Positions 1 through 49,783 of a stretch of DNA of 49,783 nucleotides are shown one piece after another. The position numbers and the translations under genes are program-made. The DNA lies in IMG/VR virus record IMGVR_UViG_3300048834_000291, positions 1 through 49,783 of that record; one strand, written 5' to 3'. The stretch's first letter is position 1. Each line of letters begins with the position of its first letter. A model generated the notes under the pieces. That model was given only the letters and a program-made list of their open reading frames with translations, did no database searches and was not told where the DNA came from. The stretch is from a virus.

Positions 1-42
<42 letters not shown>

Positions 43-93
43 TGCCAACACGGATGGTCAGGCAGCTTCTGCAGAACAAGCCCTACCCATCAT

Positions 94-109
94 TGTTCCA
101 CGTGGAACA
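94..109. promoter_or_regulatory. parS-like ParB binding site, copy 1
   Basis: A perfect 16-bp palindrome, TGTTCCACGTGGAACA. It matches the consensus of the chromosomal parS centromere bound by ParB in many bacteria (TGTTNCACGTGNAACA). It lies 41 bp (start to start) from a second copy in a gene-free stretch. No ParA gene is visible in the window, so if it is used it would probably be bound by the host ParB. Confidence 0.8.
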
Positions 110-134
110 TCCACCTCATCCGTACCACACCGAT

Positions 135-150
135 TGTTCCACGTGGAACG
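135..150. promoter_or_regulatory. parS-like ParB binding site, copy 2
   Basis: TGTTCCACGTGGAACG, identical to copy 1 except for the last base, so the inner 14 bp (GTTCCACGTGGAAC) form a perfect palindrome. Two near-perfect parS sites in tandem, outside any gene, are very unlikely by chance and argue for a selected ParB-binding centromere or decoy. Confidence 0.78.
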
Positions 151-287
151 TAGTAACCTATTTAACCGCCATTCCTAAAACAGATGGCTGCATAATCTCG
201 GTTAACACCGTTAACTCACCACTTTGAACAATATTCTATACGTTAACGCTCGATTACGCATTGGTAGCGCTGGTTACCTAACTAAGA
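151..287. other. AT-rich gene-free patch with GTTAAC repeats
   Basis: This stretch is much more AT-rich than the rest of the window. It carries the palindrome GTTAAC at 201-206, 210-215 and 242-247, the first two as a direct repeat (GTTAACACCGTTAAC). No ORF of credible length lies here. Next to the parS-like sites it looks like a control or partition region. I cannot assign a specific promoter or origin to it. Confidence 0.4.
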
Positions 288-799
288 TAGAGCTTTCCCT
301 GAATCTAGACTTAGCTTAGATAGAAAGTTTCCGACGCGGCGGCAGCGGCGGACCCAAGACTTTTCCCGCGAGGCTTCGCTTCTTTCGTCGCCGAGGCCTC
401 GCTCCTGCCCTCCGACTGCGGCCGAGGCAGAGCTGTTCCTCAGGTGGACTGCGGAGGCGTCGCTCCACGCGCTGCGGCGGCGCCGAGGGAGAGCTTTCCC
501 TGGTCGGGAGGGAGAGCTTTCCCTGCGCGGGGCGGGGTGTCGGGGTGTCGGCCGACGGCCGGGAAGGCGTGGCCTGCGGGCATCTGCGGGCGTCCTGGAG
601 CGACGAACGGCACGGGGCGCATACCGGCGTACGGGCGGCGCATCGCGCGTCCTGGAGGGGCTGAACGGCGCTGGCGATAGGGGAAGCTTTCCCTGGCTGT
701 GGCTGGGCAAGCGCTGCGGCTGACTGTGGCTGCGCTGGGCCTTGTCGCTGCGCTAATCCAGGCGGTGCCTGCACCCAGGAAGAGCTTTCCCTGGCTGTG
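288..799. repeat. AGAGCTTTCCCTG dispersed repeat family in a gene-free region
   Basis: Five copies of a short motif lie at 288-301, 487-502, 510-525, 681-695 and 778-793. The copies at 487 and 510 share the 16-mer GGGAGAGCTTTCCCTG. The copies at 681 and 778 share a 17-mer reading AGCTTTCCCTGGCTGTG. The unit is a near-palindrome (AGGGA-n-AGCT-n-TCCCT). The GC-rich sequence between copies has open frames only because stop codons are rare there, and I see no convincing gene from 151 to 837. A repeated protein-binding site or recombination array is possible. Confidence 0.55.
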
Positions 800-811
800 A
801 GCGCGAAAGAA

Positions 812-829
812 CGAGCCCCTGCGGGCTCG
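812..829 (-). terminator. rho-independent terminator of the left minus-strand pair
   Basis: The hairpin CGAGCCC-ctgc-GGGCTCG has a 7-bp stem and a 4-nt loop. Read on the minus strand it is followed by GTTCTTTC. It sits about 9 bp beyond the stop of the small gene ending at 838, so it closes that transcript. Confidence 0.6.
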
Positions 830-837
830 CTCCTGTC

Positions 838-999
838 CTACGCTCGGGGATCTCGGCAGGCGGGGTCGTCCTCGCCAAGGTCCTCGTCTTCTGCGGCTTC
901 CTCGGCCATCTCCTTTCTCATCTGCGCGTGTCTGCGCTGAGCAGCTTCGACGGCGGCCTGCATGCCCTCGGCAAGGTGCTGATAGTACTGGTCGCTCAT
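838..999 (-). CDS. small hypothetical protein, 53 aa, acidic tail
   Basis: Begins MSDQYYQHLAEGMQAAVEAA, has a charged, probably helical middle (AQRRHAQMRKEMAEEAAED) and ends acidic. The start was chosen at the ATG at 999 because it overlaps the stop of the preceding 35-residue gene as ATGA, a typical translational-coupling arrangement, even though no strong Shine-Dalgarno precedes it. A terminator hairpin follows at once. I do not recognise a family and the function is unknown. It may act with the membrane peptide encoded just upstream. Confidence 0.5.
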   Translation of the reverse strand: MSDQYYQHLAEGMQAAVEAAQRRHAQMRKEMAEEAAEDEDLGEDDPACRDPRA

Positions 1000-1103
1000 G
1001 CGAGTATCCCGAGGCCGAGGGCGACCAGAAAGCCAGCAAGGAAGAGGACCGAGAGACATCCGTCGCCTGCGCGACCGGGGACTGCGGGGGACTGAATCTT
1101 CAT
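996..1103 (-). CDS. very small membrane protein, 35 aa
   Basis: The ATG at 1103 opens a 35-codon frame with a short polar N-terminus (MKIQSPAVPGRAGDG) and one hydrophobic segment of about 20 residues (CLSVLFLAGFLVALGLGILA) that would span the membrane. A GGAG Shine-Dalgarno lies about 9 bp upstream and the TGA overlaps the next gene's ATG. The RBS, single transmembrane segment and coupling make it credible despite its size. Function unknown. Small phage membrane peptides are often superinfection or lysis modulators, but nothing here shows which. Confidence 0.5.
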   Translation of the reverse strand: MKIQSPAVPGRAGDGCLSVLFLAGFLVALGLGILA

Positions 1104-1129
1104 GATGGGCGCTCCGTGGACTGCGGAAT

Positions 1130-1153
1130 GGGCGGGGGGGGCGGCCCCCGCCC
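1130..1153 (-). terminator. GC-rich hairpin after the 62-aa gene
   Basis: GGGCGGGGG (1130-1138) pairs with CCCCCGCCC (1145-1153) just past the stop of the minus-strand gene ending at 1161. There is no clear U run, so termination is inferred from stem strength and position. Confidence 0.4.
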
Positions 1154-1160
1154 GAATGGG

Positions 1161-1349
1161 TCATCGGTAATTGTACGGATTGGGCACGGTAAACGTGATC
1201 CCGATGGGAGACACCACGGTGACAAACGTGTCACGGGCTGCGGCGTGTTCGGATGCCCATTCGGCCATGGCGCCATATGCGGCGAACGTGCCATCGGTGG
1301 TCGGGAACGATTTGGTGGTGGTGCCATCGGCATCGATGACGGTAAACAC
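1161..1349 (-). CDS. hypothetical protein, 62 aa
   Basis: The product begins (M/V)FTVIDADGTTTKSFPTTDG and ends PIGITFTVPNPYNYR. It has alternating hydrophobic and polar residues typical of a small beta-rich domain with one amphipathic helix (AAYGAMAEWASEHAAARD). The start is a GTG at 1349 with no good Shine-Dalgarno. The same frame is open upstream to about 1398, so the true N-terminus is uncertain. Flanked by GC-rich hairpins on both sides. No family recognised. Confidence 0.5.
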   Translation of the reverse strand: MFTVIDADGTTTKSFPTTDGTFAAYGAMAEWASEHAAARDTFVTVVSPIGITFTVPNPYNYR

Positions 1350-1413
1350 GACGTGCGTGGTCGGGAACGGGGGTGGGCATGGATCACCGGATGGTTACGT
1401 GTTGAACATGGGC

Positions 1414-1431
1414 GGGGGCCGCGCGGCCCCC
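1414..1431 (-). terminator. perfect 18-bp GC palindrome, probable terminator
   Basis: GGGGGCCGC followed directly by GCGGCCCCC, about 17 bp beyond the stop of the minus-strand gene ending at 1448. Very stable, but without a U run. Confidence 0.4.
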
Positions 1432-1447
1432 ACCCGTCACCGAACGG

Positions 1448-2125
1448 TTACGCGTTCGGTTTCACGTCGTGGCACCGGAACGGGCCACCCCACGCGCGAA
1501 CCACGTCGGCCGTGCCGCCGTGTCCGTTGGTCCACCCATGGGCGCCACGGTTGACGACGGGGCGCGTCGTGGTCACGTGGTCGTTGCGGACCGCGAAATT
1601 GCACCGGGCGCCCGGCCATTCCGCCCGCCACGCCACGGCGATGGCCGCGTCGGGTGCGCCGACGATGGCGGCGATGGCGTACATCACGTTTTGGCCGTCC
1701 ATGATTTTCCGGCCGGTGTACCGCCCGACGTTGACCGTGGTCGCGGACGTCGGCACGTGGTACGCGGCGGCCGCCGCGTCGAACCGGGTCACGGCGGCGT
1801 CGATGTCGGCCGGGGTCCGGACGACGTCGCGGACGGCGTCCATGCCGGCGGCGATGGCGATCATCGGCGCGGTCGTCAACGCCGCGACGATGTCCGGGGT
1901 GAACCGGGGTTCCACGGCGTCCCCGACCGTGCGGGTCGCGGTGACGACCGCCAACCGGTACCCGTCGGCGAACGGGACCACGTCGGCCGTGGTCGCGACG
2001 ACGTCGACGGGGTCGGCGATGACGACGGCGGTCGGGGTGGCGACGTCGACCGACACGTCGGGCGTGGTGTCGATGATGGCCGGGGTCGTGGTCGTGGTGC
2101 GGGTGCGGGTGGTGGCGCGTGCCAT
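1448..2125 (-). CDS. hypothetical Thr/Ala/Val-rich protein
   Basis: About 225 residues. The N-terminus is rich in threonine (MARATTRTRTTTTTPAIID), followed by a long Ala/Val/Thr-rich stretch. The C-terminal half looks more globular (VNVGRYTGRKIMDGQNVMYA, then a region with W, C and H residues including GAHGWTNGHGG). I place the start at the ATG at 2125. A GTG at 2152 in the same frame is possible, and neither has a strong Shine-Dalgarno. A weak leftward promoter candidate lies upstream (TTGCTT, 16 bp, GCTAAT on the minus strand near 2205-2233). No known family recognised. Confidence 0.55.
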   Translation of the reverse strand: MARATTRTRTTTTTPAIIDTTPDVSVDVATPTAVVIADPVDVVATTADVVPFADGYRLAVVTATRTVGDAVEPRFTPDIVAALTTAPMIAIAAGMDAVRDVVRTPADIDAAVTRFDAAAAAYHVPTSATTVNVGRYTGRKIMDGQNVMYAIAAIVGAPDAAIAVAWRAEWPGARCNFAVRNDHVTTTRPVVNRGAHGWTNGHGGTADVVRAWGGPFRCHDVKPNA

Positions 2126-2626
2126 GATGCGGTGTCCGTTCGTTGGGGTCACCCACCGGTGACCGTTTTTGCGTCCGGGGCCGTCGCGGCGCCCGGTACA
2201 CCATTAGCACCTGCCTCGGACCTTAAGCAAAAATCCGGCACTGGTCACTGGTCGATGACCAGCCCGTTCTGGGGTATATCACTCCCGGACAGGCCTGAAA
2301 CGCCTGGATTTTTACCCCCACAATTCGCGATTTTCCTAAGGCAGTTTCACGAAACCCTGAGTTTTACGGCAAAATCGGGGGTCTTCGGGTGCCTTCGGTA
2401 AATGGGGGGCGTTTCCCACAAACCTTACACCCCCCTCCCCCCGTCCGGACCCCCCCACATTCCTTCTTTTTTCCCCTCCCTTCTTCTTCTTTTTAAAGAC
2501 TTAATGTAAAAATGGTATATATAGAATAAGAAAGAGAAAAGGAACGGGGCGGTCCGGGGGTGGCGGGGGGGGGTAGGGGGCGAAGACCGAATCGGAAACG
2601 CCCCCCTTATTCCACATATTCCCCGG
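2126..2626. other. divergent intergenic region
   Basis: About 500 bp without a credible gene, between the leftward gene starting at 2125 and the rightward block. It contains a weak leftward promoter candidate, the inverted repeat CTGGTCA/TGACCAG (2241-2247 and 2256-2262) with an extra CTGGTC copy, a short hairpin CAGGC/GCCTG (2290-2306) followed by ATTTTTA, and the large palindrome described separately at 2404-2606. Confidence 0.5.
2404..2606. repeat. 203-bp imperfect palindrome with AT-rich centre, origin-like
   Basis: The outermost arms are a perfect 13-bp inverted repeat, GGGGGGCGTTTCC (2404-2416) and GGAAACGCCCCCC (2594-2606). Inside are C-rich and G-rich tracts including CCGGACC/GGTCCGG (2445-2451, 2551-2557) and TTCCTT/AAGGAA (2460-2465, 2539-2544). 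The left inner arm is almost pure pyrimidine and the right almost pure purine. The core at 2491-2530 is AT-rich with TATATATAG. A structured AT-rich element between divergent transcription units fits a replication origin or a DNA-melting or control element. This is inference from structure only. Confidence 0.4.
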
Positions 2627-2655
2627 TTGACACGTCCACCACTACGGTGCATAAT
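2627..2655 (+). promoter_or_regulatory. sigma70-type promoter of the rightward early genes
   Basis: TTGACA at 2627-2632, a 17-bp spacer and CATAAT at 2650-2655. The same two hexamers and spacing recur at 9497-9525. Transcription should begin near 2661-2663, which coincides with the first usable ATG, so the mRNA may be leaderless. Confidence 0.75.
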
Positions 2656-2662
2656 GCCGCAT

Positions 2663-3325
2663 ATGCATGGACGCCCCCTGACGCTCGATGACCGCCCCCC
2701 GTGCCAGGCCCCCAACTGTACGGCCCCGCGCTCCCTTGGCTCGCGCTACACCCGCGCCGATGGCACCGTGGTGTCCTCGTACCGCAAGTGGTGCTCGTGG
2801 CACTGCAACCATCCCTTGCAGTCCCCGCATCCGATGACAGCCCCGCCGCGCTCCACGGAGGAGCCGACCTGTGCTGTCCCCGGCTGCCGTCGCGTGGCCC
2901 GGCGCTATCCCCTCCGGATGCCCGCCTCGATGGACATCGAGGACATGACCCCCGAGCAGGCCGATGCCTACGACATCTACGGCCCGCCCGACCCCGCCAC
3001 CCCCGGCTACGCCCTGACGTGCCACCGCCACGCGAAGTCGGACATCCCCTCCCTGACGAACCCGCACGTTGCCGCGCTGGCCGCCGAACGCCCGCCGCGC
3101 CCCGTGCTGCCCCGCCCACCCCGCAAGGTCAAGAAACCCGCCCCCACCCCGGCACCGAGGCGCCGTTTGAAAGCCGTTCCGCAGAAGCCCGCCGCGAAAG
3201 CCGCGTCCGCGCCAGTCTACCTGTGTACGAATGAGCACATGATCGCCAAGTACGAGGCGATGACGCCCAGGCAACTGAAAGCCCAAGGCGTCAAGAAAAC
3301 GCCGCAGGGATGGGTTGAGTACTGA
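2663..3325 (+). CDS. zinc-knuckle protein, probably from a leaderless mRNA
   Basis: About 220 residues. Two putative zinc-binding modules can be seen. The first is C14-x4-C19 with a later WCSWHCNH (C44, C48). The second is CAVPGC (C70, C75) with TCHRH (C120, H121/H123). The C-terminal half is a Pro/Lys/Ala-rich basic linker ending in a short helical tail. The start at 2663 is chosen because the in-frame ATG at 2654 lies inside the -10 box of the promoter. The same cysteine layout recurs in the protein starting at 4599, suggesting related roles. Nucleic-acid binding is likely from the zinc modules and basic linker, but no family is recognised. Confidence 0.6.
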   Translation: MHGRPLTLDDRPPCQAPNCTAPRSLGSRYTRADGTVVSSYRKWCSWHCNHPLQSPHPMTAPPRSTEEPTCAVPGCRRVARRYPLRMPASMDIEDMTPEQADAYDIYGPPDPATPGYALTCHRHAKSDIPSLTNPHVAALAAERPPRPVLPRPPRKVKKPAPTPAPRRRLKAVPQKPAAKAASAPVYLCTNEHMIAKYEAMTPRQLKAQGVKKTPQGWVEY

Positions 3326-3579
3326 TGGATATCCCAACGCGTGTCTGGATGGACGTCCTGACCGAGATGGAGGCCAACGGGCCGTACACCGACAACGAAG
3401 TGCGCCTGCTTCTCGATGCGGTGACGGACAAGGAAATCATCTTTACATCCGGGGGCGCCCCTCCGAAAAAACAGAATTTCAGCGAAGAGGCCTTGTACCG
3501 CCGGTTGATTGGCACCGCATGCGCCCTGATTCAACGGGCCGCACAGGTGGCCAAGCATGACCCCACGGAGGATAAGTGA
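3325..3579 (+). CDS. hypothetical protein, 84 aa
   Basis: The ATG at 3325 overlaps the upstream TGA by one base (TGATG), so translation is probably coupled. The product (MDIPTRVWMDVLTEMEANGP...) is mostly helical and polar with no signal or membrane segment. No family is recognised. It lies in a tight run of small genes driven from the promoter at 2627. Confidence 0.6.
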   Translation: MDIPTRVWMDVLTEMEANGPYTDNEVRLLLDAVTDKEIIFTSGGAPPKKQNFSEEALYRRLIGTACALIQRAAQVAKHDPTEDK

Positions 3580-3891
3580 GTGCCTACCGAACCCTTGCCG
3601 ATTCGACACGCCGACTGGCTCCAATCACCGATCCTGGTCTGGCACGACGCCCACTCGATTCCCCACGGCCCGAGCCCAGCCGACCCGGTGCTGGTCAAGG
3701 CCTGGTCGCGCCGGACCAACCAGCTGTTCGTCGCGGTCGCCGTGTGGAGCGACCTCCACGGCCAATTCCTGACGTTCAACGGCGTGCAGTACGCGCCGCT
3801 GACGGCCCGGATCGTGGAGTGGATGCCGCTGCCGCCGGAGTGGCCCCGGCATCCGGGTCCGACGTTGCCGGGCTCAGTTCTGCCAGGATGA
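3580..3891 (+). CDS. DUF551-like small protein
   Basis: About 103 residues from a GTG start with a GGAGG Shine-Dalgarno nine bases upstream. The C-terminal part carries the pattern seen in phage DUF551 proteins: a strand with GVQYAPLTARIVEWMPLPPE, close to the family hallmark ThWmPLPepP, preceded by VAVAVWSDLHGQFLTF. The function of DUF551 proteins is not known. They are small accessory proteins of phages and prophages. Overlaps the next gene by 4 bp (ATGA). Confidence 0.6.
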   Translation: MPTEPLPIRHADWLQSPILVWHDAHSIPHGPSPADPVLVKAWSRRTNQLFVAVAVWSDLHGQFLTFNGVQYAPLTARIVEWMPLPPEWPRHPGPTLPGSVLPG

Positions 3892-4388
3892 TGCGCCCGG
3901 ACCCTGGCCCGTCGTTCGCGGCGTGGGAAGAAGAAGGCCGCATGTACGCGCGGCGCAACGACGTCTCGTCCTGGGACCTAGGCTTCTGGCTGGTCCGGGG
4001 TCAGGGGTGGTCCTTGGACCCCGGATTCAAGGCGTCCAGCCGCATCACGGGCCGGAGTCGCAGTCACCTGCACGCGTTGTACGATGTAGCCGTAGCCTTC
4101 CCCGAGGGCCCAGCCGCGCCGCATCTGGCCTGGATCACGCACAAGATGCTGTTGCGGATCAAGGACCTCGACCTGCGGGACCGCGTCCTGGAACGGGCCA
4201 TCGCCGAGCGATGGACGTCCGGCGAACTGGAGCGCTACTTCGCGCAACATCCGCCGCCATCGACGTATGGCAAGAACAAGGACCGCACCGGAGGCACGAC
4301 GAACCGGCATCGGCGCGTGCAGTGCCCCAACTGTCAGCATATCTTCCCGATGACGGGACACAAAGTGAAGGTGCCCGATGGACAGTGA
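3888..4388 (+). CDS. possible DNA-binding protein with C-terminal CPNC
   Basis: About 166 residues starting at the ATG that overlaps the previous stop. The middle has a helical pattern (WDLGFWLVRGQGW, then SRSHLHALYDVAVAFPEG, LAWITHKMLLRI, RDRVLERAIAERWTSGELERYF). It resembles the helical domain of ParB-like and related proteins that read as tight turns, then 'VA..FP', 'L.W..H' and 'A.E..WT..EL'. The C-terminus has one CPNC pair after a basic stretch, perhaps half a zinc ribbon. The family assignment is tentative. DNA binding is inferred from these features. Its presence in the same genome as parS-like sites is worth noting but proves nothing. Confidence 0.5.
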   Translation: MMRPDPGPSFAAWEEEGRMYARRNDVSSWDLGFWLVRGQGWSLDPGFKASSRITGRSRSHLHALYDVAVAFPEGPAAPHLAWITHKMLLRIKDLDLRDRVLERAIAERWTSGELERYFAQHPPPSTYGKNKDRTGGTTNRHRRVQCPNCQHIFPMTGHKVKVPDGQ

Positions 4389-4602
4389 ATCCGCTATGTA
4401 CCGCGCCGCCGAGCAACAGCACCGTTCCGCGGAGAAAAAGATCCGCGATCTCGAAACCCGCGTCCAGGAGTTGGAGAAGTTCTTGCGCGGCGTTCACGAG
4501 GTGCTGACCGGCCCGACCATCGTACAGTGGCCTCGCGTTGCGTCGGCCTCGCTGGCGCGTCAGATTGATGAAATCGTCCCGCCCCCGGAGCGGACCGCGT
4601 GA
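4378..4602 (+). CDS. small coiled-coil protein, 74 aa
   Basis: The ATG lies 11 bp inside the previous gene. Residues 9-40 (EQQHRSAEKKIRDLETRVQE and following) have the heptad pattern of a coiled coil, so the protein probably oligomerises. The C-terminus is short and proline-rich. No family recognised. The stop overlaps the next GTG start (GTGA). Confidence 0.55.
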   Translation: MDSESAMYRAAEQQHRSAEKKIRDLETRVQELEKFLRGVHEVLTGPTIVQWPRVASASLARQIDEIVPPPERTA

Positions 4603-5861
4603 AGCGCCGGACTCCGGCGTCACGGGCCGCGTACCCGTCGCCGTTGAAAGCGTTGCTGGATGGCGTGCTCCCCAACGTGCTGACGCCGTTGCGGGAGCCG
4701 CCGCCCCCCATTCGCCCGAACCAGCCCCGCGCGACTGTCCTGACGCCGACGGTCCGCGGAGGCAAGGCCCGGCCCGCGTGCAAGTGCGGCCGCCCCGCCC
4801 AGTTCAAGGAAATCCGAAACGGCGTCGCCCGGTACCGCACCGAGTGCGGGCGGTGCCGCGACCTGCGCCGGTACCATTCCCCCACGTCGCAGAAGCCGAT
4901 TGCCCTGCCCCACAGCGTGCGGCCTCGATGCACGGTGCCGGGGTGCCCCAACGCCGTGCGCGTGGTGAAGAAGAAGGACGCCCCGCAAGGCACCCATACC
5001 CCGTCCTGGGTCCCCCCGGATGCCGTCGGGGTGTTCATGGCCTCGCCGTGGTGTGTCAAGCATAAGCTGTTGAATGACCGGCCGGTCGGTGTCCTGACGC
5101 CGCCGCCCGCGTACCCCCGGACGGACCGCTCGGCGCAGTTTGCGACGGGGCGGGCGCAGTGGTCCGCGTGGCGGTCGCGGTTCCGGAAAGGGCTGGGCCT
5201 GCCCGAGTACGGCGCGGTGACGTGGGTCTACACCGAGGAGGGTCAGCGCGTCATCCTGGTCTCGACCAAGGGCATGGGCGTGCAGGTCCGGGCCTGGCCC
5301 GACACGGTCGCGCTCGTGGCGTGGTGGACCATGCGCCAACCCATCCAGAAAGTCGAGATGGATGCCGAGACGCGCGACCGGTGGCCGACTTACGGCTCGT
5401 TGGCGACGTCGTTGGGCGTCTCGTCGGCGATGATTGCGTGGATTGTCTGGGAGCTCCGCGTCGGGCGTATCATGGTGCGCGGTTACCCGGTGGAACGGTA
5501 TCCCTGTGTCGGGGCCGATGGTGTACCCTACACGTCAACGATTCTCTATACCCTGGACCCGAACTCATGGCAGTGGACGGACGCGACGGCTATCGACCAG
5601 TCAAACGCCGCAAAACACCGGTGGCACCCAAGCCTGGGAAGCGCGTGGCCCCCGCCGTCGTTGCGCGGGACGCGCGTCCCGTGGCGCCTGCGAAGCCCCG
5701 CGTTCTTCCGAAAGAAGAAAGAAGCCCGGCTCGCAGCACAGCGCTCGTCCGACAGCCTCCAGAAATCGACCTCCGCGTCACCACCAACCGGTACAGCGCC
5801 ATCAAGCGGCACTCGCTCCGGGAGCGGCTCAATCAGGTATCCGCGTCCGACACCGACGTGA
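4599..5861 (+). CDS. zinc-knuckle and winged-helix-like protein
   Basis: Up to 420 residues from a GTG start. The N-terminal zinc modules are CKCG (C61, C63) with CGRC (C83, C86), and CTVPGC (C111, C116) with WCVKH (C152, H155). This is the same CxVPGC plus C..H layout as in the protein starting at 2663. The second half contains a probable helix-turn-helix (PTYGSLATSLGVSSAMIAWI) with a following wing. The credible part ends near residue 325. The frame then runs on through the start of the next gene for 294 bp into Ser/Pro/Arg-rich sequence, so the true C-terminus is uncertain. Probably a nucleic-acid-binding regulator or replication accessory, inferred from domains only. Confidence 0.55.
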   Translation: MKRRTPASRAAYPSPLKALLDGVLPNVLTPLREPPPPIRPNQPRATVLTPTVRGGKARPACKCGRPAQFKEIRNGVARYRTECGRCRDLRRYHSPTSQKPIALPHSVRPRCTVPGCPNAVRVVKKKDAPQGTHTPSWVPPDAVGVFMASPWCVKHKLLNDRPVGVLTPPPAYPRTDRSAQFATGRAQWSAWRSRFRKGLGLPEYGAVTWVYTEEGQRVILVSTKGMGVQVRAWPDTVALVAWWTMRQPIQKVEMDAETRDRWPTYGSLATSLGVSSAMIAWIVWELRVGRIMVRGYPVERYPCVGADGVPYTSTILYTLDPNSWQWTDATAIDQSNAAKHRWHPSLGSAWPPPSLRGTRVPWRLRSPAFFRKKKEARLAAQRSSDSLQKSTSASPPTGTAPSSGTRSGSGSIRYPRPTPT

Positions 5862-6280
5862 TGGACCTGATGCCCGAGGCGCAGTTGATGCGGGCGTTGA
5901 TTTTGGACTACGTCGACAACTACGACGCCGTCAAGGAGGCGTTGCTGGAATGGCACGCCCGCATGCAGCAGGGGCAGAAGGCCCCGATGCCTGCCCGGTT
6001 GCCGGATTTGTTCGACGTCCAGAAGTTGATTGACGGCGTCGGCAAGCTCATCTCGCGGGCGCATGCTATCAACCAGACCGGGACCGTGTCGCTGGCCGTG
6101 TTCCGCCGTGCGGTGGAGTTGATGGGCCTGGCCGTGGCCACCTATGTCGAGGACCCCGAGGTCATCAAGAAGATCGAGACCGCCTGGGGCCACATCGCCC
6201 TGGACCCGAAGCAGGCCGCACGCAAGGGGCGCGACGATGACGCCATCGATGCCGAGGTGCTGACGGATGATGCTTCTTAA
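5567..6280 (+). CDS. terS: putative terminase small subunit
   Basis: About 237 residues: a basic, Pro/Lys/Arg-rich N-terminal tail of about 70 residues, then an all-helical domain (RALILDYVDNYDAVKEALLE ... KLIDGVGKLISRAHAINQTG ... VDPEV-like end). It lies directly upstream of and overlaps the large terminase gene, the usual place for the small subunit, which recognises phage DNA and loads the packaging motor. The helical pattern matches small phage proteins commonly found beside TerL genes, but there is no diagnostic motif, so the call rests mainly on position. Its first 294 bp overlap the previous frame. Confidence 0.55.
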   Translation: MAVDGRDGYRPVKRRKTPVAPKPGKRVAPAVVARDARPVAPAKPRVLPKEERSPARSTALVRQPPEIDLRVTTNRYSAIKRHSLRERLNQVSASDTDVMDLMPEAQLMRALILDYVDNYDAVKEALLEWHARMQQGQKAPMPARLPDLFDVQKLIDGVGKLISRAHAINQTGTVSLAVFRRAVELMGLAVATYVEDPEVIKKIETAWGHIALDPKQAARKGRDDDAIDAEVLTDDAS

Positions 6281-7913
6281 GGACATGATGGGCGGGGCGT
6301 TGATGGGACGTCCTGCAGTGCGCGTGGTGCCCCGACCGTCGGCGACCCCGACCCCGGACCCGCCGACGGGCGCGGAGTTCCTGGAGGGCGCCATCAGGAC
6401 GTTGCGCGTCCGTGTCAAACGATGGGCGCCCCCCGCGCATGCCGCCGCCGCCGAACATTCGTTCAGGGCGTTCATTGCACAGTATTTGTCGCATCACTTC
6501 GACAAAGGCTTCTGTGAGATGCACGATGACCTGCTGGACCGCGCCGAAGACCCTGGCGTCGCCAAGCGGGTGGCCCGCATCGCGCCCCGCAAGTTCGGCA
6601 AGACCACGTTGTACGGACTGGCGCTGCCGCTGTGGAAGCTGGCGTACAAGAAGAAATGGTTTGTGTTGATGGTCGGCGAGTCGTTGCCGTCGGCCCAAGC
6701 CAACCTGCAGTCTATCATCGAGGAGTTGGAGCAGAATGAGAAGTTGCGACATGATTTTCCTCATCTGGCTCCCGCTATCGACCGCAAGGGTCAGTTCACA
6801 AAATGGACCGACCACCAGCTGGTCTTCAAGTCCGGTGCCACCATCTTGGCCAAGGGCATGGGGTCCAAGATGCGCGGGGTCAAGTTTAAGAATCACCGCC
6901 CTGATCTCGCGATTCTGGATGACCCCGAGTCCCCCGAAACCGCCGACACGTTCCACAAGCGCCAGAAGCACAAGCGGTGGTTCGGCGGCACGTTCATCGG
7001 CCTTGGCGCTGACAATTGGGACATCTTCGTCATCGGGAATCTTCCACACGAAGACTGTCTGATCGCCACGCTGGTCTCGTCCGAGGAATGGGATGGCTTG
7101 CTGTGGCGGGCCATCAACATGCGGTTGAAGGAAGAACGGTTCCCGTTGGGCAACCGGACGGATGACGGCTCCGCGTTGTGGCCGGATGTCTGGCCGTTGG
7201 ACAAGTTGGCCAAGTTGCGAGCCGACCCCACGGTGGGCGACCTGTCCTTTGCGCGAGAAATGTTGAACTTCGCCCGCAACGCCGAGGACATCGAGTTCCG
7301 CACCGACGAGTTCCAGTACATCGATTGGGACGCCTCGCGGATGAAGGAGTACCGGTTCGTCAAGGCGTACGTCGACCCGGCCGGGGGCGAGCGTCCCGGT
7401 GAGATGCGGCGCGGCAACCGGGACTACTTCTGCATGGTGACGGGCGGCTTGACCAAAGACAACTGGGTGGAGATCTTTGACATCCAGATGCACAAGCTCG
7501 CCCCCGACCGGCAGATGGACACTATCATCGAGGTCGTCAAGTGGACGATGGCGCGGGTGACCGTCGAAGAGAACATGTACAAGAACTTGTACGGCGACGC
7601 GTTGCGGAAGAAGGCGCTCAACCAGAAAGTTGCCGTGCGGGTCGATACGGTGGACAATACCGTCTCGAAGATGACGCGCATCCTGAACTCGCAGCCGGCT
7701 CTGATGGACCCCGTGGTCCGGCATATCCGCTTTGCGCGGCACCTTCGGAAGACCCATCCAGAGTTTTTCGCGCAGTATGACCAGTTCCCGTCCGACCATG
7801 ACGACGGGCCTGACGCGGTCAGCGGGCTGGCTCCCAGACTGTACCGACCGCCAGTTCGGCCGAAGACCCTCGGCACACTCACCAAGAAGTCCTATTGGAA
7901 AGGGGCGGCCTAA
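6267..7913 (+). CDS. terL: terminase large subunit (packaging ATPase/nuclease)
   Basis: A 548-residue motor that pumps DNA into the prohead and cuts the concatemer. The N-terminal ATPase has a Walker A variant PRKFGKTT at residues 107-114 and a Walker B LAILDD at 214-219 followed by the catalytic E221. The C-terminal RNase H-like nuclease shows acidic residues D370 (YVDPAGG), E434/E435 (TVEEN) and the DDGPDA motif at 512-517. Length is normal for the family. The start is the ATG at 6267, 14 bp inside the previous gene. The following portal gene overlaps by one base (TAATG). Confidence 0.95.
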   Translation: MMLLKDMMGGALMGRPAVRVVPRPSATPTPDPPTGAEFLEGAIRTLRVRVKRWAPPAHAAAAEHSFRAFIAQYLSHHFDKGFCEMHDDLLDRAEDPGVAKRVARIAPRKFGKTTLYGLALPLWKLAYKKKWFVLMVGESLPSAQANLQSIIEELEQNEKLRHDFPHLAPAIDRKGQFTKWTDHQLVFKSGATILAKGMGSKMRGVKFKNHRPDLAILDDPESPETADTFHKRQKHKRWFGGTFIGLGADNWDIFVIGNLPHEDCLIATLVSSEEWDGLLWRAINMRLKEERFPLGNRTDDGSALWPDVWPLDKLAKLRADPTVGDLSFAREMLNFARNAEDIEFRTDEFQYIDWDASRMKEYRFVKAYVDPAGGERPGEMRRGNRDYFCMVTGGLTKDNWVEIFDIQMHKLAPDRQMDTIIEVVKWTMARVTVEENMYKNLYGDALRKKALNQKVAVRVDTVDNTVSKMTRILNSQPALMDPVVRHIRFARHLRKTHPEFFAQYDQFPSDHDDGPDAVSGLAPRLYRPPVRPKTLGTLTKKSYWKGAA

Positions 7914-9340
7914 TGGCGCGTCGTCAGCCAGCACGTCAGTCGGTTCGGAAGTACCGGACCTCGCAGGAACAGAAGATGCGGACGTCGAACGTCGGCTTCA
8001 CCGGGATCAAGATCCGGGGTGGACGCGTCGACGAAGAGTTCTTGCCCGAGTTGCGCGGTGCCAAGGGCATGAAGGTCATTCGCGAGATGGAGTCCAACGA
8101 CCCCATCGTCGGCGCCGTGATGTTCGCTATCTCGATGCTCATTCGCCAGTGCGAATGGGAAGTCAAGCCGTTCAGCGATCAGAACGTCCACATGAAGCAG
8201 GCCGAAGCGATTCGGACCATGCTGGACGACATGACGACGACATGGTCAGACGTGTTGTCCGAGATCCTGTCCATGTTGCCCTACGGGTGGTCGTTCCTGG
8301 AGGTCACGTACAAGAATCGCGCCGGGTACACCCACGCCGATGATCCGCTGACGTCTCGGTACAAGGACGGCGTCATCGGCTGGCAGAACATGGCCATCCG
8401 TGGGCAGGACACCCTGGTCAAGTGGATTCGTGACCCCCAGTTCCGCGTGACCGGGTTTGAACAGGCCGATGGCGAGGGGCGCAAGGCCATCATGCCCCTG
8501 AACAAAGGGCTGTTGTTCCGGACGTCCACGCACAAGGACAACCCCGAGGGGCGGTCCATCCTCCGCAATTCGTTCCGGCCGTGGTACTTCAAGAAGCGGT
8601 TGGAAGAGATCGAGGCCATCGGCATCGAGCGAGACATGAACGGCGTGCCCGTCATGACCACGCCCGAGGGCGTCAACATCTGGGACGCGTCGGACGGGGA
8701 GGCCGCCGAGTACCTCCGCATGGCCGAGACGGTCGTCCGCAACCTCCGCCGCGACGAGCAGGAGGGTATCGTCAAGCCGTACGGGTGGGAACTCGAACTC
8801 CTGTCGGCCAAGGGGTCGCGGTCCGTCGACACGACGCAGGTCATCGGGCGGTATGCGAACGCCATCGCCATGACGTGTCTGGCCGACTTCATCATCCTGG
8901 GCCACAACAACCGCTACGGGTCGAAGGCGCTGGCCGGCAACAAGACCGCTATGTTCCAGCACTCCATCACCGGGTGGGCCAAGAGCATCGCCGACGTCAT
9001 CAACCGTATCGCGTTGACGAAGCTGTATGCGTACAACGCATGGCCGATGGACGAGATGGCGACCTTCCGCCCCAAGGGGTTGATGCTGCCCGACCTCGAG
9101 GCTATGTCGATCTTCATGAAGAACTTGAGCCAGGCCGGGTTCAAGATCTTCCCGAACATCGAGATCGAGAAGGCGATTCTGGCGCTGGCCGACCTGCCGA
9201 CCGAAGGCGTTCAGTTGGGCCGGGACAACGTCGACCCGAATACGCAGTTGACTGTGGATGCGGCCCGCGAGGCCCAGGAGAGTGAAGATGACGACCCCGC
9301 CGCCGACCCCGCCGATCCCGACACCGAGGACCAGGAGTAG
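7913..9340 (+). CDS. portal protein (DUF935/Mu gp29-like)
   Basis: About 475 residues from an ATG preceded by GGAAAGGGG. It forms the dodecameric ring through which DNA enters and leaves the capsid. Features typical of the DUF935 group are the NDPIVGAVMFAISMLIRQ helix near the N-terminus, the segment SMLPYGWSFLEVTYK, the FRTSTHKDNPEGRSILRNSF block and FKKRLEEIEAIGIERD. The C-terminal 25 residues are acidic (SEDDDPAADPADPDTEDQE). Position directly after the large terminase supports the call. Confidence 0.88.
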   Translation: MARRQPARQSVRKYRTSQEQKMRTSNVGFTGIKIRGGRVDEEFLPELRGAKGMKVIREMESNDPIVGAVMFAISMLIRQCEWEVKPFSDQNVHMKQAEAIRTMLDDMTTTWSDVLSEILSMLPYGWSFLEVTYKNRAGYTHADDPLTSRYKDGVIGWQNMAIRGQDTLVKWIRDPQFRVTGFEQADGEGRKAIMPLNKGLLFRTSTHKDNPEGRSILRNSFRPWYFKKRLEEIEAIGIERDMNGVPVMTTPEGVNIWDASDGEAAEYLRMAETVVRNLRRDEQEGIVKPYGWELELLSAKGSRSVDTTQVIGRYANAIAMTCLADFIILGHNNRYGSKALAGNKTAMFQHSITGWAKSIADVINRIALTKLYAYNAWPMDEMATFRPKGLMLPDLEAMSIFMKNLSQAGFKIFPNIEIEKAILALADLPTEGVQLGRDNVDPNTQLTVDAAREAQESEDDDPAADPADPDTEDQE

Positions 9341-9500
9341 AGCCATCACGGACGTCGTGGGCATCGAGCTCCAGAAATGGGGCGCCGTGCTGGACCGCCA
9401 GACGTTGCGCGAGGTCAACGTCGTCGTGAAGTTCGGGGCGGGGAATCGCATTCGGGCGGTCTTGGTCTCGGTTCAGACCGAATCCGACCTGGGGGGTTGA
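9288..9500 (+). CDS. small hypothetical protein after the portal gene
   Basis: About 70 residues, starting at an ATG with a GGAG Shine-Dalgarno and overlapping the portal gene by 53 bp. It has a Pro/Thr-rich N-terminus, then a compact beta-rich part (VVGIELQKWGAVLDRQTLRE and VNVVVKFGAGNRIRAVLVSV). No known family recognised. Its last codons overlap the -35 box of the promoter at 9497, so transcription of the next genes can restart here. Confidence 0.55.
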   Translation: MTTPPPTPPIPTPRTRSRAITDVVGIELQKWGAVLDRQTLREVNVVVKFGAGNRIRAVLVSVQTESDLGG

Positions 9501-9525
9501 CACCTTCCCCGCGAGCCCGCATAAT
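9497..9525 (+). promoter_or_regulatory. internal sigma70-type promoter before the capsid genes
   Basis: TTGACA (9497-9502), 17-bp spacer, CATAAT (9520-9525). It has the same hexamers and spacing as the promoter at 2627. It would start transcription near 9532, giving a leader of about 160 nt ahead of the protease gene at 9691 and boosting capsid gene expression. Confidence 0.75.
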
Positions 9526-9531
9526 CCCCCT

Positions 9532-9690
9532 CGGTGGTAGGACATGCGTAGGGGTGCGCAGGCAGGGCCCCCGGCGGACTCGGCACCCGCTGGGGGCACT
9601 CTCAACTAAACGCTCGACCGTCAGAGGCGTGGAGGCGGCAATCCTCGGACCGATGTCCCTGGAATGCCGCCTCTTCTACTAGGAATCTGC
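9532..9690 (+). promoter_or_regulatory. structured 5' leader or small RNA upstream of the head protease gene
   Basis: Two strong stem-loops can be folded. Hairpin 1 pairs GCCCCCGGCGG (9567-9577) with CCCGCTGGGGGC (9586-9597). Hairpin 2 pairs GAGGCGGCA (9632-9640) with TGCCGCCTC (9665-9673) and contains an inner GGAC-CGAT-GTCC hairpin (9647-9658). Hairpin 2 is followed by TTCTACT and then the AGGA ribosome site of the next gene. A 21-codon ORF (9544-9609) covers hairpin 1. The arrangement could be an attenuator-like leader, or a promoter plus weak terminator making a roughly 145-nt RNA. Confidence 0.55.
9544..9609 (+). CDS. possible 21-residue leader peptide
   Basis: ATG to TAA within the structured leader, encoding a Pro/Ala/Gly-rich peptide beginning MRRGAQAGPPADSAP. 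GGTGG/AGGA lies just upstream but at short spacing. A ribosome on this frame would open the hairpin at 9567-9597, as in translational attenuators. No conservation evidence is available, so it is speculative. Confidence 0.25.
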   Translation: MRRGAQAGPPADSAPAGGTLN

Positions 9691-10083
9691 ATGGCAACTC
9701 AAGCAAGCGTGGTGAAAGTCGATGACGACCGTCGCTTGGTGTTCGGATGGGCGAACGTCGCCATCCGCAAGACCGGCGAGCAGGTCACCGATTCCCACCA
9801 AGAGCAGATCGACCCCGACGATCTGGAGAACGCCGCCTACAACTTCGTCCTGTCGTTCCGCGACATGAACGCCGACCACACGGAACCGGTCCTCGGTCAA
9901 CTGGTCGAGTCTATGATGTTCACCCCCGAGAAGTGCCTGGCCCTGGGCCTGGCCAAGAACGCCGTGGACCAGGGGTGGTGGGTGGGCTTCTACGTCGAGG
10001 ACGATACCGCGTGGTCCAAGATCAAGAAGAACGAATACGCCATGTTCTCGATCGAGGGCACGGCCATCCCGGTCGAGGAGTAA
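9691..10083 (+). CDS. XkdF-like putative prohead serine protease
   Basis: A 130-residue protein matching the pattern of the phage protease family of PBSX XkdF (Peptidase_S78_2). It has a first strand LVFGWANVA, then VTDSHQEQIDPDDLENAAYN, a histidine in MNADHTEP (H63), LVESMMFTPE with S74, and GWWVGFYVEDD followed by YAMFSIEGTA. H63 and S74 are the candidate catalytic residues. The family cleaves scaffold and capsid proteins during maturation. The ATG at 9691 has AGGA upstream. The stop is followed immediately by the scaffold gene. Confidence 0.75.
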   Translation: MATQASVVKVDDDRRLVFGWANVAIRKTGEQVTDSHQEQIDPDDLENAAYNFVLSFRDMNADHTEPVLGQLVESMMFTPEKCLALGLAKNAVDQGWWVGFYVEDDTAWSKIKKNEYAMFSIEGTAIPVEE

Positions 10084-11100
10084 ATGGCCAAGAAACTCAA
10101 GCAGTTGTCGGTGACCGCTGTGGCGCTCGTCCCGCGTGGGTCCAACCCCGACGCGCACATCGCGTTCTACAAGTCCGACGCCACCCACGCCCCGGTGCCG
10201 GTCGCCGTGGACACCGTCGAGAAGGCCACGTTCAACGACATCCTGCTGGCCGAACAGCGGCGCAAGGCCCTGTACAAGTTGGCGGACTCCATCTACACGA
10301 TGCAGGACGCCATGTACTCGGCTATCCACGCCGACAACCCCTCTGCCGACATTCGCAAGTCGGTCAAAGAGTTCAGCGCGTACGTCAATCAGCTGCTTGA
10401 CGCGATGGACAGCAACACGCTCGACGGCGACGCCGATGTCGCCAAGCAGCTGGTACTGAAGAAGGCCGAGGGCGTGTTTGCCCGGTTCTTCAACCAGGAG
10501 CCCCAGACGATGAGCAAGACGATTGCCACGCCCCCGGCAGCGGCCGAACAGACTCCGCCCGCCGTCGAGATCAACCTCGCCGAACTGCCCGCCAACGTGC
10601 AGGCGTTCCTGAAGGCGCAGCAGGCGCAGACCGAGGCCGCGATGGCCACGGCCAAGGCCGCCCAGGATGCCGCCGACCGCGCCATCGCGGCGGGCCTGGT
10701 CGAGACCGAGAAGCGTGAGACGCTCGAATACACGGCCATCGCCAAGGCCGAGATCCCACACCTCCCCGGTACGGCCGAGGAGAAGGGCGCCATCCTGCTC
10801 GCGATGGCGAAGTCGCTGACGCCGGAGCAGTACACGGCGGCGTTCAACCTCATCAAGGCCGGTGGCGCCGCGATGACGTCGCAGACCATCGAGAAGGGCG
10901 TCAGCGAGAACACCGCCACCGCCACGGTCGAGGGGTCGGAGCTCGTGCAGTTCTTCGACAAGGCCGCGACCGACCTGATGGCGGCCGACCCGAAGGTGAC
11001 CGTCAAGGCCGTCGCGCTGTCGAAGGTCTACAAGATGCACCCGAAGAAGTACCGGGAGCTCGTCGAGGAAGAGAAGCGGACTGGCCGTCGCCAGGCCTAA
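10084..11100 (+). CDS. putative capsid scaffold protein
   Basis: 338 residues starting one base after the protease stop. The N-terminus (LSVTAVALVPRGSNPDAHIA) resembles the end of XkdF-type proteases and may form a tether. The middle and C-terminus are strongly helical and Ala/Glu/Gln/Lys-rich (AFLKAQQAQTEAAMATAKAA and AAQDAADRAIAAGLVETEKR), typical of scaffolds. It ends in a basic helix (HPKKYRELVEEEKRTGRRQA). Position between protease and decoration/capsid genes supports a scaffold role. An internal start at 10510 may give a shorter form. Confidence 0.6.
   Translation: MAKKLKQLSVTAVALVPRGSNPDAHIAFYKSDATHAPVPVAVDTVEKATFNDILLAEQRRKALYKLADSIYTMQDAMYSAIHADNPSADIRKSVKEFSAYVNQLLDAMDSNTLDGDADVAKQLVLKKAEGVFARFFNQEPQTMSKTIATPPAAAEQTPPAVEINLAELPANVQAFLKAQQAQTEAAMATAKAAQDAADRAIAAGLVETEKRETLEYTAIAKAEIPHLPGTAEEKGAILLAMAKSLTPEQYTAAFNLIKAGGAAMTSQTIEKGVSENTATATVEGSELVQFFDKAATDLMAADPKVTVKAVALSKVYKMHPKKYRELVEEEKRTGRRQA
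10510..11100 (+). CDS. nested in-frame scaffold product
   Basis: The ATG at 10510 (MSKTIATPPAAAEQTPP...) lies in frame with the 338-residue gene and has AGGAG nine bases upstream, a better Shine-Dalgarno site than that of the full-length start. It would give a 196-residue protein consisting only of the helical scaffold part. Nested scaffold genes sharing the C-terminus of a longer protein are well known (lambda C/Nu3). Here the arrangement is inferred from the RBS and domain boundary. Confidence 0.45.
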   Translation: MSKTIATPPAAAEQTPPAVEINLAELPANVQAFLKAQQAQTEAAMATAKAAQDAADRAIAAGLVETEKRETLEYTAIAKAEIPHLPGTAEEKGAILLAMAKSLTPEQYTAAFNLIKAGGAAMTSQTIEKGVSENTATATVEGSELVQFFDKAATDLMAADPKVTVKAVALSKVYKMHPKKYRELVEEEKRTGRRQA

Positions 11101-11141
11101 CATCAACAGACCCCTGACACCTGTCAGAAGGAGCAAATCAC

Positions 11142-11522
11142 ATGGCTTTCGAAGCCCCAGGCGCCTCGGAGTTCTCGTTCGATGCGGGCGCTGACCTCTC
11201 GGCACTGCAGTACCACTTCGTCAAGCTGAACTCCAGCGGTCAGGTCGTCGCTATCGCGGCCACGACCGACCAGGCGATCGGCATTCTCCAGAACAAGCCC
11301 GGCGCCGGGGAATCCGCGACGGTCTGGATGGCCGGCATCAGCAAGTACAAGACCAGCGCGGCCATCGCGGCGGGCGCCGTCGTCGGTGTCAGTGCCAACG
11401 GTCGCGGCGTCGGTGCGGCCACCAAGTCCGTGGGCCAGGCCCTGGACACGACCACGGGCGCGGACCAGCTGGGGTCCATCGCCTTCGACTGCCGTCGCCC
11501 GTACGCCACGGCCATCTCGTAA
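11142..11522 (+). CDS. putative head decoration (cement) protein
   Basis: 126 residues with a strong AAGGAG RBS. Small, beta-rich and Ala/Gly-rich, with the pattern of DUF2190-type capsid decoration proteins: LSALQYHFVKLNSSGQVVAI, then TTDQAIGILQNKPGAGESATV and AGAVVGVSANGRGVGA. Such trimers sit on the capsid surface and stabilise it. Location directly before the major capsid gene fits. Confidence 0.7.
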   Translation: MAFEAPGASEFSFDAGADLSALQYHFVKLNSSGQVVAIAATTDQAIGILQNKPGAGESATVWMAGISKYKTSAAIAAGAVVGVSANGRGVGAATKSVGQALDTTTGADQLGSIAFDCRRPYATAIS

Positions 11523-11558
11523 CGTCCACCCGAACCCAGAAACAAGGGAGAGCAGCAC

Positions 11559-12557
11559 ATGAGCGCATTGGTTCCGGTTCGGCGTGGTCAGCCGAGTCTC
11601 GAAGACGTCCACATCTCGGGTACGCTGTCGAACATCGGCGTCGCGTACTTCCAGACGACGCAGGACTTCATCTACCCCAACGTGTTCCCCATCCTGGATG
11701 TGGAACACAAGAAGGACAACTACTGGACGTGGCCGTCCGACGCATGGCTCCGCGACGAAGCGCGGAAGCGTGCGCCGCACACCGAGTCGGCGGGCAGCGG
11801 GTTCGAGCTGTCGACCGACAGCTACAACGCCGACGTTTGGGCGTTCCACAAGGATCTGGACAACCAGACGCTGGCCAACGCGGACGACGGCCTGAACCTC
11901 GAGGAAGCGACGGTCAACTTCGTGTCGTCCCGCCTCGCGCTGCGCCAGGAGCGGCAGTGGGCGGCGGACTTCTTCAAGACCGGTGTCTGGGGCACGGACT
12001 ACGCGGGCGTCGCGTCGGGTCCGACCGGCAACCAGTTCCTCCGCTGGGACGACGTGGCGTCGGACCCGGAAGCCGACCTCGACCTGATCCGCGAGCGGTC
12101 GCTCACGAGCACGGGTCTCGAGAACAACACGCTCGTCATCGGCTACCAGGCCTACCGGAAGCTCCGCCGTCACCCGGACTTCAAGGAGCGCCTGAAGTAC
12201 ACGTCGACCGAGTCGGTCACGCTGCGGATGCTCGAGGAGTTCCTCGAGATCGACCGCATCCTGATCGCCAAGGCCGTCGTCAACACGGCGCCCGAGCGCG
12301 CGACCAAGGCCGTGTCGTTCATCTTCGGCAAGTCGGCCTGGTTCGGGCACGTGGCTGCGAACCCCGGTCGACTGACTCCGTCGGCGGGCTACACGTTCCG
12401 CTGGACCGGCGTGTCCGGTGGCCTCGGCCTCGGCGCGGGCGTGGCGACCATCCCGGTGCCGCTGACCAAGTCGACGCGGTACGAGATGGAGGTCGCGTTC
12501 GACAACAAGGCCGTGGCGCCCGACCTCGGCGTGTTCATCGAGAACATCGTCGGATAA
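11559..12557 (+). CDS. major capsid protein
   Basis: 332 residues with an AGGGAG RBS. Features shared with the phage capsid family of this gene order are the N-terminal IGVAYFQTTQDFIYPNVFPI, WTWPSDAWLRDEARKRAP, the block NTLVIGYQAYRKLRRHPDFK, and a C-terminal strand region ending LGVFIENIVG. No long scaffold-like N-terminal delta domain is present, agreeing with a separate scaffold gene. It would form the icosahedral shell (HK97-fold expected). Confidence 0.85.
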   Translation: MSALVPVRRGQPSLEDVHISGTLSNIGVAYFQTTQDFIYPNVFPILDVEHKKDNYWTWPSDAWLRDEARKRAPHTESAGSGFELSTDSYNADVWAFHKDLDNQTLANADDGLNLEEATVNFVSSRLALRQERQWAADFFKTGVWGTDYAGVASGPTGNQFLRWDDVASDPEADLDLIRERSLTSTGLENNTLVIGYQAYRKLRRHPDFKERLKYTSTESVTLRMLEEFLEIDRILIAKAVVNTAPERATKAVSFIFGKSAWFGHVAANPGRLTPSAGYTFRWTGVSGGLGLGAGVATIPVPLTKSTRYEMEVAFDNKAVAPDLGVFIENIVG

Positions 12558-12584
12558 CCCGTCCACCAGCAAGGAGGAACGGAC

Positions 12585-13001
12585 ATGGCGATTTCTGTAG
12601 TGGTCAAGCCCTTCACCGCCTTTGGCGAGGCGTATGAACGGGGAGACCTCGTGGACACGGGCAGCTTCCGCAACGAAGCCGCGATGACGTCTACGCGCAT
12701 GATTCGGCCTGCGACGCCGGAGGAGTACGCCGAGGCCATGGGCCTGACGTCTTCCTTCGACGCCGAGGCCGCCCCGCTGGCACGTGGTCGCAAGGCCGCT
12801 GCCGCGCAGGAGTCCGTCGAGGACGAGGAGGAATCCGACGCGGTCGATGTGACCGAAGACGACGATGCCGACGTCGACGAGACCGAGACCGAGGATGACG
12901 AGGAGGAAGAAGATGACGCGCCTCCCCCGCCCCCGGTGAAGCCGGCCAAGGCCAAGAAGACGAAGGCCCCGGCCAAGGCCAAGAAGACGGCGAAGAAGTA
13001 G
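12585..13001 (+). CDS. head-associated protein with acidic and lysine-rich tails
   Basis: 138 residues. Residues 1-65 form a small domain (MAISVVVKPFTAFGEAYERG and following), then a highly acidic run (about residues 80-110, D/E-rich), a proline stretch and a Lys/Ala tail (KAKKTKAPAKAKKTAKK). The low-complexity tail resembles histone-like or protein-binding tails. The gene ends the capsid cluster just before a strong terminator, so it is probably a minor head component, but the function is unknown. Confidence 0.55.
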   Translation: MAISVVVKPFTAFGEAYERGDLVDTGSFRNEAAMTSTRMIRPATPEEYAEAMGLTSSFDAEAAPLARGRKAAAAQESVEDEEESDAVDVTEDDDADVDETETEDDEEEEDDAPPPPPVKPAKAKKTKAPAKAKKTAKK

Positions 13002-13036
13002 GCGGTTCGCCCTCGACACCAACGATCGAGGTCACT

Positions 13037-13073
13037 CGGCCCGCACGTGTTGCATGTGCGGGCCGTTTCTTCT
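13037..13073 (+). terminator. rho-independent terminator after the capsid genes
   Basis: CGGCCCGCAC (13037-13046) pairs perfectly with GTGCGGGCCG (13056-13065) and is followed by TTTCTTCT. This is the best textbook terminator in the window. It separates the head module from the inserted receptor/fibre block. Confidence 0.9.
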
Positions 13074-13091
13074 ACGTGCAAGGAGATGTCC

Positions 13092-13706
13092 ATGAGAGTC
13101 TTGATGATGTTCCTGATGCTGTGCTTGACCTCGACGGTCGCACTGGCGCAGGCCCCGCCCGAGATCGTGCTGCTCCCGTCGGCGACGTCCGTGCAGCTGG
13201 GGTGGGACAAGCCCACGACCGGCGACCCCGTGACGGGGTACGAAGTGGTCTTCGCCAACACGGCCCAGACCGGCGAGGGGGTGTCCGGCCAAGTGCTGAA
13301 GACCATCGCGATCAACGACCCGAATGCCGTGAGCCTGGAAGTGACCGTGTCGGAGATGCCATCGGTCAAGAACTTCTACGCCTCGCTCCGTGCCATCTCC
13401 GGGACGCTGAAGTCGGTCCACTCGAACTCCCTGCTTTTCAGGAGAGCGACGCCACCGGGAGCACCGGGGAATTTCCGGGGTGTCGTCGCGGAGGCGCAGG
13501 CGTCATCGGGCAAGCCGGGATCTGGCGACGTGACGGACGATTCCTTGATTCGTATGTGGGAGGGTTCAACTCACGTGATCGAGCCACTCGCGTCGAGCTT
13601 GCGTTCGTCTTCACTGACGGTCGGCGCCGAACATGGGCTCAGCTTGTCGAACCAGGCGCTGCCTGGGAAATCCGCATCGCTGACCTCTTCCCCGAGTCCG
13701 AAGTAG
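13092..13706 (+). CDS. exported fibronectin type III-like protein, frame uncertain downstream
   Basis: The ATG at 13092 follows AAGGAG by 7 bp and begins a Sec signal peptide (MRVLMMFLMLCLTSTVALAQ, cleavage near AQA). Residues about 25-125 have the FnIII pattern (TSVQLGWDKPTTGDPVTGYE, then SVKNFYASLRAIS). After about residue 130 this frame becomes Ser-rich and unconvincing, whereas the +1-shifted frame encodes a protein-like C-terminus to 13852. So the gene may be frameshifted, or it overlaps a second gene. Exported FnIII modules in phages usually bind carbohydrate or cell surfaces. Confidence 0.55.
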   Translation: MRVLMMFLMLCLTSTVALAQAPPEIVLLPSATSVQLGWDKPTTGDPVTGYEVVFANTAQTGEGVSGQVLKTIAINDPNAVSLEVTVSEMPSVKNFYASLRAISGTLKSVHSNSLLFRRATPPGAPGNFRGVVAEAQASSGKPGSGDVTDDSLIRMWEGSTHVIEPLASSLRSSSLTVGAEHGLSLSNQALPGKSASLTSSPSPK

Positions 13707-13852
13707 CGGGCATGCAGGTCATGGCGTTCGGCGAGTTGGTGTGTGATGGCGGCCTCGTGAAGTGCGGGGCCACCGTCACAAATTGGTATCAGCCGAACAT
13801 TCCGCCGGGCGTGGCCCCGGTCGTCGTTCCCATCGAATTCCAGTGCAGGTAA
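13556..13852 (+). CDS. C-terminal part or second gene in the shifted frame
   Basis: In the other frame the sequence reads VELAFVFTDGRRRTWAQLVE, WEIRIADLFPESEVAGMQVM and a cysteine-containing end, with normal residue mix and a stop at 13852 just before the next gene. There is only a poor GTG start (13556) without a Shine-Dalgarno. The frame is open upstream, so a ribosomal shift or an indel joining it to the FnIII protein is as likely as an independent gene. Confidence 0.4.
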   Translation: MGGFNSRDRATRVELAFVFTDGRRRTWAQLVEPGAAWEIRIADLFPESEVAGMQVMAFGELVCDGGLVKCGATVTNWYQPNIPPGVAPVVVPIEFQCR

Positions 13853-13859
13853 CCTGACC

Positions 13860-15416
13860 ATGCGACCCTACCAGTCCCACGAGTGGGCCACCATCGTCGA
13901 CATCATCCGAACCGAGGCGCCATGGCGTCCGTTTCCGCAAGTGCTGGCGGACGCGGACTTCATGGCGGCCTGGCTGACGGCGTTCGCGTCGCTCGAAGCC
14001 AACCGCACGCTCTCCAAGGAAGCCTTGGTCGCCTGGTGGCACTCCACCCAGGAATACAAGGACATGCACGCGAAGCCGGTGCCCGTGCCGGATGAGCCGG
14101 AGACGCCGCCCCCGGCCGCGCGTCCGGACACGACGCTTCCGCTCCGCGTATCGCCCAGCAAGCGCTGGTTCATGACAGACCTGGGCCTGTTCGATTGGCG
14201 CGAGTTCACCGCCATGAGCCTGCTGTCCCACTGGATGCAGGGGCGCAAGTCTCATGTCTCCGCGTGGATGGCGCGGGCGGCGTCCAAGCGAGTGACGATT
14301 CTTCGGTGCGCCGGCAGTCTGGGCGGTCCATACTGGTCCGACACGGCCCGCGCCCTGACGGGCCTGGACCTGACCATTCCGAACACGCCCGAGACGTTCA
14401 CGGCCGCGCGTGAACTCACCCAGGAGGCGGCACGCCACGGGCTCAAGGTGCGCTGGTTCATCTTCGGCGACCTGCACGAACTGCTGCCCGATGCGGACGC
14501 CGTCTCGTTCGAGGACTGGCGCGACCGCCGCGACGTGGTCGATGGCCATCCGCACCGGCAGACGGCGCTGATGCGGTACGCCGAGACGTTTGTGCGTGCC
14601 CTGACGTTCGAGAACAACGTCATTTGGGAAGTGGCGAACGAGTTCAAGAACATCGGCTTCTCCCGCAGTGAAGCGTTCCTGTGGCGTGTGGTGGACATGA
14701 TCCGCCGTGAAGACCCTGATGCCATGGTCAACCTGTCGGGCATCGACGGCGCCGACTGGCACGACCCGAAGTTCTCGCGCCGTCCGGCGACGTACGTCTC
14801 GGCCCACATCTCCCGCGACACGGGAGTGTTCTGGACCGAGTGGATCAAGCGCTCGGGCGAGGCCGCCGTCATCGACAGCAAGGAGATGAACCGCGACCAT
14901 CACCAGCTGGAAGACATGCCGTTCGATTCCGGCGAGCCGTGCAACTTCGGCGACCTCCGCCGCGACGGCCGAAACGGGGATGTCTGCCAGAGCGAGATGG
15001 CGGCGTTTGCCGCTGCCGCGCACAGCCGCGCCCGCAAGCATGTCATGTGCTTCCACCACGACGATGGGCTGTGGTGCATGGGGTGGGGGCCGGACACGGA
15101 CCGCTGCCTGGATGCGTTCAACGCAGGCCTGGACGCCATTCCGATGAGTGACGACCGCGTGTGGCGCGGGCACTGGGCCGAGGCGCCCTTCCGTGCCGAT
15201 GCCTTCCCGACGACGGACGACGTCCGTGCTGTGGAGAAGTTCATCCAGGATGGCCGAGGGGCCTTCCGTGCCGTGGGTGTCGGCAATCGGGGCGTGATGT
15301 TTCCGATCCGCGCCGACAAGGATATCAGCAGTTTCGTGAAGGGACCGGGCGTCGAAGTCCTCGACGAGCGGCGTGACAGCAACAACATGAAGGCCGTCGC
15401 GTTCCGCGTACGGTAA
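13860..15416 (+). CDS. putative glycoside hydrolase (TIM-barrel, GH5-like)
   Basis: 518 residues. Residues 1-75 are a helical N-terminal domain, then a proline-rich linker (about 76-95). The rest resembles a cellulase-like TIM barrel: KRVTILRCAGSLGG, GLKVRWFIFGDLHEL, NNVIWEVANE with N260-E261 as the likely acid/base pair, NLSGIDGADW, and EAAVIDSKEMN where E342 could be the nucleophile. It probably degrades a surface polysaccharide of the host. No signal peptide, so a virion role (tail- or head-borne depolymerase) is likely. The catalytic assignment is by motif only. Confidence 0.6.
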   Translation: MRPYQSHEWATIVDIIRTEAPWRPFPQVLADADFMAAWLTAFASLEANRTLSKEALVAWWHSTQEYKDMHAKPVPVPDEPETPPPAARPDTTLPLRVSPSKRWFMTDLGLFDWREFTAMSLLSHWMQGRKSHVSAWMARAASKRVTILRCAGSLGGPYWSDTARALTGLDLTIPNTPETFTAARELTQEAARHGLKVRWFIFGDLHELLPDADAVSFEDWRDRRDVVDGHPHRQTALMRYAETFVRALTFENNVIWEVANEFKNIGFSRSEAFLWRVVDMIRREDPDAMVNLSGIDGADWHDPKFSRRPATYVSAHISRDTGVFWTEWIKRSGEAAVIDSKEMNRDHHQLEDMPFDSGEPCNFGDLRRDGRNGDVCQSEMAAFAAAAHSRARKHVMCFHHDDGLWCMGWGPDTDRCLDAFNAGLDAIPMSDDRVWRGHWAEAPFRADAFPTTDDVRAVEKFIQDGRGAFRAVGVGNRGVMFPIRADKDISSFVKGPGVEVLDERRDSNNMKAVAFRVR

Positions 15417-15425
15417 GGAGACCCA

Positions 15426-15860
15426 ATGTCTGCAGCTACCGACTATCTCGAGAATCTTCTCATCGATCACCTGTTCCGGGGTATCCAGCACACGGCCCCG
15501 ACCGACTGGTACGTCGCGCTGTTCACGGGCGCTCCGTCGGATGCGGGCGGCGGCACCGAGATCACTGGCGGTAGCTACGCCCGCGTGCAGGTGCCATGCA
15601 ATTCCACGAACTGGCGCAACACCCAGAACTCGGGTACCGGCGCCAGCAGCGGGACGACCGGCACGACCTCGAACCTGCTGACGGTGACGTTCCCGGTGCC
15701 GTCGGCGAACTGGGGCACCGCAACGCACTTCGCCCTGATGACGGCCCCCACGGGCGGTAGCGTGGCGATGCAGGGGGCGCTGAACGCGCCCAAGACCATC
15801 AACAACAGCGACCCGGCCCCGTCGTTCCCGGCTGGCACGCTGACCGCGTCGCTGACGTAA
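15426..15860 (+). CDS. tail-fibre-type small structural protein
   Basis: 144 residues with an AAGGAG RBS. The pattern TDWYVALFTGAPSDAGGGTE, GSYARVQVPC and ATHFALMTAP is typical of phage fibre-tip or receptor-binding domains annotated in many phages (YARV-type beta-sandwich). No signal or membrane segment. Encoded in the same run as the glycoside hydrolase and a repeat-rich surface protein. Confidence 0.6.
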   Translation: MSAATDYLENLLIDHLFRGIQHTAPTDWYVALFTGAPSDAGGGTEITGGSYARVQVPCNSTNWRNTQNSGTGASSGTTGTTSNLLTVTFPVPSANWGTATHFALMTAPTGGSVAMQGALNAPKTINNSDPAPSFPAGTLTASLT

Positions 15861-15869
15861 GGAGCAGTC

Positions 15870-16229
15870 ATGATCACGCTTTCAACTCCTCCGCAGCTGA
15901 AGACCGTCCTCGGCGGGGCTGGGTCTACAGCATACGACAAGTTCTACCTGAGCCAGATCGTGTACGACACGGATCGCGGCACGATCAACGGTCTGGGGAA
16001 GATGACGTCGACGACCAGTCCCGATGCCCCGGTACTGGACGCGCGGTATCACATCAGTGGAGGTATCCTCGAAATCGATGTCGAACGACTCAACTTCCTG
16101 GCTCGAGTGAAGATGAACGCCGGAGCGTTGGCGGCCGTTGCGGCGATGATTGCAGCCGCGCAGAGCGCTCTCGAGCAGGGCATGATCGATCTCGGCGCCC
16201 TGTCTGGCACGCAGAAGGCTGGCGTGTAA
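15870..16229 (+). CDS. hypothetical structural protein, 119 aa
   Basis: AAGGAG precedes the ATG. Mixed alpha/beta with no membrane segment. It has a beta-rich N-terminal half (TAYDKFYLSQIVYDTDRGTI) and a helical Ala-rich C-terminal part (ALAAVAAMIAAAQSALEQGM). No family recognised. Context suggests a fibre or virion surface accessory. Confidence 0.5.
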   Translation: MITLSTPPQLKTVLGGAGSTAYDKFYLSQIVYDTDRGTINGLGKMTSTTSPDAPVLDARYHISGGILEIDVERLNFLARVKMNAGALAAVAAMIAAAQSALEQGMIDLGALSGTQKAGV

Positions 16230-16235
16230 CTCGAC

Positions 16236-17936
16236 ATGGCCGCGCCCATTCAGCAGAGCAACGTCTACAGCGGCACTCCCGGCCCGTCACTCCTGCAGCT
16301 TCTAGGGGTGGCGGGCGGGAGCGACCTTGTAGTGCTGATCGGGCGCGAGTCGTCGGCGTCGCGTGAGTACATCATCACGACGAACCTGGACGCGGGAGAC
16401 TTTGTGTTGGTGGGCGACAGTCGTCCGTCGCTCGGGTCGTTCCCGCAATACATCTTCGTAAAGTTCGGCGTGAGCGCCGGCAATCACGACATCAGCATCG
16501 CGCAAGTTACAGGCACGGCGCAGAACATGTTCTGCACGGCGTTCGAGTGTACGGGACTTGATCCGTTGGCGACGCCGATTGCGTCAACGTTCTACGACGG
16601 TATCAACGACGGCGATCACTACGCGGGCGCGGTCGGGGATGTCGACACAACCGGTCCGACACTGATGTTCGTAATCGGCCGCATCAGCGGATCGAACAGC
16701 GGCACTGTCGAAGGCGCCGGTTGGACAAAGGGCACCGTCGGAGGCAACCAGCAGTATTTTGGATGGCGGAATTCGATATCCGCAGAGTCCGATCAGCGGG
16801 GCAACTTCACCAACATCGGAACGGCGCGGTTCGCCTACGCGTGCATGGTGGCGTTTCCGCTCGTGTCAGGCGGCAGTCCCGCGACATTCGACGGCGCCCT
16901 GAATGTTACGGCTTCGTTGACTGGCGCGCTGTCGACGCAGATCACCATGGCGGGCGCGATGGCAGCATCGGTGGCCGCGACAGGCGCCTTGTCGACGCAG
17001 ATCGCGCTGGCTGGGTCGGCCGCGTCCGCGTTCGGCGTGACGGGAGCGCTGTCGACCGCGATTGCCTTGAATGGCAATGCCGCAATGGCGATGGCCGCCT
17101 CCGGCGATCTGCTGACCAGTATCGCACTCGGCGGGTCCGTTCCGATAGCGATAGCTGCGTCAGCAAACCTGACGACCCAGATTCAACTGGCCGCCTCCGT
17201 TGGGGCCGTGTTCGGCGTGACGGGCGGGCTGGTCGTCGGGTCCGGGCTGTCGGGTGACCTGGGCGCGGCGTTTGCCCTGACCGGTGACCTGTCGACCGCG
17301 ATTGCCCTGACCGGCGCGTTGCCTGTCGTGGTGAGTAATACCGGGCAGTTGCTGACCGTCATCTCCTTCGCTGGCGCGTTGCCGATGGCGTGGGACGTGA
17401 CGGGCGCCCTGCTCGGGAACAGTACGCTGGCCGGCGCAGCGGACATGGTCCTCGGCCTATCGGGAGCGTTGTCGACGGCCATCGCGCTGGGCGGGGCCGC
17501 GCCGATGTCGGTGCAGGTGTCCGGGGCGTTGGCTACAGCGCTGGCGCTGGCCGGGGCGACACCGCTGACGGTGGGGGTGACCGGCGACCTGTCGACGGCC
17601 ATCGCCCTCGGGGGCACCTTGCCCGTGAGCGTGGGCGTGACCGGCGACCTGTTCAAGCCATCCGCCGCCCTTGTCGGCACCGCCGCGATGTCCTTGGGAC
17701 TGACCGGGGCGTTGTCGACCGCCATCCACGCGCAGGGCACCGTGGCGATGGTGTGGGCCATCAACGGAGACTTGGTCGTCGTCAATGTCCCGGTGACGTA
17801 TTATATCGTCTGGGTCTTGAACGAAGCCATGCGGACCGCAGGCGTCCGGGGTGAATCGTTCCTCACCCCAGAAGTGGTTCAAGAAGTGTTGCGACGGACG
17901 TCGGTCACGCAGGAACAGTTGTTCGACAGTCTGTAG
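16236..17936 (+). CDS. repeat-rich surface/fibre protein, 566 aa
   Basis: Residues 1-215 form a jelly-roll-like beta domain (GGSDLVVLIGRESSASREYI, VGDSRPSLGSFPQYIFVKF, AQNMFCTAFECTG). Residues about 217-505 are about 14 tandem units of 20-21 residues with core pattern V(S/T)GALST.IAL.G..PM.V. The last about 45 residues (VTYYIVWVLNEAMRTAGVRG and on) are a helical tail. Regular 20-residue units rich in G, A, L, T and S suggest a beta-solenoid shaft or an elongated adhesin. No signal peptide. Probably a virion fibre or capsid-surface appendage. Confidence 0.6.
   Translation: MAAPIQQSNVYSGTPGPSLLQLLGVAGGSDLVVLIGRESSASREYIITTNLDAGDFVLVGDSRPSLGSFPQYIFVKFGVSAGNHDISIAQVTGTAQNMFCTAFECTGLDPLATPIASTFYDGINDGDHYAGAVGDVDTTGPTLMFVIGRISGSNSGTVEGAGWTKGTVGGNQQYFGWRNSISAESDQRGNFTNIGTARFAYACMVAFPLVSGGSPATFDGALNVTASLTGALSTQITMAGAMAASVAATGALSTQIALAGSAASAFGVTGALSTAIALNGNAAMAMAASGDLLTSIALGGSVPIAIAASANLTTQIQLAASVGAVFGVTGGLVVGSGLSGDLGAAFALTGDLSTAIALTGALPVVVSNTGQLLTVISFAGALPMAWDVTGALLGNSTLAGAADMVLGLSGALSTAIALGGAAPMSVQVSGALATALALAGATPLTVGVTGDLSTAIALGGTLPVSVGVTGDLFKPSAALVGTAAMSLGLTGALSTAIHAQGTVAMVWAINGDLVVVNVPVTYYIVWVLNEAMRTAGVRGESFLTPEVVQEVLRRTSVTQEQLFDSL
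16884..17760 (+). repeat. in-frame 60-bp tandem repeat region
   Basis: About 14 degenerate 60-63 bp units within the 566-residue protein, each encoding a TGALSTxIALxG-type unit. Several neighbouring units share near-identical strings such as CTGTCGACGGCCATCGC and CTGTCGACCGCGATTGC. Such arrays can change copy number by recombination. Confidence 0.7.
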
Positions 17937-17944
17937 AGGCGGCC

Positions 17945-18322
17945 ATGCCGGACTACGCGATCAAGGAATTCACGGTTCCCGTGCCCGAGGGCGGGTCCGT
18001 CCTGTACACGGCCGCCATCGTCAAGGAGAACGGCGACGTCCTCCAGCCCGAGGAGGTCGTCTCGGCCTCCATCACGCTCGAGGATGCCGCGACGCAGGCC
18101 ATCATCAACGACCGCGACAACCAGAGCTTCTTCAACGTGAACGGCGGGGCGTTCTATGCCGACCGGTTCGAAGTGCGCCTCGGCCCGTTGGACACGGTCG
18201 CGGTCGGGGCCGCCCGGATTCAGAAGCGGTGGATGACGTTGAAGGTGGCCTACACCGGGGGCGGCATGTTGCACCGCCTGATCGTGTTCTATGTCCAGGA
18301 ACTCCGGCGGGTGGGCGCATGA
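17945..18322 (+). CDS. hypothetical structural protein, 125 aa
   Basis: ATG at 17945, nine bases past the previous stop, with a GAGG-type site. Beta-rich, with an Ig-like alternation (FTVPVPEGGSVLYTAAIVKE, VSASITLEDAATQAIINDRD) and a DNQSFFNVNGG turn. It may be a small fibre or adaptor domain of the same appendage as the preceding repeat protein. No known family recognised. Followed by a structured element rather than by another gene. Confidence 0.5.
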   Translation: MPDYAIKEFTVPVPEGGSVLYTAAIVKENGDVLQPEEVVSASITLEDAATQAIINDRDNQSFFNVNGGAFYADRFEVRLGPLDTVAVGAARIQKRWMTLKVAYTGGGMLHRLIVFYVQELRRVGA

Positions 18323-18332
18323 TGGGTTTCCG

Positions 18333-18414
18333 GTCCTGCAGGACGTTTGCGACGCCGGGGGTGGCCCGTGGTATGGCCGGACCCCCGATCGCCCGTCTTA
18401 GCGTCCTGCAGAAC
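18333..18414 (+). other. structured repeat element, copy A
   Basis: GTCCTGCAGGACG (18333-18345) pairs with CGTCCTGCAGAAC (18402-18414), 12 of 13 bp. Inside, GGGGGT pairs with ACCCCC. A 20-base core (18369-18388) is 19/20 identical to 38338-38357 in copy B, and both copies end in CTTAG followed by a CTGCAG motif. It lies in the 173-bp gap between a structural gene and a membrane/lipoprotein gene. It may be a structured RNA, a terminator with a conserved fold, or a small mobile or recombination element. Confidence 0.55.
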
Positions 18415-18420
18415 GAAATA

Positions 18421-18495
18421 GGGGCCGTCCGGGGGCGTGGGGTTGCCCCGAAACGGCACGGCGACGGTATGACCCCCCAAAACCAAGGAGAGACC
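18421..18495 (+). promoter_or_regulatory. GC-rich leader hairpin upstream of the 18496 gene
   Basis: Starts GGGGCCGTC, folds with GCCGT/ACGGC and GGGG-ttg-CCCC, contains CCCGAAAC-type sequence and ends in an AAGGAG ribosome site. A similar leader (GGGGCCGTC ... CCCGAAAC ... AAGGAG) precedes the tail chaperone gene at 23715. Confidence 0.35.
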
Positions 18496-19305
18496 ATGTT
18501 GGAACGGGTACTGTACGAACGGTTGTTCAAGTCGGGATTCATCAAGCTGCTGTCCATCCTGGGCGGCTTCCTGATCGCCAAGGGCATCGTGACCGAAGGT
18601 GACTGGACGCCGGCCGTGTCGAACTTCGCGGAGTTCGCTACGGGCCTCGTCATCCTGGGCATCTCGGCGGTCGCGTCGTGGGTCAAGGAGAACCGCACGG
18701 TACTGTTCCAGCGGTACCTGGCCAACCAAGCCTCGAACCCGATGGTGGTGACGCCGTCCATGGCCCTCACGAGAGCGGCGGCCGACATGAAGGCGCCCGA
18801 CGTCGCGGACCCCGGTCCGGTCGAGATGACCAACTCGAACTCCGTTCGGAAACTGATGGCCGCGCTGCTGGCGTTCGGTCTGATGGCGGGGTGTGCGGGC
18901 CGGGCGGTCGACGTGTCGCCCGACGTGGCACAGCGGCGTATCTCGGCCGAGGGACTCCGGGCGGTCTCTATCCTCCAGGAAGCCCGGTCGTTCGCCAAGG
19001 AGGCGTACGCCGTTAAGACGCTCGACCAGAAGCAGTACGAGACCCTGCTCGACGTGTTCGAGACGGCCGGGACGCAAATCGGCAAGCTGGCCGACGTCCT
19101 GATCGCGTACGAGGTGGCCACGACCGTCGCCGAGCAGCAGACGCTGGCCACGCAGGCCAAGGCGATCTTGACGTCGCTGGAATCCGTGTTGCCGAACATC
19201 TCGCCCGGCATCGGGGAGACAGCCGTCAAGGTCAACGATCTGATCAAGCAACTGCAGGCCATTCGTGACCTGTTCCGGTCCCCGGTTCCGGCGCCCGTCG
19301 CCTAG
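18496..19305 (+). CDS. holin-like membrane domain fused to a lipoprotein-like domain
   Basis: 269 residues from an ATG with AAGGAG. Two transmembrane segments lie near the N-terminus (FIKLLSILGGFLIAKGIV and FATGLVILGISAVASWV), as in small holins. About residue 114 a second hydrophobic segment with a lipobox begins (MTNSNSVRKLMAALLAFGLM, then AGC), followed by a helical periplasmic-type domain with heptad character. No stop separates the parts. An internal ATG at 18836 could start the lipoprotein separately, but its RBS is weak. The combination suggests a cell-envelope or lysis function (holin plus outer-membrane spanin-like lipoprotein), which is inference. Confidence 0.5.
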   Translation: MLERVLYERLFKSGFIKLLSILGGFLIAKGIVTEGDWTPAVSNFAEFATGLVILGISAVASWVKENRTVLFQRYLANQASNPMVVTPSMALTRAAADMKAPDVADPGPVEMTNSNSVRKLMAALLAFGLMAGCAGRAVDVSPDVAQRRISAEGLRAVSILQEARSFAKEAYAVKTLDQKQYETLLDVFETAGTQIGKLADVLIAYEVATTVAEQQTLATQAKAILTSLESVLPNISPGIGETAVKVNDLIKQLQAIRDLFRSPVPAPVA

Positions 19306-19312
19306 GAGCATC

Positions 19313-19567
19313 ATGTCCCTTCAGCAGAACCTCGACAAGGTCAACTCGGTCCTCGACTTCATCTCCCCGCTGGCTGGGAAGGTGGGCATGGGGATCGCGG
19401 GCATTCTGGCGCTGTACAACACGTTCCGCGCCAACGCTCCGGACCCCACGCCGTACCCCGAGCTGACGACGCTGCAGCTGGCGGAACTGCTCAAGGCCCG
19501 CGCCAACCAGTTCCTGGCCGACGTACAGGCCGACCGGGACGCGCTGTACTCCGACCCCGACCAGTAG
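19313..19567 (+). CDS. small protein with one hydrophobic segment, 84 aa
   Basis: ATG preceded by TAGGAG. A weakly hydrophobic stretch (SPLAGKVGMGIAGILALY) may insert in the membrane. The rest is helical (LTTLQLAELLKARANQFLAD). It lies between the holin/lipoprotein gene and the connectors. Function unknown, possibly an accessory of the same envelope block. Confidence 0.5.
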   Translation: MSLQQNLDKVNSVLDFISPLAGKVGMGIAGILALYNTFRANAPDPTPYPELTTLQLAELLKARANQFLADVQADRDALYSDPDQ

Positions 19568-19576
19568 GAGGCCGCG

Positions 19577-19981
19577 GTGAGTTTCTCGTACGACGCTTCG
19601 CAGCAAACGGCCCTCGACCAAGTGCGCTTCATGATTGGAGACATCTACTCCGAAGATCCGCAAATGCAGGACGAGGAGATCGTGGCGCTGCTGGCGTCGG
19701 TGGGCGGCTCACCGCGTGCCGCGTCGGTCCTGGCCGTGGACGCCTTGATCGCGCGGTACGCCCGGCAGGTCGACAAGTGGGTCGGCGATCTCAAAATCCT
19801 CGCCAGTCAGCGGTACGAACAGTTCGTGAAGTTGAAGACCACGTTGCAGGTGGGCGGCGGTGACCCCGCGATCAGCGGTATCCCCACGGCAGGCGGCGTG
19901 TACGTCATCCAGAACCAGACGGCCCGCAACCGGTCGGATCTGATCCAGGGGGCATTCCGCAAAGGGATGCACGACCACTAA
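19577..19981 (+). CDS. putative head-tail connector protein
   Basis: 134 residues from a GTG with AGGAGG upstream. The helical pattern DQVRFMIGDIYSEDPQMQDE followed by EIVALLASVGGSPRAASVLA and a helix ending in LKTTLQVGG resembles head-tail adaptors (gp6/gp15-type) that bind the portal. Gene order adaptor, stopper, tail completion, terminator fits. One-base overlap with the next gene (TAATG). Confidence 0.65.
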   Translation: MSFSYDASQQTALDQVRFMIGDIYSEDPQMQDEEIVALLASVGGSPRAASVLAVDALIARYARQVDKWVGDLKILASQRYEQFVKLKTTLQVGGGDPAISGIPTAGGVYVIQNQTARNRSDLIQGAFRKGMHDH

Positions 19982-20382
19982 TGGCCTTCGACAACGAATT
20001 CCTGTCGATGATGACCGACACGGTCACGGTCGCGCCGTACACGGGCACGGACGCCTTCTTGCGCAAGACGTTCGGCCCCGTGCAGCGATACCGGGCGCGG
20101 ATTGTCGGCCGGGGCGTGGCGTTGCGGCGGGCGTTGAACGAAGACAGTGCCGTCATCTACGACGTCTATACGGATGGCGTGCCCGTGGACGAGGATCGGC
20201 GCCCGCTAGAGGGCGGGTCCATCGGCATCTTCACGATCCAGGACAAGTTGGTGTTGCCCCCGGACGTCCGGTGGGAAGACCAGGAACCAGAGATTTTCTC
20301 GGTAGGGCGCTATCCCGATGAACAGGGGTTGCACCACTACCTGATTCAGTGCGGCTTCATGTACCATAGACAGTCTGCCTAA
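19981..20382 (+). CDS. putative head-tail stopper/joining protein with recoded 3' end
   Basis: 133 residues, beta-rich (LSMMTDTVTVAPYTGTDAFL, then RARIVGRGVALRRALN and DEDRRPLEGGSIGIFTIQD), matching the small beta-barrel stopper or head-closure proteins. Its last six codons and stop (YHRQSA*) are repeated at 20823-20843 beyond the inserted HNH gene with different codons, so the present end appears to have been supplied with the insertion. The protein sequence is preserved. Confidence 0.65.
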   Translation: MAFDNEFLSMMTDTVTVAPYTGTDAFLRKTFGPVQRYRARIVGRGVALRRALNEDSAVIYDVYTDGVPVDEDRRPLEGGSIGIFTIQDKLVLPPDVRWEDQEPEIFSVGRYPDEQGLHHYLIQCGFMYHRQSA

Positions 20383-20804
20383 GCAACATGACTCCACGAG
20401 CGTCGTACCGCAACGTCGTACACAGCTGCCCTGGTCATGTGAGGGTAGTTGCGAGCAATGGCGGAGACACTCATGGTGCCGTACAGCCGTCGAATTTCAA
20501 GAACTTCATCGAGGGTCAAACGAGTGTTAGGGTGCCGTCCCCTTACAACTCGGTCGGTCATGTTGTCTTGTTGAGTGCCAAGGTACAAGTGGGATGGGCG
20601 CACGCACGCTCGGTTATCGCAAGTGTGAAGAACCGATTTTCCCGGAGGGACCGGTCCGTTATGGAGTTCAAAGGATTTCCGATGTGCGTACAGCACCTCT
20701 CCTTTGTACTTCAATTTGCCGTATCCGTTTCTCGCTCGGCATCCTTTCCACTCCCAGCAAGTGGGGGTTTGGGTAGTTCGGTTGTAAAACCAGTGTGGGT
20801 CCAT
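20379..20804 (-). CDS. HNH homing endonuclease
   Basis: About 141 residues on the strand opposite to its neighbours. It has the HNH pattern of phage homing enzymes: CWEWKGCRARNGYGKLKYKG, AHRKSFELHNG, then VLHTCDNRACVRPSHLYLGT with the zinc/metal residues H, C, C, H. The C-terminal helix-turn-helix (LTLDEVLEIRRLYGTMSVSA) probably binds DNA. Base composition is clearly less GC-rich than neighbouring genes, a sign of transfer. The start at 20804 is chosen because conserved sequence begins there. The TAG stop overlaps the TAA of the stopper gene on the other strand. Such enzymes nick or cut uninvaded alleles to spread. Confidence 0.85.
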   Translation of the reverse strand: MDPHWFYNRTTQTPTCWEWKGCRARNGYGKLKYKGEVLYAHRKSFELHNGPVPPGKSVLHTCDNRACVRPSHLYLGTQQDNMTDRVVRGRHPNTRLTLDEVLEIRRLYGTMSVSAIARNYPHMTRAAVYDVAVRRSWSHVA

Positions 20805-20822
20805 ACCGGTATGGTACCACCG

Positions 20823-20843
20823 TACCACCGTCAGAGCGCATAA
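20823..20843 (+). repeat. remnant of the pre-insertion 3' end of the stopper gene
   Basis: TAC CAC CGT CAG AGC GCA TAA encodes YHRQSA-stop, the same as TAC CAT AGA CAG TCT GCC TAA at 20362-20382, yet differs at four of six sense codons, all synonymous. It is followed after one base by the GTG of the next gene, which is the expected ancestral junction. Confidence 0.75.
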
Positions 20844-20844
20844 C

Positions 20845-21534
20845 GTGGCCTTCAGCGCAGGGACCAAATTCCGGCGACTTCCTCAACCGGATGACGAATG
20901 GACAAAGGGTGGGAATGGCTCCTACCCGATGCTGTTCGACTTTGAGATCGCGGGTCTTCCTGAACTGAAGAAGTACTGGGGCACGTTCACGGGAAACTTT
21001 CGCCGTCGCGCGGGGCACGGCGCCTACTTCGCAGCGGCGCGAATCTTGAAGTTTTCAAATGACATGGTCCCCCATCGGACGGGGAACACGAGGGACTCCG
21101 GAAAGGTCAGCAAAGGCACGCAAGACTTCGGGTCGTCATCCGTCGGAGAGTACACGATCAGTTACGACACGGAGTATGCCTGGAAGATCCACGAGTCCAC
21201 ATGGGTCAAGTTTCGCCAGCCAGGGGAGACACTTCCAGGGTTCAAGGAAATCCCCCCGTCGGATCGAGGCAGGCAGGCAAAATTTCTGGAAAAAGCCGCC
21301 GCGGAAGTCAGCGCCGATTACGTCGACATCGTGGGGGACGAAATTCGAAAGTTTCTGGCCAACCAGCCGACGGTGTCCTCGAGCCCGTCAGGACGCCCGC
21401 CCATGCTCGTAAAGAAGGGCACGTCGTCAGGCGGTGCCACCAGAGCGGTAACCATTCGTCACGAACCGGAACCGCCGTCGGGCAGCAAGGCAGAACAGAT
21501 CGCCGAGATCTTCAAATCGGAGACGGAGGGCTGA
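20845..21534 (+). CDS. HK97 gp10-like tail completion protein
   Basis: 229 residues from a GTG. From residue 29 onward (MLFDFEIAGLPELKKYWGTF) it matches the pattern of HK97 gp10-like proteins: AARILKFSNDMVPHRTGNTR, then YTISYDTEYAWKIHE and a helix with FLEKAAAEVSADYVDIVGD. These proteins join the tail to the connector. The ribosome site falls in the repeated end of the former upstream gene, so it was probably kept when the HNH element entered. An internal ATG at 20929 is an alternative start. Confidence 0.65.
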   Translation: MAFSAGTKFRRLPQPDDEWTKGGNGSYPMLFDFEIAGLPELKKYWGTFTGNFRRRAGHGAYFAAARILKFSNDMVPHRTGNTRDSGKVSKGTQDFGSSSVGEYTISYDTEYAWKIHESTWVKFRQPGETLPGFKEIPPSDRGRQAKFLEKAAAEVSADYVDIVGDEIRKFLANQPTVSSSPSGRPPMLVKKGTSSGGATRAVTIRHEPEPPSGSKAEQIAEIFKSETEG

Positions 21535-21535
21535 C

Positions 21536-21946
21536 GTGGGAATGCTTCAAGAGCTCGGGTCGTTGGTGCAGCTGTGGGGCCACGGGACGATGTCCGGCCC
21601 CATCGCCACCATTCAGCTGGGCCGGTGGACGGGCAAGCCCGCGAACATCGTCGCCCTGATTCCGACCATGGGCCGACGCGCCGAGAAGACTATGGGTGTC
21701 GGAAAGGCCGCGACGGTGTACCATCAACCGCACGTACAAGTCTACGTACGGCGGACGGACCCTGAAGTGGCCGAATCCGTCGCCCTGGACTTGCACGATC
21801 GGTTCGACGGTTTCCAGGGAGAAGTGCTCGGCACCCGGTACTTCTTGATTGAGGCGATTCAGCCGCCCTGGTCCATGGGGGTCACGGAGAACGACGGGCT
21901 CATGCAGTACGCATTCAACCTCCACGTGAGGCGCAAGAATCCATGA
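21536..21946 (+). CDS. putative tail terminator protein
   Basis: 136 residues from a GTG, GGAGGG upstream. The pattern VRRTDPEVAESVALDLHDRF, then TRYFLIEAIQPPWSMGVTEN and a final strand YAFNLHVRR resembles the tail terminator/minor capsid proteins that cap the tail tube and bind the connector. Position before the tube genes fits. Overlaps the next gene by 4 bp. Confidence 0.65.
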   Translation: MGMLQELGSLVQLWGHGTMSGPIATIQLGRWTGKPANIVALIPTMGRRAEKTMGVGKAATVYHQPHVQVYVRRTDPEVAESVALDLHDRFDGFQGEVLGTRYFLIEAIQPPWSMGVTENDGLMQYAFNLHVRRKNP

Positions 21947-22209
21947 ACGGCAACGCCCGTCTTCGCATGCTGGTGCTGCTGCTCCAAGCCATTCGAGCGC
22001 AGTGTGCCGCCGTCGATTTGGCGATTGGCCACTTTCTCGAATTTCTCAAGGAGGACGTCGAACTCGAACCCGATCCAGAAGCGGACCCGGAAGGGTCCGA
22101 AGAGGGCGTCCAGGGATGTACGCATCCGGAAGATGCCCGTGTGAGCAGCCCGTCCATGGGCCACGTGAACCGGTTCTACTGCAAGAAATGCGGGGAGACG
22201 ATCGGATGA
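21943..22209 (+). CDS. small protein with zinc-ribbon-like end
   Basis: 88 residues. It has a helical N-terminus (RMLVLLLQAIRAQCAAVDLA), an acidic middle (EDVELEPDPEADPEGSEEG) and a C-terminal C-x-H ... CKKC pattern (CTHPEDARVSSPSMGHVNRF, then YCKKCG) that can bind one zinc ion. No known function. Translationally coupled to both neighbours. Confidence 0.5.
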   Translation: MNGNARLRMLVLLLQAIRAQCAAVDLAIGHFLEFLKEDVELEPDPEADPEGSEEGVQGCTHPEDARVSSPSMGHVNRFYCKKCGETIG

Positions 22210-22460
22210 GCAAGAAGGTTTACAAGAACATCGGCACGCAGGACATCCATGTCCGCGATGTCGACACGGGCGAGGCCCACATCATCGCCGCTGGCGAAGT
22301 GTCGGTGCCTCTCGCCCTCGACCCGGAGCGCGAGGACTGGCTCGTCCGCCAGTACGGGTTCCTGAAGGTCACGCGGACTCCGCAGGATGAAGTCAGCCCG
22401 GCCGCCTCGGCCGCCGTGGATGGCGTCATCGCCGAGGTCTCGGACAAGAAGGGCAAGTAA
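22206..22460 (+). CDS. hypothetical protein, 84 aa
   Basis: The ATG overlaps the previous TGA. Begins MSKKVYKNIGTQDIHVRDVD, a beta-rich small domain (GEAHIIAAGEVSVPLALDPE) with a short helical end. It resembles small proteins placed before tail tube genes, possibly tail-associated, with no firm family. Confidence 0.5.
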   Translation: MSKKVYKNIGTQDIHVRDVDTGEAHIIAAGEVSVPLALDPEREDWLVRQYGFLKVTRTPQDEVSPAASAAVDGVIAEVSDKKGK

Positions 22461-22463
22461 CCC

Positions 22464-23189
22464 ATGGCGACCCAGACGCTCCTGGACTGCAAGGTGTTCC
22501 TCGGCGGGTACAACCTGTCTGGGTACCACAACTCCATCGACATGTCGTACAGCGCCGAGATGCTGGATGACACGGTCTTCGGAACGTCTGGTACCCGGTC
22601 GTCCAAGCCCGGTCTCAAGGGGTTCGAGTTCAATGGCTCGATCTTCTGGGACACGGACGTGGACGCCGTCGTCTACAACCGCATCGGCGCCGCGCGTGAG
22701 GTCATGTCGTTCTCACCGGATGGGAACATCATCGGCGACCGAGGCTACTCCGTGCGAGCCGTCAACGGCACGTACAACCCGCTCTCCGGTGAAGTCGGCG
22801 CCCTGATGGCGTCGGAGTTCTCGGGCATGAGCTCCAACACGCCGCTGGTGCGCGGGATTGTCATGCTGGCACCGGGGACCAAGACCGCCACGGGGACCGG
22901 CACGGTGCAGCAGTTGGGCGCCGCGCTGTCCACGCAGCGGGTCTACGCAGCACTGCATGTCACGCAAGCCGGGGGCACGACGCCCTCGATGACCGTGACC
23001 GTCAAGAGTGCCACCGTCGTCGGGTTCGGGTCGCCGACGACGCGCCTGACGTTCGCTCCGGCGACCGCCATCGGCGCCCAGTGGCTGGAATTGGCCGGTC
23101 CGGTGACCGACCAGTACTGGCGGGTCGATTGGACCATTTCCGGTACCTCGCCCGTCTTCAATGCGTTCCTGGTCCTCGGGATCCAGTAA
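22464..23189 (+). CDS. tail tube protein paralogue 1
   Basis: 241 residues. Residues 31-52 (AEMLDDTVFGTSGTRSSKPG then LK) are 21/22 identical to the same positions of the next protein, so they are paralogues. The DDTxxG and TRSSKPGL region is the typical tube-protein loop. The longer C-terminal part contains a second beta domain (VTVKSATVVGFGSPTTRLTF), perhaps projecting outward as an Ig-like decoration. Confidence 0.65.
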   Translation: MATQTLLDCKVFLGGYNLSGYHNSIDMSYSAEMLDDTVFGTSGTRSSKPGLKGFEFNGSIFWDTDVDAVVYNRIGAAREVMSFSPDGNIIGDRGYSVRAVNGTYNPLSGEVGALMASEFSGMSSNTPLVRGIVMLAPGTKTATGTGTVQQLGAALSTQRVYAALHVTQAGGTTPSMTVTVKSATVVGFGSPTTRLTFAPATAIGAQWLELAGPVTDQYWRVDWTISGTSPVFNAFLVLGIQ

Positions 23190-23201
23190 CGGGAGATCAT
23201 C

Positions 23202-23630
23202 ATGCCCACACTCGTCTATACCGACGCATTGCTGACGGTCAACTCGATCGACCTCAGCGACCACGTCAAGTCGCTCACCCTCAACTACGAAGCCGAGATG
23301 CTCGACGACACCGTCATGGGCACGTCGGGGACGCGGTCGTCCAAGCCGGGGCTCAAGAACTGGAGCCTCGAGGTCGAGTTCACGCAGGACTTCGCGGCGG
23401 GGTCGGTCGACGCCACGCTGTTCCCGCTGATCGGCGCCGCGTCGTTCCCGGTGACGGCCAAGGCCGTCAAGGGCTCGGCCACCAGCGCGACCAACCCGAT
23501 GTACTCGGGCAACGCCGTGCTGGAGAACTACTCGCCCATCGCGGGCGAGGTCGGCACCCTGGGCATGACGTCCTGCACGTTCCGTGCGGGCGGCGGCGCC
23601 TCGAACGTGCTGACGCGGGCTGTCGCCTAA
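23202..23630 (+). CDS. tail tube protein paralogue 2
   Basis: 142 residues, with the same N-terminal framework as paralogue 1 (LNYEAEMLDDTVMGTSGTRS) but no extra C-terminal domain. It ends with the tube-like ENYSPIAGEVGTLGMTSCTF. It is the size of a minimal tube monomer, so it may build the shaft while paralogue 1 forms decorated rings or the other way round. Confidence 0.65.
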   Translation: MPTLVYTDALLTVNSIDLSDHVKSLTLNYEAEMLDDTVMGTSGTRSSKPGLKNWSLEVEFTQDFAAGSVDATLFPLIGAASFPVTAKAVKGSATSATNPMYSGNAVLENYSPIAGEVGTLGMTSCTFRAGGGASNVLTRAVA

Positions 23631-23655
23631 CCAGCGGCCGTCGGGCAATCAGGGC

Positions 23656-23714
23656 GGGGCCGTCTCCGGGCGGGGGCGGTCCCGAAACACCCCCAGAAGA
23701 GCAAGGAGCTCACC
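23656..23714 (+). promoter_or_regulatory. GC-rich leader before the tail chaperone gene
   Basis: GGGGCCGTC at 23656-23664, a G-rich run, CCCGAAAC, CCCCC and AAGGAG before the ATG at 23715. Order and motifs match the leader at 18421-18495. Confidence 0.35.
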
Positions 23715-24170
23715 ATGGCCATTCAGGCAAGGAATTTCACTTTTTTCGAGCCCTACGAGGGCCACGTCCGTACGCTGAAGTTCGACATGAACGCACTCAG
23801 CGACTTCGAGCAGGAAACCGGCATGGGCTTCGGCCAGCTGATGCAGCAGAAGGCGATCTTCGCCGTGGTGCGCGGGCTGCTGTGGGCCGGGTTTCAGCAC
23901 GAAGACCGGCGTATCACCGTGCGGCAGGTCGGTGACCTGATCCAGGAGTACGTCTCCGACGAGGCGCGTCCCGACAACGGCATCGAGAAGCTGCTGGCCT
24001 TCGCGTATGAGGTGGCCCAGGAGCACGGCGCGTTCGGACGTGCCGAGGATTTCAGGAAGAAGGCCCTGGCGGCAGCCGGTCCGAAGGCGGTCGGTCCGGC
24101 GCCCGTGAGCCACGACGACATCGAGGGCCACGTCCTGAGCCCGTCCGACGTCCCGTCCCAGGGTCAGTAG
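23715..24170 (+). CDS. tail assembly chaperone, short form (gpG-like)
   Basis: 151 residues. Pattern of gpG-type chaperones that coat the tape measure: FTFFEPYEGHVRTLKFDMNA, LSDFEQETGMGFGQLMQ, AVVRGLLWAGFQHEDRRITV. Stops at 24170. The -1 frame is open across the stop and continues with a typical gpT-like part to 24529, so a longer fusion by ribosomal frameshift is expected. Located between tube and tape-measure genes, as usual. Confidence 0.75.
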   Translation: MAIQARNFTFFEPYEGHVRTLKFDMNALSDFEQETGMGFGQLMQQKAIFAVVRGLLWAGFQHEDRRITVRQVGDLIQEYVSDEARPDNGIEKLLAFAYEVAQEHGAFGRAEDFRKKALAAAGPKAVGPAPVSHDDIEGHVLSPSDVPSQGQ

Positions 24171-24529
24171 AAGCGCTCACACCTCGGGCCGAAGAGAACC
24201 TTTCTTGGACCGAGTGGATTGTCCGCGCCCTACCGACCGCGTTCGGCCCGTTGGCGTTGAAGCCCGATGAATTCTATCGGCTGACGCCAACGGAGTTCAA
24301 CTGGTTGCTGTTGGGGTATATCTACCGGCAGCGGCGCGAAGAAGAAGTTCGGGCAATTGCGGTCTCCTACCTGATCAACGGGCGACCGAAGAGTGGCGCG
24401 ATGCGGCCCGAAAAGATTTTGGGCCGCATGATGGGACCGAAATTCGACGAGGTCGATACGAATGCCTACCGTTGGAGAGATCCTCGTACGAGTCGGAATC
24501 CAGAGCGGGTCACTCGCCGGCGACGTTAG
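24171..24529 (+). CDS. tail assembly chaperone, frameshift extension (gpGT-like)
   Basis: In the -1 frame relative to the short form, the sequence continues without a stop through LSWTEWIVRALPTAFGPLAL and KPDEFYRLTPTEFNWLLLGY to RREEEVRAIAV. No ATG/GTG start precedes it, only a TTG inside the domain. Synthesis by -1 frameshifting from the 23715 gene is the standard phage arrangement. I found no canonical XXXYYYZ slippery heptamer, so the shift site is unknown. Overlaps the tape-measure start by 68 bp. Confidence 0.6.
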
Positions 24530-27500
24530 CCGCGTCGAGCGGACGTTCGACGCGATGGGCAATCGCCTGGCCAGCCTGGGGTCGCGGATCACCTTCGGGG
24601 TGTCCGCACCCTTGGCCGGCGCCCTCGGGGCGATTGGGAAGTTCGGCGCCGACTTTGACAAGGCCATGACCGAGTCCACCTCGATCATGAGCAACATGAA
24701 CGACGCCCTCCGCAAGCAGAGGGAGGAAACGGCGTTCACGGTCGCGCGGTCCACGAAGTTCGGCGCGACCGAGGCCGCCGAGGCGTACTACGACTTGGCA
24801 TCGGCGGGCTTGTCGGCTGAAGACTCGATGGGGTCGTTGCAGACCGTTGCCAACTTCGCACAGGCCGGTGTCATGAAGTTGTCCGACGCGGGCGACTACC
24901 TGGCCGGCGCGGTGACGGCGGTCGGCGATGCCTCGCTCGGGACGACGGGCAAGGTCGAGGGTATGGCCAAGATGGCCGACATCTTGACCGCCGCCAACAA
25001 CTCCGCGCTCGGCACGGTCGAAGACTTCGCCAAGGCGATCTCCACCCGTGCGGGTGGTGCCATCAACCAGTACGGGCTGAGCATCGAACAGGGCGTCAGT
25101 GCCCTGATGGCGTTCGCATCGCAGAACATCAAGGGTCAGCGCGCCGGCGAGCAGATGTACATCGCCCTGCGCGACATGCAGAAAGCGTCCGTAAAGAACG
25201 CCGAGACGTGGAAGAAGGAAGGCATCGAGGTCTACAACCTCGAAGGCAACTTGCGCTCCATGGGCGAAGTCATCAACGACATTGCTCGCTATACGGAGGG
25301 CATGAGCGCCCAGCAAAAGTTCGCCGCGATCTCGTTGCTCGGATTCCAGGACAAGAGCCGGGGCGCGATTCAGGCCCTGTTGGGCATGGGACCGGAGATG
25401 CAGCGGTTCGAAGGCATCCTGGGCGATGTGGCGGGAACGGCCGAACGGGTCGCCAAGAAGCAGATGGAGGCGTTCTCCAATCAGCTGAAGCAGGTGACGG
25501 AGTCGGCAAAGATTCTTGGTATTCAGTTGTTCCAGGACTTCTTGCCTATTCTCAAGAATGACTTGCTCCCGACACTGAAGACTGGTGTCGGCGTACTGAG
25601 TGAAGTATTCAAGATGTTCGCGCAGCTGCCTGGTCCGGTCAAGTCGACCGCGCTCGGCATGGCGGCATTCTTGGCCGTGTTGGGTCCGGCCGTCTATGTC
25701 ATGGGCGGTATGCTGTCGGCACTCAGTGCCCTGGGGGCGGGGGTCGCGGTGCCGCTGCGGGCGATCTCGACGTTCGGGACGGCGGTCCACCTGGCGACGA
25801 ACTACCTGACGGTCGGGCACGCGGCTACGGTCGTGTACGGACGGGCCATGGGCACCGTGGCAGGCACTGTAGTCAACGCGGCATCGGCGGCGGCATCTGG
25901 GGTCGCGGCCTGGAACAATTGGTCCAAGGCGGCGTCTGCAGGGATGATGGCTACCACCGTGGCATCGGCCACGACATCGTCATCCATCCTGGGCCTCCGG
26001 GGCGCGATGTACTCGTTCGCCGATACCGGGAAGATGATTGCCCAGAACACGGTGCCGGTGATGGTCACGGGGACCGGCAAGATGGCTGCCGCATGGACTG
26101 GCATGCTGAACGTTGGCCGAACGTTGGCATCTTTCCTGCCTAGGCTGGCGGGGCCGTGGGGCATGCTGGCAACGGCCATCGTGACGACAGGCATCGCGCT
26201 GTACAAGTGGAAGACAGACAACACGGCGGCCGTCGCCGAGATGGGGAAAAATTCCGCATCCTTGGAGAAGATGGAAACCAAGTTGGCCGAGGTCATTCGG
26301 GTATACGACGACCTCTCCAAGAAGGTCAACTTGACCAAGGAAGAAAAGAACAACTTGCGCCGTGCCACGGAAGAGTTGGCTAAGTGGACGGGGTACAGCG
26401 CCGAGGGGTTCCAGAACGAGACGGCTCGGTCCAACGAGCTCCTGGATTCGTTGAAGCTGCAGGCGGCGCAGCGGTGGAACAACATCCAGGCCGCGAAGGA
26501 GCAGTTGGCCTTCAACGTGCAGGACATGCGGATCGAGAAGGAGAAGGCCGCGCTCGCCGCCGAGACTCTTCGTCGCCGTGCCAAGGCCATCGGGGACGGC
26601 ACGGAAATCATTGCAGGCGTAAGTGGGCGCCGTGCGACGAAAGAGGATCGCGAGTCAGCGATTGCCCGAGAAATCGAAAAGGCCAACGCCCTCGAAGAGC
26701 GTATCAAGCAAATCAACCAGACGATGGCAGACCTCGGCTGGGGGGTGAAGAACCGGGACATTCAGTTGGGCAAGTCGACGCCGGTACCGGGGGCGCCTGC
26801 AGGCGAGCCGACTGGCAAGCCGCCCGAGACGGGTCCGCCAACGACGCCCAAGGCCGACGACCGCGCCGCACGGGAACCGTACGAGCGGACGCGCAAATCA
26901 CTGATGACGGCGTTCCTGCTGGACCTGTATGACATGTCCGAGGCCGTTAACGAGGCCGTGTCGCAGAACACGCCGATGCCGCTGGTCCTCGAAGCGTGGG
27001 GCAGCGAGATCGACAAGTTGCGCGTCACGGGCCGGGCCTGGGGTATCGAGATGATCGGCAACTTGAAGAGCGTTGCCGACGCGTCGGAGGCCTTGAACAA
27101 CAAGAACGCGTTTGCGATGTTCGACCCGGCCAGCGGACAGATGACGTTGGACACGTCGGACCTCGCGTACATGAACAAGCTCCAGCAGGATACCCGCGAC
27201 GAGTATGAAGCACTCGCACAGGTGGCCCGTGCGTCGAATCTGGCGATTCAGGACTCCGAATCGTCCCGTGTCGCTGCTACGATTCAGGGAATCGAGAACG
27301 AACGCAAGGCCAAGATTGAAGGCCTGAAGCAGACCAAGGCGGAAAACGCCGGGGCGTATGCCGAGGCGGTCACGGCCATCAATGCCGAGGCGCAGTTCCG
27401 CATCGACGTCGTCAACCGCACGGCAGACACCATCGTCTTCCGCATGAGGGAAGCCGGTATCCTGACCAACGAGGCCATGAAGGAAGCAGCCGACGGGGCG

Positions 27501-29654
27501 GAGACCGACTTCACGCAGATGGCGGATTCGGGCAAGTTCAGCGCCGAGTCCATCGGAAAAGCGTGGAAGAAGATGTACGACGCGCAAATTGCCATGAGCG
27601 GAAAGTTCCTGGGCGCGTGGCGGGCGCCGTTGGCGACCCTCACCCAGCAGTTCCAGCAGATTGCCCAGACGGTCGGTGCCGGGGCGGATTCTTGGGTGTC
27701 GTTCATCGCAGGCATCGCAGGCGCGGGACAGGCCGCCTTGACGGCCGGGGACATGTTCTCCGAAGGGTTTGCCCAGTTCGACAAGGGCTGGGACATGATG
27801 AAGAAAAAAGTCGCTGGCGGCGGCCAGATGATGATGGATGGGATGATGGGCCTGGCGTCAGGGATGCTGGCCGGGGTCGGGGCACTGGCCCAGGCGACGT
27901 CGGGCGATTCTTTGATGAAGAACATGTTGGGCGGTGCCTCGACCGGGGCGATGTACGGCGGGGCCATCGGCGCGGGCATTGCAGCCTCCATGGGCAAGGG
28001 CATGATGGTGGCCGGTGTCTGGGGCGCTGTCGCGGGCGCTATCGTCGGCATCATGGTCGCCTACTGGCGTGGACGCGAGACGCGGTCTATCATGGAAGAT
28101 GTCGGCCAGGAGTGGGGCGGCGACATCAGCAAGGGATTGGCCGACAAAATCAAGAAGAGCAAGAAGCAGTTCGGCGATCAGGTGGCCGCTGGCCTGTACA
28201 ACATGTCGGACATCGTCGGCGAGGTTGGCGGGTGGGATGCTAACCTTGACAAGATCGGCAAGTTGCGCGATGTCTTCGTCATGTTGGAGCGGGGCATCTT
28301 CGACGCGGCTGATGCCGCCAAGGTACTCAAGGATAACTTCGCTAACATCGTCACGGCCGTCGAGACGACTGGCCGCATCGCGCCGCCCGTCATTGCCGAG
28401 ATCATCGCCCTGAACGAATCCATGGGCGTGCGGTCGGCTGACGTGTACAAGGTACTGGCCGAGCAGACGACGAAGTACTCCACGGCCCTCACCGGCGTAT
28501 TCGGCGGCCTGTCCAAGCAGTACGGCACGTTGAAGACGGACATGGAGGCGGCGCGGAAAGCCGTCGAGGATGCCCAGACCGCGTTGAAGGACGACGACTC
28601 GGACGCCAACCGAAAGGCTGCACAGGAAGCCAACAAGGCATTGGCCGAGTTGATGGCCAAGCAGGCCCAGGGCGCCGCCACCGCCGGAGACGAACTCGCC
28701 AGAATGGGGCGCCTTGCGCTGGCCGGGTTCGTCGCCGCCGAACAGGGCGGCATGGGGACGATTGCGGCACTGGATGCTATGGGACCAGCGCTCGATTCCC
28801 TGATCAGCATGTACCAGGGCCTGGGCCTGTCGATGGAGGGGACGGCCGTCGCCGGGTTGGCCGAGTTCCGTGACCGGGTTAATCAGAACCGGGAGCTCGT
28901 GGATTCGGCCAGTGCCTTGAACACCATGATGATGGCGGCCTCGATCACCGGAGCCTTGAACGCCGAGTCGTTGGCCGATATGGAGACCCAGGGGATGCAG
29001 ACGTACGACTCCCTGATCGCCGCCGGATTCACGGAGAACGAGACGCTCCGATTGATGCAGGGGTATCTCCAGAACGTGTACGAGGCGCACCATCAGATGG
29101 GCATCCCCATCGACGAGGCGACCGCCAAGTTGATTGCGCAGGGGATTGCCACGGGCGTCATCAAGGACGAGCAGCTGTCGTTGAACAACATTCTGATGTC
29201 GGGACTGGCCGCGCTGATCACGGCCCTCGGGGGCGAAGTGCCTGCCGCGTGGAAGGGGTTTGTCGACAAAGCCAAGGGTGGTATCAACGAGATCACGAAC
29301 AAGACCGGAGAGCTGCCCGACACTATTGCGAACCAGTTCCGCAACATGCCGACGCTCAAGATCCCGTACGAGTTCGAGCAGCAAGGCGATGGTCCGGAAC
29401 TGCCGGCGTCGGAACGCCCGGACCCCACGCTCAATGTCCCGCATCTAGCAACAGGCGGCATCGTGTACAAGCCGACGTTGGCGATGATTGGCGAGCGTGA
29501 GGCCGAGGTCGTGCGGCCGTTGCGCGACGATATGCACCGGTCCGGTAGCACGCAGCCGAACGTCGATGTCTGGTTGGACGGGCGGAAGATCGGCGGGTCC
29601 AGCATGCGGCACGGTGCCCGGTACCTCCGCGACCGTGGCGTGGTGAGGCGATAG
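24462..29654 (+). CDS. tail tape measure protein, 1730 aa
   Basis: The longest gene. The N-terminal region has the TP901-type pattern (FDKAMTESTSIMSNMNDALR, FGATEAAEAYYDLASAGLSA, NNSALGTVEDFAKAI, GLSIEQGVSALMAFAS). Long helical and coiled stretches and several hydrophobic Ala/Gly segments follow. The C-terminus carries the common end GGIVYKPTLAMIGEREAEVV. It sets tail length and is injected with DNA. By the usual rule of about 0.15 nm per residue the tail would be about 260 nm, an estimate only. Confidence 0.95.
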   Translation: MPTVGEILVRVGIQSGSLAGDVSRVERTFDAMGNRLASLGSRITFGVSAPLAGALGAIGKFGADFDKAMTESTSIMSNMNDALRKQREETAFTVARSTKFGATEAAEAYYDLASAGLSAEDSMGSLQTVANFAQAGVMKLSDAGDYLAGAVTAVGDASLGTTGKVEGMAKMADILTAANNSALGTVEDFAKAISTRAGGAINQYGLSIEQGVSALMAFASQNIKGQRAGEQMYIALRDMQKASVKNAETWKKEGIEVYNLEGNLRSMGEVINDIARYTEGMSAQQKFAAISLLGFQDKSRGAIQALLGMGPEMQRFEGILGDVAGTAERVAKKQMEAFSNQLKQVTESAKILGIQLFQDFLPILKNDLLPTLKTGVGVLSEVFKMFAQLPGPVKSTALGMAAFLAVLGPAVYVMGGMLSALSALGAGVAVPLRAISTFGTAVHLATNYLTVGHAATVVYGRAMGTVAGTVVNAASAAASGVAAWNNWSKAASAGMMATTVASATTSSSILGLRGAMYSFADTGKMIAQNTVPVMVTGTGKMAAAWTGMLNVGRTLASFLPRLAGPWGMLATAIVTTGIALYKWKTDNTAAVAEMGKNSASLEKMETKLAEVIRVYDDLSKKVNLTKEEKNNLRRATEELAKWTGYSAEGFQNETARSNELLDSLKLQAAQRWNNIQAAKEQLAFNVQDMRIEKEKAALAAETLRRRAKAIGDGTEIIAGVSGRRATKEDRESAIAREIEKANALEERIKQINQTMADLGWGVKNRDIQLGKSTPVPGAPAGEPTGKPPETGPPTTPKADDRAAREPYERTRKSLMTAFLLDLYDMSEAVNEAVSQNTPMPLVLEAWGSEIDKLRVTGRAWGIEMIGNLKSVADASEALNNKNAFAMFDPASGQMTLDTSDLAYMNKLQQDTRDEYEALAQVARASNLAIQDSESSRVAATIQGIENERKAKIEGLKQTKAENAGAYAEAVTAINAEAQFRIDVVNRTADTIVFRMREAGILTNEAMKEAADGAETDFTQMADSGKFSAESIGKAWKKMYDAQIAMSGKFLGAWRAPLATLTQQFQQIAQTVGAGADSWVSFIAGIAGAGQAALTAGDMFSEGFAQFDKGWDMMKKKVAGGGQMMMDGMMGLASGMLAGVGALAQATSGDSLMKNMLGGASTGAMYGGAIGAGIAASMGKGMMVAGVWGAVAGAIVGIMVAYWRGRETRSIMEDVGQEWGGDISKGLADKIKKSKKQFGDQVAAGLYNMSDIVGEVGGWDANLDKIGKLRDVFVMLERGIFDAADAAKVLKDNFANIVTAVETTGRIAPPVIAEIIALNESMGVRSADVYKVLAEQTTKYSTALTGVFGGLSKQYGTLKTDMEAARKAVEDAQTALKDDDSDANRKAAQEANKALAELMAKQAQGAATAGDELARMGRLALAGFVAAEQGGMGTIAALDAMGPALDSLISMYQGLGLSMEGTAVAGLAEFRDRVNQNRELVDSASALNTMMMAASITGALNAESLADMETQGMQTYDSLIAAGFTENETLRLMQGYLQNVYEAHHQMGIPIDEATAKLIAQGIATGVIKDEQLSLNNILMSGLAALITALGGEVPAAWKGFVDKAKGGINEITNKTGELPDTIANQFRNMPTLKIPYEFEQQGDGPELPASERPDPTLNVPHLATGGIVYKPTLAMIGEREAEVVRPLRDDMHRSGSTQPNVDVWLDGRKIGGSSMRHGARYLRDRGVVRR

Positions 29655-29657
29655 TCC

Positions 29658-31649
29658 ATGGACGTCCTGACGCTGTACATCAACAACGCCGACCGCAACC
29701 TGCACCTAGTGCCGGGGACGTTGGAGTACGAGTCCACGGTCCAGGAGCAGGGCACGTTGACGTGCTCGCTGATCTCGACGGACGGGTCGTATCGGCCGGT
29801 CATTGGCCACACGGTGCAGCTGGTCAAGGACCGTCGCACCATGACAATCCAGACCGTTAACGGATCGGTCAACTTCACCGTGACGGCGGGCGGGCCCTTG
29901 AACACGACAGACGTCGGGCGCGTCCTGTCCATCCCGAACGGCGGCGGGCCGGGCATTACCCTGATCGCCCGAATCATGACCAGGAGCTCATCCACGGCGG
30001 GGACGCTGGAGTTCCCGGCCGGGGCCGCCGTGTCGTCGTCGTCCATTCTGGCCAAGTGGCTGTGGGGCGGGTTCATCACGCGTCTGGGGGAGTCACCGTT
30101 CTCGGCCGACTCGGGCCACCGGTTCACCGTCACGTGTCAGGACTACAACTCCTACATCAACCGCATCCTGATCAACACGTATTTCTTGCCGTCCGTGACG
30201 ACCAAGGACGCGTTGACGGTCATTCAGCAGACGTTGAACTTCGCGTTCGGCACGCGCTTGGACCCCGCGATGCCGGCCGGGTCCGCGATTGGATCGCTGC
30301 TCAGCTATTCATGGCGCCCAGGGATGGAGCCAACGGACCGCCTTGTCCAGAAAGAGGAATGGATCTGGACCATTACGCCGGACAATGTCTTCCGCGCGTA
30401 CCCGCCCTCGACGGTCACGTTGCCGACCATGACCAGCGCAACGCCGTTGGAAGGCACCATCGAGATTGAACGCAACTTCGACGACTACCGCAACGACCAG
30501 CGGGTATTCTTCGGAGGCACGGGCCAGGGCTACTTCGCGGACTACATCTACGGCGACGGCGTCACGCGATACTTCCCGCTGTTCGCGTTCCCCGTGGTCG
30601 ACCCAGTCGAGGACATCGGCCAAGTTGTCGTGACCACGAATCCTGGCGCCGTGGATGCGACCAAGGTCTTGGGCGCGTTGGGGTCCGGCGCTCCGTACGA
30701 GTACGACCCCGCGAACAACCGCATCGTTCAGAACGTGTCCGAAACGCTGCTGGACAGCAACGATTTTCTTCTGGTGGAGTATGTCACACAGTTCCCGCTG
30801 GTAGTCGGCGCAGGCAATCCGACAGGGGTCTCGACGTACGGGTTCTTCAGCCGGTCAGATGATTACCCCCAGACCTCGGTCAAGGAAGTCGCGCAGGCGT
30901 ATGCCGACGAACTGATCACGCGGTACGGGCAAGCGCCACAGACCATGTTGACCATGGAAACCTATGACGAGACGTACGCCGTCGTAGGTGCCCGTGTGCC
31001 GGTCAACCTGCCGAACCGAGGCTTGTCGACGGTCAACTTCGTCGTGCTGTCCGTGTCGGGCGTGGATGACGATTCCTACACGCTGAAGTACGTCATCGAA
31101 ATGGCGCTCGGCAATTCGTACCGGGAGCGGTTCATTGACTTCTGGCGCGAGATGACACCCGACAACGAAGCCGCTGCCGTGTCGTCGTCGGGCGCGGCGG
31201 CGCCGTCGTCGCCGGGCGGCGTGATTCCTGCGACGCCGGGCACGGGTGGATCGACAGGCGGGGGCGGCACGACGGCTGGCCCGGTCCGTATCCTGCTGGG
31301 CGGCAACAACTCCGAACCGGTCAACACGACGGGCTGGCGCCCGGTGCCGAATGCGGTGCCGGTCTTGCTCAAGGCAGCCGACTTCCCGAACGCGTTGCGG
31401 TTCCGCACCTACTTCTCATCCAGCAACGGGGCCTTGACGTGCCAGTTCCGGATGAAGAACTACACGGATGGCACGACCATTCTGGGCACAGCCTCGGCGA
31501 GCAGCGGCGCTGTCGCGGCACCCAATGTGTCCGAGGTTGTTCACAATCTCCCGGTGGTGACCGTGGACGGGGTTTACCAGTTGGAAATGAACATGTCGGC
31601 CGCTACGGCGTCTGGCTTCGTGGGCATGTCTTCGTTGGAGAACCAGTGA
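29658..31649 (+). CDS. distal tail/hub (baseplate) protein
   Basis: 663 residues, directly after the tape measure. The N-terminal two thirds have the beta-rich pattern of tail-tip hub proteins (PGTLEYESTVQEQGTLTCSL, HRFTVTCQDYNSYINRILIN, YGQAPQTMLTMETYDETYAV). A Ser/Gly/Pro-rich linker near residues 510-550 leads to a C-terminal beta-sandwich resembling a carbohydrate-binding or fibre-like module. It probably forms the tip that holds the fibre. Confidence 0.65.
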   Translation: MDVLTLYINNADRNLHLVPGTLEYESTVQEQGTLTCSLISTDGSYRPVIGHTVQLVKDRRTMTIQTVNGSVNFTVTAGGPLNTTDVGRVLSIPNGGGPGITLIARIMTRSSSTAGTLEFPAGAAVSSSSILAKWLWGGFITRLGESPFSADSGHRFTVTCQDYNSYINRILINTYFLPSVTTKDALTVIQQTLNFAFGTRLDPAMPAGSAIGSLLSYSWRPGMEPTDRLVQKEEWIWTITPDNVFRAYPPSTVTLPTMTSATPLEGTIEIERNFDDYRNDQRVFFGGTGQGYFADYIYGDGVTRYFPLFAFPVVDPVEDIGQVVVTTNPGAVDATKVLGALGSGAPYEYDPANNRIVQNVSETLLDSNDFLLVEYVTQFPLVVGAGNPTGVSTYGFFSRSDDYPQTSVKEVAQAYADELITRYGQAPQTMLTMETYDETYAVVGARVPVNLPNRGLSTVNFVVLSVSGVDDDSYTLKYVIEMALGNSYRERFIDFWREMTPDNEAAAVSSSGAAAPSSPGGVIPATPGTGGSTGGGGTTAGPVRILLGGNNSEPVNTTGWRPVPNAVPVLLKAADFPNALRFRTYFSSSNGALTCQFRMKNYTDGTTILGTASASSGAVAAPNVSEVVHNLPVVTVDGVYQLEMNMSAATASGFVGMSSLENQ

Positions 31650-34600
31650 TGATGCACCGATGGATGGTGATGATGGTCGTGTGGATGGCCCTGTGGGCGT
31701 CTGCAGGGACGCTACAGGCACAACCGAACCAGGTCGCGGGTGCCTTGTCGGTCGGCACGTACGCGCCGCCTGCAGGGTCTACCGTGCGGTTGGAGGGCCT
31801 AGGCACTTCGGGCGGCACGCAGGTGCTCCTGATCGGGACGTCGAACTTCGAGGTGGTCCGCCGCGCTCTGGCCAAGACGGACCTGCCAGGCGTGACGGGC
31901 TTCACCGACACTGCCCAGACATGGGTGCCGGCCCAGACCTTCACGGCGACCGCGATCTTCAACGGAGGGTTGACCAGCAATGGCGCGCTCACAATTGGCG
32001 GCGCCAACGACCTCATCGTCGGGACGGGCGGTATTCGCGCAGGCTCGGGCAGCGTGGTGATTCGGAACGTCGCCGATTCGTCGGACTCCGCGACGATTGG
32101 CGACTCGGCGATTGCCCTGAACCGCGCGACCACGGTCAACGCCAACCTGTCTCTGTCCGGGGCCAACGACCTGATCACGGGCACCGGAGGGATTCGCACC
32201 AGTAGTGGGACCGTCGACATCCGCAACGTCGCCGACAGCGCCAACGTCGCGCAGTTCGGGGATACGGCTATCACGTTTGTTGAGCCCTTGACGGTCAATG
32301 ACCTGGTCACGGCCACTGGCTATCGCGGGTCGGCCGATCCGTTCACGGTCTATGACTCAGCCACAGGCGCGACCGCATTGCTTCGTGCCTATGACAGCGG
32401 GCGCACCTGGATCGGCAATACGGGCACGAACGCCTACTGGGAGTACAACGCGACGGGTAATGCCTCGGGGTCGCGCAACTGGCGTGCTGGCATCGTCGGG
32501 GGCAACTTCCGGTTCGAGGCCGGGAACGATGCCGGGTCGTCGTGGTCGACGTTGTTTCGGTCGACGGCAGCGGCCAGCATCGCCAATGGCCTGTACTTTG
32601 GCCCCGGTGTGCGTCAGGTCGGGCCGGACCAGGACTTCACGACGGACCTGGGAGTCTACGCCAGTCAGTACGCGAACCTGTGGGTCCGGAGCCTGTTCGC
32701 GACGACGCTGGTCGCGCAGGATGCCATTTCGACTGTCGGCGGTGCCGTACTGGTCACGCCGACAACTAAGCTGGAAGCGGCGGTCTCCTCGGGAGCCACC
32801 ACGTTCCTGACCACGCACAACGAGATGGCGGTCAATGACATCGCCTACATTAATGACAACTTGCAGACCGAGTTCGTGCAGGTGACGGGCGGGCCACGCG
32901 CCGGGGCGTCGAGTATCTCGTTCGTGGGAGAAGCCGAAGCGGTTGCCACAAGCGTCACGCTGCCCACGCATCAGGCGGGCGACCTGTTGCTGGTGTTCGC
33001 GTTCCGGAACGCTGCGACGGCGCCTTCTCTGCCGGGCGGCGGGTGGACCACGCTGTGTACGCAGAGCGGGGGCAGTACCAGTGTACGCGTGGGATACCTG
33101 ATTGCTTCGGGCGCGGGTACCGCGTCGGGCACGTGGACGAACGCAACCAGTGTAATGTCGTCCGTGTATCGCAGCAGTGCGGGCACCATGCCGATTCCTG
33201 TGTCGTGCAGCCACGACAACGGCGCCGCCAGTACGTCGCTGTCGTACCCGTCGCTGACGCTGTCCAAATCCGACTACAGTTCCTGGGTCGCGCGGGCGGC
33301 GATGTCGTCGGCAGGTACGAACATCCAGAACGCTCCTTCGGGGTACACCCTGCGCTCGAACAATACCGCCGTGCCGGAATCGGCCAGCTTCGACAGCAAT
33401 GGGCCGATCCTGGCCACGTCGGTGGCCGCGTCCTCGCCCCTGACGATCTCATCGGCGAATTGGCGCAGTGTGACCGTCGAGATTGTGGGCATCGGTCTGA
33501 CGCCGTATTCCTACGACGTGACGCGCGGCTACGGTGGCGTGTTCCCGGCCCGCGCGTGGGCAGGCGGCGTCGCGTTGGCGAACACTGGCACGACGGGGGA
33601 TGGCGGCATCAACATGTACGCTATCCAGTCGATCAAGGGCAGTGGCGAGCAGGGGCCGACCATTCAGGGATACGAGCGCACCAGCACGACGTACAACGCC
33701 CTGTCGACGCGATGGGCGCTCGGCAACATGAAGGGGCTGTTCGACTATGGCGCCTCCACCGTATGGGGCGCCGCGTTCGGCAACCCTTCAGGTGGGTGGC
33801 TCGGTATCGACACGACGAACGGCATTCGCTTCATGACTAGCGGCACGACGCAGAACGCTCGCTTTGCACCCGATGCGAGCATTCTGCTGGGTCAGTCAGG
33901 CGCGGGGCAGGCCAACACGTACATCGATCCTGGGGTCGTCGCGTTGCGATGGGGCACCAACCCCTTGATCACGTTGTCTTCTCCGGGCATCCAGATGTAC
34001 GACGATGCGGCCGAACGGAGGTTCTATGTGGACCGTTCGACGGGCGCGGTGCTCATTGGCCAGGATGGTGCTGGACAGGAGAACTTGTACATCGATAGCA
34101 CGCAGGCGTTGTTCCGCGTCGGCACAACGCAGCGCGTGGTCGTCAACTCGACGCAGGTGCAGATCAACGACACGGCCGGCACGGCACGAACTATCCTCGA
34201 TGCGTCAATGGCGAAGTTCGGGTCGGTGTCCAATGAACGATTCCAGATCACGTACGGCGGCGCTATCGAGGCATACAACTCTGCAGGCACACTCTATGCG
34301 TCGTTGAGTGCGGCGAACGGGTGGTTGCTCGGCGATTGGCATTCGGGCGTCGGCGCCAAGGGGTACGTGCAGATTACTGACCGCTACTTCCGGCTGTGTA
34401 AGACAGCAGTTGGCTGTACGCTCGAGTTCGACGGCAATTCAGGCGATATCACCAGCACGGGCAGCATTCTACTGTCGACGGGCGGCAACGTTACGAGCAC
34501 GGGCAACTTCGCGCTGACGCAAAACAACGGCCTGAACTTCGTTGCAGGCACGTCAACTTACGCAGCAGCAAAGGCGATCTCGTGGGGCACAGCAGGATCT

Positions 34601-34930
34601 CCTGACGCATCTATTTGGGGCAACGCCACTGGCGACTACCTGAACATGCGTGGCGGTTCGGCGCACCTTCAACTAGGCGTTGTGTCAGGTGTTCAGACGC
34701 TCTACCTCGGTGTGCCGGCGGTGTCTGGGCAATCGTACGCCTTCGAGTCCGGGGAAGCGACAAGCACATCCCGTATCGGTTCAGCGTCTAACCCGTGGGA
34801 CACTATGTACGCGACGCAATACTACGCAGGATCAACCCCCGGCTGGAGCGGGACGCTTGCTGTTACGGCTTCGTGCAATTTGATTGTGTCTGGTGGGTTG
34901 ATTGTCAATTACTCAGGGCTCTGCCCGTAA
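31649..34930 (+). CDS. large tail fibre with N-terminal signal peptide
   Basis: 1093 residues. The ATG overlaps the previous stop (TGATG). It opens with a signal-peptide-like sequence (MMHRWMVMMVVWMALWASAG, cleavage near LQA/QPN). Then come two repeated beta units (GANDLIVGTGGIRAGSG and GANDLITGTGGIRTSSG, each followed by IRNVADS) typical of triple-helical fibre shafts, and a central domain near residues 400-620 with cysteines. The C-terminus is again repetitive and glycine-rich and ends with AVTASCNLIVSGGLIVNYSG. Host recognition is the likely role. A Sec signal on a fibre is odd. Confidence 0.65.
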   Translation: MMHRWMVMMVVWMALWASAGTLQAQPNQVAGALSVGTYAPPAGSTVRLEGLGTSGGTQVLLIGTSNFEVVRRALAKTDLPGVTGFTDTAQTWVPAQTFTATAIFNGGLTSNGALTIGGANDLIVGTGGIRAGSGSVVIRNVADSSDSATIGDSAIALNRATTVNANLSLSGANDLITGTGGIRTSSGTVDIRNVADSANVAQFGDTAITFVEPLTVNDLVTATGYRGSADPFTVYDSATGATALLRAYDSGRTWIGNTGTNAYWEYNATGNASGSRNWRAGIVGGNFRFEAGNDAGSSWSTLFRSTAAASIANGLYFGPGVRQVGPDQDFTTDLGVYASQYANLWVRSLFATTLVAQDAISTVGGAVLVTPTTKLEAAVSSGATTFLTTHNEMAVNDIAYINDNLQTEFVQVTGGPRAGASSISFVGEAEAVATSVTLPTHQAGDLLLVFAFRNAATAPSLPGGGWTTLCTQSGGSTSVRVGYLIASGAGTASGTWTNATSVMSSVYRSSAGTMPIPVSCSHDNGAASTSLSYPSLTLSKSDYSSWVARAAMSSAGTNIQNAPSGYTLRSNNTAVPESASFDSNGPILATSVAASSPLTISSANWRSVTVEIVGIGLTPYSYDVTRGYGGVFPARAWAGGVALANTGTTGDGGINMYAIQSIKGSGEQGPTIQGYERTSTTYNALSTRWALGNMKGLFDYGASTVWGAAFGNPSGGWLGIDTTNGIRFMTSGTTQNARFAPDASILLGQSGAGQANTYIDPGVVALRWGTNPLITLSSPGIQMYDDAAERRFYVDRSTGAVLIGQDGAGQENLYIDSTQALFRVGTTQRVVVNSTQVQINDTAGTARTILDASMAKFGSVSNERFQITYGGAIEAYNSAGTLYASLSAANGWLLGDWHSGVGAKGYVQITDRYFRLCKTAVGCTLEFDGNSGDITSTGSILLSTGGNVTSTGNFALTQNNGLNFVAGTSTYAAAKAISWGTAGSPDASIWGNATGDYLNMRGGSAHLQLGVVSGVQTLYLGVPAVSGQSYAFESGEATSTSRIGSASNPWDTMYATQYYAGSTPGWSGTLAVTASCNLIVSGGLIVNYSGLCP

Positions 34931-34942
34931 GGAGACGACTAC

Positions 34943-35197
34943 ATGAAGGTCTACGAGATTCGCGCCTTGCAGTTCCGCGACTACTACCTGACAAAGGCGC
35001 TTGCCGCGCAGGCGCTGGGTACCGACGTCAACGCCATCAACACGCTCGTCGCTGCGAACATTGCGGCGGGCAAGCCGGGGTTCCCCATCGCGGCGACCGT
35101 GCCTGTGTCGTTCGGGGGCATGCTCGCCGGACTGCGTACGCCGACGAGCACGCAAGTCATGATGGACGAGATCGACGTACGCGAGTCATTGACCTAA
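34943..35197 (+). CDS. hypothetical protein, 84 aa
   Basis: AAGGAG precedes the ATG. Begins MKVYEIRALQFRDYYLTKAL, helical with an Ala-rich middle, ending in MMDEIDVRESLT. Soluble, no motif. It may be a fibre chaperone or accessory, from position only. Followed by a strong hairpin. Confidence 0.5.
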   Translation: MKVYEIRALQFRDYYLTKALAAQALGTDVNAINTLVAANIAAGKPGFPIAATVPVSFGGMLAGLRTPTSTQVMMDEIDVRESLT

Positions 35198-35202
35198 TAC
35201 CA

Positions 35203-35244
35203 GTACCGCGACTTTGCAGGGGATATGCCCCCGTGTCGCGGTAC
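35203..35244 (+). terminator. compound hairpin after the fibre genes
   Basis: GTACCGCGAC (35203-35212) pairs perfectly with GTCGCGGTAC (35235-35244), with an inner GGGG-atatg-CCCC stem. There is no U run, so it may slow or process RNA rather than terminate fully. Confidence 0.5.
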
Positions 35245-35292
35245 CATTCGGGGGTCGCGTCGATCCGGACGCCCACCCTTGAGGATGAGAAC

Positions 35293-35754
35293 ATGACGAA
35301 GTTTCTGTGGTCCCTGATGATGCTGTTCCTGATGTCCACGCTGGCGGCGCCCGCCGAAGCGCAGGACCGTACCTTCCCTGCCGCGAACGGGTCCACGTTC
35401 GTCGAGCAGTCGGACCCCGGTGGCATCTGCCGATGCCAGGTTCTGGTGCTGAACGATGCCTACGCGCCGCCGACACACCTGAACGTCTACGGTCCGGCGG
35501 TCCCCGTGCGCGTCAAGCCCACGGCCGACATCCTGATCTACAACGCCGACTCGGAATGGCACCTGCTCGTGAAGTCGACGCCGTTCGGCTACACGTCGCC
35601 CTACGCCGCCATGGGTGTCTGGGAGCAGTTCGAGTGGGTACGCCTCAGCCCGAACATGGTCTGGACGGCCGGAGATCTGGACGGCGATGGCCGCACGGAC
35701 CTGACCGGCATCAACCAGCGCACCGGGGCCTTCGTCCGGGCCGTGCGCCGGTAA
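35293..35754 (+). CDS. exported protein with FG-GAP/EF-like loop
   Basis: 153 residues. Sec signal peptide MTKFLWSLMMLFLMSTLAAP with cleavage near AEA/QDR. The mature part has a cysteine pair (CRCQVLVL) and beta-rich sequence. Near the end AGDLDGDGRTDLTGINQRTG is the D-x-D-x-D-G-x-x-D calcium loop typical of FG-GAP repeats. Likely acts in the periplasm or outside the cell. Function unknown. Flanked by hairpins on both sides, so probably its own transcript. Confidence 0.55.
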   Translation: MTKFLWSLMMLFLMSTLAAPAEAQDRTFPAANGSTFVEQSDPGGICRCQVLVLNDAYAPPTHLNVYGPAVPVRVKPTADILIYNADSEWHLLVKSTPFGYTSPYAAMGVWEQFEWVRLSPNMVWTAGDLDGDGRTDLTGINQRTGAFVRAVRR

Positions 35755-35760
35755 CCCTGG

Positions 35761-35793
35761 ATCGGCGCGGTCGCTCCGCGCCGATTCCCCCTT
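35761..35793 (+). terminator. rho-independent terminator
   Basis: ATCGGCGCGG-tcgct-CCGCGCCGAT, a perfect 10-bp stem, then TCCCCCTTT. It closes the transcript of the exported protein gene ending at 35754. A further small palindrome GTCACCG/CGGTGAC lies at 35800-35817. Confidence 0.75.
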
Positions 35794-35832
35794 TAACGAG
35801 TCACCGCTACCGGTGACGTGCAAGGAGCACAC

Positions 35833-36186
35833 ATGATTCGGTTCATCTTCGGAACACTCACGGCCACGATGCTGATCCTCGGCACGATGGCCTACGGCCA
35901 GACGACCGCCCCGAACGCCCTGACCGTCGGGGCGACCTTGACCGCAGAACAGAAGGCTGGGCAGTTCGAAGCAGCGCTGTTGCGAATGCAGGAACAGCTC
36001 GCCCAGAAAGATGCGCTCATCTCTCAACTCCTGGCCGAGAACGCCACCATGCGCGAGGCGGCCTCCAAGACGCAGACCCAGGCGCTGACGCGTCGGCTGA
36101 TCACGGAAGCCAAGGGCGACCCCGACGTTGACTCGTGGGACTTCCAGAAGATGGTGCTGGTCAAGGCCCCCGCTCCAAAGAAGTAA
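35833..36186 (+). CDS. exported coiled-coil protein, possible spanin-like subunit
   Basis: 117 residues, AAGGAG upstream. N-terminal hydrophobic segment (MIRFIFGTLTATMLILGTMA, possible cleavage at AYG/QTT), then a coiled coil (AGQFEAALLRMQEQLAQKDA and LISQLLAENATMREA) and a short Lys/Pro end. A membrane- or periplasm-directed helix near lysis genes resembles inner-membrane spanins, but no motif proves it. First gene of the lysis cluster. Confidence 0.5.
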   Translation: MIRFIFGTLTATMLILGTMAYGQTTAPNALTVGATLTAEQKAGQFEAALLRMQEQLAQKDALISQLLAENATMREAASKTQTQALTRRLITEAKGDPDVDSWDFQKMVLVKAPAPKK

Positions 36187-36190
36187 TGCC

Positions 36191-36493
36191 ATGCCGACTG
36201 ACCCGTCGTTTGATCTGATTCTCAAAGCTATCGGCGGCGGGTCAATCGGCGCCTTGTTGCTCGCCATCCTGTATGGCGGGTGGAAAGCAAAGCCGTGGTG
36301 GCTGTTTGCCACGTCGCACGAGCGTATCGTCGCTGTCATCGAGAAGGCTGCCAAAGAGGCCATCGACATCCGCGACAAGCGTATCGCCGAACAAGACGTT
36401 GAACTCCGGGAAACGCGCAAACTGGTGTACCAGCTGATGGGGGTCACCAAGCATGTCATTGAAGCCAAGAAGGAAGAAGCACCCCGTGATTGA
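36191..36493 (+). CDS. membrane-anchored coiled-coil protein, holin-like
   Basis: 100 residues with one transmembrane segment (IGALLLAILYGGW), then WWLFATSHERI and a long charged helix (AAKEAIDIRDKRIAEQDVEL). Such one-span proteins with cytoplasmic coiled coils are common beside phage endolysins. Function unproven. Confidence 0.5.
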   Translation: MPTDPSFDLILKAIGGGSIGALLLAILYGGWKAKPWWLFATSHERIVAVIEKAAKEAIDIRDKRIAEQDVELRETRKLVYQLMGVTKHVIEAKKEEAPRD

Positions 36494-36680
36494 CCGGGTC
36501 GTGCAGTTCATTCGGCGCTTTGGACGCGTGGAGGCCCCGCCCCCGTTGGACGTCGCACCCCTACCGCCGAAACCCGACCACCGTGAAGAATTGCACGCGC
36601 TACGCAACCAGCTGGCGCCGATCTTGTGGGATGCCCACAATTTCTTGATTCACGAACGGATGAAGGGAAAGTCCCGATGA
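36453..36680 (+). CDS. small basic protein, 75 aa
   Basis: ATG at 36453 overlaps the previous gene by 41 bp. A GTG at 36486 with GGAAGAAG upstream is an alternative start giving 64 residues. It has a basic N-terminus (SLKPRRKKHPVIDRVVQFIR), a proline stretch and a short helix. No family recognised. Coupled to the next gene by ATGA. Confidence 0.5.
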   Translation: MSLKPRRKKHPVIDRVVQFIRRFGRVEAPPPLDVAPLPPKPDHREELHALRNQLAPILWDAHNFLIHERMKGKSR

Positions 36681-37114
36681 CGTTTTACGCATACCCGGTC
36701 GAGTGGTGGGCCCTGGCCCTTGGCGTCCTGATGGTCGTGGTGCATGCCGTCGAGTGCTGGGACGTCATGATGCGCTACTCCGCATTTCGACGGTCGCACT
36801 GGCGGAAGTACCGGTTCCTCCACATCCTGGCGATGTCGGGCAACCGGACCGCCGTCCTCCGGCTGATTCAGGCGTTGGCCATTCTTCAGCAGGGTACGCG
36901 GGGCGTGTTGACATCTCCGCCGCCCCTGATCCAGATCGCCAATCACACGACCGAGCATGCCGACATGATCTTGGCGTCCGTGTACTCGAACCGGATCAGC
37001 GTCATCATCATTGCTGTCGCGTCAATCACCAAGGGCATCTGGGCGATGTATGACCGGCACCGCGCCGTCGCCGAATGGAACCGTGCTGGCCGTCCAGAAA
37101 TCTCCCCAGAGTAG
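36677..37114 (+). CDS. membrane protein, 145 aa, lysis cluster
   Basis: An N-terminal transmembrane segment (WWALALGVLMVVVHAVECW), a basic amphipathic stretch (RRSHWRKYRFLHILAMSGNR), a second hydrophobic part near ISVIIIAVASITKGIWAMY and a charged tail. The arrangement resembles the protein at 37304, with which it may pair. Possibly a holin or antiholin. Not provable from sequence. Confidence 0.5.
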   Translation: MTFYAYPVEWWALALGVLMVVVHAVECWDVMMRYSAFRRSHWRKYRFLHILAMSGNRTAVLRLIQALAILQQGTRGVLTSPPPLIQIANHTTEHADMILASVYSNRISVIIIAVASITKGIWAMYDRHRAVAEWNRAGRPEISPE

Positions 37115-37122
37115 GAGGCTCC

Positions 37123-37314
37123 ATGGACCGCCTGAATCGTACCCCGGCCCCGTTCCGACCGAGCAAGCCTGTCGACGATGTGCGCTTTCCCCCGGTACCC
37201 GAGCGGCGTGACGCCGGAGAACTGGACGAACTGAAACACCGTGTCCATGCTCTGTGCATGGAAGCACGCGTGGTCTCCGGCATCTATGTGAAGGATCCAA
37301 GCCGTGACGATTGA
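37123..37314 (+). CDS. small hypothetical protein, 63 aa
   Basis: TAGGAGG upstream of the ATG. Proline-rich N-terminus (MDRLNRTPAPFRPSKPVDDV), then a short helix with a cysteine (LKHRVHALCMEARVVSGIYV). Overlaps the next gene by 11 bp. Unknown. Confidence 0.5.
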   Translation: MDRLNRTPAPFRPSKPVDDVRFPPVPERRDAGELDELKHRVHALCMEARVVSGIYVKDPSRDD

Positions 37315-37672
37315 AACTTTGCTGTTTGTGTGTGTCGTGGTGTGCGTATCGACATCGTTTGCGCTGCAGACATGGTTGATGCTGCAGTATCGCCGTAGCT
37401 ATTTGATGGCGCGGCGGTATACGGCGACGCGCCCGTGGGCGTGGCTCGCAATGACAAAGACTGGCGACGTTATGGTGCGGTACTTCGGCGGCGCCATCAT
37501 CGTGCTCAGCGCCATCGCGCTCCGATACCCGATGCCTGCCAACAACTTGATTCTAGTAAAGGAGTCTGTGCTGGCGGCGTTTGCCTTCCTGCTCGTTGTG
37601 CAGACCACACGCAACGTTCGCGCGGAACTTCGCTCCCAGCATCAGTCCCGTGAGGAGGTGGCGGCGCCATGA
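37304..37672 (+). CDS. membrane protein, 122 aa, holin candidate
   Basis: GTG start inside the previous gene. Three hydrophobic segments (LLFVCVVVCVSTSFALQTWL, then FGGAIIVLSAIALRY and ESVLAAFAFLLVVQT) with short charged loops and a charged tail: class I holin-like topology. It lies directly before the endolysin gene, the usual holin position, and overlaps it by 4 bp. Confidence 0.55.
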   Translation: MTIETLLFVCVVVCVSTSFALQTWLMLQYRRSYLMARRYTATRPWAWLAMTKTGDVMVRYFGGAIIVLSAIALRYPMPANNLILVKESVLAAFAFLLVVQTTRNVRAELRSQHQSREEVAAP

Positions 37673-38184
37673 CCGACCTCGAGGAATCCGCCATCCTGGA
37701 ATCCGTGCTCCGGTGGGAGACGGGGAAGCTGACAAATCACGCGACGGATCTCGGTGGCTTGACCAAGTGGGGCATCACGTGGCGCACCTACTCCAAGTGG
37801 CTGAGGCGCACCGCAACCCTTGCCGACATGCAGGCGTTGACACGGGATACGGCTATCCGGATCTACCGGGCGTGGTACATCCGGGGGCCGGGGTTCTCGT
37901 TGTTGAAGGATGCCGCCCTGGCTGAGATGGCCGTGCATTGGGGCGTGATGTCCGGCCCCGACGATGCGGCACGCGGTCTGCAGCGAATCGTGGGCGTCGC
38001 GGTCGACGGGGTCGTGGGTCCGGTCACGGCGGGCGCCGTCAATCGCGCTACGGACCCTGTAGCCATGCGGCGGATGTACCGGGCCGAATGGGAGCGGCAC
38101 TGTCACGATGAGGTGCGGCGGTTGCCCAAGCAGCGGGCGAATTTGAAGGGCTGGCTGAACCGCATCGCGGACATTGCCAAGTGA
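37669..38184 (+). CDS. endolysin, GH108-type muramidase
   Basis: 171 residues. The N-terminal signature WETGKLTNHATDLGGLTKWG is the GH108 (glyco_hydro_108) E..G....DxGG.TK.GI pattern with E17 as the likely catalytic acid. The C-terminal half matches the PG_binding_3 domain (AVHWGVMSGPDDAARGLQRI, VGVAVDGVVGPVTAGAVN). It cuts the glycan strands of peptidoglycan to release progeny. No signal peptide, so a holin is needed. RBS GAGG at the ATG. Confidence 0.85.
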   Translation: MTDLEESAILESVLRWETGKLTNHATDLGGLTKWGITWRTYSKWLRRTATLADMQALTRDTAIRIYRAWYIRGPGFSLLKDAALAEMAVHWGVMSGPDDAARGLQRIVGVAVDGVVGPVTAGAVNRATDPVAMRRMYRAEWERHCHDEVRRLPKQRANLKGWLNRIADIAK

Positions 38185-38287
38185 ACGTACGAGGGGGCGG
38201 CGGGCACCAGCGCTTCGCCACCGTTGTCCCGGCCGCGTCTGTTGCTCCTTGCCCGTGGCCGGGTGCCCGCCGTCCCCCCGTACGTTC
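38183..38287. terminator. large bidirectional terminator stem between convergent genes
   Basis: The 26-base arm at 38183-38208 (GAACGTACGAGGGGGCGGCG...) pairs with 38262-38287 with only one mismatch and one G-U pair, leaving a loop of about 53 bases. It starts inside the endolysin stop codon and faces the minus-strand genes, so it can stop transcription from both sides or form a dsRNA-like structure. Confidence 0.65.
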
Positions 38288-38290
38288 ATT

Positions 38291-38384
38291 CGTCCTGCAG
38301 ACGCATATGCGGGGCGCGGGGGTGGGGGCCGCCCCCATGGTATGTCCGGACCCCCGAACGTCGCCCTTAGGGTTCTGCAGGACG
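38291..38384 (+). other. structured repeat element, copy B
   Basis: CGTCCTGCAG (38291-38300) pairs perfectly with CTGCAGGACG (38375-38384). Inside, GGGCG/CGCCC, GGGGGT/ACCCCC and GGGGGC-CGCCCCC give a branched fold. The core TGGTATGTCCGGACCCCCGA (38338-38357) is 19/20 identical to copy A at 18369-18388. The end of the minus-strand gene (stop at 38367) lies within the element. Confidence 0.55.
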
Positions 38385-38726
38385 TAAGACCGGCATCGCG
38401 GGAACACGTCCGACGCCCACATCCCCCGGTCCGAACACAACCGTAACCTTTCCCTCGCAGTCACGTCCCTCCAGACGGCCGTCAACCAGAAACCATCCGG
38501 ACTCGGGGCAGGACGGCTTTTCCAATCGCACGCCCTCCCCGGCCAGCGATCCCGACGGTGCCACCGACGGGCAGTCCTGCATCAGTCGCCAGTTCATGTC
38601 ATACGACTCGTCCAGCATCCGGCGCAGTTCATCCCGCTCCCACTTGTACTGTCGCGCATCGTAGACGGACGCGATGAAGAACAACGCGACCAGCCCAACC
38701 AACCCGGCTCGTTTGTGAGGCGTCAC
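38367..38726 (-). CDS. membrane-anchored hypothetical protein, 119 aa
   Basis: GTG start overlapping the upstream TGA (GTGA). N-terminal transmembrane helix (AGLVGLVALFFIASVYDARQ), a charged helix (YKWERDELRRMLDESYDM) and a small domain with three cysteines. Last gene of the leftward block. Its C-terminus runs into structured element B. The shape (one span plus helix) recalls spanin or Rz-like proteins, but no family is clear. Confidence 0.5.
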   Translation of the reverse strand: MTPHKRAGLVGLVALFFIASVYDARQYKWERDELRRMLDESYDMNWRLMQDCPSVAPSGSLAGEGVRLEKPSCPESGWFLVDGRLEGRDCEGKVTVVFGPGDVGVGRVPAMPVLRPAEP

Positions 38727-40876
38727 GAAACCTTCTTTCGCTTGATCCGCATGGCGATAGCCGACTTGCGGGCATATTCCTCTTCCGTGATGTACAGGTG
38801 CGCTTGGTTCAAGGCGCGGCGGATGTAATCCGACAGCGTGTACCGGGGCTTGGCCGCGACGGCGCCCTCACCGACCTCCCGCCGCACGACGTTCAGCACG
38901 ATCAAATCTTGCAACAACCGGATGACCGTCGCCGAGGGATACCGGGTCACCATCTCCAGTTCCCGCGCCGACATGTAGTGATTACGGGTTGGGCACGCCC
39001 GGTACATCAGTCGGACCATGTCCTCCAGTCGCTGGGGGATGGTATCCAACATCGTCTTCTTCATCAGCCGGTAGTCGTCCATGTTGACTTCGGTGCGCCC
39101 GGCCACCATAGCCAACGACTGCCCCAACTTCGCCATCTGGACGCCCAGACGTGACCCGACCTCGGCCGAGGGCCGCGACGTCATGACGTCGTGGCGGAAC
39201 TGATCGCGGGAGACCGTCCCCCGCATGCGGGCACCGAACCGCGCCAGATTGATGATCAGCTTCATGATCTCTTCTGGGATGGTGGGCACCACGTCGGTCT
39301 TGACCGTTTGGGTCAGGAACGCGTTGACGACGTCCGCGAGCTCGGCCCGCATGGACGTCTCGCGATTGATATTGGTAATGGCTCGCCGGATGATGTCTTC
39401 CTCGGCAACGTGGTCGAGGTTATCTCCGAGCGTGAATTTGAGGAACCGTTCTCCCAAGGCAGCGTGGTTGGAGCCAAGGTCATAAATGCGTGGTGTAACT
39501 GCTCCAAGAATCGTAAAGCGCGAGTCGTACTTGCGCTGAATGCCATTGCCGAATACCTTCCCACAGTGGCCATCGTACGCATCGCGCAGGATGGCAAAGA
39601 TTTCTTCCTTGTCGGCATCACGCATGCCGATGATCGCGGTGAAGTCTTTGATGACCAGGACCTTGCCGTCCAGCTGTGGAATCAACGACGGGTCTTCGTT
39701 GCTCTTGAAGTTCGCCCCCGAAATCAGGGAGTGCGGCGTCAGCGATGACGTCATCATGACGTGGGCCACCGTCGACAGCGAATTCAGGTGTTCGGTCTTG
39801 GACCCGCCGGGCGGCGCCACCAGAAAGACCCAGATGGGCGACCCGTCGATTTGCTGGGATACCACACACGCCAGCATGATACGCAGAGCGTCTGTGTTGT
39901 CCAGGAACAACCACTTCCGGAACGTCTCCTCCACCTTCTCCAGCGACGGAGCCTTGAACGTGGACACGCGGCTGGCCCCGGGAGGCGGCAACGTGTTTGC
40001 CTCACCCTTGCGGGAGGCGGGCGGCGGGGCCACGGGCGGCTTGGCATTCTTCATGCCCTTGGCCACCGTCACCGGCTCGAACCGCCCCATCAAGGTGCGG
40101 ACCAGTGTATTGATGCGAAGGATGTTCGACGAGTTGGCCTTGACCTCGTCGCGGACGTCCCACCCGTCTGGGGTGTCGTCAGGCCACGTCAGCCCTGAGA
40201 CGTTCGTCGCCGTGTTGGCGCACCGTTCGGCGCACAACTGCAGTCCCTCGCGCCCGGCCTTGTCGTGGTCGTACATGGCGAACACCCGCTTGTTCCGCAG
40301 GTACGTTGCCCACTCAGGCTTGAACGTGGCCGCACCCGGCACGCCGACAACCGCCCCGGCTTTGTTGGCGGTCTTCAGCACCCAGGCCCAGGCCACGGCA
40401 TCCCATTCGCCTTCGCACACGAAGACGATGCCCGTGTTGTCTTCCTTCAACCGGTGGGCGCCGAACAGGTTCGTTTTGGCGCCCGTAGTCGACCGCATCT
40501 TCCGACCGGGGGTGTAGAACCGGATATCGGTCACCAGTCCATCAGGGCCCGACGCAGGCACCGTGTACTCGGACCCATTCCATCCGATGCTCCATCCCTC
40601 GAACGCAATAGGGTCGACGCCCCGGTCGGCGGCCAATTTCTTCAGCAGCACGGGCGTCATCGCCGCCGCGTACTGCAAGGCCATCTCTGAGAGGAATTGC
40701 GGGATGTTCCCCGACTTGCCCGTGTTCTTGGAGTCCCACAGGCCGGTGGTCTTGTTGACGTAGAACTTCTTGCTCTTGCCGGTGAACGGACACGTCCCGT
40801 AGGCCTGATCGTCGGTGAACCCTTCGAACTGGACCCCGTGTGCCTCGAACAGCGGAAGCGGATTACCGGATGCCAT
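38723..40876 (-). CDS. primase-helicase: TOPRIM fused to an AAA+ ATPase
   Basis: 717 residues. The N-terminus (GTCPFTGKSKKFYVNKTTGL) looks like a CHC2-type finger that has lost most cysteines. A TOPRIM domain follows with VFVCEGEWDA (E155, E157) and AMYDHDKAGR (D203, D205). After a proline linker (about 275-305) comes an ATPase with Walker A FLVAPPGGSKT (354-361), Walker B KVLVIKDF (D411), a possible sensor ILGAVTP and an arginine GERFLKF. It resembles MCM/DUF927-type AAA+ rather than DnaB. The C-terminal part has a winged-helix-like region. It should prime and unwind DNA. Confidence 0.75.
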   Translation of the reverse strand: MASGNPLPLFEAHGVQFEGFTDDQAYGTCPFTGKSKKFYVNKTTGLWDSKNTGKSGNIPQFLSEMALQYAAAMTPVLLKKLAADRGVDPIAFEGWSIGWNGSEYTVPASGPDGLVTDIRFYTPGRKMRSTTGAKTNLFGAHRLKEDNTGIVFVCEGEWDAVAWAWVLKTANKAGAVVGVPGAATFKPEWATYLRNKRVFAMYDHDKAGREGLQLCAERCANTATNVSGLTWPDDTPDGWDVRDEVKANSSNILRINTLVRTLMGRFEPVTVAKGMKNAKPPVAPPPASRKGEANTLPPPGASRVSTFKAPSLEKVEETFRKWLFLDNTDALRIMLACVVSQQIDGSPIWVFLVAPPGGSKTEHLNSLSTVAHVMMTSSLTPHSLISGANFKSNEDPSLIPQLDGKVLVIKDFTAIIGMRDADKEEIFAILRDAYDGHCGKVFGNGIQRKYDSRFTILGAVTPRIYDLGSNHAALGERFLKFTLGDNLDHVAEEDIIRRAITNINRETSMRAELADVVNAFLTQTVKTDVVPTIPEEIMKLIINLARFGARMRGTVSRDQFRHDVMTSRPSAEVGSRLGVQMAKLGQSLAMVAGRTEVNMDDYRLMKKTMLDTIPQRLEDMVRLMYRACPTRNHYMSARELEMVTRYPSATVIRLLQDLIVLNVVRREVGEGAVAAKPRYTLSDYIRRALNQAHLYITEEEYARKSAIAMRIKRKKVS

Positions 40877-41048
40877 GTGTGTCCTCTTGAGCAGTCAAGC
40901 GACGTAGTTCTGTTTCGGCCGCCAACCTAAGCCGCCGTTCTTCTTCGATTTCGTCGCGGAGCAGCCCGATCTGGCTCTGGCTCGCGCTCAGCGTCGCGTA
41001 AATCAAGAGCAGCTCGCGTGCGGGCAAATTGGGCTTGCGCCCCGGCAT
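40863..41048 (-). CDS. small coiled-coil protein between polymerase and primase genes
   Basis: 61 residues from an ATG at 41048. Basic start (MPGRKPNLPARELLLIYATL) and a long helix (IGLLRDEIEEERRLRLAAET). Overlaps the primase start by 14 bp and lies inside the 3' end of the polymerase frame (122 bp). The RBS is weak. It may bridge replication proteins, or the polymerase tail may be the accidental frame. Confidence 0.4.
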   Translation of the reverse strand: MPGRKPNLPARELLLIYATLSASQSQIGLLRDEIEEERRLRLAAETELRRLTAQEDTHGIR

Positions 41049-43392
41049 AGGATTCCGTATACGGGCAATCCTGCATATGTCGTTCCAGATCACGGAAGTA
41101 TCGAGTGCCCTCCGGGCCACGCGGCACGCCACCTTTCACCCAGTCGGGAATGTCCACGTCCGTGGTGTGGGACCATCGCTTCTTGGCGGTCTTGATGCCA
41201 ATCGGCAGCGGCACCGGCAACCCGGCCAGGGCGGAATCCATCTGCATCGTGTAGATAATCTCGTACATCAGGCGCCGTGAATGGACGGTGTACGGTACCT
41301 CGACCATGAACTCGTCGTGGATGGAGTTGATCATGCGGCACCGGGGGTCGAGGATCTCCCAGCGCGTCTGCAACATCCAGTCCAGCCGGATGGTGGCATT
41401 CTTCAGGATGTCCGCCGCGGCACCCTGGATCAGATAGTTCACGACCTTGTAGGCCCAGTCCGGGCCCAGGACGTAGCGCCGGCCGAAGATGTTGAACGCC
41501 TCGCCGGTACGCTTGGCGTCCTTGGCCATGCGCTTCATGAACGCGGTGGCCTGGGCGAACTCCTCATCGAACGACTCGATGAACTCCTTCGCTTCGTCGA
41601 ACGGCATCTGGAGCAGTTTGGTCATGCGGCCCGGCTTCTCCCGTGAACCAACACCACCACCATACAGCTTGCCGAACATGATCAGCTTGGCCAGCTTCCG
41701 GTAATACTTGCTCCGCTCTTCGTAGTCCGGTCGCGAGGTAAACGTTTTTGACGCGACTCCGCTGTGGAAATCGTGTCCAGACAAGAGCAGGCCCTTCATG
41801 TTCGGTTCCCCGGAGAGGAACGCGAAGAGCCACACTTCCACCTGCGAGTAGTCGGGTAGATACCAGATGCATCCGGGTCGCGGGCCGAAGCATTCTCTCG
41901 GTCGGCTCGGGATGTCGGCCTTGCGCAAACCAGTAGTCGCAGAGGCGACCTGCTGCAGATTCGGGTCGGAGCACGTCATACGCCCAGTCACGGCCCCGGT
42001 CTGGTTGTAGTTCGGGTGCAGGACGAACACCCACTCGTCCTTTTCCCATTCGACCTTCTCCTGGGGCGACAGGGTGAGGCGCCGGTTGTACTCGGCGAGA
42101 TTTTCTTCGGTCTGGTACACCGGCCCCTCGGGATACCAGAACTTCTCGTAAATGTTCAGGAACGAACTGATGCTCTGCTTGGCCGCCCGCCATTCCAAGA
42201 TGGCCTTGGCCATCTCGTCTTTGTACGTGTCGGTCAGTTCGTCTTTGCCGCCCCATTCGGCCAACTGGTCCTTGCCCAACGACCTATGCTTCTTCAACGC
42301 CTCCCAATCGGGTTCCTCGCCCATGGCGCGGGCGAGCTCGATTTTCTCGTGACCTTTCTTAGTGTACGCCGGTTCCAGGCCACGTTCATCGTAGAAGATG
42401 CGGCACAGCTGCTTGGGCGACCGGAAGTTCACGCCCTCGGCCCCGTTGGCATCGGCCCATCGGCGCATGCGGGCGGCGTAAGCGTTGTACCACTTCACCA
42501 GCTTCGCCGCATGCACGGGGTCGACCCGCGTACCCCGGTCTTCCATCCGACGGAGAGCCCGGAACAACTGCATCTCTCGGGCGTACGTGACAGCCCCTCG
42601 CTGGTCGCGCATCAGACGCTCGAACCACAGCAGGAACATCAGCATGGTGCGCCGGACGTCGCCGACAGCGTACTCCTCGCACATCTCTTCCGGACCAAGC
42701 CAGTAGTCGGCCTTGGCCGGTTTGCTGCCCGCGAACACGACATGGTCGCCGCGCTCGACCTCTTTCTTGCCCCCGGCAATCAAAAACCCTTGTGCCTTGG
42801 CGGCACGGCGGGCCATGTTGACGGCCGCCTCGAGGATCTTTTCGTCGTCATCCGGGTAGTCCAAGTATTTCTTGGCCAACGGTTTCAAGCCGTACATCAG
42901 CTCGTCGCCGCCCGTGATGACGTGCGCCAGAATCATCGTGTCGTGGATATCGCCCAGAATAGGCGCCCCGACCATCCGATCCATCCGCATGTCATAGCCG
43001 ATGTTGTGGCCGACCTTGATGAACTCCTCGCTGGCGTGCAGCGCGACGATGTGGTCCCAGTCTTCGTCGTTTTCGATCAGCGGCTTGCGCGTATACGGGT
43101 CTACGGTGTATCGGACGTAGGCCGTGCGGCCGGTGGCGTCGCAGTACGCGAAGGCGAACGGTCGGGCGGGGGCGTAGCCCCAATAGCTGACTGGGCCGTA
43201 CGGAACGAGTCCAGTACCTTCCGTGTCATGGGCCACGACGCGGGACTCGAATCCAAAGTACTTTTCAATCTCAGTAGCCACAGGAACAGCGCGCCGTGTT
43301 CGCACCGTGGGGGCAACAGGAGCTCGTCTCTGACTCGATTCCCGTCGTATGACTCCCTGACTGCCAGCTGTCCGACGCACCCGCACGCGCAT
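40927..43392 (-). CDS. polA: DNA polymerase, family A (PolI-type) with 3'-5' exonuclease
   Basis: 821 residues, the replicative polymerase. Exonuclease motifs: AHDTEGTG (D56, E58), VGHNIGYDMR (N130, D134) and YAVGD (Y241, D245). Polymerase motif A YLPDYSQVEVW (D514), motif B RKLAKLIMFGKLYGG (R565, K569, F573, Y577) and motif C INSIHDEFMVEV (H692, D693). F at 573 matches Klenow F762, so dideoxynucleotide discrimination is expected. No 5' nuclease domain. The ATG at 43392 has GAGGGG upstream. The last about 40 residues, Arg/Pro/Glu-rich, overlap the next gene and may be spurious. Confidence 0.93.
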   Translation of the reverse strand: MRVRVRRTAGSQGVIRRESSQRRAPVAPTVRTRRAVPVATEIEKYFGFESRVVAHDTEGTGLVPYGPVSYWGYAPARPFAFAYCDATGRTAYVRYTVDPYTRKPLIENDEDWDHIVALHASEEFIKVGHNIGYDMRMDRMVGAPILGDIHDTMILAHVITGGDELMYGLKPLAKKYLDYPDDDEKILEAAVNMARRAAKAQGFLIAGGKKEVERGDHVVFAGSKPAKADYWLGPEEMCEEYAVGDVRRTMLMFLLWFERLMRDQRGAVTYAREMQLFRALRRMEDRGTRVDPVHAAKLVKWYNAYAARMRRWADANGAEGVNFRSPKQLCRIFYDERGLEPAYTKKGHEKIELARAMGEEPDWEALKKHRSLGKDQLAEWGGKDELTDTYKDEMAKAILEWRAAKQSISSFLNIYEKFWYPEGPVYQTEENLAEYNRRLTLSPQEKVEWEKDEWVFVLHPNYNQTGAVTGRMTCSDPNLQQVASATTGLRKADIPSRPRECFGPRPGCIWYLPDYSQVEVWLFAFLSGEPNMKGLLLSGHDFHSGVASKTFTSRPDYEERSKYYRKLAKLIMFGKLYGGGVGSREKPGRMTKLLQMPFDEAKEFIESFDEEFAQATAFMKRMAKDAKRTGEAFNIFGRRYVLGPDWAYKVVNYLIQGAAADILKNATIRLDWMLQTRWEILDPRCRMINSIHDEFMVEVPYTVHSRRLMYEIIYTMQMDSALAGLPVPLPIGIKTAKKRWSHTTDVDIPDWVKGGVPRGPEGTRYFRDLERHMQDCPYTESYAGAQAQFARTRAALDLRDAEREPEPDRAAPRRNRRRTAA

Positions 43393-43736
43393 GCTTGCCC
43401 CTCGAGTTTCAAGATACCTGCGAAGATTTCGTCCCGATATTCTGGGACGGACAGTATGTACAGCATGCCGATGTAGTTCGCGGCATCATGCATTCGGGAG
43501 TCCAGTCCCTCGGACAGATGCACGTGCCCCTGGGTCCATCCCCGGATGACAGTCCAGTGTTTGCGGAGAAACACGCGCAGCACCGTTTCCGGGGGATACC
43601 CTTCTTCACAGGCCGCCCGGAACACATCCAGTAGAACGGCGGCGTCCGGATTGTAGTCTGAATTCTTCGGGGCCATGACTCCCATGCAGTCTTGGAAGAA
43701 CCGGCCGACCAGCGCGGTGAACTTCCTGGGGTTCAT
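43101..43736 (-). CDS. DUF1599-like nucleotide pyrophosphatase-type protein
   Basis: Residues 1-112 carry the DUF1599 pattern (Nucleotide modification associated domain 1): a helix MNPRKFTALVGRFFQDCMG, KNSDYNP (K24, N25, D27, Y28), FLRKHW, then RMHDAANYIGMLYIL with D84 and N87. The family is MazG-like and linked to modified nucleotides. The core ends at about 43400, near the polymerase start at 43392, but the frame stays open for another 98 codons inside the polymerase gene, so the true end is uncertain. Coupled to the next upstream gene by 4 bp. Confidence 0.55.
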   Translation of the reverse strand: MNPRKFTALVGRFFQDCMGVMAPKNSDYNPDAAVLLDVFRAACEEGYPPETVLRVFLRKHWTVIRGWTQGHVHLSEGLDSRMHDAANYIGMLYILSVPEYRDEIFAGILKLEGQACACGCVGQLAVRESYDGNRVRDELLLPPRCEHGALFLWLLRLKSTLDSSPASWPMTRKVLDSFRTAQSAIGATPPPDRSPSRTATPPAARPTSDTP

Positions 43737-44005
43737 AGCTCGACATCCTCCAACAGCACGGTCTGCCCGGCGAGCGCATGTGTGCAGTCGTCGAGGTACT
43801 GAATATGCCCGTCGGTTACGAACGAGTGACAACGCTTGGGCGTGCGCTCGACCCCGAATGTGTAGGTCACGAGTACCGATGGCCGGAACGTTGGCCGTTC
43901 AGTGTCGCCGTTCCATGTCCACTTGGTTGGGTCGATTGCATGATGCGTCTCGCACCCAGCGCACCAGAACCACACCTGTGGGCCGTCGTTCAGCTGGGCC
44001 TTCAA
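43733..44005 (-). CDS. DUF6527-family protein
   Basis: 90 residues. Typical pattern: FWCAGCETHHAI (possible zinc residues C15, C18), WTWNGDTERPTFRPSVLVTY, then KRCHSFVTDGHIQYLDDCTH and a final LAGQTVLLEDVEL. The family is widespread in phages with no known reaction. Overlaps both neighbours by 4 bp. Confidence 0.75.
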   Translation of the reverse strand: MKAQLNDGPQVWFWCAGCETHHAIDPTKWTWNGDTERPTFRPSVLVTYTFGVERTPKRCHSFVTDGHIQYLDDCTHALAGQTVLLEDVEL

Positions 44006-44382
44006 TGTCCGCTCCCGTTCGGCGGCGTCTGACGGAACAAGTTCAGCATCGACGCGAGGTGCTGAGCCTTCTCCAGTTTGGGCATCAGGTCCGCCATCAT
44101 GCGAGACACGGCCCGGTGAAAGTCTTCCAGCGGCATGATGGCCAACTGCTCATGCTTGACCGTCTCGCCTGACCGGACATGCAGCAACGCGGTGATGGCC
44201 CGGATCTTGGCGGATGGTTCGGCCATGGCCCGGATCTCTTCGACCCACAACGCCTCCTGCAGGGTCACGGGGCGGGACTCGCCGACGTCCATGGTGTCGG
44301 GGTCCGGGGGCACGGGCGGGTCCGCTGGAGGGTCCTGCAGGCCCCGCAACAATTCGGCGAACGATGACGGCATGTCTGACAT
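44002..44382 (-). CDS. hypothetical protein, 126 aa
   Basis: ATG at 44382 with GGAGGA upstream. Pro/Asp-rich N-terminus (LQDPPADPPVPPDPDTMDVG), then a helical C-terminal domain (VEEIRAMAEPSAKIRAITAL and FHRAVSRMMADLMPKLEKAQ). No family recognised. Sits between the DUF6527 gene and the SSB-like gene, so a replication accessory role is plausible. Confidence 0.5.
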   Translation of the reverse strand: MSDMPSSFAELLRGLQDPPADPPVPPDPDTMDVGESRPVTLQEALWVEEIRAMAEPSAKIRAITALLHVRSGETVKHEQLAIMPLEDFHRAVSRMMADLMPKLEKAQHLASMLNLFRQTPPNGSGH

Positions 44383-44403
44383 AGGTGTCCTCCGTGACAG
44401 GAA

Positions 44404-44436
44404 ATGCGGGGGAAGGCATCGCGCCCGCCCCCGCAT
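44404..44436 (-). terminator. GC hairpin between the SSB-like and 126-aa genes
   Basis: ATGCGGGGG (44404-44412) pairs perfectly with CCCCCGCAT (44428-44436), followed on the minus strand by TTCC. It could attenuate transcription after the abundant ssDNA-binding protein. Confidence 0.45.
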
Positions 44437-44466
44437 GGTCCTACACCCGGTCGGGGCCGGGCAGTG

Positions 44467-45366
44467 CTACTTGGTCTTCTTCTTGGTCGTCGGCGCCGGG
44501 GTCACCGGGGCGGCCGGCTTCTTCACGCCCTTCGGCTTGGCCGGAGGCGGTTCGGGCTCGTCGGGGACATCGGCCAGAAGCGAGACGGCCGAGGCGGGCA
44601 CCGTGAAGATCTTGCCCGCGTCATCGCGGATCTTGACGGTCTCGGCGGCGGGGTCCATCTTGTGGACGACGCCCTGGCGCGTGCCCTTGGCCGTCTCGGC
44701 CTCGACTCGCATGCCGATCTCGAGTTCGGCCGTGTCGTCCTCGTCGGCCTCCTCCTCGTCTTCCTCTTCTTCCTCGTCCTCGTCCTCGTCCTCGGATTCC
44801 TCTTCCTCGGACTCCTCGTCGGCCTCCTCGGTCTCGTCCTCGTCCTCGGCCTCGGCCTCGGCGGATTCCTCCTCGGCGTCCTCGTCGCCGTCCTCCTCCT
44901 CGGCGTCCTCGTCGCCCTCGTCGCTGGAGATGACCTTGTCGAGGAAGACGTTCTGGTACTCGCCCTTGGTCTTGATGGTGATCTTGCAGAGCGGCTTTTC
45001 GGCCGTGATGGCTTCGCAGATGCTCTCGATGTCGGCGATGTTCTCGGGGATCTCGTACCCGAAGGAACCGATCAGCTTGGCGGCGTGGAAGAGGTTCTCG
45101 TCCGTCTGGAGGTTCTGGAACAGCGGCTTGGTCTGGCCCTCGTAGTCGCCGTCCACGAACTTGAACATCACCATGATGTAGGGGCCCTTGGTGTTGACGC
45201 CGGGCTCCATCTTCTGGACGCGAGCGAGGTACTTGCCGTCGTCGAATTCCTGGTAGGCGCCGCCCTTGCTGGTGGCGGCCTTCTCACGCGCGGAGTCCCA
45301 GTTGGCGCCGGACTTCTTGAGAGCCTTCTGGAAATCGGTCTGGGGTGCTGCGGTCTTCTTGGCCAC
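44467..45366 (-). CDS. DUF669-like ssDNA-binding protein with acidic linker and KOW-like end
   Basis: 299 residues from a GTG with AGGAG. Residues 35-145 match DUF669-type phage single-strand binding proteins (GKYLARVQKMEPGVNTKGPY, MFKFVDGDYEGQTKPLFQNL, then KITIKTKGEYQNVFLDKV). Residues 149-213 are almost only Asp/Glu. Residues 216-263 form a KOW/Tudor-like barrel (IGMRVEAETAKGTRQGVVHK). The end is Lys/Pro-rich. Acidic tails of SSBs recruit partners. Here the acidic part is internal. Probably coats ssDNA during replication and recombination. Confidence 0.65.
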   Translation of the reverse strand: MAKKTAAPQTDFQKALKKSGANWDSAREKAATSKGGAYQEFDDGKYLARVQKMEPGVNTKGPYIMVMFKFVDGDYEGQTKPLFQNLQTDENLFHAAKLIGSFGYEIPENIADIESICEAITAEKPLCKITIKTKGEYQNVFLDKVISSDEGDEDAEEEDGDEDAEEESAEAEAEDEDETEEADEESEEEESEDEDEDEEEEEDEEEADEDDTAELEIGMRVEAETAKGTRQGVVHKMDPAAETVKIRDDAGKIFTVPASAVSLLADVPDEPEPPPAKPKGVKKPAAPVTPAPTTKKKTK

Positions 45367-45368
45367 GA

Positions 45369-46283
45369 CTACTCCTGGTGGATCAAGGCGGATTCACTAC
45401 GCATGCTGCCGGCCGCCAACCGGTCAACCTGCTTGCCCTCGGCAAGGGCAAAGATGATTTGCCATGGAGTCGGGAACGTGCCGCGTGTCCCGACCAATTC
45501 AGGGAAGTCCAGGGCCAACCGTGCGATGGCCAGCCCCGTCTTTCGTGCCCGTTTCCTCGCGTCGCCTTGCCCGCCAGCTTGGTACCGCGACTTCCGAAAC
45601 GGTGCGTCCATTGCAACGCGGAATTGACTACGGGTCAAACCTTTTTTCGCAATGGCCCAAAACGCCAGGTGCCGGTCATCCAGTCCATACGCATCAGCGG
45701 GATACGCGTAGTCCGCGTACATCGACGCGGGGTAGACTTGGAAGATCATGGCGACCTGCGGATAGGATCGATACCCGGCATGCACCTCCATTTCTCCGAT
45801 GCGGTGACGGTCGAAGTGCGCCGCCGTGCCGTGCATCCCTGCGACGATGCAGGGCTGCTCCCGCCACGACGACGCGACCCCGACCAAGGTCTGGAGCGCC
45901 GTGTACGAGTACGACGCGTTATCGTCCGTGACGACGACCCAGAAGCGGTCCATCCGGCCGCCAGGAATGGCGTCCAACGCGGCCTGTCGCAAGTGCTCAC
46001 GGCAGACCGCAATAGACCCCTCGGGGTTGTCGTACGTCACCAGTCGGACTGACGGCGCGACCGTGCGAAGCATCGTCCGGTACTCGGCGGCTTCGTGAGT
46101 GGCCACGCCGATGAAGGTGGACCGGTCGTTCAGGAACGGTTGCGTGTGCAGCGTCTTAGCCAAGAGCGCGGGCCGCCCCGAGGACGGGATGCACACCGCC
46201 ATGGACTTTTGCCACAGCTGTGGGCGGTCCTCGGACGGATGGTCGACCGGCCGCGACCCGACGCGCTTGACGCTGACCTTCAT
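45369..46283 (-). CDS. glycosyltransferase-like (GT-A fold) protein
   Basis: 304 residues. GT-A-type pattern: MAVCIPSSGRPALLAKTLHT, STFIGVATHEAAEYRTML, then RFWVVVTDDNASY with DDN (120-122) in the place of the DxD metal site. A later KSRYQAGGQGDARKRARKTG is basic. It resembles the TET-associated type of phage glycosyltransferases that decorate modified bases, though this is by pattern only. It could modify phage DNA, or the cell surface. Coupled to the gene before it by ATGA. Confidence 0.55.
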   Translation of the reverse strand: MKVSVKRVGSRPVDHPSEDRPQLWQKSMAVCIPSSGRPALLAKTLHTQPFLNDRSTFIGVATHEAAEYRTMLRTVAPSVRLVTYDNPEGSIAVCREHLRQAALDAIPGGRMDRFWVVVTDDNASYSYTALQTLVGVASSWREQPCIVAGMHGTAAHFDRHRIGEMEVHAGYRSYPQVAMIFQVYPASMYADYAYPADAYGLDDRHLAFWAIAKKGLTRSQFRVAMDAPFRKSRYQAGGQGDARKRARKTGLAIARLALDFPELVGTRGTFPTPWQIIFALAEGKQVDRLAAGSMRSESALIHQE

Positions 46284-46426
46284 CGCGTGGACCGTTCCCG
46301 AATTTTCCGAGCGTGCTCGGCTTCCTGTTCCAAACTGGCCCGCGCGACCTTGGCGATCTCGGTCAACTCGCGGAGCAGCAACGCCAACTCGATTTTCCAG
46401 TCACGGGGATTGGTCGATGTCGCCAT
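46280..46426 (-). CDS. small helical protein, 48 aa
   Basis: Starts at an ATG overlapping the upstream TGA (TGATG) and ends overlapping the glycosyltransferase ATG (ATGA). The sequence MATSTNPRDWKIELALLLRE followed by LTEIAKVARASLEQEAEHAR is one long amphipathic helix. Coupling on both sides makes it a likely real gene. Function unknown. Confidence 0.55.
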   Translation of the reverse strand: MATSTNPRDWKIELALLLRELTEIAKVARASLEQEAEHARKIRERSTR

Positions 46427-47325
46427 CACGCCTTCGCTTTCTTCTTGACGCCCATCTTCTTCACGGCCTTCGGGGCCGCGACGGCGGGCGGCGGCTCGTC
46501 GACGTCGTCGGGGACCGGCAACGTGTTGTCGAAGGCCGCCATCAGGTTCTTGAACCCCACTTCAGGCGCGTTCCCCATGGGGACCGACCGCACATACCGG
46601 ACGCCGTCCGGTGCCCTGAAGTGTTCCTGCAGGCGGTGGCCCGCCGCGATGTGGTCGTCTCCCTGGAGCAGCAACACGCGCTCCTCGCCGTCGTAGTCGT
46701 AGTACATCCAGATATCGACCATGGCCTCGACCAAGTCGCGGGCCATGCCCGACATGGTCGGCTGGATGCGGTCGTACTTCGTGCCGTCCCTCTTCTGGAC
46801 CTCCTTCTCCGTGGCATGGGAGATCAGCACGACGCCCATCGGCAACGCCATCAGGCGCGTGATGTAGTCGGACAACTCCTTGCGGAGCGCCGCCCATCCC
46901 TTGCCCCACGCTTCCTCGGACGGGTGATCCCACCCCTCGATCTTGCCGACGTGCGCGAAGCACAGCTGGTACAGCATGTCGACCGTATCGACGACGACGG
47001 TGCGGAACTTGCCGGGGTTCTTCTCCAGCGCCCGCAACGCGTCCTTGGCCGTCTTCCACGTGGTGACAGGCGTCTGGTAGATGCGGAGCGCCCGGCCGCC
47101 CGGCTCCGTCATCAGGAAGTAGGCGCCAGGGAACATCGACGCCAAGGTGGTCTTGCCGATCTTCTTCGCGCCGTACAGCAGGATGCTGTAATCCTGCAAC
47201 GAATCGGACGGCTCCGACAGGTCAGTCGGTAGGGCGAACGCCGGGGCGTCGTCGGCTTTGGCCTTGGGGGCCTTGGCCAACACGTCGCCGGCTTTCTTCG
47301 GGGGCATGCGCTTCACTTTCGCCAT
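46426..47325 (-). CDS. Sak4-like RecA-fold ATPase
   Basis: 299 residues from an ATG with GAGGAG upstream. Walker A LLYGAKKIGKTT (52-60), Walker B FRTVVVDTVDML (109-117), then MGVVLISHATEKEV (sensor-like) and a Lys-rich tail. Pattern of AAA_24/Sak4 single-strand annealing recombinases of phages. It works with SSB in homologous recombination and replication restart. It lies two genes from the SSB-like protein, the usual pairing. Confidence 0.8.
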   Translation of the reverse strand: MAKVKRMPPKKAGDVLAKAPKAKADDAPAFALPTDLSEPSDSLQDYSILLYGAKKIGKTTLASMFPGAYFLMTEPGGRALRIYQTPVTTWKTAKDALRALEKNPGKFRTVVVDTVDMLYQLCFAHVGKIEGWDHPSEEAWGKGWAALRKELSDYITRLMALPMGVVLISHATEKEVQKRDGTKYDRIQPTMSGMARDLVEAMVDIWMYYDYDGEERVLLLQGDDHIAAGHRLQEHFRAPDGVRYVRSVPMGNAPEVGFKNLMAAFDNTLPVPDDVDEPPPAVAAPKAVKKMGVKKKAKA

Positions 47326-47452
47326 TGTACTCCTCGTCACTTCGTTGATGGTCGTCACCGTATCCCGCGAGGCTGTCCAGGTCAGCCCCGTGGTGCTTCT
47401 CCAACACCCCCAGGAACCAGGCGTTCAGGGGGTGGACCCGCCGCACGGTCAC
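47222..47452 (-). CDS. hypothetical protein overlapping the ATPase start
   Basis: GTG start forming GTGA with the ThyX-like stop. N-terminal half (VRRVHPLNAWFLGVLEKHHG, then DLDSLAGYGDD) looks like a folded helix. The rest becomes Arg/Gln/Glu-rich where it overlaps the ATPase gene by 104 bp, so the true end is unsure. Unknown function. Confidence 0.4.
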   Translation of the reverse strand: MTVRRVHPLNAWFLGVLEKHHGADLDSLAGYGDDHQRSDEEYNGESEAHAPEESRRRVGQGPQGQSRRRPGVRPTD

Positions 47453-48603
47453 CGAGTCCTCGGCTTGGGGGCGTCGGGATGGTCGTGGGGGTAGGTGCCG
47501 TTCGTGGGAATCCACTTCACCGGCCCGCCGTCCAACGACGACTGGGCCAGGACCCAGAACGGCATCTGCTCACGGCGATGCTGGCGCGGCGTCAGCACGG
47601 GGTCTTCCTGCTCGAACGTGGGCTGGTACTTCATGTCCGGGGGCCACGAGTCCAGTCCGGCGAACGCGGCACGGCCCTGGCGGTCGGAGTGCGACCCCAG
47701 GTACTTGCCGATGAGAGGCGGGCACTTCATCAGGATCTCGCGGTACATCAGCTGCGCGACGCAGTTGATTTCCCAGTCCATGATGAACTCCATCCGGTTG
47801 GCCAGGAAGTCGCGCAACGAAATGAAGTTGTAAATCCCGTGGATGTACGTCTGCGTGCCGATGGGCAGCAGCCGCCGCGCGTCCTGCCACGGTATGCCTG
47901 CGTCGACCAGCGCGGCGTAGATGCGCTTGCCTTCACGGAGGTGGTGTTCGATGACATCCTGCAACCCGAACCGGTCATCGGGCAGGATTTCGTCGTAGGC
48001 GCCGAGCAGCGCTTCGACAGGCTGGTGGTCGGTGATACACGTCCACCGGAGTGTCGGGTCGGCGTCAAGCTGTTCTCTCAGCCACTGGTTCTTGGCGTCG
48101 ACTCGGTCTTTTCCTCGTTTGCCGTCCCAGGGCGCTGTGGGATGCGGCGGCATGCGAGCGCCTGAGGCCCGGCGGATCGTCTCGGGCATGGTCCAGTCCC
48201 GATGGCGCCAGTCGTTGTCGCGCCCGCCATGCTGCATGAACGCGGCGAACCGAGCACGCACCATCTCATGAGTCATGGCGCGAGTTACGCCGTCGATGGT
48301 GAACCAGAACGTGATGCCCTCCAACACTTGCTGGAGTGTGCGCCCGCCGAAGCACGCGTCGAGGTACACTTCGACATCGTGGTCGACGTCAATTTCTGGG
48401 TGGTCCAACGCCTCCTGAATCCGCGACGGCGCCCCGCCCCAGTTCGACTGGAGGTAGTCGAACATCGCGGAGTAGTAGTCGCGAGGCCCCCAGGTGTCCA
48501 GCGTCACGGAAATGGACTCGGGGCCATTCGTGATCTTGAAGTCAGGGGTCTCCCCCCGGTGGTCGGCGTGCGGGCGGTGGCCCGCGTCAGCGTAGTCAGG
48601 CAT
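47449..48603 (-). CDS. divergent ThyX-like (flavin-dependent thymidylate synthase family) protein
   Basis: 384 residues, longer than typical ThyX (about 220-250). FWFTIDGVTRAMTHEMVRAR and FAAFMQHGGRD line up with the ThyX motif RHR-x7-S, but here it reads RAR (116-118) with G in place of S at 126. LLPIGTQTYIHGIYNFISLR and MEFIMDWEINCVAQLM match the C-terminal ThyX helices. An extra acidic/aromatic N-terminal part and a C-terminal Pro/His tail are present. It may methylate, or otherwise modify, a pyrimidine nucleotide. The altered signature makes the exact reaction uncertain. Confidence 0.65.
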   Translation of the reverse strand: MPDYADAGHRPHADHRGETPDFKITNGPESISVTLDTWGPRDYYSAMFDYLQSNWGGAPSRIQEALDHPEIDVDHDVEVYLDACFGGRTLQQVLEGITFWFTIDGVTRAMTHEMVRARFAAFMQHGGRDNDWRHRDWTMPETIRRASGARMPPHPTAPWDGKRGKDRVDAKNQWLREQLDADPTLRWTCITDHQPVEALLGAYDEILPDDRFGLQDVIEHHLREGKRIYAALVDAGIPWQDARRLLPIGTQTYIHGIYNFISLRDFLANRMEFIMDWEINCVAQLMYREILMKCPPLIGKYLGSHSDRQGRAAFAGLDSWPPDMKYQPTFEQEDPVLTPRQHRREQMPFWVLAQSSLDGGPVKWIPTNGTYPHDHPDAPKPRTR

Positions 48604-48608
48604 GGGTG

Positions 48609-49580
48609 CTATCCGATCAGGTGCAGGCAGTTCAACGCATCTTCCAGGTCGGCGACGGGTACGCGCCCGACCGTCTGTGTCAGCGGGGTCGTCCCTCCGT
48701 TCAACACATGGAAGACAGGAATGCCCAGGCTGACGTATTCCTGGACATACTTCGGGTCATCGTCGATCGCGAAGATCTGCGACGGCATCGGCGACAGCCG
48801 TTCGACGAGGACGGTTTTCTTTGACGGGCCGTGCCAGACGTGGTCGTACGGCAGGCCGTGTCGGTTCAGACTGGCAATCGTGTCCATCATCAGGTTCGGG
48901 TAGCGGTCAATCGGCCGTGACGTGACAACGATGATGACGTATCCCAACCCGCGAAGCGCCTGCATAAATTCCTTGGCGTACGGCATCAAGGGCAGGTGCG
49001 CCTTCGCGCCGCTGGTCCGGTACATGTGCTTGTACGCCTCGAACACCGACACCGGAATGCCTGTCGACTCGGCGCTGATCCACTTGCGTTCGCCGATCAG
49101 GCGAATCAGAGTCAGCCGTACGTCGTCGCCCAGGGGCTGCAGGTACAGGAAGTTGCCGAAGTGATCGATGTAGTCAAAGATGACGTTGTCCAGGTCGACG
49201 ATGGCCACCTTGGCCCGCAGGTTGCCCCGCGCGTAGTCGGACACCCACTCTTCGACATATCGCTGCTCGCACACGGCCGACTTAGCCCAGTACAAGCGCT
49301 GGAGCGCTTCTGGCGTGACATCAAACAGGTTGCACAGCGTTACGAAGTACTTGAAGATGTCCGTGAGTTCTTCATGGCTATGCGCCATGTTCGGGCGGTG
49401 CCGGGTGTCCTTCCGATGCTTCTTCCACGCCACGGTCTGGAGCAACTCATGGATCTCAGACTGCATCAACAGGGCAATGTCCTTGACCTGCTCGGCTCGT
49501 TCCGCGTCCGTCTCGGGGTCGGGCCGAAACTTCCGATTGAACCCGTACTGGTCGTGCCAGATCTTTCCCCACTCGCTCAT
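48609..49580 (-). CDS. NTP pyrophosphatase domain fused to a HAD phosphatase
   Basis: 323 residues, ATG at 49580 with GAGG upstream. Residues 25-110: all-helical dUTPase/MazG-like domain with SEIHELLQTV (E42, E45) and HEELTDIFKYF (E71, D74) for metal and nucleotide binding. Residues 123-320: HAD phosphatase with VAIVDLDNVIF (D129, D131), IIVVTSRPID (T220), a lysine near GPSKKTVLV and FAIDDDPKYV (D273-D275). The fusion would hydrolyse an NTP to NMP and dephosphorylate it, or clean the pool of a specific nucleotide. Confidence 0.7.
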   Translation of the reverse strand: MSEWGKIWHDQYGFNRKFRPDPETDAERAEQVKDIALLMQSEIHELLQTVAWKKHRKDTRHRPNMAHSHEELTDIFKYFVTLCNLFDVTPEALQRLYWAKSAVCEQRYVEEWVSDYARGNLRAKVAIVDLDNVIFDYIDHFGNFLYLQPLGDDVRLTLIRLIGERKWISAESTGIPVSVFEAYKHMYRTSGAKAHLPLMPYAKEFMQALRGLGYVIIVVTSRPIDRYPNLMMDTIASLNRHGLPYDHVWHGPSKKTVLVERLSPMPSQIFAIDDDPKYVQEYVSLGIPVFHVLNGGTTPLTQTVGRVPVADLEDALNCLHLIG

Positions 49581-49711
49581 CGTCCCAGCCTCTTCCATGA
49601 GGGGGCGTCCGCCCATCCCTGGCGGTCGTACTTGAGGGAATCCATCCATTCCTGACTGAATGGCTTGTCGTCGCTGACGATCAGGCGCCAAAGGGCACGA
49701 AGTATCTTCAT
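49577..49711 (-). CDS. small hypothetical protein, 44 aa
   Basis: ATG at 49711 with AGGAGA upstream; the TGA overlaps the next ATG (ATGA). The product (MKILRALWRLIVSDDKPFSQ, then EWMDSLKYDRQGWADAPSW) is tryptophan-rich and basic at the N-terminus. No family recognised. Confidence 0.55.
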   Translation of the reverse strand: MKILRALWRLIVSDDKPFSQEWMDSLKYDRQGWADAPSWKRLGR

Positions 49712-49719
49712 GATGTCTC

Positions 49720-49783
49720 CTAGAGAAGTGACGCGAACGTCCGGAGCTGGGCGTCGGTCATGTGCAGCAACTCGTCCGAGTCC
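49720..49783 (-). CDS. partial gene, C-terminal end only
   Basis: Twenty codons and a TAG (DSDELLHMTDAQLRTFASLL) that run off the right edge. Its stop precedes the AGGAGA of the 44-residue gene. Too short to identify. It shows the leftward replication block continues beyond the window. Confidence 0.45.
   Translation of the reverse strand, partial: DSDELLHMTDAQLRTFASLL

What the first reader, a model, noticed from the sequence alone, without database searches (positions are those of the whole stretch)
20362..20843. Synonymous recoding of a gene end by a homing endonuclease insertion
Seen: the stopper gene ends TAC CAT AGA CAG TCT GCC TAA. After the inserted minus-strand HNH gene the sequence TAC CAC CGT CAG AGC GCA TAA occurs, encoding the same YHRQSA-stop with four silent codon changes, followed after one base by the next gene. 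Inference: the element carried its own recoded 3' end for the target gene, keeping the protein intact while destroying the cleavage site. The duplicated remnant still gives the spacing for the next gene's start.
Basis: partly seen in the sequence, partly recalled or inferred. Interest (0 to 1): 0.8.

Follow-up and report, generated by a model that had tools for sequence, protein, structure and literature searches.

The report
Phage homing element carrying recoded gene end
A selfish DNA-cutting gene has inserted into the last codons of a phage head-tail gene but brought its own copy of those codons, spelled differently and encoding the same amino acids, so the gene survives; the same trick turns up in several unrelated phages and resembles laboratory 'home-and-rescue' gene drives.

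Summary
YHRQSA-stop is encoded at 20362-20382 (fused to the stopper gene) and again at 20823-20843, four codons changed, all silently, with a minus-strand HNH endonuclease gene between. Among 158,849 stop codons in 2.55 Mb of fetched sequence, YHRQSA precedes a stop only at these two places.

Seven HNH-less relatives (33-52% identical stopper) all end in (M/Q)YHRQ and run directly into the next gene; YHRQ is invariant. So 20823-20843 is the displaced native end, and 20362-20382 is a foreign replacement with rare codons (AGA, TCT).

It is not unique. Of 143 nonredundant HNH loci, I judge about seven, this one included, to carry such a duplication: helicase, MazG-like and nuclease genes at the 3' end, a P22 gp10-like gene and an endolysin at the 5' end, plus one probable.

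Closest known: fungal mitochondrial endonuclease elements that replace a target gene's C-terminus (Allomyces atp6, Glomus). I found no phage report naming this, though the published ShiLan insertion shows the same signature. That the recoded end escapes cleavage is inferred.

Verdict: a new variant of a known kind.

The parts
19577..19981 (+). head-tail adaptor gene (upstream neighbour)
   Evidence: phrog_1732 E 1e-18; syntenic in the relatives, 34-45% identity
19981..20382 (+). target gene: head-tail stopper by position (133 aa), now ending in the element's recoded codons
   Evidence: 33-52% identical to seven relatives at the same place between adaptor and neck gene; profile support weak (phrog_16085 E 0.0084)
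20362..20822 (.). inserted element, 461 bp: recoded 3' end plus HNH gene plus about 18 bp; G+C 54% against about 63% around it
   Evidence: uninvaded relatives join stopper end to next gene with a few bases or an overlap; G+C
20362..20382 (+). recoded replacement end TAC CAT AGA CAG TCT GCC TAA (YHRQSA*)
   Evidence: AGA is 1.2% of Arg codons and TCT 4% of Ser codons in this phage
20379..20804 (-). HNH homing endonuclease gene (141 aa), HNH_3 domain plus C-terminal helix-turn-helix-like region; all family-invariant catalytic-motif residues present
   Evidence: PF13392 E 3.6e-14; phrog_1872 E 3.7e-30; alignment A2
20823..20843 (+). displaced native stopper end TAC CAC CGT CAG AGC GCA TAA (YHRQSA*), one base before the next gene
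   Evidence: position and motif as in uninvaded relatives; native-like codons
20814..20829 (+). tandem repeat GTACCACC x2 at the right junction, overlapping the displaced end
   Evidence: direct reading
20845..21534 (+). next gene: tail completion / Neck1 (HK97 gp10-like)
   Evidence: phrog_5 E 3e-9; unlike the relatives' neck genes (z 2.7-6.0)
20388..20843 (+). 151-codon plus-strand frame open across the antisense of the HNH gene to the displaced native stop
   Evidence: openness not unusual (8 of 53 comparable HNH genes), function unproven

Best explanation
A free-standing HNH homing element inserted inside the strictly conserved last codons of a phage head-tail stopper gene. It carried its own in-frame copy of the interrupted 3' end, spelled with different synonymous codons, so the stopper protein is unchanged while the native end is pushed 461 bp downstream and no longer translated with the gene. 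Shown: the duplication, its silent differences, the native junction in uninvaded relatives, and recurrence of the architecture at other genes. Inferred: the HNH enzyme cuts the native end; the insertion splits that site and the recoded copy is not recognised, so the invaded allele is immune; during mixed infection the upstream gene body and the displaced native end serve as the two homology arms for copying the element into uninvaded phages. The replacement end probably came from a diverged donor homologue.
For: Both copies read YHRQSA* with 4 silent codon changes; zero amino-acid changes for 7 random substitutions did not occur in 20,000 neutral draws, so in-place decay of the remnant is excluded. 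YHRQ is invariant in eight stoppers and the seven HNH-less relatives run directly into the next gene. Codon usage and G+C mark the 20362 copy and the HNH gene as foreign and the 20823 copy as native. Near-identical twin contig. Other loci: L290 gp10-like gene 5' end (11 residues, 8 silent codons, none changed), L042 helicase 3' end (90% over 30 residues), L077 MazG-like 3' end, L030 nuclease 3' end, L058 endolysin 5' end. Anchored-duplication scores of 40 or more: 5 of 143 HNH loci against 0.4 expected, two of the five being a tandem HNH pair. No Rfam intron.
Against: No cleavage or homing data. No uninvaded phage closer than about 52% in the stopper was found, so the exact native allele was not seen. 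The duplicated piece is only seven codons. L102, uninvaded, shares TAC CAT AGA, so those codons alone may not confer immunity. Twelve named phages with related HNH genes, mostly T7-like, show none of this, so most elements of this HNH family do not carry a recoded end.
Confidence: 0.8

Rival explanations
1. Ordinary co-conversion with a faulty right junction: HNH homing from a diverged donor copied the donor's stopper end as flanking DNA, and the right side was joined illegitimately, leaving the recipient's end behind. The codon differences are donor divergence, not a cargo maintained for rescue.
For: The copies diverged while coding; rare codons suggest a donor of different composition; a short GTACCACC repeat lies at the right junction.
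Against: The same layout, with the duplication reaching from the insertion point to the gene end, occurs at several unrelated genes at both 3' and 5' ends, which fits a working design better than one accident. It differs from the best explanation mainly in origin.
Confidence: 0.3
2. The gene end was first tandemly duplicated, the copies drifted apart, and the HNH gene later landed between them.
For: Two in-frame copies exist.
Against: The untranslated copy would have gained amino-acid changes; none exist despite 7 nucleotide differences, including TCT against AGC. Uninvaded relatives show no duplicated end.
Confidence: 0.04
3. Chance resemblance or assembly artefact.
For: Only seven codons; in the blind anchored test a score of 33 is not rare (about 2-3 expected in 143 loci).
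Against: The hexapeptide before a stop is unique in 158,849 stop codons, YHRQ is invariant in relatives, and a second contig has the structure.
Confidence: 0.01
4. A group I intron, intein or other self-splicing element that restores the gene after splicing.
For: HNH genes often sit in introns (established knowledge; no tool result here supports it).
Against: The stopper frame is complete with its own stop before the HNH gene; the HNH gene is antisense to the target; no Rfam match at gathering thresholds and none above chance locally.
Confidence: 0.01

Closest known systems
Fungal mitochondrial mobile endonuclease ORFs with carboxy-terminal replacement (Allomyces macrogynus atp6; Glomus atp6, atp9, cox2, nad3; PMC3630166)
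   Same: Endonuclease ORF inserted near the 3' end of a target gene, bringing a foreign C-terminus in frame with the gene, the native C-terminus displaced downstream; the two copies differ much more in DNA than in protein.
   Different: There: mitochondria, LAGLIDADG or GIY-YIG enzymes, mostly longer C-termini, insert often in phase with the gene. Here: tailed phages, HNH enzyme, 6-residue end with its own stop, HNH antisense to the target; also 5'-end versions in other phages.
ShiLan domain, HNH insertion in an actinobacteriophage DNA methylase (PMC11855218)
   Same: HNH element in a phage gene; the authors note that the first 11 in-frame residues of the insertion resemble the 11 residues after the insertion site, more in protein than in DNA: the same signature.
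   Different: Inserted mid-gene with the frame kept open; the authors weighed it as an intron signature, not as a recoded copy of the target.
Free-standing HNH/mob homing endonucleases of T4-type phages (reviewed in PMC2988022)
   Same: Free-standing HNH genes near or in essential phage genes, homing by break repair in mixed infections.
   Different: Those are intergenic or split the gene (mobE in Aeh1 nrdA, mobA in T4 gene 60); no recoded replacement end is described in the passages read.
Synthetic home-and-rescue drives (HomeR; PMC7968924)
   Same: Targets the 3' coding end of an essential gene and carries a recoded 3' end (22 or 27 aa) that rescues it and is not cut.
   Different: Engineered Cas9 split drive in flies; an analogy of logic, not descent.

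Membership tests
Fungal mitochondrial C-terminal-replacing endonuclease elements | Endonuclease ORF inserted near the 3' end of a target gene | tested here: met
   HNH at 20379-20804 inside the end of the stopper
Fungal mitochondrial C-terminal-replacing endonuclease elements | Foreign C-terminus in frame with the gene, native C-terminus displaced beyond the ORF | tested here: met
Fungal mitochondrial C-terminal-replacing endonuclease elements | Displaced copy closer than the inserted copy to close relatives at the DNA level | tested here: inconclusive
   relatives too distant (52% at best); codon usage favours it
Fungal mitochondrial C-terminal-replacing endonuclease elements | LAGLIDADG or GIY-YIG enzyme in a mitochondrial genome | tested here: not met
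   HNH_3 domain in a tailed-phage genome
Phage free-standing HNH homing endonuclease | HNH domain with intact motif, gene not in an intron | tested here: met
   PF13392 E 3.6e-14; invariant residues kept; no Rfam intron
Phage free-standing HNH homing endonuclease | Absent from the same site in relatives | tested here: met
   seven relatives without it
Phage free-standing HNH homing endonuclease | Cuts uninvaded alleles and is inherited preferentially | not testable with these tools
   needs enzyme assay and mixed infection
Group I intron or intein | Self-splicing core rejoining the interrupted gene | tested here: not met
   complete stopper frame with stop before the HNH gene; antisense HNH; no Rfam match

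The most novel reading that the evidence does not exclude
A minority class of phage HNH homing elements works as natural home-and-rescue drives: each carries a synonymously recoded 3' or 5' end of the essential gene it cuts, so it can sit inside the coding sequence without intron or intein, keep the gene working and be immune to its own enzyme, in many unrelated phages and target genes.
Probability: 0.6. Interest if true: 0.78.

Novelty: new variant of a known kind. Interest (0 to 1): 0.66.

Why it matters
It would give selfish endonuclease genes a third way, besides introns and inteins, to occupy essential coding sequence: replace the part they break. That mechanism was described in fungal mitochondria; here it appears in phages, with a different enzyme family and at both gene ends. 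Each displaced native end marks the likely target site of its HNH enzyme, which makes the specificity of many uncharacterised phage endonucleases directly testable, and it suggests that nature already uses the recoded-rescue logic of engineered gene drives.

Tried and rejected
Relatives of the stopper by direct search: none in phages, plasmids or genome contigs; only a portal-alignment scan reached useful relatives. Adaptor-based relatives (Caulobacter phage Sansa, Roseobacter phage CRP-6, L086-L091) share gene order but not the C-terminus, so they were not used as evidence on the end. Intron reading rejected. Twelve named phages with related HNH genes: no end duplication, so the pattern is not universal. 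Among blind hits, L075 (two HNH genes in tandem), L248 (apparent repeat domains), L304, L314, L029 and others (low complexity) were discarded; L262 left ambiguous; L034 listed only as probable. No sigma-70-like promoter for the HNH gene was found. The plus-strand open frame across the HNH gene was considered as a device for translational coupling but is not significant.

Full report
OBSERVATION. The two ends are as described. The plus-strand gene 19981-20382 (133 aa) ends TAC CAT AGA CAG TCT GCC TAA at 20362-20382. A minus-strand HNH gene occupies 20379-20804, its TAG stop overlapping the GCC TAA. At 20823-20843 stands TAC CAC CGT CAG AGC GCA TAA, followed by C and the GTG of the next gene at 20845. 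Seven of 21 nucleotides differ, in four codons, all silently. Across 158,849 stop codons in 2.55 Mb of fetched viral sequence, YHRQSA before a stop occurs only at these two places and their copies in a near-identical contig. That contig, IMGVR_UViG_3300048930_000409, matches with one mismatch in 8,687 bp.

CONTEXT. The record is a 49.8 kb virus fragment of about 63% G+C with an ordinary tailed-phage head and tail region: portal (phrog_113), adaptor (phrog_1732), the target gene, neck/tail-completion gene (phrog_5), tail terminator (weak), major tail protein (phrog_9522) and tape measure protein. Large-terminase and major-capsid assignments at 6267-7913 and 11559-12557 rest on order and, for the terminase, tblastn to annotated terminases. 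The name 'stopper' rests on position. The HNH protein has an HNH_3 domain (PF13392, E 3.6e-14) with all residues invariant in its family alignment. The insert is 54% G+C.

HNH-LESS RELATIVES. Direct searches with the stopper found only the twin contig. A portal alignment reached seven further viral contigs (L100, L102, L104, L105, L106, L109, L133) whose stopper is 33-52% identical to the window's. All seven lack the HNH gene, end in WMYHRQGQ or WQYHRQG(Q/S/SG), and run into the next gene with a few bases between or an overlap. YHRQ is invariant in all eight.

WHICH COPY IS FOREIGN. In this phage AGA is 1.2% of arginine codons and TCT 4% of serine codons; the four varied codons of the 20823 copy are about 35 times more probable under the phage's usage (frequencies; product computed by hand). 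After insertion the displaced copy is no longer translated as part of the gene, so divergence in place would have changed amino acids; 20,000 random placements of seven substitutions never left the peptide intact. The copies therefore diverged while both were coding, and the end now fused to the stopper arrived as someone else's coding end. L102 uses TAC CAT AGA for YHR in an uninvaded gene, so such spelling exists in relatives.

RECURRENCE. I collected HNH relatives, kept 143 nonredundant genes with flanks, and compared both flanks for peptides duplicated at gene ends against mismatched flank pairs. Scores of 40 or more: 5 observed, 0.4 expected; two of the five are one pair of tandem HNH genes and are discounted. 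By hand I accept these. L290: a P22 gp10-like gene, homologous to the packaged-DNA stabilization gene of Rhodoferax phage P26218, starts right after the HNH stop with ATG GCT GCG TAT CCA GCT TTT ATC GGA GGG TCC, while the HNH frame itself begins with the displaced ATG GCG GCC TAT CCG GCG TTC ATC GGT GGC AGT: eleven identical residues, eight silently changed codons, no replacement; here too the displaced copy fits the gene's codon usage better. L042: helicase 3' end, 90% identical over 30 residues. L077: MazG-like 3' end, YKPPVLDDLV* against YKPPTMEDLV*, the displaced copy now forming the HNH C-terminus (it fell one base outside the blind test's boundary and came). L030: nuclease 3' end, weaker. 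L058: endolysin 5' end. L034 is probable. With the window that makes about seven of 143. The gene names for L042, L077, L030 and L058 are partly my reading of the sequence; only L042 and L290 were checked against annotated phages. In twelve named phages with related HNH genes, mostly T7-like, the HNH gene is intergenic and no duplication is present, so this is a minority strategy.

MECHANISM. Shown: insertion into a conserved coding end, replacement by a synonymous copy, displacement of the native end, recurrence. Inferred: the enzyme cuts the native end; insertion splits the site and the recoded copy escapes; the upstream gene body and the displaced native end act as homology arms when the element is copied into an uninvaded phage. 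Not distinguished here: whether the different codons were selected to avoid cleavage or simply came with a diverged donor. The neck gene after the insertion is unrelated to the relatives' neck genes while stopper and tail protein remain clearly related, which fits exchange boundaries near homing genes as described for other phages (PMC10448857), but neck genes vary between the relatives too.

COMPARISON. The closest described system is in fungal mitochondria: Allomyces atp6 and Glomus atp6, atp9, cox2 and nad3 (PMC3630166), where duplicated C-termini are 64-81% identical in DNA but much closer in protein and native ends lie beyond the endonuclease ORF. The phage cases share this logic but differ in enzyme family, genome, size, orientation and the existence of 5' versions. 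The T4 review (PMC2988022) describes gene-splitting insertions but, in the passages read, no replacement ends. The ShiLan paper (PMC11855218) reports an 11-residue similarity across an HNH insertion that is stronger in protein than in DNA, which I read as the same signature. HomeR drives (PMC7968924) use the same design deliberately. My literature search covered open-access full texts only, so 'not reported in phages' is provisional.

VERDICT. Observation confirmed, interpretation supported except for the untested cleavage step; a new variant of a known kind, of good interest because it recurs and is directly testable.

Noticed in passing
L290:2321-2881: 5'-end mirror case: the HNH frame starts with the displaced first 11 codons of a P22 gp10-like gene, which restarts directly after the HNH stop with 8 silently changed codons.
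   Followed up: yes
L042:2736-3544: HNH antisense to a helicase gene whose C-terminal part (30 residues at 90% identity) is duplicated on the far side.
   Followed up: yes
window 20388-20843 (+): 151-codon frame antisense to the HNH gene, from just after the stopper stop to the displaced native stop; could keep translational coupling into the neck gene. Openness has a chance of about 15%.
   Followed up: partly
window 20845-21946: Neck gene unrelated, and terminator only weakly related, to those of phages whose stopper (52%) and major tail protein (58%) are clearly related; a mosaic boundary at the HNH gene.
   Followed up: partly
L337-L348 (mostly T7-like isolates): In several intergenic HNH genes the conserved C-terminal Thr-Trp-Arg codons read ACATGGAGG just before the next gene's start, so they may double as its ribosome-binding site.
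   Followed up: no
window 22464-23189 and 23202-23630: Two tandem, related tail-tube-like genes; relatives L102, L104, L105, L109 and L133 have the same pair.
   Followed up: no
window 1-42: The record starts with a run of about 39 C, probably a sequencing or assembly end artefact.
   Followed up: no
L262:2152-3239: Peptides LPPGMNIEDQ and LPPGMNIDDQ on either side of an HNH gene; may be another displaced end or paralogous genes.
   Followed up: partly
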